Source: a virus. Taken from it: a DNA stretch of 27,147 nt. The stretch is from positions 1 to 27,147 of the IMG/VR virus record IMGVR_UViG_3300008266_000542. One strand, given 5' to 3'. The notes beneath the pieces are model-generated. The model saw nothing but the letters and a program-made list of their open reading frames with translations. It ran no database searches and was not told the origin of the DNA. Position 1 is the first letter of the stretch; each line of letters starts with the position of its first letter. The position numbers were made by a program, and so were the translations under genes. Positions 1 through 27,147 of this stretch are shown piece by piece.

Positions 1-777
1 GTAACCGGTCGGCAGGCCACAGCTTTCCGACCCGCCCCCTCCCGTCTCCGCTTTCATCCACAGGGGCAGCTGCCCGACGGCCGAGCGGTCCGACTTCTCG
101 GCGTTGCATGCCCTGCACGCTGTCTGCAGGTTGTCGCGCGTGTGCCACCCGCCCTTGGCAAGCGGCACGCGATGGTCGAGCTCCGGCGCTCGCGGGTGTG
201 TTGAACCTCGCAGGCGCTTCGGCGTCTTGCACGAGCAGATCTGGCAGCGCCAACCGTCTCGGTCGAACACCTCGAACGGGTCTATGTTCTCGCGTGGAGC
301 TGCACGCAGGCGGGCTCGGCGCGTCGCTTTAGCGACTCGTTTGAGCCTGTCCCTTGTCTGCTGCTTCCGATCTTGATGCGCTACCGCGCATGCATCGCTG
401 CACGTGCGGCTCCATGCTCCGGTGCTCTTGAACCCCTTCCCGCAGGTCGCGCATGTAGGGCGTGAGCCCATACATGAGCTGCAATACACCCGGCCTTCCG
501 TGTGCCCGACAAAGCCCTCGCCGCAGTGGCTGCAGTTGCGACACCAGACCCGAGTCAGCGGAGGCGATGCATCTCGCTGCTGCTGGAAGCGCGCGCGTCT
601 CACGTTCTGCACGTGGATGAACCCGCACTCGCGCGAGCAGCACGTCGTTCGGCCTGCCACTTTGGGCTTGTAGACCTTGCTGCAGACCAGGCACGTTTCC
701 GCGCGCCGGTTGTTGATACGTCTATCGCCCGCGTCGATGTGGATCTCGGCCGGTGTCACGGCCGAGCAATCGAACAT
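1..777 (-). CDS. HNH endonuclease with N-terminal zinc-ribbon repeats (3' end cut by window edge)
   Basis: The frame is open for 259 codons from ATG 777 to the window edge, so the C-terminus is missing. The first 140 or so residues carry repeated Cys pairs (CLVC...CCSREC, CRNCSHCGEGF...YCSSC, CATCGKGF...TCSDAC), which look like three zinc-ribbon units. A basic linker (KRVAKATRRARLRA) follows. The C-terminal part is a classic HNH nuclease: DPFEVFDRDGWRCQIC, ELDHRVPLAKGGWHTRDN, LQTACRACNAEKSDR, giving the His and Asn of the beta-beta-alpha-metal fold plus four Cys zinc ligands. The start is set by the TGATG overlap with the upstream HNH gene, which suggests translational coupling. HNH proteins at this spot often sit beside terminase genes and help DNA packaging, or act as free-standing homing enzymes. 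Which applies here is not visible. The zinc-ribbon array in front of an HNH domain is less usual. Confidence 0.85.
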   Translation of the reverse strand, partial: MFDCSAVTPAEIHIDAGDRRINNRRAETCLVCSKVYKPKVAGRTTCCSRECGFIHVQNVRRARFQQQRDASPPLTRVWCRNCSHCGEGFVGHTEGRVYCSSCMGSRPTCATCGKGFKSTGAWSRTCSDACAVAHQDRKQQTRDRLKRVAKATRRARLRAAPRENIDPFEVFDRDGWRCQICSCKTPKRLRGSTHPRAPELDHRVPLAKGGWHTRDNLQTACRACNAEKSDRSAVGQLPLWMKAETGGGGSESCGLPTGY

Positions 778-1202
778 CACTCCTGTCGACTCCACGGGTG
801 GGTGGGGTCGAGGGGCACGCCGTCGACGTTGCAGCCGCGCAGCGTCCCGGTCTTCTCCTGCTCCTGCTTGGCGCCGTCGTGGCACCGCTTGCACAGCGGC
901 TGCCAGTTCGTGCGCGCCCAGAACTTCGTCTCATCGCCTCGGTGTGGCTCGATGTGATCGACAACCTCGGCCGCCGTAGTCCTGCCCAGCTGCTCGCACA
1001 TGCGACACAGCGGGTGCTCGGCGAGGAACACTCGCCGGGCGTCCTGCCACTTGCGTCCGTAGAGTCCGGCCCGCTGAGTTGGTAGCAGCCACTTCGAGGG
1101 CTTGCCCGCCATCGACACGTGATCCGCGCAGTAGCCGACCTTGCCCACCACCAGAGCCCGGCATCCGGGCGATCCGCAGGGGCGAGGAGCTGCTGCAGGC
1201 AT
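777..1202 (-). CDS. HNH endonuclease
   Basis: This 141-residue protein is a compact phage HNH nuclease. An N-terminal CGSPGCRALVVGKVGYCADH zinc knuckle is followed by SKWLLPTQRAGLYGRKWQ and ARRVFLAEHPLCRMCEQLG. The core is AAEVVDHIEPHRGDETKFWA and NWQPLCKRCHDGAKQEQEK, which supply the DH...N...H catalytic residues and the CxxC pairs. Related proteins lie next to small terminase genes in many siphoviruses, where HNH activity supports cos cleavage or packaging. The terminase genes would lie beyond base 1. The start overlaps the stop of the upstream gene (TGATG at 1200-1204), and the stop overlaps the start of the second HNH gene in the same way. Two adjacent, clearly different HNH genes suggest separate acquisitions rather than a recent duplication. 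Confidence 0.9.
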   Translation of the reverse strand: MPAAAPRPCGSPGCRALVVGKVGYCADHVSMAGKPSKWLLPTQRAGLYGRKWQDARRVFLAEHPLCRMCEQLGRTTAAEVVDHIEPHRGDETKFWARTNWQPLCKRCHDGAKQEQEKTGTLRGCNVDGVPLDPTHPWSRQE

Positions 1203-1459
1203 CAGCCGTTGAACGCCCGGATGGGGACGTTCCGGTTGAGGGTCTCGCCGGTCGACAGCGTGGCCGTGGCCTCGAGCTGGTAGGTGCGCCCGTGCACGAG
1301 GCCCGAGACGCGCACCGTGGACACCGACCCGTTCACGCCCTGCGGGGTGAGCGTCACGCCGGGGATCGCCGTGTAGGCGACCGAGACCAGCGTCGCGTTG
1401 CCGAGGTCGGTCCAGTTGATGGACACGTTCGCGCTGTCGTTGGGGTCGAGGTTGATCAT
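1202..1459 (-). CDS. Small beta-sandwich virion protein (fiber-tail adaptor-like)
   Basis: This 85-residue protein starts MINLDPNDSANVSINW and has a fibronectin/Ig-like pattern: alternating hydrophobic strands, GVNGSVSTVRVSGLVHGRTY, then QLEATATLSTGE. Small proteins with the 'DPND...V.W' opening and the 'GRTYQLEATATLSTGET' strand occur next to tail-fibre or decoration genes in many proteobacterial phages and are annotated as fiber-tail adaptor or structural proteins. That assignment comes from memory of the family, not from a search. It overlaps both neighbours by TGATG and lies directly downstream of the beta-repeat protein, which fits a virion complex. No catalytic residues are visible. Confidence 0.7.
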   Translation of the reverse strand: MINLDPNDSANVSINWTDLGNATLVSVAYTAIPGVTLTPQGVNGSVSTVRVSGLVHGRTYQLEATATLSTGETLNRNVPIRAFNG

Positions 1460-2271
1460 CAGTGCACCGTGTCCGTCCTGCCGCGTCCGCTCACCGTCGA
1501 GCTGCGTCCACCGCTCACCGTCTCGCCCGAGACCGACCCGCGCACGCGCGCGAGGCGGTACACGCCGGGCTCGTAGGGCACCGTCTGACCGCTTGCCTCG
1601 AGCGTGAGCGCCCCGAGCGTCGCCGTCAGGCTGCCCCGCAGGGCGAGGCTGCCGGCCGCAGAGAGGCTCAAGGCGTCAAGGGTGACCGAGGCCGCGCCCG
1701 TGATGGGGAGCCGCCCAGAAGCCGCCAGCGTCAGCGCGCCGAGGGTCTGGTCGAGCTGCCCGCGGATCTCGGTGCGTCCGGCCGAGTTGGCCGTGAGCGC
1801 CCCGAGCGTCACCGCGAGCGTGCCCCGGACAGCGAGGCGGCCCTGAGCGTCGAGCGTCAGGGTGCCGAGCGTCGCGTTGAGCGTGCCCGTGTTGCCGTTC
1901 GAGAGCTGCCCCGAGGCGCTCAAGGTCAGCGCGCCGAGCGTGCTGCCCAGCGTGCCGCGCACCTCGAGGCGCCCGGTCGAGACAACGGTCAGCGCCCCGA
2001 GCGTCGCGTTCAGCGACCCGGTGATGCCGCCGCCCAGCGACCCAGAGGCCGAGAGCGTCAGCGCCCCGAGCGTGACATCGAGCGCGCCGAGGATCTCCCG
2101 GACGCCCTGCTGCGCCAGCCCGTCACCGACTTGGAAACGGGCGGTGAACGGCAGCGCGGCCGAGAGCCGGGCGCCGGCCAGAGCCCCGCCTGCGCGGAAC
2201 CCCTGCACCGCTCCGGCCGTGCCGGACGCGCGCACGAGCTGCGCGGATGCGCCGCCCGCGAGCAGCGCCAT
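1459..2271 (-). CDS. Beta-repeat virion protein with eight TLGALTL-type repeats
   Basis: The protein has 270 residues. After a Gly/Ala-rich N-terminus, residues 64-232 or so form eight tandem units of 21-23 residues. Their consensus is L-x-x-T-L-G-A-L-T-L-x-A-x-G-x-L-x-x-x-G-x, as in TLGALTLSASG. Two longer units contain Gly/Asn-rich inserts (SLGGGITGS and QLSNGNTGT), and the unit lengths near the N-terminal half alternate 23, 21, 23, 21. Regular two-strand repeats of this kind usually build a beta-solenoid or trimeric beta-prism as in phage fibres. The C-terminus is basic and Ser/Gly-rich. The gene sits between a 716-residue structural candidate (1-nt gap) and a small adaptor-like gene (TGATG overlap). 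Function as a fibre or decoration protein is inferred from context and repeats only. Confidence 0.72.
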   Translation of the reverse strand: MALLAGGASAQLVRASGTAGAVQGFRAGGALAGARLSAALPFTARFQVGDGLAQQGVREILGALDVTLGALTLSASGSLGGGITGSLNATLGALTVVSTGRLEVRGTLGSTLGALTLSASGQLSNGNTGTLNATLGTLTLDAQGRLAVRGTLAVTLGALTANSAGRTEIRGQLDQTLGALTLAASGRLPITGAASVTLDALSLSAAGSLALRGSLTATLGALTLEASGQTVPYEPGVYRLARVRGSVSGETVSGGRSSTVSGRGRTDTVH

Positions 2272-2272
2272 G

Positions 2273-4423
2273 TCAGGCCACCGTCAGCTTGGCGTACAGG
2301 TCGACGCCGCCGGGCAGCGAGCCCGAGGGCACGAAGCGACGACGACGGCCGACGGAATCGGAGCCGATGCCCGAGTCCCAGGCCGAGCCGTTCCAATACT
2401 CGAAGACGCCGTTGGTGCTGCCCGAGCTCGCCTGGGTGAGCACGAGCGCGTCCGTGTCGGCGCGGTAGATGTTGATCGTGTGCACGCCCGGGGTCGCGCC
2501 GAAGAGCGCGGTCTGCACCCATGCGAAGGTGCCGTTGCCCGCGTTGAAGTCGCCGAAGTTCCAGCGGTACTGCGAGGGCAGCGCGTCGTCGGTCTCGTAC
2601 ACGAGCGCGAGCGACAGGATGCGCGCCGGCAGCATCACGACGCCCGCAGTGCGGAACTGGAAGGCGAACTGGATCGCGCTCGGCGTGCCGAGGCCCGAGA
2701 GGTCGCCGTCCGCGGGCACGTCGGTCCACGCGCCCGAGTTGTCGTCGATGCCCGACGTGCGCACCTGCACGCGGTACGCGTCAGGCGCCACGCCCATCGT
2801 GTGGTCGCCGAGGTTGGCGACGTTGTTGGTGACGACCCGGTAGAGCTTGGCCGGCGTCGCGCCGAGGTTGATCTTCGGGCAGATGATCCGGTTGTTCACG
2901 TCCGCCTGGAAGTCGAGGTCGGCGGCGAGCGGGTACGCGGTCAAGGCGTTGGCGGTTGTGGCCGTAGCGCCGCTATACAGCCAGAACAGCCAGCCATCCT
3001 CGACCCAGACGAACGGCAGCGAGGAGCCGTTGAGCGAGTGCACCCAGACAGGGCTGTCCGTGTCGCGCAGCGACGACGGAAGCTGGCTCGCGGCGCACAT
3101 GGCGCGGCGATCGAACTGCTGCCCGCCCGTGTAGTAGTCGGTGACGTAGAGCGACGTGCTCTGGCCCGACGTGGTCGCGATGACGAGCTTGTCGAGCGAT
3201 CCGGCGACGTCCAGCGAGATGAACGGCGTCGAGCCGCTGGCCGAGTTGGTGTTCGTGCCGCCCGGCGGCACCTCGGACATCGAGTCAGCGACGAACGTGG
3301 TGCTCGCCGCGACGATGGCCGAGAGCGGCGCGCGAAGGATGCGGGTAGTCGTGAACAGATACAGGGACGGCACCGAAGCGCCCGGGCCGTGGTTGAGGGT
3401 CGCCACGCGGCCGTTGTTCGACTGCGACACGTTGCCCGCCACGGTCTGACCGCCGGTGATCACCATGTCGGCGCCGCTCAACGTCGCAGCGCCAGCGGTC
3501 AACGTCAGCGCCGCGCGGATGTTGTACCGATAGATCGACAGCGTCGTCGACGCGCCGTTGGTCGAGTAGACGTACTGTTGCGTCCACGAGTCGCGGTCGT
3601 TGAGCGCGCAGCCGCCGATGGTCGTGTTCGTGATCGTCGCGGCGTCCTTGAGCCAGTAGGTCGCCTTGATCTTGTCGACCGTGGTCGCCGCCGGGATCGC
3701 CGTCGCCGGGTTCTGGAAGTCCTCGAAGCGCAGGCCCTTGGTGACGAACAGGCCACCGTTGCCGGCGGTTGCGTTCGTGGTCGCCTGGACGAGCATCAGG
3801 TCCTGGATGACGTAAGGCGTGCCGGTCGAGATGGTTCCGGCGCTGGCCGTCAGCGTGATGCTCGTGTCCGAGCCGATGGCGCTGATCTGGTACCACGTCG
3901 TGATCTGCTGCGGGTCCGTCGAGCCGAAGCCGATGCGCGAGCCGACCGAAAGTCCGGTGTTCCAAGCGGTGCCGGAACCCGTGACCGCGGTGCCCGAGAC
4001 GCCGACGGTGCCGGTCGTGTAATTCTCGAGGATGGCGCGCAGGCCGCGGACAGTGTGAGCCGTGGCCGTCGGGAAGGTCAGCGTGACCGCACCGGCGAGC
4101 GTGTAGGTGTTGGTCGAGGGCACCCACGTCCAGAGCTGCACGCGGCGCGTGGCCGCCGCGGTGGCGGCGTCAGAGCCGAAGACCCAGAACAGGTCGTCGG
4201 CGATCTTGACCGGGTGGACGAAAGCCGACGGGATGGCGAGCGACGATTCGCCGAAGTTCGCCACGCCGAGCGGCGCCGGGCCGATGAACTTGTCGACCGC
4301 GCCCGCGCCCAAGTTGAACTGCCCGGTGTGCTTGCCGCGGTTGATCTTCGTCGCGTCATACGCGCCGCCGATCGCAACCTGGGCGAGCGATCCGTTGAAC
4401 AGCTGTTCGATTGCGGCCTTCAT
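2273..4423 (-). CDS. Large late structural protein, family not recognised
   Basis: This 716-residue protein is rich in Thr, Ser, Ala and Gly with few charged residues, and has long runs of alternating hydrophobic positions, as expected of a beta-rich virion protein. It opens with MKAAIEQLFNGSLAQV. Aromatic-rich stretches (DDLFWVFGSD, VQLWTWVPSTNTY, WVEDGWLFWLYSG) recall beta-propeller or carbohydrate-binding folds, but no named domain is evident. The end, FEYWNGSAWDSGIGSDSVGR, resembles surface-exposed tail or fibre tips. It lies in the late unit after the candidate terminator and before the TLGALTL repeat protein. ATG 4423 is supported by an ATGA overlap with the preceding gene. A tail-fibre, decoration or baseplate-associated role is likely but unproven. 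Confidence 0.78.
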   Translation of the reverse strand: MKAAIEQLFNGSLAQVAIGGAYDATKINRGKHTGQFNLGAGAVDKFIGPAPLGVANFGESSLAIPSAFVHPVKIADDLFWVFGSDAATAAATRRVQLWTWVPSTNTYTLAGAVTLTFPTATAHTVRGLRAILENYTTGTVGVSGTAVTGSGTAWNTGLSVGSRIGFGSTDPQQITTWYQISAIGSDTSITLTASAGTISTGTPYVIQDLMLVQATTNATAGNGGLFVTKGLRFEDFQNPATAIPAATTVDKIKATYWLKDAATITNTTIGGCALNDRDSWTQQYVYSTNGASTTLSIYRYNIRAALTLTAGAATLSGADMVITGGQTVAGNVSQSNNGRVATLNHGPGASVPSLYLFTTTRILRAPLSAIVAASTTFVADSMSEVPPGGTNTNSASGSTPFISLDVAGSLDKLVIATTSGQSTSLYVTDYYTGGQQFDRRAMCAASQLPSSLRDTDSPVWVHSLNGSSLPFVWVEDGWLFWLYSGATATTANALTAYPLAADLDFQADVNNRIICPKINLGATPAKLYRVVTNNVANLGDHTMGVAPDAYRVQVRTSGIDDNSGAWTDVPADGDLSGLGTPSAIQFAFQFRTAGVVMLPARILSLALVYETDDALPSQYRWNFGDFNAGNGTFAWVQTALFGATPGVHTINIYRADTDALVLTQASSGSTNGVFEYWNGSAWDSGIGSDSVGRRRRFVPSGSLPGGVDLYAKLTVA

Positions 4424-4608
4424 TCCTGAACCTCGTTCGGGTCAACCCCGGCGACCGTCGCGCCGAGGAAGGCGCAGACCGGGCCGTTGGTGTCGATTTC
4501 GCGGCGGCACGGCACGAGCTCGAGCAGCCCGTAGGTGCCGGCCTCGGCCACGCGGTAGCCAGGAGCGCCGGCCACCGGGTCCAGGCGCTCGACGGTGATC
4601 GTCGTCAC
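4420..4608 (-). CDS. Small conserved-looking late protein, unknown function
   Basis: This 62-residue acidic protein begins at a GTG (MTTITVERLDPVAGAPGYRV when initiated with Met) and contains LLELVPCRREIDTNGPVCAF. No domain is recognised. It overlaps the next gene by ATGA and follows the 135-residue gene after 11 bases, so it belongs to the same late transcript. The GTG start is the only one that keeps most of the frame. It may be a minor virion component or assembly factor, but nothing in the sequence decides this. Confidence 0.6.
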   Translation of the reverse strand: MTTITVERLDPVAGAPGYRVAEAGTYGLLELVPCRREIDTNGPVCAFLGATVAGVDPNEVQE

Positions 4609-4619
4609 AGGTCACCCCG

Positions 4620-5027
4620 TCAGGCGTTGGCGTCCGTGAGCGTGAAGCCGGTGATGCTGAACTGCTGGCCGGCGGTGAACGTCAGCGAATCGACGGTCAT
4701 GTCGCCACCGTTGCCGGTGAGCGTGACGGTGCCCTGCGCGTGGCAGGTCGTGCCGGTCGAGTCGTACAGGCGGAAGTGCGCGGCGGTGCCCGAGGCGTCG
4801 GCCGAAGCGTCCACCCACGAGCCGGAGAGCGCCTTCGAGCCGCCCGAGGCTGCGGCCATCCAGTCGGACGGCAGGTTGACGGTCGCGAGCACCGAGCCGG
4901 CGTCGGCCGCGGCGCAGTTCGCCGGGACGGAGCCCGAGCGGATGCGGAGGATCGCGCTCGCGCCGATGGCGGTCTCGATCGCATCGAGGCGCGCGTTGCG
5001 GACAGCGGTGGACAGCTGGACGGCCAT
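4620..5027 (-). CDS. First late gene: small probable virion protein
   Basis: This 135-residue protein opens with a short helix (AVQLSTAVRNARLDAIETAIG) followed by a beta-rich body: ILRIRSGSVP, ATVNLPSDWM, HFRLYDSTGTTCHAQGTVTL, and FTAGQQFSITGFTLTDANA at the end. The helix-then-sandwich arrangement recurs in small virion proteins of proteobacterial phages, usually of unknown role. A good ribosome site (AGGAG, 7 bases before ATG 5027) supports the start. It is the first gene after the intrinsic terminator at 5046-5071, so its expression should depend on late antitermination if the promoter and Q assignments are right. Confidence 0.72.
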   Translation of the reverse strand: MAVQLSTAVRNARLDAIETAIGASAILRIRSGSVPANCAAADAGSVLATVNLPSDWMAAASGGSKALSGSWVDASADASGTAAHFRLYDSTGTTCHAQGTVTLTGNGGDMTVDSLTFTAGQQFSITGFTLTDANA

Positions 5028-5045
5028 GTCGGGGCTCCTAGAACG

Positions 5046-5071
5046 AAAAAAGCCCGCACGGGGCGGGCTTT
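5046..5071 (-). terminator. Intrinsic terminator upstream of the late genes (tR'-like)
   Basis: On the minus strand a 7-bp stem (AGCCCGC/GCGGGCT, 5063-5069 with 5051-5057) with a 5-base loop is followed by six T (5051-5046). This is a textbook rho-independent terminator. It lies between the Q-like gene with its candidate promoter and the first late gene, the position of tR' in lambda. Confidence 0.8.
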
Positions 5072-5109
5072 GGTGGATTGTCTCGGGCGCAGCGCCCCGA
5101 GTTGACCGT

Positions 5110-5139
5110 CTTTTAGTGTCTAGACATCCAGAGAGTCAA
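5110..5139 (-). promoter_or_regulatory. Candidate late promoter (PR'-like)
   Basis: Minus strand: -35 TTGACT (5139-5134), an 18-bp spacer, -10 TAAAAG (5115-5110), predicted start near 5103. The spacer contains a perfect 10-bp palindrome, TGTCTAGACA (5117-5126). The terminator at 5046-5071 begins about 30 bases downstream. It is assigned by eye from the sigma70 consensus and the lambda-like context. Confidence 0.5.
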
Positions 5140-5153
5140 TGACCAATTTCCTA

Positions 5154-5519
5154 TCAAATGCACAGGCCACGAGACCGCAGCGCGCCGCGGAAGAACCAGA
5201 GCGTCGCCCGCCAGTGCGTGTACAGCGCCGCGCGCGAGATCCCGAGCCGGTTCGCCTTCACCTGGGCGGGGCTCGCGGACTTGTACCAGGCGTCGATCAT
5301 CGCCTTCGTCCGCGGCGGGCTGTCGAGGTACACGCGGTCGACGAGAATCAGGATTTCGTCGTTCGACAGCTGCTCGCCGCCGAGCACAGCGCCGTCGTGG
5401 ATCAGCCGCAGCCGCTCGAGCGGGTGCATGCCGCCGCCCTGCCCTTCGCGCGCGTCACGCGCCCAAGCGTCGAGCAGCTGGTCGACGGGCTGCAGGTCAG
5501 GGTCGAGGGATGCGGTCAT
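5154..5519 (-). CDS. Q-like late antitermination regulator (putative)
   Basis: This 121-residue protein begins MTASLDPDLQPVDQLLDAWA. Its C-terminal half contains LSNDEILILVDRVYLDSPPR, TKAMIDAWYKSASPAQVKAN and RLGISRAALYTHWRATLWFF, a helix-turn-helix-like pattern (AQVKANRLGISRAALYTHW) preceded by a D-x-V-Y-L-D segment. Phage Q proteins of the 21/933W type have a similar size and a C-terminal helical DNA-binding part. DUF1133-type proteins are an alternative assignment. Context is the main support: it is the last gene of the replication operon and is followed by a candidate promoter and intrinsic terminator that guard the late genes, exactly where Q lies in lambdoid phages. ATG 5519 overlaps the upstream stop by ATGA. 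The longer in-frame extension to 5888 is rejected because it runs across two real genes. Confidence 0.6.
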   Translation of the reverse strand: MTASLDPDLQPVDQLLDAWARDAREGQGGGMHPLERLRLIHDGAVLGGEQLSNDEILILVDRVYLDSPPRTKAMIDAWYKSASPAQVKANRLGISRAALYTHWRATLWFFRGALRSRGLCI

Positions 5520-5758
5520 GAGGTCCTCAAGCAGCGTTCGGTGATCCGGGTGACGTACCAGTCCGAAGCGCCACCAGCGGGCGCGTAGAGGCGCAGGACG
5601 TCGAGAGCTTCGGCAGCGGTCGCGAACCTGAGCGCGCCGGCGTGCCAGAATTGGCACCAGACCGGCTGCGCGTAGCGGTCGAGGCCCGAGAGGTAGACCT
5701 CGCCCGTCTCCGGCCGGCGGGTGATGCACCACAGGAGCGGCGGGTCGCGGTCGGTCAT
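5516..5758 (-). CDS. Small hypothetical protein of the replication operon
   Basis: This 80-residue protein reads MTDRDPPLLWCITRRPETGE then VYLSGLDRYAQPVWCQFWHA. It is probably a small alpha/beta protein with Trp and Cys clusters. The tail, SDWYVTRITERCLRTS, has no recognised motif. The start is set by an ATGA overlap with the nuclease gene, and the end overlaps the Q-like gene by ATGA, so the three are translationally coupled. Function is unknown. Confidence 0.65.
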   Translation of the reverse strand: MTDRDPPLLWCITRRPETGEVYLSGLDRYAQPVWCQFWHAGALRFATAAEALDVLRLYAPAGGASDWYVTRITERCLRTS

Positions 5759-6087
5759 GGCTCCATGGGCCCCAGCTCGCCGCGGATGAGCGGCAGGGCG
5801 TCCTCGAGGCGCATGACCACAAGCCATTCCTTCCCGTCGCCCCGGCAGGCGACGACGGGCGTGTCGTGTGGCCCGCAAGCCGCGACACACTGCTCGACCC
5901 ACTCGTGGACGGCGATGCCTTTGCGACGCTTGACCTCCCAGGCGAACCGCCCAGTCTGGGTCAGGTCGTGCCCACCGTCGCGGGCCTGCCCGAGCTTGCG
6001 GCGCACCACGAGCCCGAGCTGCTCGCTGAGGATCTTGGCGACCTCGCGTTCGCCGTCCTTGCCCTTCTCGCGCGACCGCCTGCTCAT
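5755..6087 (-). CDS. PD-(D/E)XK nuclease, Holliday-junction-resolvase-like
   Basis: This 110-residue protein has the order of motifs seen in Hjc/VRR-NUC-like nucleases: basic MSRRSREKGKDGEREVAKIL with the early acidic residue (E13/E15), GQARDGGHDL with D41, then FAWEVKRRKG supplying E51-x-K53. A later helix, HEWVEQCVAACG, and a WLVVMRLEDAL segment complete the fold. It would cleave branched or structured DNA, plausibly recombination or replication junctions, with metal ions. RusA-type resolvases use a different motif, so the exact substrate is open. ATGA overlaps on both sides place it in the replication operon. The start is at 6087 rather than the longer upstream in-frame option, which would cross other genes. 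Confidence 0.78.
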   Translation of the reverse strand: MSRRSREKGKDGEREVAKILSEQLGLVVRRKLGQARDGGHDLTQTGRFAWEVKRRKGIAVHEWVEQCVAACGPHDTPVVACRGDGKEWLVVMRLEDALPLIRGELGPMEP

Positions 6088-6224
6088 GACGCCCCCCACA
6101 CGAGCGCGATGACCGCGCGCGCGACGACGATGGCAACGCCGCCGAGGATGCCGAAGAACACGCCGACCGCGGCCCACACCGCGAGGACCTTCAGCCAGCC
6201 GATCAGGGCGTCGATGGTGCTCAT
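6084..6224 (-). CDS. Small single-pass membrane protein
   Basis: This is a 46-residue protein. MSTIDALIGWLKVLAVWAAV leads into a continuous hydrophobic stretch (FFGILGGVAIVVARAVIALV) that is a clear membrane segment, possibly two short ones. Its start overlaps the HNH gene by ATGA and its stop overlaps the nuclease gene by ATGA, so the frame is constrained on both sides despite its small size. Function is unknown. Early phage membrane peptides of this kind can affect exclusion or host membrane functions, but nothing specific is visible. Confidence 0.68.
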   Translation of the reverse strand: MSTIDALIGWLKVLAVWAAVGVFFGILGGVAIVVARAVIALVWGAS

Positions 6225-6625
6225 GCGGCGCGCTGCTCGCGTTGAGCCTTGAGCTTCGCGTTGAGGGCTTGGCGATACGCGAGGTATTTCGGCGCGTTGA
6301 GGTTTTCACGCTGCGTTCCCCAGCGGAGGTTCTCAGGCCGGTTGTTGCGCGCGTCCTCGTCCAGGTGCATGCAAACCTGGCCGGGCTGAGGCGGCCCGCT
6401 GAAGGCTTCGCAAACCAGGCGAGCGACCTTGTACGTCCGACGACGAAGGACGTACAGATACCGGCTCCCGTCCCACTGGCCGAACGAGCCGACTCCGCCG
6501 TAGATCCGTGTTCCGCCGTATGGCATCGGCGCGACGCGAGCGCAGGCGCGGACTCGCCCTTGCGATGAGACCTCGATGACCGGCACCGAGGGCACCTGCT
6601 TCCAGATTTCCTGTGCCGCGGACAT
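6221..6625 (-). CDS. HNH endonuclease with NUMOD4-like N-terminus
   Basis: This 134-residue protein starts [20 protein letters not shown] followed by SQGRVRA, which resembles NUMOD4 ('IWKQVPG...YEVSNQGRVR'). The HNH part is KVARLVCEAFSGPPQPGQV, then CMHLDEDARNNRPENLRWGT and QRENLNAP, the HNH_3 signature with H, N-N-R-P-E-N-L-x-W-G-T. Such genes are typical free-standing homing endonucleases that move between phage replication genes. Here it sits directly after ssb (TGATG at 6623-6627), a usual homing spot. A TTG three bases upstream is a less likely start than ATG 6625. Confidence 0.88.
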   Translation of the reverse strand: MSAAQEIWKQVPSVPVIEVSSQGRVRACARVAPMPYGGTRIYGGVGSFGQWDGSRYLYVLRRRTYKVARLVCEAFSGPPQPGQVCMHLDEDARNNRPENLRWGTQRENLNAPKYLAYRQALNAKLKAQREQRAA

Positions 6626-7053
6626 CAAAATGGAATCTCACTGTCGTCGAACTCGTCGCGCTGCTTCGGCTCGGCCTGCTGCTTCGCCTGGGCGGGGCGC
6701 TCCGAGCGCTGGCCGTCACCCTTGCCGCCGAGCAGCTGCAGCTCGTCGGCGATGATTTCCGTGGTGTAGCGGTCGGCGCCGCTCTTGTCCTGCCACTTCC
6801 GGGTGCGCAGGCGGCCCTCGATGTACACCTGCGAGCCCTTGCGCAGGTACTGCGCGGCGATCTCGGCGAGGCGGCCGAAGAGCGAGACGCGGTGCCACTC
6901 GGTCAGCTCCTTGTCCTCGCCCGTGGTCTTGTCCTTCCACCGCTCCGAGGTCGCGACCGACAGCGAGCAGACGGCGCTGCCGGACGGCAGGTTCTTCAGC
7001 TCGGGGTCCTGCCCGAGGTTTCCGAGGACGATGGCCTTGTTCACTCCGCGCAT
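6625..7053 (-). CDS. ssb: Single-stranded DNA-binding protein
   Basis: This 142-residue protein has the bacterial/phage SSB OB-fold: [20 protein letters not shown], then [40 protein letters not shown] and [21 protein letters not shown] Gln/Lys/Glu-rich linker leads to the acidic tip DFDDSEIPF-like end ([10 protein letters not shown]), the usual docking site for partner proteins. It would coat single-stranded DNA during phage replication and recombination. ATG 7053 has a strong ribosome site (AAGGAG 8 bases upstream), and the start lies 13 bases inside the previous gene. Placement between the helicase-loader region and nuclease genes fits a replication operon. Confidence 0.97.
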
Positions 7054-7298
7054 GTCGTGCGCTCCTTGGGTTGCTGGTTGACTGGTTGGCCGTAGACGCG
7101 CTGGAAGAGCTGCGCCCACGTCTCGCAAGACTTGCCCGCGGCGCGCCCGGCGATTGCCATCTCGCGCCCCGAGTTGACGATCGCCGCACGGATGCGCTCG
7201 CGGCGCTCCTCGCGGGTGGTGACGCCGCCGTCCCAGGACATCGGCATCCCGAGCCTGCGGGCCATCCACGCCTCGACGACGAGCTTGTCGCCGTTCAT
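7041..7298 (-). CDS. Small hypothetical protein upstream of ssb
   Basis: This 85-residue protein reads [20 protein letters not shown], then [20 protein letters not shown] and [20 protein letters not shown]. It is mainly helical and basic with no recognised domain. The ATGA overlap with the helicase-loader-like gene fixes its start. Its 3' end holds the ribosome site of ssb and overlaps that gene by 13 bases. Function is unknown; an accessory role in replication is only inferred from its position. Confidence 0.66.
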
Positions 7299-7822
7299 GC
7301 GGGCCTCCGGATGGTCGGCAGCAGCTCGGCGACCTTGGCCGGGCCGGTGACGCGGCCGCGCCACGTCGAGCTCGGCCCCGCGATCGCGGGCAGCTGCTCG
7401 CGGATCTCGACGCGCTGCTCGAGCTCGCGGAAGGCTTCGCCGAAGCGGCGCTCGAGGAACTGCAGGCTGTCGGCGTAGGCGCCCGCGATGACCGGCCATC
7501 CGCCGATTGCCTGGACGGCGCGCTCAACCTCGGGCACCGCGGGTCCTGCGCGCCATGCCCCGCGCGCGTGCTGCAGCGCTGCGGCCCACGCCTCGCCTGC
7601 GGTCATGCGTCCGGCCTTGCGCAGGTCGGTGAAGTCCGCCGGGCGCGGCATGAACCGCGAGTGCGCCAGCAGGTGCCCCGCCGCCTGCTCGAACTCGGCG
7701 AGCGGCCAGTCGCGCAGGGCGAGCCAGTACGCGTCGAGCAGCGGGCCGTCGAGCTCGCGCTCGTAGACCTTCGAGAGGCCGGCCAGCACGGCGCGGAAGC
7801 GGGTGAAGTCGTCAGCCTGCAT
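7295..7822 (-). CDS. Helicase-loader-like replication protein (P / G39P-like)
   Basis: This 175-residue protein has a helical N-terminus, [40 protein letters not shown] and [20 protein letters not shown], followed by DFTDLRK. The pattern 'yWxxLxxwpLxxFexAxxxhLxxxxFmPxPaD' is typical of phage helicase loaders and inhibitors (lambda P, SPP1 G39P and relatives), which deliver DnaB-type helicase to the origin. The C-terminal half is less conserved and may contact the initiator. It overlaps the O-like gene by 11 bases, the classic O-P arrangement. No Walker motif is present, so it is not a DnaC-type ATPase. The family call is from pattern memory. Confidence 0.68.
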
Positions 7823-8609
7823 CGCGGAGCTCCGGCGGTCGCCAGTTGGCCGTGCGGTCGACGTTCGCGCGGGTGAGCTTCGACAGGTCGGTGCGCGGCG
7901 GGTCGCGGTAGAAGCGCAGCCCGGCGTCGATGTGCTTGGCGTCGCGCAGCAGCAGCTCGATCGCGTCGTACACGGTCGAGCGGTCGTTCTGGCCCATGTG
8001 GTGGGGCGAGTTCTTGTAGCCGCTGATTGCCTGGCAGAGGTCGGCCTCGGGGTAGGCCTTGAGGGCGTCGCGGATCAGCTTGCGGCGCTTGGCGTCGAGC
8101 TTGGCGGCCGGGTGGTTGTGCACCGAGCGCCAGTGGTCGAACACGCGCTGGACGACCTCGCGGTCGGGCGTCTCGCCCGACAGAGGTTCCGAAGGAACCT
8201 CAGTACTCCTATCCCTTCCTATCCTATCCATATCAGGCGCGAGGGTTCCCGAATCACTCGCGAGGATTCGCGAACCTTCGCGAGGACCGGGGAGCTTGGA
8301 CGCGGTCGGGTGGTCAATTCGCTGGTGATTCCGCCACTTGGACACCTGCAGGTAGGTGGAGCCGTCGACGGTGTAGCGCTCGATGCACTGCTCGCGCTCG
8401 AGCTCGACCAGCCAGCCCTCGATCTTCTTCGGCGCGTCGTCGTCGTAGGGGTAGAGAAGGCTCGCGAGCATTCGCGAGGCCGCGCGAGTCCTCCCGTCGT
8501 CATCGCAAACGGTCCAGAGCAGAACGAAGAGAAGCCGAGCCTCTCGCGAGACTCGGCCCATGCTCTCGGACTGCGGGAACTCGGGTTTGATGGATCTGAT
8601 CCGTGGCAT
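7812..8609 (-). CDS. Replication initiator / replisome organiser (O-like)
   Basis: This 265-residue protein begins with the hallmark MPRIRSIKPEFPQSESMGRV of phage replisome organisers. A winged-helix region follows: SREARLLFVLLWTVCDDDGR, SRMLASLLYPYDDDAPKKIE, GWLVELEREQCIERYTVDGS and YLQVSKWRNHQRIDHPT. A variable linker (residues 105-150 or so) precedes a C-terminal helical domain, PDREVVQRVFDHWRSVHNHP, that may bind the helicase loader. It would bind origin DNA and recruit the loader and helicase. In lambda the origin lies within O, and this gene also contains phased repeats in its N-terminal and linker coding parts (8462-8487 and 8237-8283). GAGGAG just before ATG 8609 supports the start. 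It follows the Cro-like gene by 15 bases. Confidence 0.88.
   Translation of the reverse strand: MPRIRSIKPEFPQSESMGRVSREARLLFVLLWTVCDDDGRTRAASRMLASLLYPYDDDAPKKIEGWLVELEREQCIERYTVDGSTYLQVSKWRNHQRIDHPTASKLPGPREGSRILASDSGTLAPDMDRIGRDRSTEVPSEPLSGETPDREVVQRVFDHWRSVHNHPAAKLDAKRRKLIRDALKAYPEADLCQAISGYKNSPHHMGQNDRSTVYDAIELLLRDAKHIDAGLRFYRDPPRTDLSKLTRANVDRTANWRPPELRDAG
8187..8283. other. Candidate replication origin inside the initiator gene
   Basis: TCGCGA occurs at 8258, 8268 and 8278, exactly 10 bp apart, with near-matches TCCCGA at 8247 and GCGCGA at 8237, giving five phased sites. Next to them (8187-8235 or so) is a GC-poor tract whose minus strand is purine-rich, with repeated GGATA/GGATAGGA. 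Phased initiator-binding repeats beside an easily melted tract within the initiator gene is the lambda origin design. This is inferred and no binding data exist. Confidence 0.45.
8462..8487. repeat. Second phased TCGCGA cluster
   Basis: TCGCGA at 8462 and 8472 plus GCGCGA at 8482 again show a 10-bp step. On the minus strand, 27 bases here match the cluster near 8257-8283 at 21 positions by my alignment. Both copies encode R-x-x-S-R-(I/M)-L-A-S, so codon constraint could explain part of the likeness. Confidence 0.5.
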
Positions 8610-8624
8610 CGGCTCCTCGTGGGG

Positions 8625-8897
8625 TCAGGTCGCCCTGGCCGCCCCTTTCGGGTGCGGCGCCCGCGAACGGGCTCGGACAGGGCGGGGTTCGGTGGTGGGT
8701 CGGCGGCGGGCCTCGGCGGCCAGCTGCTTGCGGTAGAGAGCGTCGAGCTCGAGCGCAGCGTCGCCGCGAGGCTTCTGCGTCCGGCCGCGCTCGATGTCGC
8801 AGACGGCCGACGTGGAAAGACCGACCAACGCGCCAATGGCGGCGTGGGTCATTCCTGCGGCGCGCAGCGCCTTGATTCGGGTGGACCAGGTAACCAT
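8625..8897 (-). CDS. Cro-like HTH regulator
   Basis: This 90-residue protein has an XRE-type helix-turn-helix near its start: MVTWSTRIKALRAAGMTHAA, IGALVGLSTSAVCDIERGRT. A basic Arg/Pro-rich tail follows, PRPVRARSRAPHPKGAARAT. It is the first gene of the minus-strand replication operon and faces the repressor gene across the operator region, the position of lambda cro. It should bind the TTACGG-N4-CCGTAA operators and lower early transcription. ATG 8897 is chosen because the HTH begins right after it. The upstream in-frame ATG at 8939 would put the promoter inside the gene. With the -10 at 8910-8905 the transcript should start within a base or two of ATG, so the mRNA appears leaderless. Confidence 0.82.
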   Translation of the reverse strand: MVTWSTRIKALRAAGMTHAAIGALVGLSTSAVCDIERGRTQKPRGDAALELDALYRKQLAAEARRRPTTEPRPVRARSRAPHPKGAARAT

Positions 8898-8904
8898 ATA
8901 GGGA

Positions 8905-8933
8905 GTTTTACGGGATAGCGTAATGACTGTCAA
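8905..8933 (-). promoter_or_regulatory. Early promoter PR-like (toward replication operon)
   Basis: Minus strand: perfect -35 TTGACA (8933-8928), 17-bp spacer, -10 TAAAAC (8910-8905), predicted start at 8899-8897. The spacer contains operator 8908-8923, and operator 8931-8946 covers the upstream half of the -35. Repressor bound to either would block polymerase. Confidence 0.82.
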
Positions 8934-8979
8934 CGGCATAGCGTAGGGAATCTGTGTCCTACTTCACGGAGTTCCGTAA
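8908..8979. promoter_or_regulatory. Three-operator array (OR-like)
   Basis: Three 16-bp sites fit TTACGG-N4-CCGTAA: TTACGGGATAGCGTAA (8908-8923), CAACGGCATAGCGTAG (8931-8946) and TCACGGAGTTCCGTAA (8964-8979). The first two are 23 bp apart and overlap the promoter for the Cro-like gene. The third lies near the repressor start and probably controls repressor transcription. These are the likely OR1, OR2 and OR3. Confidence 0.78.
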
Positions 8980-9002
8980 CCGGACGGGGTACGGTGAGAG
9001 CC

Positions 9003-9416
9003 ATGAACACGACAGGCGAACGAATCAAGGCCCGGCGCGAGGAGCTGCAGATGACCGTTGCGGCCCTGGCGAAGGCTGCCGGCATCGCGCCGACGACGCT
9101 CTACGACCTCGAGCGCGGCGACCAGAAGTCGACCACGAAGCTGCACCGCATCGCTGCGGTGCTCGGCCTCTCTACCGATTGGGTCGAGACAGGCCGAGGC
9201 GCGCGACTACTGGAAACGCCGAGGGTTTCGGACGCGCGAGCGCACTACAGCGTGCACGGTTTCATGATGACACCCGAGGCCGCGCGCGTCGCGGCCGAGT
9301 GGGAGAAGCTCGACGAGCCCATGCGCTCGCAGGTGGCGCTGATCATCGAATCGCTGGTCGCGACCCAGATCCGCTCAAAGCGCAAGCGCCCCGCGCTGCA
9401 CACCGCCGCAACCTGA
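9003..9416 (+). CDS. CI-like prophage repressor, short form without peptidase domain
   Basis: This 137-residue protein has an N-terminal XRE helix-turn-helix (MNTTGERIKARREELQMTVA, ALAKAAGIAPTTLYDLERGD; HTH about residues 19-40) and the typical end of that domain, RIAAVLGLSTDWVETG. The rest (about 75 residues, with EWEKLDEPMRSQVALIIESL) is helical and probably a dimerisation part. There is no S24 LexA-type Ser/Lys peptidase domain and no Ala-Gly cleavage site with it, so RecA-driven self-cleavage is not expected. The gene is flanked by three operators on its left and two on its right, as cI is in lambda. ATG 9003 is preceded by a weak GGTGAG ribosome site. A Met at 8994 is possible but less likely. 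No clear promoter for it was found. Confidence 0.85.
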   Translation: MNTTGERIKARREELQMTVAALAKAAGIAPTTLYDLERGDQKSTTKLHRIAAVLGLSTDWVETGRGARLLETPRVSDARAHYSVHGFMMTPEAARVAAEWEKLDEPMRSQVALIIESLVATQIRSKRKRPALHTAAT

Positions 9417-9462
9417 CCCGATAAGGGCGCGTCCGCCGCCCTGCCGTCCGCGTGGCGGTCAA

Positions 9463-9501
9463 TTACGGGATACCGTTGACATACATTACGGGAAGCCGTA
9501 C
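9463..9501. promoter_or_regulatory. Two-operator array (OL-like)
   Basis: Two 16-bp sites match the same consensus: TTACGGGATACCGTTG (9463-9478) and TTACGGGAAGCCGTAC (9486-9501), again 23 bp apart. One covers half of the -35 and the other fills the spacer and part of the -10 of the plus-strand promoter, mirroring the other array. These are the likely OL2 and OL1. Confidence 0.8.
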
Positions 9502-9504
9502 TGT
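9476..9504 (+). promoter_or_regulatory. Early promoter PL-like (toward recombination/integration operon)
   Basis: Plus strand: perfect -35 TTGACA (9476-9481), 17-bp spacer, -10 TACTGT (9499-9504), predicted start near 9511. It overlaps both OL-like operators and precedes the gene at 9549. The -10 is weak, but the geometry relative to the operators is the same as at the opposite promoter. Confidence 0.75.
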
Positions 9505-9513
9505 TCTCGACAC

Positions 9514-9530
9514 CCCCGGACGGTCCGGGG
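9514..9530 (+). promoter_or_regulatory. GC-rich hairpin in the early leader RNA
   Basis: CCCCGGACGGTCCGGGG is a perfect palindrome of 8-bp arms around one base. As RNA it folds into a strong hairpin within a few bases of the predicted 5' end and 7 bases before the GGAGG ribosome site at 9538-9542. There is no T-run, so it is not an ordinary terminator. It may stabilise the 5' end, act in antitermination, or bind a protein as DNA. Confidence 0.5.
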
Positions 9531-9548
9531 CCCTGTTGGAGGACAGAG

Positions 9549-9746
9549 ATGAGCAACGAAGCTTTCGACTGGCTGCTGCTGCTGTGCGGGTGGTTCGCGC
9601 TGCTCGGCCTCGGTGCCGCAGCGCTCGGCGCATACGAGTGGTGGCTGCGTCATCGCAGCCGTGAGGTGCTGCCGAAGCCCGGCGGCCGCGCGCGGATCTA
9701 CCGCGCCGACCCGCCGTCGGTTTCGCGCTGGGGGAGCACCCGATGA
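9549..9746 (+). CDS. Small membrane protein, first gene of the early plus-strand operon
   Basis: This 65-residue protein has a single strong hydrophobic segment (FDWLLLLCGWFALLGLGAAA, then LGAYEWW) followed by a basic tail, LRHRSREVLPKPGGRARIYR, giving a likely N-out, C-in single-pass topology. GGAGG at 9538-9542 supports ATG 9549. It occupies the place of N in lambda but shows no arginine-rich RNA-binding N-terminus, so it is not an evident antiterminator. Its stop overlaps the next gene by ATGA. Function is unknown. Confidence 0.7.
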   Translation: MSNEAFDWLLLLCGWFALLGLGAAALGAYEWWLRHRSREVLPKPGGRARIYRADPPSVSRWGSTR

Positions 9747-10087
9747 AAGCGCGCACCAAGACCTGCTCGGCCTGCGGCGAAGACCTGCCGCTCGTAGTGT
9801 TCCGCAAGGTCGGCCGCGGCCTGAGCAAGACCTGCTCGGGCTGCGAAAGCGGCGCGTCTGCCGCTGAGGAACCCGCCGCCGAGCCCAACGTCCTCCTACA
9901 GATCCGCCCGGGCTACGAGCTGCGGGTGTGGGTGGACGGTGACGGCGACCTTGTGCTCGCCCAAGAGACGGCCGAGGGCGAGTCCCGGATCTATCTCGGC
10001 GAGAGCCAGGTGAAGCAGCTCGCCGAGTTCCTCTCGCCGGTGAAATCCGGGGAGGAGTGGAGCCCCGCGACGGAAACCGAGTCGTGA
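9743..10087 (+). CDS. Zinc-ribbon protein, unknown function
   Basis: This 114-residue protein begins MKARTKTCSACGEDLPLVVF and continues RKVGRGLSKTCSGCES, two CxxC pairs that probably bind one zinc. The remaining acidic part, NVLLQIRPGYELRVWVDGDG and DLVLAQETAEGESRIYLGES, is predicted beta-rich and ends with a short helix (QVKQLAEFLSPV). The 'RIYLGESQVKQLAEFL' segment resembles small phage proteins of unknown function. It overlaps the previous gene by ATGA and the next by GTGA. Confidence 0.72.
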   Translation: MKARTKTCSACGEDLPLVVFRKVGRGLSKTCSGCESGASAAEEPAAEPNVLLQIRPGYELRVWVDGDGDLVLAQETAEGESRIYLGESQVKQLAEFLSPVKSGEEWSPATETES

Positions 10088-10287
10088 GCGCGCCCGACCT
10101 CGCCTGGGCCCGGTTCCGCGACCGCCTCGCCGACGCCGTCGTCGCAGGCCTGCTGCCCGCGCCGCCGCCCGTCGCCGTCCAGCTCGACGGCATCACCGTC
10201 GGCGAGCTGCTCGCCGCTCTCAAGTTCACCGGCATCGTCGCATCGAACCGCGACGGCGCCCTCGTCCTTCACCGCAGGGGAATCTGA
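10084..10287 (+). CDS. Small hypothetical protein upstream of the exonuclease
   Basis: This 67-residue protein starts at GTG 10084 in a GTGA overlap: SAPDLAWARFRDRLADAVVA, then GLLPAPPPVAVQLDGITVGE and LLAALKFTGIVASNRDGALV. It has a helix, a proline-rich turn and a second helix, with no recognised domain. The in-frame ATG at 10057 would lie well inside the previous gene and is less likely. Its stop overlaps the exonuclease start (TGATG). Confidence 0.62.
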   Translation: MSAPDLAWARFRDRLADAVVAGLLPAPPPVAVQLDGITVGELLAALKFTGIVASNRDGALVLHRRGI

Positions 10288-10904
10288 TGCTCGCAGAACA
10301 ACGATCCGCCGATTGGTTCGCCGCCCGCCTTGGCTGCGCGACCGCCTCGTCCTTCAAGAACGTCCTCGCCAAGCTCAAGAACGGCAAGCCCGCGCAGGCG
10401 CGCGAGTCGTACCTGATCGAGATTGTGACCGAGCGGCTGACCGGGCAGCCGGTGCCGCACTTCACGACGGCCGCCATGCAGTGGGGCATCGACAACGAGC
10501 CCGCAGCGCGCATCGAGTACGAGTTCCGCACCGAGCGCGTGGTCGAGGAGACCGGGTTCATCCGTCACCCGTCCATCCTCGCCGGCGCCTCGCCCGACGG
10601 CCTCGTCGAGGCCGATGGCGGCATCGAGATCAAGTGCCCGAGCAGCACGACGCACGTCCAGACGCTGCTGACGGGGATGCCCGAGGAGCACATGCCGCAG
10701 CTGCAGGGCGCCATGTGGATCACGGGCCGGAAGTGGTGGGACTTCGTGTCCTACGACCCGCGGATGCCGAAGGACCTGCAGATCTACATCGAGCGCATCG
10801 AGCGCAACGACATCTTCATCGCGGGGCTCGACGCCGAGGTCCGCGCCTTTCTCGCTGAGGTCGACAGCACCGTCGACCAGCTCACCCGGAGGAACGCAGC
10901 ATGA
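10287..10904 (+). CDS. YqaJ/lambda-exonuclease-family recombination nuclease
   Basis: This 205-residue protein carries the whole YqaJ signature: RLGCATASSF near the start, AAMQWGIDNEPAARIEYEF with E71, SILAGASPDGLV with D104, GGIEIKCPSS with E114-x-K116, and HMPQLQGAMWITG with the Gln residues that follow the active site. The family degrades one strand of double-stranded DNA ends 5' to 3', leaving 3' tails for a single-strand annealing partner. The next gene is a RecT-like protein, overlapping by ATGA, so the two form the phage's Red-type recombination pair. Length is normal for the family and all active-site positions are present. Confidence 0.93.
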   Translation: MLAEQRSADWFAARLGCATASSFKNVLAKLKNGKPAQARESYLIEIVTERLTGQPVPHFTTAAMQWGIDNEPAARIEYEFRTERVVEETGFIRHPSILAGASPDGLVEADGGIEIKCPSSTTHVQTLLTGMPEEHMPQLQGAMWITGRKWWDFVSYDPRMPKDLQIYIERIERNDIFIAGLDAEVRAFLAEVDSTVDQLTRRNAA

Positions 10905-11629
10905 CCCATACCACCGCACTCTCGACCGCCATCGGATTCAGCGACGTCGAGCGCATGGCGAACGCCGTCGCGAAGTCCGGCCTCTTCGGAGTCCGGACGC
11001 CCGACCAGGCGCTGTCGCTGATGCTGATCGCGCAGGCCGAGGGCCTGCACCCGGCGCTCGCCGCGCGCGACTACCACGTCATCAACGGCAAGCCGACGCT
11101 CAAGTCCGACGCCCTGCTCGCGCGGTTCCAGGCGAACGGTGGCCGCGTCGAGTGGACCGAGTACACCGACAAGGCGGTCTCCGCCAAGGTCGGCCACCCG
11201 CAGGGCGGCACCGTCGAGATCCGCTGGACCATCGAGCAGGCCGAGCGCGCCGGCCTGACCCGGAATGCGACTTGGAAGTCCTACCCCCGGCAGATGCTCC
11301 GCGCGCGCGTGATCTCCGAAGGCGTCCGCGCAGTGTTCCCGGGCGTCGCCGTCGGCGTCTACACCTCCGAAGAGGTGCAGGACATGACGGCCGCGACCGC
11401 GAGCTCGGTGGCGGTCGCCGACGAGCCTGTCGTGGCGAGCCCGGTGCAGCTCGTGCGCGAGGCCCCGGACGTCGACACGCTCAAGACCCGCTACCGCGAC
11501 GCGATCGTCGTCGCGCGGAAGGCGAAGGACAAAGACCTCGAGGCGCAGCTGTCGGCCGCGAAGGATGCGCGCAAGTCCGAGCTGGAGGCCATCGACGCGG
11601 AGCCCGCCGACCAGCCGGAGGCCGCATGA
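10901..11629 (+). CDS. RecT-like single-strand annealing protein
   Basis: This 242-residue protein contains a well-conserved phage pattern: FSDVERMANAVAKSGLFGVR, ALSLMLIAQAEGLHPALAAR, DYHVINGKPTLKSDALLARF, GGRVEWTEYTDKAVSA, and TWKSYPRQMLRARVISEGVR with the GVAVGVYTSEEVQD end. Proteins with this pattern are usually assigned to the RecT group and paired with a YqaJ exonuclease, as here. They anneal complementary single strands during recombination-dependent replication. The C-terminal 60 residues are charged and helical (VARKAKDKDLEAQLSAAKDA) and lie outside the core. The overlap with the exonuclease (ATGA) supports ATG 10901. Confidence 0.78.
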   Translation: MTHTTALSTAIGFSDVERMANAVAKSGLFGVRTPDQALSLMLIAQAEGLHPALAARDYHVINGKPTLKSDALLARFQANGGRVEWTEYTDKAVSAKVGHPQGGTVEIRWTIEQAERAGLTRNATWKSYPRQMLRARVISEGVRAVFPGVAVGVYTSEEVQDMTAATASSVAVADEPVVASPVQLVREAPDVDTLKTRYRDAIVVARKAKDKDLEAQLSAAKDARKSELEAIDAEPADQPEAA

Positions 11630-11844
11630 GCGCCTCGCAGACCGAGCAGATCCGGAAGGCGCTGCTCTCAGGCGCCGAGATCACGCCGCTCGAGGCCCTG
11701 CAGCGGTTCGGCTGCCTGCGCCTTGCCGCGCGCGTCGCGGACCTGCGCGCCGAGGGCCTGCAGGTCGAGACGGTCGCCGACCAGGCGAACGGCAAGCGGT
11801 TCGCCAGGTACCGGCTCGCGAGCCCGCAGCGGGTGCTGCTGTGA
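11626..11844 (+). CDS. Winged helix-turn-helix protein (HTH_39-like)
   Basis: This 72-residue protein reads MSASQTEQIRKALLSGAEIT, PLEALQRFGCLRLAARVADL, RAEGLQVETVADQANGKRFA and RYRLASPQ. The 'iTpLeALxxFGcxRLaaRxxDLRxxGxxVxT' motif is the HTH_39 family found in many phages, often beside recombination genes. It is the size of a single wHTH domain and could regulate or help DNA processing. Targets are unknown. ATGA at the start and GTGA at the stop couple it to both neighbours. Confidence 0.82.
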   Translation: MSASQTEQIRKALLSGAEITPLEALQRFGCLRLAARVADLRAEGLQVETVADQANGKRFARYRLASPQRVLL

Positions 11845-11951
11845 TCGAGCTCGGGCTGCTCGCCGGCGTTGTCGAGGCGCTGTCCGAGGTCTTCGCGATG
11901 TTCGCGATTGTCCTCGCCCTCGCCGTCGCGCTGCGGTGGCTCATGAAGTGA
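11841..11951 (+). CDS. Tiny membrane protein
   Basis: This 36-residue protein starts at GTG 11841 (GTGA overlap): IELGLLAGVVEALSEVFAMF, then AIVLALAVALRWLMK. Two thirds of it is one hydrophobic helix ending in a basic residue, so it probably inserts once in the inner membrane. Support comes from the overlap and the composition only. Function is unknown. Confidence 0.5.
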   Translation: MIELGLLAGVVEALSEVFAMFAIVLALAVALRWLMK

Positions 11952-12100
11952 CCCTCCCCCGAGCCCAACGGGACAAGGACGCCGCGTCGGCCGGCGTGTG
12001 GGCAGCCGACACCTACCCCCGCTCGAGGTGCGCGAGATCTGTCTGCCGAGGCCGGCCCGGACGCACCAGCCGGAACTGGAGGAACCATGCTTGTCGATGA
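11948..12100 (+). CDS. Doubtful small basic protein filling an inter-gene gap
   Basis: A GTGA overlap at 11948 opens a 50-codon frame (TLPRAQRDKDAASAGVWAAD, then Arg/Cys-rich SRCARSVCRGRPGRTSRN) ending at 12100, 14 bases inside the next gene. The 135 bases between 11951 and 12087 hold no better coding frame. The composition looks more like an out-of-frame reading of GC-rich DNA than a real protein, so this may be untranslated spacer. Confidence 0.25.
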   Translation: MTLPRAQRDKDAASAGVWAADTYPRSRCARSVCRGRPGRTSRNWRNHACR

Positions 12101-12395
12101 CGGAGTGTTCGAGGCGCTGGCCGAGCTCGATGCCGAGCCGCCCGCGCCGACCGTGGAGCAGGCCATCGCCCGCATCCACGCCAAGGGCCTCGGGACCGAG
12201 GCGACCGTGCTGCTCGGCCGAGGCGACGCCGCTTGGTCGATGCTGCGCTCGCTGCGCGACGCGCTGCGGCGGCTCGACCCTGCCTGGTGCGCGACGCACG
12301 GGCAGGAGCAGATCAGCGACGAGGATCTCGACAAGGCAATCGCGACGCTCGAGGACCTGCTCGAGGATCACGACGCGCACGGGGTGGAGCCGTGA
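12087..12395 (+). CDS. Acidic helical protein, unknown function
   Basis: This 102-residue protein is rich in Glu, Asp, Ala and Leu: MLVDDGVFEALAELDAEPPA, VEQAIARIHAKGLGTEATVL, AAWSMLRSLRDALRRLDPAW and EDLDKAIATLEDLLEDHDAH. It is almost wholly helical with no recognised domain. GGAGG at 12076-12080 supports ATG 12087, one of the few genes in this operon with a clear ribosome site of its own. The next gene begins by a GTGA overlap. Confidence 0.68.
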   Translation: MLVDDGVFEALAELDAEPPAPTVEQAIARIHAKGLGTEATVLLGRGDAAWSMLRSLRDALRRLDPAWCATHGQEQISDEDLDKAIATLEDLLEDHDAHGVEP

Positions 12396-12511
12396 GCCGC
12401 GGTCCGGAGTACGAGCGCATGGCCGAGCTGCTCACGCGCGCGGTCGTGCTACTGGCCGTCGTGCTCGGTGTGGTGGCGCTGGCCGCGTCGCTGCACGAGG
12501 TGGCGCCGTGA
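12392..12511 (+). CDS. Tiny single-pass membrane protein
   Basis: This 39-residue protein starts at GTG 12392 (GTGA overlap): SRGPEYERMAELLTRAVVLL, then AVVLGVVALAASLHEVAP. It has a polar start and one hydrophobic helix. An ATG at 12419 is a possible shorter start. Its stop overlaps the next gene by GTGA. Function is unknown. Confidence 0.52.
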   Translation: MSRGPEYERMAELLTRAVVLLAVVLGVVALAASLHEVAP

Positions 12512-12699
12512 CCGGCCGCACGCCGAGCCTCACGCTCGAGCAGTACCGGCGGGTGCGCGAGCTGCGCGACCTGCAGCGGCGATACAGCGACAAGTTTGTC
12601 GCGCACGAGCTCGGCATCTCGGTGACCAACCTGCGGCGCATCAAGAGCCAAGGCATCAAGCGCTACGACTACGAGCTCGCGAAGGAGACGAAGCCATGA
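12508..12699 (+). CDS. Small helix-turn-helix protein
   Basis: This 63-residue basic protein starts at GTG 12508: TGRTPSLTLEQYRRVRELRD, LQRRYSDKFVAHELGISVTN, LRRIKSQGIKRYDYELAKET. The central FVAHELGISVTNLRRIKSQG has the spacing of a helix-turn-helix recognition unit. It probably binds DNA, but its target is unknown. GTGA at the start and ATGA at the stop couple it to its neighbours. Confidence 0.65.
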   Translation: MTGRTPSLTLEQYRRVRELRDLQRRYSDKFVAHELGISVTNLRRIKSQGIKRYDYELAKETKP

Positions 12700-13169
12700 G
12701 CGGCAAGTTCAATTTCGAGATCGAGCAGCAGCGGTTCGACGAGCGGCGGCTGTCTGCGGAACCGAAGCTGGAGCTGGTGGGGTGGGTCAGTGACAAGGCT
12801 GTGCGGCTTCTTGCGCTTGGTGCCAACGTGCACGCCGACATTTACACATGCGAGGCACCGGGGTGCGTTCCCCTTTACGCCGCACCACCGGAGCCGGACG
12901 CCAAGCGGGAGCCTGCGACGGATGCAACCGATAATCGGCGGGTCTGGGACGCCTACATCGAAGCCTGCCGCGAGTTCGAGCGGTTCCACGGCATCCGTGC
13001 GAGGGAGCAGCAGCCAGGCGCTGCCGGAATGTCAGGCGCCGAGGCTGACCGGGTGCTGACCGACGCGCTGAGGAAGCCCTGCCGATACCCTGCCTGCCAG
13101 GACGCCGACGGGCGCTGCCCGCGGATCTTCGCAGGCCAGTGCTCGGGGCCGGGCGGGGTGGTGGCATGA
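12696..13169 (+). CDS. Hypothetical phage protein with C-terminal cysteines
   Basis: This 157-residue protein begins MSGKFNFEIEQQRFDERRLS. It has LELVGWVSDKAVRLLALGAN followed by YTCEAPGCVPLYAAPP, a form seen in small phage proteins of unknown role in which a phrase such as 'plya...p' ends a short query-like domain. A central helix (RRVWDAYIEACREFERFHGI) and a C-terminal cysteine group (CRYPACQDADGRCPRIFAGQ, then C) follow, possibly zinc-binding. The segment 12780-12930 is less GC-rich than its surroundings. ATGA overlaps on both sides fix the ends. No function can be assigned. Confidence 0.7.
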   Translation: MSGKFNFEIEQQRFDERRLSAEPKLELVGWVSDKAVRLLALGANVHADIYTCEAPGCVPLYAAPPEPDAKREPATDATDNRRVWDAYIEACREFERFHGIRAREQQPGAAGMSGAEADRVLTDALRKPCRYPACQDADGRCPRIFAGQCSGPGGVVA

Positions 13170-13717
13170 GCGCCCTCCTCGAACGCGGCCTGCGCCCAAT
13201 CGCAGAGCTCGCCGCCGATCGCCCGCATGGGCACCGGCTGCGGTACCTCGCGGGGTGCCGGTGCTTCCAGTGCCGCCGGTCGAACAGCGACTACGAGCGC
13301 GAGCGCCAGGCGGCCCGGGCCGCGGGCGACTGGAACGGCCTGGTCGATGCCGACCGCGCGCGGCGACACCTGAGAGCGCTGGCCCGGCAAGGCGTCGGCC
13401 GGCGGATGGTGGCGGCGGCGTCGGACGTGGCCCTGTCCGTGATTGCCGACGTGCGCGCCGGCCGGAAGCTCAAGATCCGCGCGCGCTCCGAGCGCCGCAT
13501 TCTCGCGGTCACGCCGGCCTGCCGGGGCGACGCGGCGCTCGTGCCGGCGGGGCCGACGTGGGAACGGATCGAGTGGCTGCTCGATGAGGGCTTCACCAAG
13601 GGCCGCATCGCGCTCGAGCTCGGCAGGAAGACGCGGGCGCTGCAGCTGAATCGTGAGTGGGTGACGGCGCGCAACGCCGCTGCCGTCGAGGCGCTCGTGC
13701 GGAGGTATCGGCAGTGA
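13166..13717 (+). CDS. DNA-binding-like protein with HGxRLRYLAGCRCxxCR motif
   Basis: This 183-residue protein carries HGHRLRYLAGCRCFQCRRSN then SDYERERQAARAAGDWNGLV and DADRARRHLRALARQGVGRR, a combination that recurs in phages of widely different hosts. After it comes a helix-turn-helix pattern (RRMVAAASDVALSVIADVRA, GRKLKIRARSERRILAVTPA). A second HTH-like part lies near the end (WERIEWLLDEGFTKGRIALE, LGRKTRALQL). The two paired cysteines may hold zinc. It is probably a transcription factor, with unknown targets. It overlaps both neighbours (ATGA and GTGA). Confidence 0.72.
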   Translation: MSALLERGLRPIAELAADRPHGHRLRYLAGCRCFQCRRSNSDYERERQAARAAGDWNGLVDADRARRHLRALARQGVGRRMVAAASDVALSVIADVRAGRKLKIRARSERRILAVTPACRGDAALVPAGPTWERIEWLLDEGFTKGRIALELGRKTRALQLNREWVTARNAAAVEALVRRYRQ

Positions 13718-13893
13718 ACGACATGGAACGACTGGCCGAGCTCGCGCGCGAGGCCGGGGCGCTCGACGTCGAGGGCGACGGCGAGGAGATCATCTTCGAC
13801 CGGCAGGCCCTGCGGCAGTTCGTGACGAAGCTCATCGAGCTCGGCGTCGTGCGGGTGCGGAACGTGGTTCCACTCAGGAGGCCCGCAGGATGA
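13714..13893 (+). CDS. Small acidic protein, unknown function
   Basis: This 59-residue protein starts at GTG 13714 in a GTGA overlap: NDMERLAELAREAGALDVEG, DGEEIIFDRQALRQFVTKLI, ELGVVRVRNVVPLRRPAG. It has a short helix, a beta hairpin and a second helix, with no recognised domain. ATG 13723 is an alternative start. The stop overlaps the next gene by ATGA. Confidence 0.6.
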   Translation: MNDMERLAELAREAGALDVEGDGEEIIFDRQALRQFVTKLIELGVVRVRNVVPLRRPAG

Positions 13894-14174
13894 CCGCCGA
13901 GACGCGTTCCGGCGGCGCTCAGGGCGAGATGCGCCCCTGCGGGTACTGCGCCGCCCTGTTCGTGCCTGCGCGGCCCCAGCAGGCTTTCTGCTCGACCAAG
14001 TGCCGCTCAGGCCACCACGTCGACCGTGGCGCCACCGGGGCGGTGCGCAGCGTCCGGCGCATCAAGACCGGCGCGTCGGTGGTGGTGCACCTGACCGGCC
14101 CGGCGGCCGAGTCGGCGCTGCAGCTGCACCTGGGCGACGAGGTCCGGATCGTGGAGAGCGTCGAGTGTTCCTGA
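13890..14174 (+). CDS. Zinc-ribbon protein with C-terminal beta domain
   Basis: This 94-residue protein has CGYCAALFVPARPQQAFCST then KCRSGHHVD, a four-cysteine zinc ribbon like those in phage transcription or DNA-end factors. The rest is beta-rich and ends HLGDEVRIVESVECS. A small regulatory or DNA-binding role is likely but unproven. It overlaps the previous gene by ATGA and the next by 10 bases. Confidence 0.7.
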   Translation: MTAETRSGGAQGEMRPCGYCAALFVPARPQQAFCSTKCRSGHHVDRGATGAVRSVRRIKTGASVVVHLTGPAAESALQLHLGDEVRIVESVECS

Positions 14175-14374
14175 GCCAGTCGGAGATCGAGGCCCTGACC
14201 GGCCGCGTCCGGCCGGCGGCGCAGATGCGCGCCCTCGAGCAGATGGGCATCCCGTTCCTGCGGCGCCCCCAAGGCGCGCGCGGGCGGTCGCCTGTCGTCC
14301 TGCGGTCGGCCGTCGAGGGACTGCTGCCCGCCCCTGCTACCATGGCCCCGGAGCCCCGTCTGAGGTTGCCCTGA
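14165..14374 (+). CDS. DUF4224-like protein, possible excisionase/recombination directionality factor
   Basis: This 69-residue protein starts at GTG 14165: FLSQSEIEALTGRVRPAAQM, RALEQMGIPFLRRPQGARGR, SPVVLRSAVEGLLP. The pattern 'lTxxxrpaaQxxaLxxmGIpFxxrpxGxpvV' is that of DUF4224, a small MerR-like wHTH that regularly precedes phage integrases. Its stop overlaps the integrase start (TGATG), so the two are co-translated. A role in controlling integrase direction is plausible from context. The C-terminal dozen residues (PATMAPEPRLRLP) look unstructured. Confidence 0.75.
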   Translation: MFLSQSEIEALTGRVRPAAQMRALEQMGIPFLRRPQGARGRSPVVLRSAVEGLLPAPATMAPEPRLRLP

Positions 14375-15345
14375 TGCCGCCCCGCCAGCGAAAGACAGAC
14401 CGCCACCTGCCCGCCTGCGTCTACCACAAGCACGGCGCCTACTGGTTCGTCCACGCTGGGCGCTGGACGCGGCTCGGGACCGACCTGCAGGCGGCGCTCG
14501 CCGAGTACGCGCGGCTGCGCGAGCGGCCGAAGGGCGGCATGGTGCAGCTCATCGACGACGCGCTGGCGCACATGCGGCCGAAGCTCGCGAAGTCGACGGC
14601 GCAGCAGTACGAGGTCGCGGCGAAGAAGCTGCGGCAGATCCTCGCGGAGTTCTCGCCCGAGCAGGTGAGGCCCAAGCACGTCGCGGCGATCAAGGTCGCG
14701 CTGCGCGACAAGCCGAACATGGCGAACCGCTGCCTGTCGGTGCTGCGGTCGGTGTTCGCGCTCGCGCTCGAGTGGCAGATCGTCGAGTCGAACCCGGTGG
14801 TCGGCATTCGCCGACACTCGGAACAGAAGCGGGACCGCTACATCACCGACGAGGAGTTCGTCGCCATCCGTGCCGCAGGCTCGCCGCGGTTCCAGTGCAT
14901 GGTCGACCTGCTGTACCTGACCGGCCAGCGCGTGAGTGACGTCCTGGCAATCCGGCTCACCGACCTGACGCCCGAGGGCATCCGGTTCAAGCAGGGCAAG
15001 ACCGGCGCGAAGCTGCTCGTCGCGTGGACGCCCGAGCTGCGGGCGGTGGTGGAGCGGGCGAAGGGGCTGGGCGGCAACGTGCGCGCGATGACGCTGTTCT
15101 ACACCCGGCGCGGCGCGGTGCCGGCGTACTCGACGGTGCACGACCAGTGGCAGGAGGCCTGCCGAGTGGCCAGAGTCAGGGATGCGCACATCCACGACAT
15201 GCGGGCGAAGAGCCTGACCGACGCGAAGCGCCAAGGCCTCGACGCGACGGCGCTCGCCGGTCATGCGTCGGCGGCCATGACGGAGCGCTACATCCGCGCG
15301 CGCGAGACGCCCGTGGTGATCGGCCCGGGCGGGCGAAGGGTCTGA
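14374..15345 (+). CDS. int: Tyrosine integrase
   Basis: This 323-residue protein is a full-length phage integrase. An N-terminal arm-binding part (YHKHGAYWFVHAGRWTRLG) and core-binding part (TAQQYEVAAKKLRQILAEFS, MANRCLSVLRSVFALALEWQ) precede the catalytic domain. The catalytic set is complete: R186 in LTGQRVSDVLAIR, K209 in FKQGKTGAK, H274 and R277 in HIHDMRAKSLTDAK, H297 in LAGHASAAMTERY and nucleophile Y306. It would recombine attP with a bacterial attB. The probable attP lies immediately downstream. The DUF4224-like gene overlaps its start (TGATG). It is the last gene of the early plus-strand operon. Confidence 0.96.
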   Translation: MPPRQRKTDRHLPACVYHKHGAYWFVHAGRWTRLGTDLQAALAEYARLRERPKGGMVQLIDDALAHMRPKLAKSTAQQYEVAAKKLRQILAEFSPEQVRPKHVAAIKVALRDKPNMANRCLSVLRSVFALALEWQIVESNPVVGIRRHSEQKRDRYITDEEFVAIRAAGSPRFQCMVDLLYLTGQRVSDVLAIRLTDLTPEGIRFKQGKTGAKLLVAWTPELRAVVERAKGLGGNVRAMTLFYTRRGAVPAYSTVHDQWQEACRVARVRDAHIHDMRAKSLTDAKRQGLDATALAGHASAAMTERYIRARETPVVIGPGGRRV

Positions 15346-15583
15346 GGTATTAGACAGTCTAATAGACACGCATTGGACAGCGCATCTAAGTATTTGAATG
15401 GAAAGGATTTCAGAACATACCCCGGTAATGCAGCAGTACGCCCGAAACAGGGGGTTAAGCGTCGGGAATTCTTAGGAATTCCGGACACGGCTGTCTAATT
15501 CGTTGGGGTGAGATAGGCTCGCGTAACCTGCTGAAATCGCAGGGGCGCGAAGTGGCAATTAGACAGCGTTGGAGGACGTGACC
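15346..15583. other. Probable attP: arm-type sites around a core inverted repeat
   Basis: This non-coding, less GC-rich stretch after int holds four copies of ATTAGACAG: 15349-15357 (+), 15372-15380 (+, one mismatch, ATTGGACAG), 15491-15499 (inverted) and 15558-15566 (+). The first is part of the palindrome TTAGACAGTCTAA (15350-15362). Between them lies a perfect inverted repeat, GGAATTC-TTAG-GAATTCC (15465-15482), the best core candidate. Arm sites on both sides of a core next to int is the usual attP layout. No promoter for the downstream gene was identified. Confidence 0.68.
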
Positions 15584-15796
15584 ATGGGATTCGGAATCGA
15601 CTCAATCGGCGGCCTGCTGCTGGTCGCGCTGCTGCTGTGGCTGTACCTGCTGCCCTGGTGGGTCGCCAAGGGCCGCCGCCACCCGAGCGTCTACTCGATC
15701 GCGGTCGTGAACGTGTTCCTCGGCTGGACGTTCATCGGCTGGGTCGGCTGCCTCGCGTGGTCTCTTTCTGCAGCCGGCAGGCCGCAAGCTCCCTGA
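15584..15796 (+). CDS. Superinfection immunity protein (Imm-type membrane protein)
   Basis: This 70-residue protein has an N-terminal hydrophobic helix (IGGLLLVALLLWLYLLPWWV), a short basic stretch with K-x-x-x-H-P (AKGRRHPSVYSI) and a second helix, VVNVFLGWTFIGWVGCLAWS. The order membrane helix, 'KrxHP', 'vlNxxLGWTxiGWvxaLxWa' is that of the Imm-type superinfection immunity family, where T4 Imm blocks DNA entry of later phages. GGAGG at 15571-15575 supports ATG 15584. It lies alone on the far side of the attP candidate and converges on Rz1, overlapping it by 65 bases. Expression from a prophage is plausible but no promoter was seen. Confidence 0.85.
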   Translation: MGFGIDSIGGLLLVALLLWLYLLPWWVAKGRRHPSVYSIAVVNVFLGWTFIGWVGCLAWSLSAAGRPQAP

Positions 15797-16022
15797 TTGC
15801 CCGCAGCTTGAGCGTGGACTCGTCCACGCATTCGGTGGCGTCGAGGTAGGCGCGCGCGAGGTCCCCGTTGGTGGCGAGCTCGCGCGCTGGCGGCGCGCAG
15901 GGTTCAGTCAGCGCGACCGGGATCGCCGGGCACTGCTCGATCACGACCAAGCGCGGCGCGCACGCTGTCAGGAAGAGGCTCGCGAGACCAGTCGCGAGCA
16001 GCGGGATCGTTCTGGAACGCAT
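15732..16022 (-). CDS. Rz1: Rz1-like outer-membrane spanin lipoprotein
   Basis: This 96-residue protein has a lipoprotein signal: MRSRTIPLLATGLASLFLTAC with lipobox L-T-A-C and Cys21 as the acylated residue. The mature part is Pro/Ala-rich at first (VALTEPCAPPARELATNGDL) with a helical region ARAYLDATECVDESTLKLRA. It begins inside Rz in another frame, overlapping by 119 bases, the classic nested spanin arrangement. With Rz it would join inner and outer membranes at the last step of lysis. The tail extends 65 bases into the convergent immunity gene. The longer frame to 16076 is rejected because the signal peptide starts at 16022. Confidence 0.88.
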   Translation of the reverse strand: MRSRTIPLLATGLASLFLTACAPRLVVIEQCPAIPVALTEPCAPPARELATNGDLARAYLDATECVDESTLKLRAIRELAACRLQKETTRGSRPSR

Positions 16023-16284
16023 CGGAGAGGCCCTCGCGGCGGCGGTCGGCCCGGCGGCGGGCCTCGGTAAGGTCACGGTCTAGGGCGGCCATTACGGCCT
16101 GCTGGGCGGCCAGCGCCTCGGCAAACCGGGCACCCGCCTCGGCGGTCGCGGACTCCCAGCGGGCGCGCTCCTGGGCGACGCCGCGGTCGTGCGCCCAGTC
16201 GTAGGCGAGCCAGAGGCCGGCCGCGACGAGCAGCGCGCCGAGCGCGTAGCCGGCAAGGCGCAGGGTCAGCCAGGGCGGGATCAC
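15904..16284 (-). CDS. Rz: Rz-like inner-membrane spanin
   Basis: This 126-residue protein starts at GTG 16284 with a good ribosome site (GGGAGG). The N-terminal transmembrane helix is TLRLAGYALGALLVAAGLWL. A long charged helix with coiled-coil character follows: HDRGVAQERARWESATAEAG, LAAQQAVMAALDRDLTEARR. This is the i-spanin plan. The embedded Rz1 gene in another frame confirms it. The start shares GTGA with the stop of the upstream gene. The C-terminus is Arg/Asp/Pro-rich. Confidence 0.88.
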   Translation of the reverse strand: MIPPWLTLRLAGYALGALLVAAGLWLAYDWAHDRGVAQERARWESATAEAGARFAEALAAQQAVMAALDRDLTEARRRADRRREGLSDAFQNDPAARDWSREPLPDSVRAALGRDRAVPGDPGRAD

Positions 16285-16637
16285 GGTCGCCTCCCGATCC
16301 ACTCCTTTGGGCGATCGTCCCCTTCCGGGTACTGGGTCGCGTAGAGCGTCAGCATCCGCAGGTTGCACATCGCGTGCGCGAGGTGCGGCAGGCCCGACTC
16401 CGGGTCGAGCTCCTCGCCGCGTTGCCACGCCGCGAGGTGGCGCATCGCGCAGGCGAACGGCACCGACCACGGCATGCCCTTCGCCCAGTTCCAGGCGGCG
16501 TACTTCTTGCGCCCGTGCTCCCAGACCCGCGCCTCGTCCTCGAGCGTGCAGAGCGGGATGAGGTCGAAGGCGGGCTTGCCGTCGTTGAACCGCGCCCCGC
16601 TCCCCTTCTGGTCGCTGTTGACGTCACCGATGGACAT
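16281..16637 (-). CDS. dATP/dGTP diphosphohydrolase-like protein (DUF5664 type)
   Basis: This 118-residue protein has the family pattern: GARFNDGKPAFDLIPLCTLE, ARVWEHGRKKYAAWNWAKGM, FACAMRHLAAWQRGEELDPE and SGLPHLAHAMCNLRMLTLYA. The E/D-rich and RHL...GE..D..SG..HL residues form an all-alpha NTP-pyrophosphohydrolase-type metal site. Members hydrolyse deoxynucleoside triphosphates, and some occur in phages with altered bases, but most hosts of the family have no such modification. It lies in the lysis region, not with replication genes, so its role here is open. A CGGAG site precedes ATG 16637. Confidence 0.8.
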   Translation of the reverse strand: MSIGDVNSDQKGSGARFNDGKPAFDLIPLCTLEDEARVWEHGRKKYAAWNWAKGMPWSVPFACAMRHLAAWQRGEELDPESGLPHLAHAMCNLRMLTLYATQYPEGDDRPKEWIGRRP

Positions 16638-16851
16638 GCAGACTCCGGATCTGATTGAAGGCGCGCCGCAGCGCGTAGGAGCGCACCACGGAGATCACCG
16701 TGAAAATCACCCCCATGCCGAAGGCCTGCGCCCCCGTCACGTGGAACCCGAAGAGCGGCAGGATTGCCATGTTCGCGCACCAGTTGATGCCGAACCCCAC
16801 CGCGACGTTGGCCCAGGACTCGATGAACGAGCCGAGTCGGGTCTGGCTCAT
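16624..16851 (-). CDS. Small membrane protein (DUF7220-like)
   Basis: This 75-residue protein reads MSQTRLGSFIESWANVAVGF, GINWCANMAILPLFGFHVTG, AQAFGMGVIFTVISVVRSYA, LRRAFN. Two hydrophobic helices are separated by a short loop, and the 'SyaLRRxFN' end is typical of a small phage membrane family that travels with the diphosphohydrolase-like gene. Function is unknown. ATGA overlap at the start and a 14-base overlap at the end link it to its neighbours. Confidence 0.8.
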   Translation of the reverse strand: MSQTRLGSFIESWANVAVGFGINWCANMAILPLFGFHVTGAQAFGMGVIFTVISVVRSYALRRAFNQIRSLHVHR

Positions 16852-17960
16852 GCCGCCGCCCTCCGCCGCCGCAGCCACGTGAGGTAGTCGGCCGCGGCCT
16901 CGATGTCGTGCTCGACGCGCACGAGCCCGAGCTCGCCGGCTTGCGGGTCGAGGATGACGGTGCAGCTGGGCGCGATCATCGCGGGCGGCAGGCCGAGCGC
17001 GTCGGCGTAGGCGTCGTGGATCTTGTAGCTGCCGAGCTGCAAGAGGTGCGCGAGGTGCCCGGTCGCCGCGATGCGCAGCAGCTGGTACCCGCCCGTATGC
17101 TTGTGGCCTGACACGATGACGTGGTCGTGGTGCGTGAGCTTGGCCGCGCGCAGCTGGCCGTGCGACGGGTTCCACATCGAGTTCCCGGGCCAATCGTGGC
17201 GCGCCGCGATGCGCACCTCCGCGCCGTTCTGGAACGTGAGCGCGACGCGCACCGTGTGGTCGCCGGTGAGCGTGACGCCGGCCTGCCGCTGTATCCAGCG
17301 CAGCGGATCTCCCGCCCCGCTCCAGTGGTCGTGATTGCCCTGCACCATGAAGAGCCAATGCGGGCCGAGCTCCGTCACCAGCCACTCGACGAGCTGCCAG
17401 GACTGGTCGGTCGTGGTCTCCTGCTCGCCGTAGAGCCGGGCGAGACGGCCGATCCAGTTGTTCTGCAAGTCGCCGATGCAGGCCGCGTACAGCCCCGGCG
17501 TGCGCTTGATGACCTCGATGTCCCGCTCGAGCTGGCCGAGGTCGGTGTGGTCGTCATCGACGTGCGGGTCGCCCAAGAGCGTGACCGCGATGGGCTCGTT
17601 CCCCTTCACCTTCACGCGGATGAGCTTGCGCGCCTCGGCCGCCGCGTCCTTCCGGGCGAAGGCGGCCTTGCGCCGGTCGATGAGCTCGCGGATGTCGATC
17701 TTGCCGCTCGGCAGTTTCGGCACCTCGAGGAGCTCGCGCTTCTTGGGCGCGTTCTCCACCACGCCCCCCACGGTGCGGAACCGGGCGCCCGGGTCATAGC
17801 TCGACTCGGGCACCGGCACGCCGCGGGACTTGAGCCCGTCGATGCGCTGGGAGACCGCGCGCGAGTTGATGCCGAGCTGGCGTGCAGCCTCGGCGCGAAC
17901 CCCCTTTGCGGCATTGAGCGCCGCGAGGACCTGTTCATCCGTTACTTTTTGGGCGGGCAC
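16848..17960 (-). CDS. Metallophosphoesterase with N-terminal helix-turn-helix domain
   Basis: This 370-residue protein has two parts. Residues 6-47 or so (VTDEQVLAALNAAKGVRAEA, ARQLGINSRAVSQRIDGLKS) form a Fis/HTH_8-like DNA-binding unit. Residues 124-340 form a calcineurin-like phosphoesterase with all metal motifs: GDPHVDDDHTD (D131, H133), IGDLQNN (D164), QGNHDHW (N209, H210), RHDWPG (H255) and SGHKHTGG (H286, H288). It should hydrolyse phosphodiesters or phosphomonoesters with two metal ions, but the substrate is unknown. GTG 17960 is chosen because AGGAGG lies just upstream (17970-17965) and the HTH begins right after. ATG 17987 is an alternative. It overlaps the zincin gene by 26 bases. 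Confidence 0.85.
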   Translation of the reverse strand: MPAQKVTDEQVLAALNAAKGVRAEAARQLGINSRAVSQRIDGLKSRGVPVPESSYDPGARFRTVGGVVENAPKKRELLEVPKLPSGKIDIRELIDRRKAAFARKDAAAEARKLIRVKVKGNEPIAVTLLGDPHVDDDHTDLGQLERDIEVIKRTPGLYAACIGDLQNNWIGRLARLYGEQETTTDQSWQLVEWLVTELGPHWLFMVQGNHDHWSGAGDPLRWIQRQAGVTLTGDHTVRVALTFQNGAEVRIAARHDWPGNSMWNPSHGQLRAAKLTHHDHVIVSGHKHTGGYQLLRIAATGHLAHLLQLGSYKIHDAYADALGLPPAMIAPSCTVILDPQAGELGLVRVEHDIEAAADYLTWLRRRRAAA

Positions 17961-18279
17961 GGGGCCTCCTGTGTGAGAACGAAGCAAGCGCCTGCTGCAA
18001 CAGGCTTCCGAAGTTGTCGACGAACACCTCGTCGCTGTAGAGCCGGTGCTCCATCGCGCCGAGCACCGCGTGCACGAACTCGTGGCAGAAGGTCTGCTGG
18101 ATGGCGGTGTCGGGCTGGTCGCTGCGCACGTCGATGCGATGGAGCTTCGGGTCGTACAGGCCGAGCGCGTTCTTCGCGTGCGGCCAGCGCGAGAGCGAGA
18201 GGATGCGGACGGTGACGACGTGGCCGTGCAGCTGGAACGCCTTGGGGATGCCGAGGCGCTGGTGGCGGCAGGCGGCCAC
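17935..18279 (-). CDS. Zincin-like metallopeptidase
   Basis: This 114-residue protein contains CHEFVHAVLGAMEH, an HExxH zinc site of the zincin superfamily, within a helix preceded by a beta segment, GLYDPKLHRIDVRSDQPDTA. Related small phage proteins resemble ImmA/IrrE- or SprT-like domains. The second half (YSDEVFVDNFGSLLQQALAS) would supply a further ligand. The start is uncertain: GTG 18279 is used, since no ATG exists upstream in frame near the previous stop. A CTG overlapping that stop is another option. It sits among lysis genes between a holin-like gene and the phosphoesterase. Its target is unknown. Confidence 0.7.
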   Translation of the reverse strand: MAACRHQRLGIPKAFQLHGHVVTVRILSLSRWPHAKNALGLYDPKLHRIDVRSDQPDTAIQQTFCHEFVHAVLGAMEHRLYSDEVFVDNFGSLLQQALASFSHRRPRARPKSNG

Positions 18280-18281
18280 GG

Positions 18282-18509
18282 TCAGCGGTGCGGCAGCGCG
18301 GTGGTGGTTTTCGTGCGCAGATAAAGGTTCACGAGCGCCCCGATGAGCATGATGGCCGCGGCGACCTTCTGCCCGAACAGGGTCGTGAGATGCGCGCCGG
18401 CGAGCTCGATGCCCGCGATGATGAAGATCGCGGTGTTGGCCCACATCGTTTTCGAGCGCAGGGAGCCGCGCAGCCAGTCGGCCGTGCTGATGGTGGTCTC
18501 GTCGGTCAT
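18282..18509 (-). CDS. Holin-like membrane protein
   Basis: This 75-residue protein reads MTDETTISTADWLRGSLRSK, TMWANTAIFIIAGIELAGAH, LTTLFGQKVAAAIMLIGALV, NLYLRTKTTTALPHR. Two membrane segments with an N-terminal polar tail and a basic C-terminus are the plan of small phage holins, and the 'SKTmWaN...iN.yLRtkTt' pattern recurs in these genes. It directly follows the amidase (ATGA overlap), as holins often do. It would open the inner membrane for the amidase. The neighbouring coiled-coil membrane protein is a rival or a partner for the role. Confidence 0.72.
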   Translation of the reverse strand: MTDETTISTADWLRGSLRSKTMWANTAIFIIAGIELAGAHLTTLFGQKVAAAIMLIGALVNLYLRTKTTTALPHR

Positions 18510-19018
18510 ACATGCCTCCGCAGGGTGTTGGCGAGGGCGGCGCAGCAGGCCGCCCGGTGGGTGCGGATCTGCTCCGCGTGGTAAATGAACTCGGGCTCGA
18601 GGACCAGCGCCGCGCAGCGGGTCTGCGCGAGGAAGGCGAGCGGCCCCTTCGCGGGGTTCGCCTGGAACCAGCCGGGCTTGATGCCGCGGCTCGGCAGGAA
18701 GAACCGAGCGAGCACCGCCTGCACGTCGGCCGCGAGCACCGCGCCGCGCACCGAGCCCGGGGCGTGCAGGGTCTCGGAGCCGCGCGCGGTCGGCGTCGCC
18801 GCGTTGAAGTGGATCTCGACGGCAAGGTCGACGGGCTGGGCGCGCGCGTTGATCCAGCGGACCTTCGCGCCGAGCTCGAGCGCCGGCACGAGCTGGGCGC
18901 CCGGCAGGTGGCGGGAGATTTCCGCCACCCAGAGCCGCGCCTCGGCGTGCTCGACCAACCCCTTCCACGCCGCACCGGGCGCCGCCGGGTGGTGCCCGGC
19001 GGAGAGGAACAGGCTCAC
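18506..19018 (-). CDS. Endolysin: N-acetylmuramoyl-L-alanine amidase (Amidase_3 type)
   Basis: This 170-residue protein has the amidase zinc motifs: VSLFLSAGHHPAAPG with the first His (H9), VEHAEARLW with a Glu (E23), VDLAVEIHFNAA with H70, and ALVLEPEFIYHAEQ with the catalytic Glu (E141). It would cut the bond between MurNAc and L-Ala in the cell wall at lysis. There is no signal peptide, so it needs the holin to reach the wall. GTG 19018 is chosen because it overlaps the upstream stop (GTGA) and begins at the first beta-strand. The longer frame to 19201 crosses that gene. Confidence 0.9.
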   Translation of the reverse strand: MSLFLSAGHHPAAPGAAWKGLVEHAEARLWVAEISRHLPGAQLVPALELGAKVRWINARAQPVDLAVEIHFNAATPTARGSETLHAPGSVRGAVLAADVQAVLARFFLPSRGIKPGWFQANPAKGPLAFLAQTRCAALVLEPEFIYHAEQIRTHRAACCAALANTLRRHV

Positions 19019-19284
19019 CGGCCCCGGTCGAGGACGCGGTCTAGCTTGTCCTCGATGGATTGCAAACGGGTCGTCTGGTCGGCGAGCCGCGCCTCGATGA
19101 CCGCGATCCGGCGGTCCGCCTCGGGCTGGATCTTCACCTGTTCGACGGTCTGGATACGGCGGCTCATTTCGTCGAGCCGTTGCGTCATCGTCGCGCCCCA
19201 CCAGATCAGCGCGACAACCAGCGACGCGTCGACGACGAGCGAGCCGAGCGGCACCCGGAACTTCGAGAGATCGGTCGCGCTCAT
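19015..19284 (-). CDS. Membrane protein with long coiled coil, lysis cassette
   Basis: This 89-residue protein has a short polar start (MSATDLSKFRVPLGSLVVDA), one transmembrane helix (SLVVALIWWGATM) and then a charged coiled-coil region: QRLDEMSRRIQTVEQVKIQP, ADRRIAVIEARLADQTTRLQ, SIEDKLDRVLDRGR. It precedes the amidase (GTGA overlap), a place where holins, holin partners and similar membrane proteins are found. Function cannot be fixed. It could assist lysis timing. The preceding gene ends one base before ATG 19284. Confidence 0.72.
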   Translation of the reverse strand: MSATDLSKFRVPLGSLVVDASLVVALIWWGATMTQRLDEMSRRIQTVEQVKIQPEADRRIAVIEARLADQTTRLQSIEDKLDRVLDRGR

Positions 19285-19285
19285 G

Positions 19286-19678
19286 TCAGCAGTCCTCAGC
19301 GTCGGCGAACAGCGGCGGGCCGGCCTGCTCAGGCACCCAGACCCGCATGGTCTCGGTGCGCAGCACCAGCAGCTCGGGGCCGTCCGCCGACGGCACCGGC
19401 ACCGTGACCTCGCGCTCCTGGTAGTGCGCCGGGACAACCGACGGCTGCGAGCGCACCCACTCGTAGGCTTCGGCGGTGCCGCCGTGGCCGAGGTAGCCGG
19501 AGAACGTCTGCCGCGCGTCTGCGAGCGGCGGCATCCCGGCCTCGCGCGCGGCCTGGTCGCGGTAGCCCGCGAGCTCGACGGTGCCGTGGCCGGTGGCGAA
19601 GGCGGTCGTGATCGAGGCGATGCGCCAGTATTCGACCGCGTGGCCGGATGGGAGGGTGACGAGTTTGCGCAGGGCCAT
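19286..19678 (-). CDS. Hypothetical protein after the tail/fibre gene
   Basis: This 130-residue protein reads MALRKLVTLPSGHAVEYWRI, ASITTAFATGHGTVELAGYR, then AHYQEREVTVPVPSADGPEL and TMRVWVPEQAGPPLFADAED. It is beta-rich with no recognised domain. Position just after the large tail protein and just before the lysis genes is typical of small tail-tip or fibre accessory proteins. ATG 19678 lies 5 bases after the preceding gene. No strong ribosome site is visible. Confidence 0.66.
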   Translation of the reverse strand: MALRKLVTLPSGHAVEYWRIASITTAFATGHGTVELAGYRDQAAREAGMPPLADARQTFSGYLGHGGTAEAYEWVRSQPSVVPAHYQEREVTVPVPSADGPELLVLRTETMRVWVPEQAGPPLFADAEDC

Positions 19679-19683
19679 CGGTC

Positions 19684-22254
19684 TTACTCCGTGCTGGTGA
19701 GTGCTAGGGTGTTCTTGGAGACGGTCGTGTTGACGTTCGCCCACGAGGTGAAGCGGAGCTTGAACGTCTTGTCCGTGGTGCCGCCGCTGGTGTCGGTGTA
19801 GGTGCCCGAGCCGCCTGCGCTTTGCTGGTAATAGCCCGGCTCGGCCACCGACGGGATCGGCGCTAGCCCGAAGTGCGAGCCGGTGAAGTTGAAGGTGGCG
19901 ACGTCGGTGTAGGAGCCGGTGCCGATCTTGCGCGAGAGCACCACGGTGAAAGTCGGGTTTTGTTTGGTCGTGGCGTTGTAGTCGGTGAGGCCCTGCGTCG
20001 TTCCGGGGAAATCGTCGTCGCCGAGGAAATCGAGCGCCATCGTGAGCGTGATGTTGCCGCCGTTGGTCGAGAAGGGTCCGAGGATGGCCTCGTTCGCGTT
20101 GGTGAGGTTGGTGCCCTGCACCGAGTTCTTCAGCACGCCCGCCAGTAGCGCGCCGCCGAAGTACGCGGCGCCGTTGGTCTTGAGGTAATAGACGGCGTTC
20201 GATTCGGTGCAGTTGGCGAGGTTGGACTGGTAAGGCCCATACCACTCGATGAACTGCGACGAGCTGCCGAACGGCGCGCCCGTGACCTTCATGTAGGAGC
20301 CGGTCGTGACAGTCGTCCGGCCGTTGGAAACGTCCACGCGGAAGGTGTCGGCGGTGTTGCGGATGACGCCGGCCGTGAGCGTGCCGACGTTCGCCGAGAT
20401 GGCATCGAGCGACGAGACCGAGAGCTTGGCCGCGGTCACGGCGCCGGCCGCGATCTTGTTCGCGGTGATGGCGTCGGCTGCGACCTTCGCGGCCGTGATC
20501 GCGCCGTCTTGGATCAGCGTCGCAGGGAGAACTTCCTCGATGCGGAGGTCTTGGATCTCGTGGACAGAACTGCCCCCACCGTAGCCGATGATGAAAAGCG
20601 GCGACATGGTGCGCGCGTTCGACGGGAATGCCCTGGCGGTTCCAGCGCCGAAGGTGCCGGTGTAGTCGACCCAGACGCCATTCGCCGCGCCGATTGCGCC
20701 GGCGGCGGCGTAGTACCACTGACCGCCGTCGCCGGTAATGTTGGCGCCGCTCGAGTCAAACAGCGCGACGCCCATGTAGATCAGAGAGCCGGAGCCCGAG
20801 ACATTCCGCAGCCATGCGCGGACGCGGTAAGTCTTGGCCGGATCAAACGGAACTCGCCGCGCCTCGTTCATCCACGCCTGCACGCCGGCAGCGGAGCGCG
20901 CGACCGTGTTTCCGACCTTGCCGTCGGTCACGGTCGCAAAGGTCGCCGCGCCGCTGAACTCCACCCACGCGGACGGGTCCGCCATCGCGGGATCAGCATT
21001 GAGCGCGGAGCCCGGCGCGATGACCGCAAGCTTGGTGGTCGTGACCGACCCCGCGTCGAGCTTCGCGGCCGTAACCGCGTTGGCCGCAAGCTTCCCCGTC
21101 GTGATGGCGTTCGCCTGGATCTCGTTCGCGCCGACCGCATCCGCGGCAATCTTCCCGGCGACGACTGCGCCGGCCACGAGCTTCGGCGTGGTGACCGCGT
21201 TGTCGGCGATCTCGGTCGCCGTGATGGTGCCGGGAAGAATCTCCTCCGGTCGCGGCGAAAAGCCCGACGGCAGCTCGCCCTGCTCGACCTGGACCGCGCA
21301 GATATCGAAGGTCGCGCCAGACGGCATAGAGTTAAAGCCGTTACCGCCGACCTCCCAAGACACGTACAGCGTGCCGAAAGGCGTCTGCCCATTGTTCGCC
21401 GGTTGCACGCGCCAGGCGTAACGCTGCCAGGTGCCGTCGATAAGCGGCGGGTTGGCGAGCTGCACCGCCGGGCTAAAGCCCATGTTGGAGTAGAGGCCCT
21501 GCATGGTCCGGCCGACCGCGCCAGCGCCGTTCGCGCGCGCCCAAAAGCTGATCACGTAGGTCACGCCAGGCGTCCACGATTCGACGCCGGCACCTGGCAC
21601 GCCGACGTTGTTTGCCGTGTATATGCCGAGCGTGTTGCTTACTGACGCGTTGGCGGTGACGCGGAAGAAGTTGGTGCCGAACAGACCACCGGCGTTGATG
21701 CTCGGCGTGATGGAAATCCCGCCGTTGTTGTAACTGCCCCAGCCGTTCGGATATCCGCCAGAGTGATTGCGGAAGCCGGCGTTGTAGACCAGATTGCCGC
21801 CGCCCACCCCGACGTTGAGCTGCGAGGCGACGAGCTGCCCCGTCACCTTGCCAGCGCCGACGGCCGCGATCTGCGAGTCCGCGAGCTGCCCGGAAATGTC
21901 CGCCGCCGGCACCGCCGTCGTCCATGCGCTGCCGGTGTAGCGGTAGAGCTTGTCGTCGGTGGTCAGGTAGACCATCCGACCCTCGAACAGATTGGTGCTC
22001 GGGAGCGCGGCGACGATCTCGTAGCCGGTCTTGTTCTTGGCAAGCGTGAAGGTCGCCTGGTAGGTCACGCCGCCGTAGACCGCCGAGATCGTCAGCGTGC
22101 CGGTGTCGCCGGTCATCGCGGTGACCCGGTAGTAGCCCTTCGGCTGGCCGGAGACGGGCGTGTTGGTCGCGGTGTTCACCGTGCCGGTGACGCCCGAGCC
22201 CGCGAGCGCCGAGAGCGTGGCCGAGGCCGTGACGTCGGTCGCGCCGTCGCGCAC
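19684..22254 (-). CDS. C-terminal part of the J-like tail/fibre protein (frame A fragment)
   Basis: Read from ATG 22254 this gives 856 residues, but it is really the C-terminal part of a larger protein: the upstream coding frame meets it if one copy of the 58-bp repeat at 22201-22316 is removed. It starts within the repeat (MRDGATDVTASATLSALAGS) and has an Ig-like segment, YYRVTAMTGDTGTLTISAVY. Repeated fibre-type units follow in two blocks (21020-21230 and 20420-20520): TATEIADNAVTTPKLVAGAV, GKIAADAVGANEIQ, AITTGKLAANAVTAAKLDAG. The end is an Ig-like receptor-facing region with FTVVLSRKIGTGSYTDVATF. These repeats are common at the C-terminal end of J-type or central tail fibres, which decide host range. 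No ribosome site supports independent translation from 22254. Confidence 0.72.
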   Translation of the reverse strand: MRDGATDVTASATLSALAGSGVTGTVNTATNTPVSGQPKGYYRVTAMTGDTGTLTISAVYGGVTYQATFTLAKNKTGYEIVAALPSTNLFEGRMVYLTTDDKLYRYTGSAWTTAVPAADISGQLADSQIAAVGAGKVTGQLVASQLNVGVGGGNLVYNAGFRNHSGGYPNGWGSYNNGGISITPSINAGGLFGTNFFRVTANASVSNTLGIYTANNVGVPGAGVESWTPGVTYVISFWARANGAGAVGRTMQGLYSNMGFSPAVQLANPPLIDGTWQRYAWRVQPANNGQTPFGTLYVSWEVGGNGFNSMPSGATFDICAVQVEQGELPSGFSPRPEEILPGTITATEIADNAVTTPKLVAGAVVAGKIAADAVGANEIQANAITTGKLAANAVTAAKLDAGSVTTTKLAVIAPGSALNADPAMADPSAWVEFSGAATFATVTDGKVGNTVARSAAGVQAWMNEARRVPFDPAKTYRVRAWLRNVSGSGSLIYMGVALFDSSGANITGDGGQWYYAAAGAIGAANGVWVDYTGTFGAGTARAFPSNARTMSPLFIIGYGGGSSVHEIQDLRIEEVLPATLIQDGAITAAKVAADAITANKIAAGAVTAAKLSVSSLDAISANVGTLTAGVIRNTADTFRVDVSNGRTTVTTGSYMKVTGAPFGSSSQFIEWYGPYQSNLANCTESNAVYYLKTNGAAYFGGALLAGVLKNSVQGTNLTNANEAILGPFSTNGGNITLTMALDFLGDDDFPGTTQGLTDYNATTKQNPTFTVVLSRKIGTGSYTDVATFNFTGSHFGLAPIPSVAEPGYYQQSAGGSGTYTDTSGGTTDKTFKLRFTSWANVNTTVSKNTLALTSTE

Positions 22255-22316
22255 CGTCCGCGAGCGCCGAGAGCGTGGCCGAGGCCGTGACGTCGGTCGC
22301 GCCGTCGCGCACCGTC
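22201..22316. repeat. 58-bp exact tandem duplication in the tail/fibre gene
   Basis: Bases 22201-22258 are repeated exactly at 22259-22316. The unit begins CGCGAGCGCCGAGAGCGTGG. 58 is not a multiple of three, so the second copy shifts the reading frame. Together with the 26-bp repeat it adds 84 bases, which is in frame. Confidence 0.95.
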
Positions 22317-23142
22317 ACCAGGCCGGCCGCATCGGCGAACGACGGGACAGTGCCCTCGGCGAAGGCGAACAGCTGCACCGCGTCGCGCGAGAGCGAGATC
22401 GAGACGGCGTTCGTCCCGTTGCTGCCGTTCGAGCCGTTCGATCCATTGATCCCGTTCGACCCGTTGACGCCCGCGCGCGCCTTCGTGACCGTGAACACCT
22501 TATCGACGGTGACGCCGCCGTAGCTCGCGCGGAAGGTCGCCGTGCCGACGTCCGCCGCCATCGCGGTCGCGGAGTAGGCCCCGGTCGACGCGTTGATCGT
22601 CGCGGTGAGGTTGCTCGATGCAAAGAGCGAGAACGTCGCCGAGGTCGTAACGTCGACCGCGCCCGCCGAAACCTTGAACGCGCCCGACGCGCCGGCGAAG
22701 GACGCGACCGATCCGGCGGAGTCGGCCGCGACGGCGACCGCCTCGTTGGTCAGGTACCCGGTAACGGTCGGCGGACGCGCCGCGGCGGTCGCCGAGCTCG
22801 TCGTCGTCGCCGGATGCCACGCGGAGACCGCCCGCTCGAGGCGGGTGCGCGCCCAGTAGAATCGCGCGACCTGATCCGCGAGGATGTGCTTAAAGTCGGA
22901 GGCCCGGCCGTCGAACACCTTGACCGCCGTCGTCCGGTCGTTCGTCGTCGAGGCGAAGATCTCCACGGCGTCGTAGCTCGCCGGGTCGGCGGGGAGGGTC
23001 CACGAGACGAGCACGAAGCCGTCCTGCGCCACGGCGGAGAGACCCGAGGCGGAGGGAGGAGCGGCCACCGGGTCGGCCGTTGCGGTCTCCGGCGCCGGGA
23101 CGAATTGGATGCGAAGGGCGCCGGGACGAATTGGATGCGAAG
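22259..23142 (-). pseudogene. Middle fragment of the J-like tail/fibre protein (shifted frame)
   Basis: Coding sense in this stretch is in a different frame from both flanking pieces. In that frame lie ALRIQFVPAPETATADPVAA, a fibronectin type III-like domain (SGLSAVAQDGFVLVSWTLPA, SYDAVEIFASTTNDRTT, ARFYWARTRLERAVSAW), two Ig-like modules (TFSLFASSNLTATINASTGA) and a collagen-like Gly-x-Asn tract (NGSNGINGSNGSNG, 22408-22470). The frame is open from 23200 to 21473, but its ends are nonsense, so only this part is real. Removing one copy of each flanking repeat joins it to the N-terminal and C-terminal pieces. As sequenced it has no start of its own. Confidence 0.8.
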
Positions 23143-25647
23143 GCACGAGCCCGCGAGAGATCGCTCGGAGATAACGGCAGGGTCCGCGTAGCCCGCCCAC
23201 GGGTCGTGGTTGTCGTCGTATCTTTTGAGCCCCTCGTTATCGAGGAACGTCAGGAAGCCGAGATAGGGCTGCGCGATCGGGACCGAGCCGGTGTTTGCGA
23301 CGAGTCGGTTCGTCAGATCCGGCGCAGAAACGGCCGAGCCATCGAGGAGCAGGAGCATCGAACCCGGACCGCCCGCGCCACCGGCGCCGGGGTAGTATTT
23401 GTTCGGGTTGGCGTTGTGCATCGGCGGCATGACCGACGAGTTGCCGGACAAGTTAATCGTCGCCGACGCGCCGGTAGAGAATCCGCGCGAGATTGTGCAA
23501 AGGCCAGCCCCTCCTGCTGCGCCGGTTCCACCGGCTGCGCGAAAGTCGACCCTGTTGCCGCTGACAATGCTCCCGCCAGGACCGCCGCCTGTACCGCGCA
23601 GATCAGTCGGGATTCCGGTCAGAGCGTTTCCCGAGACTTGGAGCTGGAGGTGCGGGAAGCTCGCGTGTTTCCCCTGCGTGACTGGAACCGGGAGCGTGAG
23701 GAGCTTCGGGTTGCCTGACTTGTAGGCCGCGTGTGCGTCGATGCCATCCCAGCCGCGCGAGTTGCCGACCCAGCCAGGATTCCCAAGCGTTGAGGTCTGC
23801 GGGTTGGTGTCGTCCGCGACGCCTGGCAATCCGCCGCCGGTGCCGTTGATGGTTCCGTTGACGGTCAGGTAGCCGCGGATGCGCAGCTGCACGTTGCCGG
23901 AGATGTTTAGCGTCGTCCCTTGCGGGATCGTAAGGTCGCCGGCGTGATACCAGATCGAGCCGGCGGCGGTAAGGTCGGAGCCGCCGGCGAGCGTATAGGT
24001 TCCGGTCGCCATGACGCCGGCGGTGATCGTCGCGACCGACGAGAGCGGCGAGCCGGCCGAGGTATAGAACGCATCCGGGAGCGCGGTCGTCGCGGTCGTC
24101 GGCGAGAGCGCGGAGGCCGGCGCGGTCGAGCCGAAAAGCTCGAGCTGCACCGCGCCGGTCCGGTGATTCACCGAGATGTTTTGGATCTCGAAGGCGCGGT
24201 CGATCGACGCGCCCGCGCCGGCGAAGTCGCGGACCGAGGCGTAGCGGACGCGAACGACGTCGCCGACCTCGAGCCGGTTTAGCGAGTGGAGCAGCGTCGC
24301 GGTAAGCCGCTGCGGCGGCGCGGCGTAGCGATCGCGGAGCGCGTCGACGAGCTGGTAGATCAGCGAGTCGGTCGCGCGCCCGCCATAAAGGCCCTTGAAT
24401 TTAAGGTCGAGCGGGTCCGCCTTGCCGTGCGTCGCGGCGGAGGTCGCGTCGATCAGCGCGGTCGTGCGCGTGTAGTCGGAGCCGTTCCAATTCCAGAAGA
24501 TCCGGAACACGTTGTGCAGCTCGTCCATATCGTGAACGAGCTCGCCGACCTGCACGCTGTTCGACTCGTCGAGCGTCGCGACGGTCGCGGCGTCGGAGAG
24601 AACGCGCGCGGCGCGGCGAAGGCCCCACGCGCCGTCGGCGTAAACCGGCATGAATACGCCGAGGAGGCGGCAGATCTCCTCCTCGAGAAACTTCTTGCCA
24701 TCCGTTTTCTTTAGCCCCTCGAACCGGATCACCACGCCCGCGTTGGCGCCGTCCCAGAGATCCCCACCGATGCCGGTGAAGTCCGAGGTGCGGATGAGCG
24801 AGGTGTCGATGCCGAGGTGCCAGGACGCCGGGAGCGTCGCGGCGTCGCCGTAGAGCTGCCCCGTGAGGATGGCGTAGGCGATCTTGACCGCGGGCAGCTC
24901 GAGGTAGACGTGCTCCGTGACCTTCTCGCGGCGCGCCGCCGGCGTCGCGGCGTCGACCTCGTAGGCCGCGGCGATCGTACCGAGGACGCCGCGCGTACAC
25001 CCGGTGAACGTCGTCGCCGTCTTTCCGGTGTAACGGATTACCTCGTCCCGGATCTTGACGTAGCCGACGGTCGTGTTCGCGGCGTCGGAATAGGTCGGCC
25101 CGTGGAACACGGCCGTAAAGCCGGCCGTCGAGGATACGGCCACGGTGGTATCGGTCGCCGAGAGCGACTGCGCGAGCGTCGTCTCCGCGAGCTCGAAGAT
25201 ATCTTTCTTGGCCGAGCGTTGGATATCGGCGCACGAGATTTGATATCGGCCCTTATCGAACTGCGCCTCGGTTACGCGCTGCGTGCCGACGAGCACGAAG
25301 TCGGAGAACGCGAGGCCCGCGTAGCCGAGGAAGAACGCGACCTGCTTATCGCGAAGGCCGGACGCCGCGCCGAGCCGCGAGCGGATCTCGTCGGTAAGAG
25401 CACCGCCGAGGTCGACGACGGAGAACGAGGCGGAGCCGATCTCGGAGCGACCGTCGATCGGGTTTAGACGCTGCGAGATGATCGACGGCTCGAGGAGCGC
25501 GCCGTCGATAACGGTCCCCGAGACGCCGGAGATCCCGACGTGACTCGTGATATAGACCGGCGAGGCGTAGTCGATGCGGACGACAAACCGCGGCTCCTTG
25601 ATCGACGCGACGTTAGCCGCCGCGAACGCGGCCGGATCGGTTCGCAT
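22750..25647 (-). CDS. N-terminal part of the J-like tail tip/fibre protein (broken gene)
   Basis: This starts at ATG 25647 after a perfect AGGAGG site. It is sensible for about 843 residues (to 23117) and then runs into an Arg/Pro-rich shifted tail (FASNSSRRRRPQRPTRWPLL) ending at 22750. The N-terminal part looks like a tail hub protein: PRFVVRIDYASPVYITSHVG, GSASFSVVDLGGALTDEIRS, VFHGPTYSDAANTTVGYVKI, EDICRLL-like FLEEEICRLLGVFMPVYADG and HSLNRLEVGDVVRVRYASVR. Later come beta-helix-like and glycine-rich parts (TGGGPGGSIVSGNRVDF, GGAGGPGSMLLLLDG). Without the 26-bp and 58-bp duplications the whole gene (25647-19684) would be one frame of about 1,959 codons, a size seen for J-type proteins. 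The product joins the tail tip to the receptor-binding fibre. Confidence 0.8.
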   Translation of the reverse strand: MRTDPAAFAAANVASIKEPRFVVRIDYASPVYITSHVGISGVSGTVIDGALLEPSIISQRLNPIDGRSEIGSASFSVVDLGGALTDEIRSRLGAASGLRDKQVAFFLGYAGLAFSDFVLVGTQRVTEAQFDKGRYQISCADIQRSAKKDIFELAETTLAQSLSATDTTVAVSSTAGFTAVFHGPTYSDAANTTVGYVKIRDEVIRYTGKTATTFTGCTRGVLGTIAAAYEVDAATPAARREKVTEHVYLELPAVKIAYAILTGQLYGDAATLPASWHLGIDTSLIRTSDFTGIGGDLWDGANAGVVIRFEGLKKTDGKKFLEEEICRLLGVFMPVYADGAWGLRRAARVLSDAATVATLDESNSVQVGELVHDMDELHNVFRIFWNWNGSDYTRTTALIDATSAATHGKADPLDLKFKGLYGGRATDSLIYQLVDALRDRYAAPPQRLTATLLHSLNRLEVGDVVRVRYASVRDFAGAGASIDRAFEIQNISVNHRTGAVQLELFGSTAPASALSPTTATTALPDAFYTSAGSPLSSVATITAGVMATGTYTLAGGSDLTAAGSIWYHAGDLTIPQGTTLNISGNVQLRIRGYLTVNGTINGTGGGLPGVADDTNPQTSTLGNPGWVGNSRGWDGIDAHAAYKSGNPKLLTLPVPVTQGKHASFPHLQLQVSGNALTGIPTDLRGTGGGPGGSIVSGNRVDFRAAGGTGAAGGAGLCTISRGFSTGASATINLSGNSSVMPPMHNANPNKYYPGAGGAGGPGSMLLLLDGSAVSAPDLTNRLVANTGSVPIAQPYLGFLTFLDNEGLKRYDDNHDPWAGYADPAVISERSLAGSCLRIQFVPAPFASNSSRRRRPQRPTRWPLLPPPRVSPPWRRTASCSSRGPSPPTRRATTPWRSSPRRRTTGRRRSRCSTAGPPTLSTSSRIRSRDSTGRAPASSGRSPRGIRRRRRARRPPRRVRRPLPGT
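23091..23142. repeat. 26-bp exact tandem duplication in the tail/fibre gene
   Basis: Bases 23091-23116 are repeated exactly at 23117-23142. The unit begins GGCGCCGGGACGAATTGG. On the minus strand each copy encodes LRIQFVPAP in its own frame, so the extra copy shifts the frame. This fixes where the gene's frame is lost. Confidence 0.95.
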
Positions 25648-26070
25648 TTAGACCTCCTCCACGTCGAAGGAGACGCGCATCGCGTCGTCGTTCGGAGTCG
25701 CGCCGGTGCCGTCGATCCGCTCGTAGTTGTACGTGAACGTCACGCGGCGCGCGGAGAAGGTCGTCCCCATCGCGGCGGCGGAGCCGTAAGGCGAGAACGT
25801 GAACGACTCGCCCGCCTCGACGGAGTGCAGGAACTCCTCGAGCGCGGCGCGCTCGGTCGAGTTAAGGACGAGCGCGATCAGGGACCACGTGCGCTTGCCG
25901 TAAAAATAGAGCGTTTCGGTCCGGTCCGAGAGCGACCGCTGCGTCTCCGATCCGACCTTGCGGCCGACGCCGAGCCCGCCCTCGACGAGACGAAGATCGA
26001 GCGAATACTGCAAGCCCGACGAATGTCCGCCGATTAGGCTGCGCTTCGCGGTATAGGTGACGGCCGGCAT
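25648..26070 (-). CDS. Minor tail protein
   Basis: This 140-residue protein reads MPAVTYTAKRSLIGGHSSGL, then SLSDRTETLYFYGKRTWSLI, ALVLNSTERAALEEFLHSVE, AGESFTFSPYGSAAAMGTTF and ARRVTFTYNYERIDGTG. The 'EfLxsVeaGexFtFsPyG' segment is typical of small tail proteins between the tape measure gene and the tail hub (lambda M/L region analogues). It lies 3 bases after the tape measure stop and ends where the hub gene starts, with that gene's AGGAGG site inside its last codons. A structural role at the tail tip is inferred from order. Confidence 0.8.
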   Translation of the reverse strand: MPAVTYTAKRSLIGGHSSGLQYSLDLRLVEGGLGVGRKVGSETQRSLSDRTETLYFYGKRTWSLIALVLNSTERAALEEFLHSVEAGESFTFSPYGSAAAMGTTFSARRVTFTYNYERIDGTGATPNDDAMRVSFDVEEV

Positions 26071-26073
26071 GGA

Positions 26074-27147
26074 TCAGGTCCCCGCGATAAGCCCAGCCTG
26101 ACGGCTGTTCCCGTTGATGAACACGACGTCCCGATTGTTGATCGCGTCCGAGAGCTGCTCGACGAGCCAGTCGGCGGTCTCGCGCGAGGAAAACAGGTTG
26201 CCGTTGATCACGACCTGCGCGATCCGCGGAGCCTGCTCCGCTTGCGACGCGTTCCCCGCGGTCTGCGGTATCGCCGGCGACGTTCCCGTCGAGCCGCCGG
26301 AGAGGCCGGCGGAGCTTACGTTTGCCGACCCGCCCGGAACCGTGCTGCGGATCTTGGCGACCTGGATCGCACCAGCGAGCGCCACCTTCGCGGCGGCGCC
26401 GAGGTTCGCCGGGAACGGCAGCGAGCGCAGCGCCTTGGTGACGCCCTCGGCCGTGTTGATCACGGCGTTGGCGATGGCGAACGCCTGCTGGACCTTGAAC
26501 AGCTTGGTGTTCTGGCCGGCGAGACTCGTGAACAGCTCGCCGGCGAGGTCGATGATCGACGAGTTTTTGATCGCCTCGAAGTCGAGCTGCTGCAGCCCGA
26601 ACGCGCGCGCGATATCGGCGCGGAAATACTCGAAGTCCGACGCGACCTGTATGCGCTGCGCCGCGCTCGTCGCGTCGATGTTCGCGAGGACCGAGGCGTG
26701 ATCCATCGCGAGCAGCTCGAGGTTCGAGAAGTGCAGCGCGGTCGTGTCGTATTCGCGCTTGAAGTTTTTTTCCCGCTCGAGCTGATCTCGCTCGCGGATC
26801 TCGGCCGGAGTTAGCGCGCGCTCGCCGGCCTTCGCGCCCTTCCCGCCCGTCGCGCCGCCGAGGTTCGGGATCTGCGGCGGGAGAATGTCGACCGGGACCG
26901 TCGCCGGCGCGGTCGCGAGAGCGCCCGCCGCGCTCGCCCGCATAGCGTCGATCTCGGCACGCACGCCGCGGATGGCCTGCTCGAGGCCGCGACGGCCGAG
27001 CACCACGCCCTGCCCTTCGACGTATCCGAAATTGAAGAACAGCGGGATGGAGTCCCGCGATTCCTGCAGGATCTCGAGCTTGCGCTGCAGCTTCTCGAGC
27101 TCGCCGCCGCCGCCCGTCAGGATGCGCAGCGACTTGATCCACTCGTT
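26074..27147 (-). CDS. Tape measure protein, C-terminal part (5' end outside window)
   Basis: The frame is open from the window edge (27147) for 357 residues to the stop at 26074. It begins NEWIKSLRILTGGGGELEKL and QRKLEILQESRDSI, and continues with REKN-type helices (RERDQLEREKNFKREYDTTA), LLAMDHASVLANIDATSAAQ and FAIANAVINTAEGVTKALRS. The last has the Ala-rich 'xxxIANAxxxTAxGxTKALxSlPfPanLxAAAxVAlAGaxQvAkIrs' pattern found at the C-terminal end of phage tape measure proteins. The end (QVVINGNLFSSRETADWLVE) is a typical tail-tip-facing domain. The protein sets tail length and helps DNA entry. An internal GTG at 27006 is not a true start. Confidence 0.85.
   Translation of the reverse strand, partial: NEWIKSLRILTGGGGELEKLQRKLEILQESRDSIPLFFNFGYVEGQGVVLGRRGLEQAIRGVRAEIDAMRASAAGALATAPATVPVDILPPQIPNLGGATGGKGAKAGERALTPAEIRERDQLEREKNFKREYDTTALHFSNLELLAMDHASVLANIDATSAAQRIQVASDFEYFRADIARAFGLQQLDFEAIKNSSIIDLAGELFTSLAGQNTKLFKVQQAFAIANAVINTAEGVTKALRSLPFPANLGAAAKVALAGAIQVAKIRSTVPGGSANVSSAGLSGGSTGTSPAIPQTAGNASQAEQAPRIAQVVINGNLFSSRETADWLVEQLSDAINNRDVVFINGNSRQAGLIAGT

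Follow-up and report, generated by a model that had tools for sequence, protein, structure and literature searches.

The window, by which we mean the whole stretch of DNA analyzed here (27,147 bases, one virus record, GC content 0.69), very probably carries the immunity region of a temperate phage, and the best explanation of it as a whole is a lambda-like CI/Cro switch that would work on five predicted operators (probability roughly 0.9). This reading builds on the positions and geometry of the five sites, the gene content around them, and their conservation in other phages.

Five predicted operators over two mirror-image promoters

We found five 16-bp sites whose consensus is the palindrome TTACGG-N4-CCGTAA. 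The sites are listed here without a strand and with their scores by a weight matrix from relatives, followed by the predicted promoter elements.

8908 to 8923: O1 (OR1-like), TTACGGGATAGCGTAA; over the PR spacer and three bases of the PR –10; 16.9 bits
8931 to 8946: O2 (OR2-like), CAACGGCATAGCGTAG; TTG in common with the PR –35; 15.2 bits
8964 to 8979: O3 (OR3-like), TCACGGAGTTCCGTAA; at the expected place of the cI promoter –35; 17.7 bits
9463 to 9478: OL1, TTACGGGATACCGTTG; TTG in common with the PL –35; 22.5 bits
9486 to 9501: OL2, TTACGGGAAGCCGTAC; over the PL spacer and three bases of the PL –10; 16.4 bits
8905 to 8933, minus strand: PR, TTGACA (8933 to 8928), 17 nt, TAAAAC (8910 to 8905); 7 nt upstream of the cro start codon (ATG at 8897), with a leaderless message predicted
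9476 to 9504, plus strand: PL, TTGACA (9476 to 9481), 17 nt, TACTGT (9499 to 9504); relatives have the geometry of both PR and PL as well
8990 to 8995, plus strand: candidate PRM –10, TACGGT, 7 nt before the cI ATG; weak and tentative, suggested by the relatives

The initial annotation had proposed five 16-bp sites with one consensus, and the relatives' matrix, which was trained solely on 172 sites of other phages with the sites of the window left out, bears this out: its top five positions in the window are exactly O1, O2, O3, OL1, and OL2 (15.2–22.5 bits). The next best position reaches 7.5 bits as compared to at least 15.2 bits for the five; the many equal matches elsewhere in the genome that the initial annotation had named as evidence against a switch are not present. 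When we simulated 200 first-order Markov windows, three sites in total scored at least 15.2 bits by this matrix. A matrix built from the window's own sites separates them from the rest of the sequence (17.1 versus 9.8 bits), and when each site was left out in turn it was recovered, and no more than one further position reached its score. We found no further good operator match elsewhere in the 27,147-base record. Plain consensus matching with up to three mismatches was uninformative (5 matches found versus 4.7 expected); O2, the weakest of the five sites, has four mismatches to the consensus and is missed by such a search, while O3 is the second best site by the relatives' matrix.

The spacing within both pairs, 8908/8931 and 9463/9486, is 23 bp as had been claimed, and it also held up that each pair covers its promoter in the same way. 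PR on the minus strand and PL on the plus strand are mirror images, in that the TTG of the –35 falls within one site of the pair and the partner site extends from the spacer over three –10 bases. The –10 hexamers of PR and PL are both poor, no –35 for PRM is visible in the sequence, and a strict sigma-70 scan of the window reported zero promoters. At the predicted start of the PL transcript there is a GC-rich stem-loop (9513–9529), and many relatives have stem-loops of other sequence at the same place.

Predicted gene order around the operators

The predicted genes on either side of the sites are as follows.

6625 to 7527, minus strand: SSB gene, left of the operators
7812 to 8609, minus strand: replication initiation protein gene, downstream of cro; phrog_16167, 1.7e-42
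8625 to 8897, minus strand: cro-like HTH gene, 90 aa; HTH_31, 1.2e-7
9003 to 9416, plus strand: cI-like repressor gene, 137 aa; HTH_3, 5.9e-12; without an S24 peptidase domain
10287 to 10904, plus strand: YqaJ-type exonuclease gene, in the PL operon
10901 to 11629, plus strand: RecT-like annealing protein gene, in the PL operon
14374 to 15345, plus strand: integrase gene, right of PL on the same strand; phrog_1, 3.8e-41

The cI-like and cro-like genes are divergent with O1–O3 between them. The second cluster, OL1/OL2, lies beyond cI and has the recombination and integration genes (YqaJ exonuclease, RecT, and integrase) to its right; the tail genes are found beyond the integrase on the minus strand. 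In lambda and P22, cI lies between OR and OL, with cro and replication on one side and exonuclease/recombinase and integrase on the other. The predicted layout of the window is like that of both phages and its gene order is the lambda order, with cro and replication on the left, the repressor between the clusters, and recombination and integrase on the right. The claim that the sites flank the repressor gene as OR and OL flank cI is supported by this gene content and by conservation in 40 other loci. A terminator-like hairpin (8529–8559, minus strand) is located close to where the replication initiator gene begins.

Recurrence of the operators and their geometry in other phages

A scan of related genomes for the operator had been suggested as a check, and in running it we found that ordered clusters of sites recur in 40 other distinct loci. 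The pair-over-promoter pattern, a search pattern of 20 fixed bases, was found in 17 stretches of viral contigs (GC 0.40–0.69) and two genome contigs; the named genomes that it matched are Rhodanobacter and Luteimonas only. The pattern of overlapping O2 and O3 was found in 52 viral stretches, and we rejected matches without O1 as chance (L051, L052, and L066). In the 40 distinct loci with O1, which do not include the window, the O1–O2 gap is 24 bp in 36 loci and 23 bp in 4, and the order before cI is O1, 23/24 bp, O2, 13 bp, O3. The cI start codon is at O3+26 in 39 of the 40 loci (ATG in 34, GTG in 5), the most frequent position of the cro ATG is 10 nt beyond O1, and an OL pair with a spacing of 23–25 bp is found in 26 of the 40, at 461–2379 bp from O3. 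The O2 and O3 cores are fixed by the search pattern and are uninformative on conservation; the O1 and OL sites are free of it, though a good score was required for them to be counted, and their cores (TACGG/CCGTA) are nearly invariant among the relatives. The repressor genes of these loci match the window repressor, with an HTH identity of about 55–60% for many of them and, for the L012 repressor, 42% identity over 132 aa. A sibling contig, IMGVR_UViG_3300042691_027321, is essentially identical to the window over the compared stretch and thus gives no independent evidence.

At two places (L025 5415–5487 and L017 87–161), PR and PL face away from each other without a cI gene in between, and their O2 sites overlap. 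The promoters of L025 lead into a leaderless cro-like gene in one direction and a YqaJ-like operon in the opposite direction. We found no repressor gene within the 7–8 kb examined near these promoters. L049, L062, and L063 have an extra operator-like site, perhaps an OL3, at a distance of about 77–79 bp from their OL pair, and an extra operator-like site in L055 has a similar spacing.

The cI start codon of the relatives is preceded, at a distance of 6 nt, by a –10-like hexamer, and their PR –10 ends 7 nt upstream of the cro ATG, as in the window. The Cro-like proteins of the relatives align from residue 1, indicating that the start codons are probably right, and with the promoter placed where it is, a correct start would leave no room for a leader. 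With the cI start fixed at O3+26 and the cro start usually at O1+10 nt, both messages should be leaderless, beginning at or next to their start codons. In lambda, the cI message is leaderless, like that predicted here; the prediction that the cro message is also leaderless sets the window apart from lambda.

Placement of O3 in the window

The placement of the putative O3 is the sole departure of the window from its relatives in predicted operator geometry. The O2–O3 spacing is 33 bp in the window as compared to 13 bp in all retrieved relatives, and O3 is 39 nt from the cI ATG as compared to 26 nt. When we scanned viral contigs with a pattern for the 33-bp spacing, the only matches were two coding repeats, one chance hit, and the sibling contig. 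A degenerate O3 at 8977, the relative-like position, was rejected because it scores –10 bits by the relatives' matrix. In the relatives, O2 and O3 overlap by 3 bp and have TTA in common, so that the binding of two dimers together may be hindered there; simultaneous occupancy of O2 and O3 may thus be hindered in the relatives and unhindered in the window.

The repressor and the route of induction

In the 137-aa repressor, we found no Pfam match to an S24 peptidase domain. The structure model of the repressor has a mean pLDDT of 80; its HTH is confident and matches 434 Cro (2cro) and P22 c2 (3jxb), and its C-terminal helical pair is less certain. We saw no strict signature of recognition-helix residues diagnostic for the TTACGG-N4-CCGTAA operator. 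Among the 36 scored repressors of relatives, the S24 active-site motif is present in 25 and missing in 11. That a C-terminal S24 domain is present or absent while the HTH and the operators stay alike points to exchange of the C-terminal domain. One S24 C-terminal type (the L032, L034, and L059 repressors) resembles the C-terminal part of the repressor of Xanthomonas phage Rb1 (L076), whose operators differ, which is a sign of domain exchange.

For a repressor without an S24 domain, lambda-style self-cleavage and looping are unsupported, and the switch would be lambda-like in layout but not lambda-type in induction. Release from lysogeny would probably go through an antirepressor or some other route and not through RecA-stimulated self-cleavage. 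The Gifsy prophage repressors GfoR and GtgR are 136 aa long, have no self-cleavage motif, and are inactivated by LexA-controlled antirepressors (PMC3121763). The Gifsy and window repressors are both small and of a non-cleavable type (136 versus 137 aa); however, no LexA boxes, which would be a clue to an SOS-controlled antirepressor, were found in the window phage.

Proposed working of the switch and alternatives

We propose that the CI-like repressor of 137 aa would bind the five TTACGG-N4-CCGTAA palindromes as dimers, and that the Cro-like protein would probably bind them as well. In a lysogen, CI at O1/O2 would shut PR (cro and the replication initiator), and CI at OL1/OL2 would shut PL (exonuclease, RecT, and probably integrase). 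Because O3 is at the expected –35 of the cI promoter, its occupancy should turn cI down: O3 bound by CI would give negative autoregulation and O3 bound by Cro would give lytic commitment. Along with this autoregulation, we infer which protein binds and in what order, the leaderless starts, and the route of induction.

It is quite possible, though we hold it at a little under even odds, that there is no lambda-style competition everywhere and that CI binds all five operators and Cro O3 alone. In phiKO2, Cro is limited to OR3 and the repressor CB binds at each of the five operators (PMC4997575), and the Cro-like and CI-like proteins of the window are distinct HTH types; in contrast, Cro-like proteins are kept along with the operators in nearly all relatives, which does not itself tell the sites bound. 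The role of O3 in the window is less certain given that its distances to O2 and to the cI start are unlike those in the relatives. These distances, together with the score of –10 at the relative-like place, would fit a four-site switch of two pairs, in which 8964 is no working O3 and cI is transcribed from an unregulated promoter; however, 8964 ranks second in the window by the relatives' matrix, and we consider such a switch unlikely.

The initial annotation had suggested that a spacing of 480–500 bp could permit looping, and the two clusters are about 500–555 bp apart in the window. In lambda, the C-terminal domain of the repressor mediates looping. The window repressor is without a lambda-type C-terminal domain and the OR–OL distance ranges from 461 to 2379 bp among relatives, which leaves the suggestion unsupported, and it is doubtful that OR and OL cooperate by DNA looping of repressor oligomers. 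By far the least probable reading is that the sites are those of a host transcription factor or of a replication element and adjoin the repressor by accident. Many contigs have the sites as ordered clusters around phage cI/cro genes, in a fixed register relative to the –35 and to the start codons of cI and cro, and the overlapping pair is present in just 4 of the 395 Luteimonas-family genomes and, of 369 genomes in its class, in the seed only.

Known switches and a new operator specificity

The CI/Cro switch on five operators, our preferred reading, differs from that of lambda, which has three OL sites, in its operator sequence, in having two OL sites, and in its 137-aa repressor without S24. 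In the telomere phages N15 and phiKO2, immB has five 16-bp operators (three between the repressor and cro and two OL) with the motif TA-N10-TA, OL controls repA, and the repressor is without the residues of self-cleaving repressors (PMC4997575). The window likewise has three OR and two OL operators of 16 bp and a repressor of non-self-cleaving type; unlike in these phages, its operators are TTACGG-N4-CCGTAA and its OL is before the recombination operon and not upstream of repA. Pseudomonas phage D3 (AF165214.2) has three putative operators between cro and cI with 24-bp spacing, as the window has three between these genes; however, the D3 operators are ATGGGAATACTCAT-like and its repressor is S24-type. 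In all six compared phages with related repressors (D3, F10, BUCT708, Rb1, Acinetobacter Ftm, and a Helicobacter prophage), a TTACGG-type site is absent at cI, and we rejected the idea that they have the same operators.

When we ran tblastn with several repressors of the group against 50,697 phage records, we found nothing at 60% identity or higher, and open papers searched by operator sequence gave nothing relevant, most subscription literature being outside this search. The earlier view that the operator is absent from described phages agrees with the searchable phage records and open papers, which held no match. Taken together, the predicted operator specificity is new within a known kind of switch and is common to a sizeable group of uncultured phages. 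More tentatively, and at less than even odds, the window may belong, as a divergent member, to an immunity group that is widespread and as yet undescribed, with one operator specificity, repressors whose C-terminal domains have been exchanged (S24 as well as several short types), and leaderless cro and cI. In this group, the 3-bp overlap of O2 and O3 would perhaps make their occupancy mutually exclusive, and the window, with O2 and O3 20 bp further apart, may have lost this exclusion. If there is one such immunity group, many of these phages could be cross-immune. In uncultured phages and prophages, immunity specificity would be recognizable from its pattern, and overlapping versus separated O2/O3 and S24 versus short repressors would offer a natural series for the role of operator geometry in the lysis–lysogeny decision.
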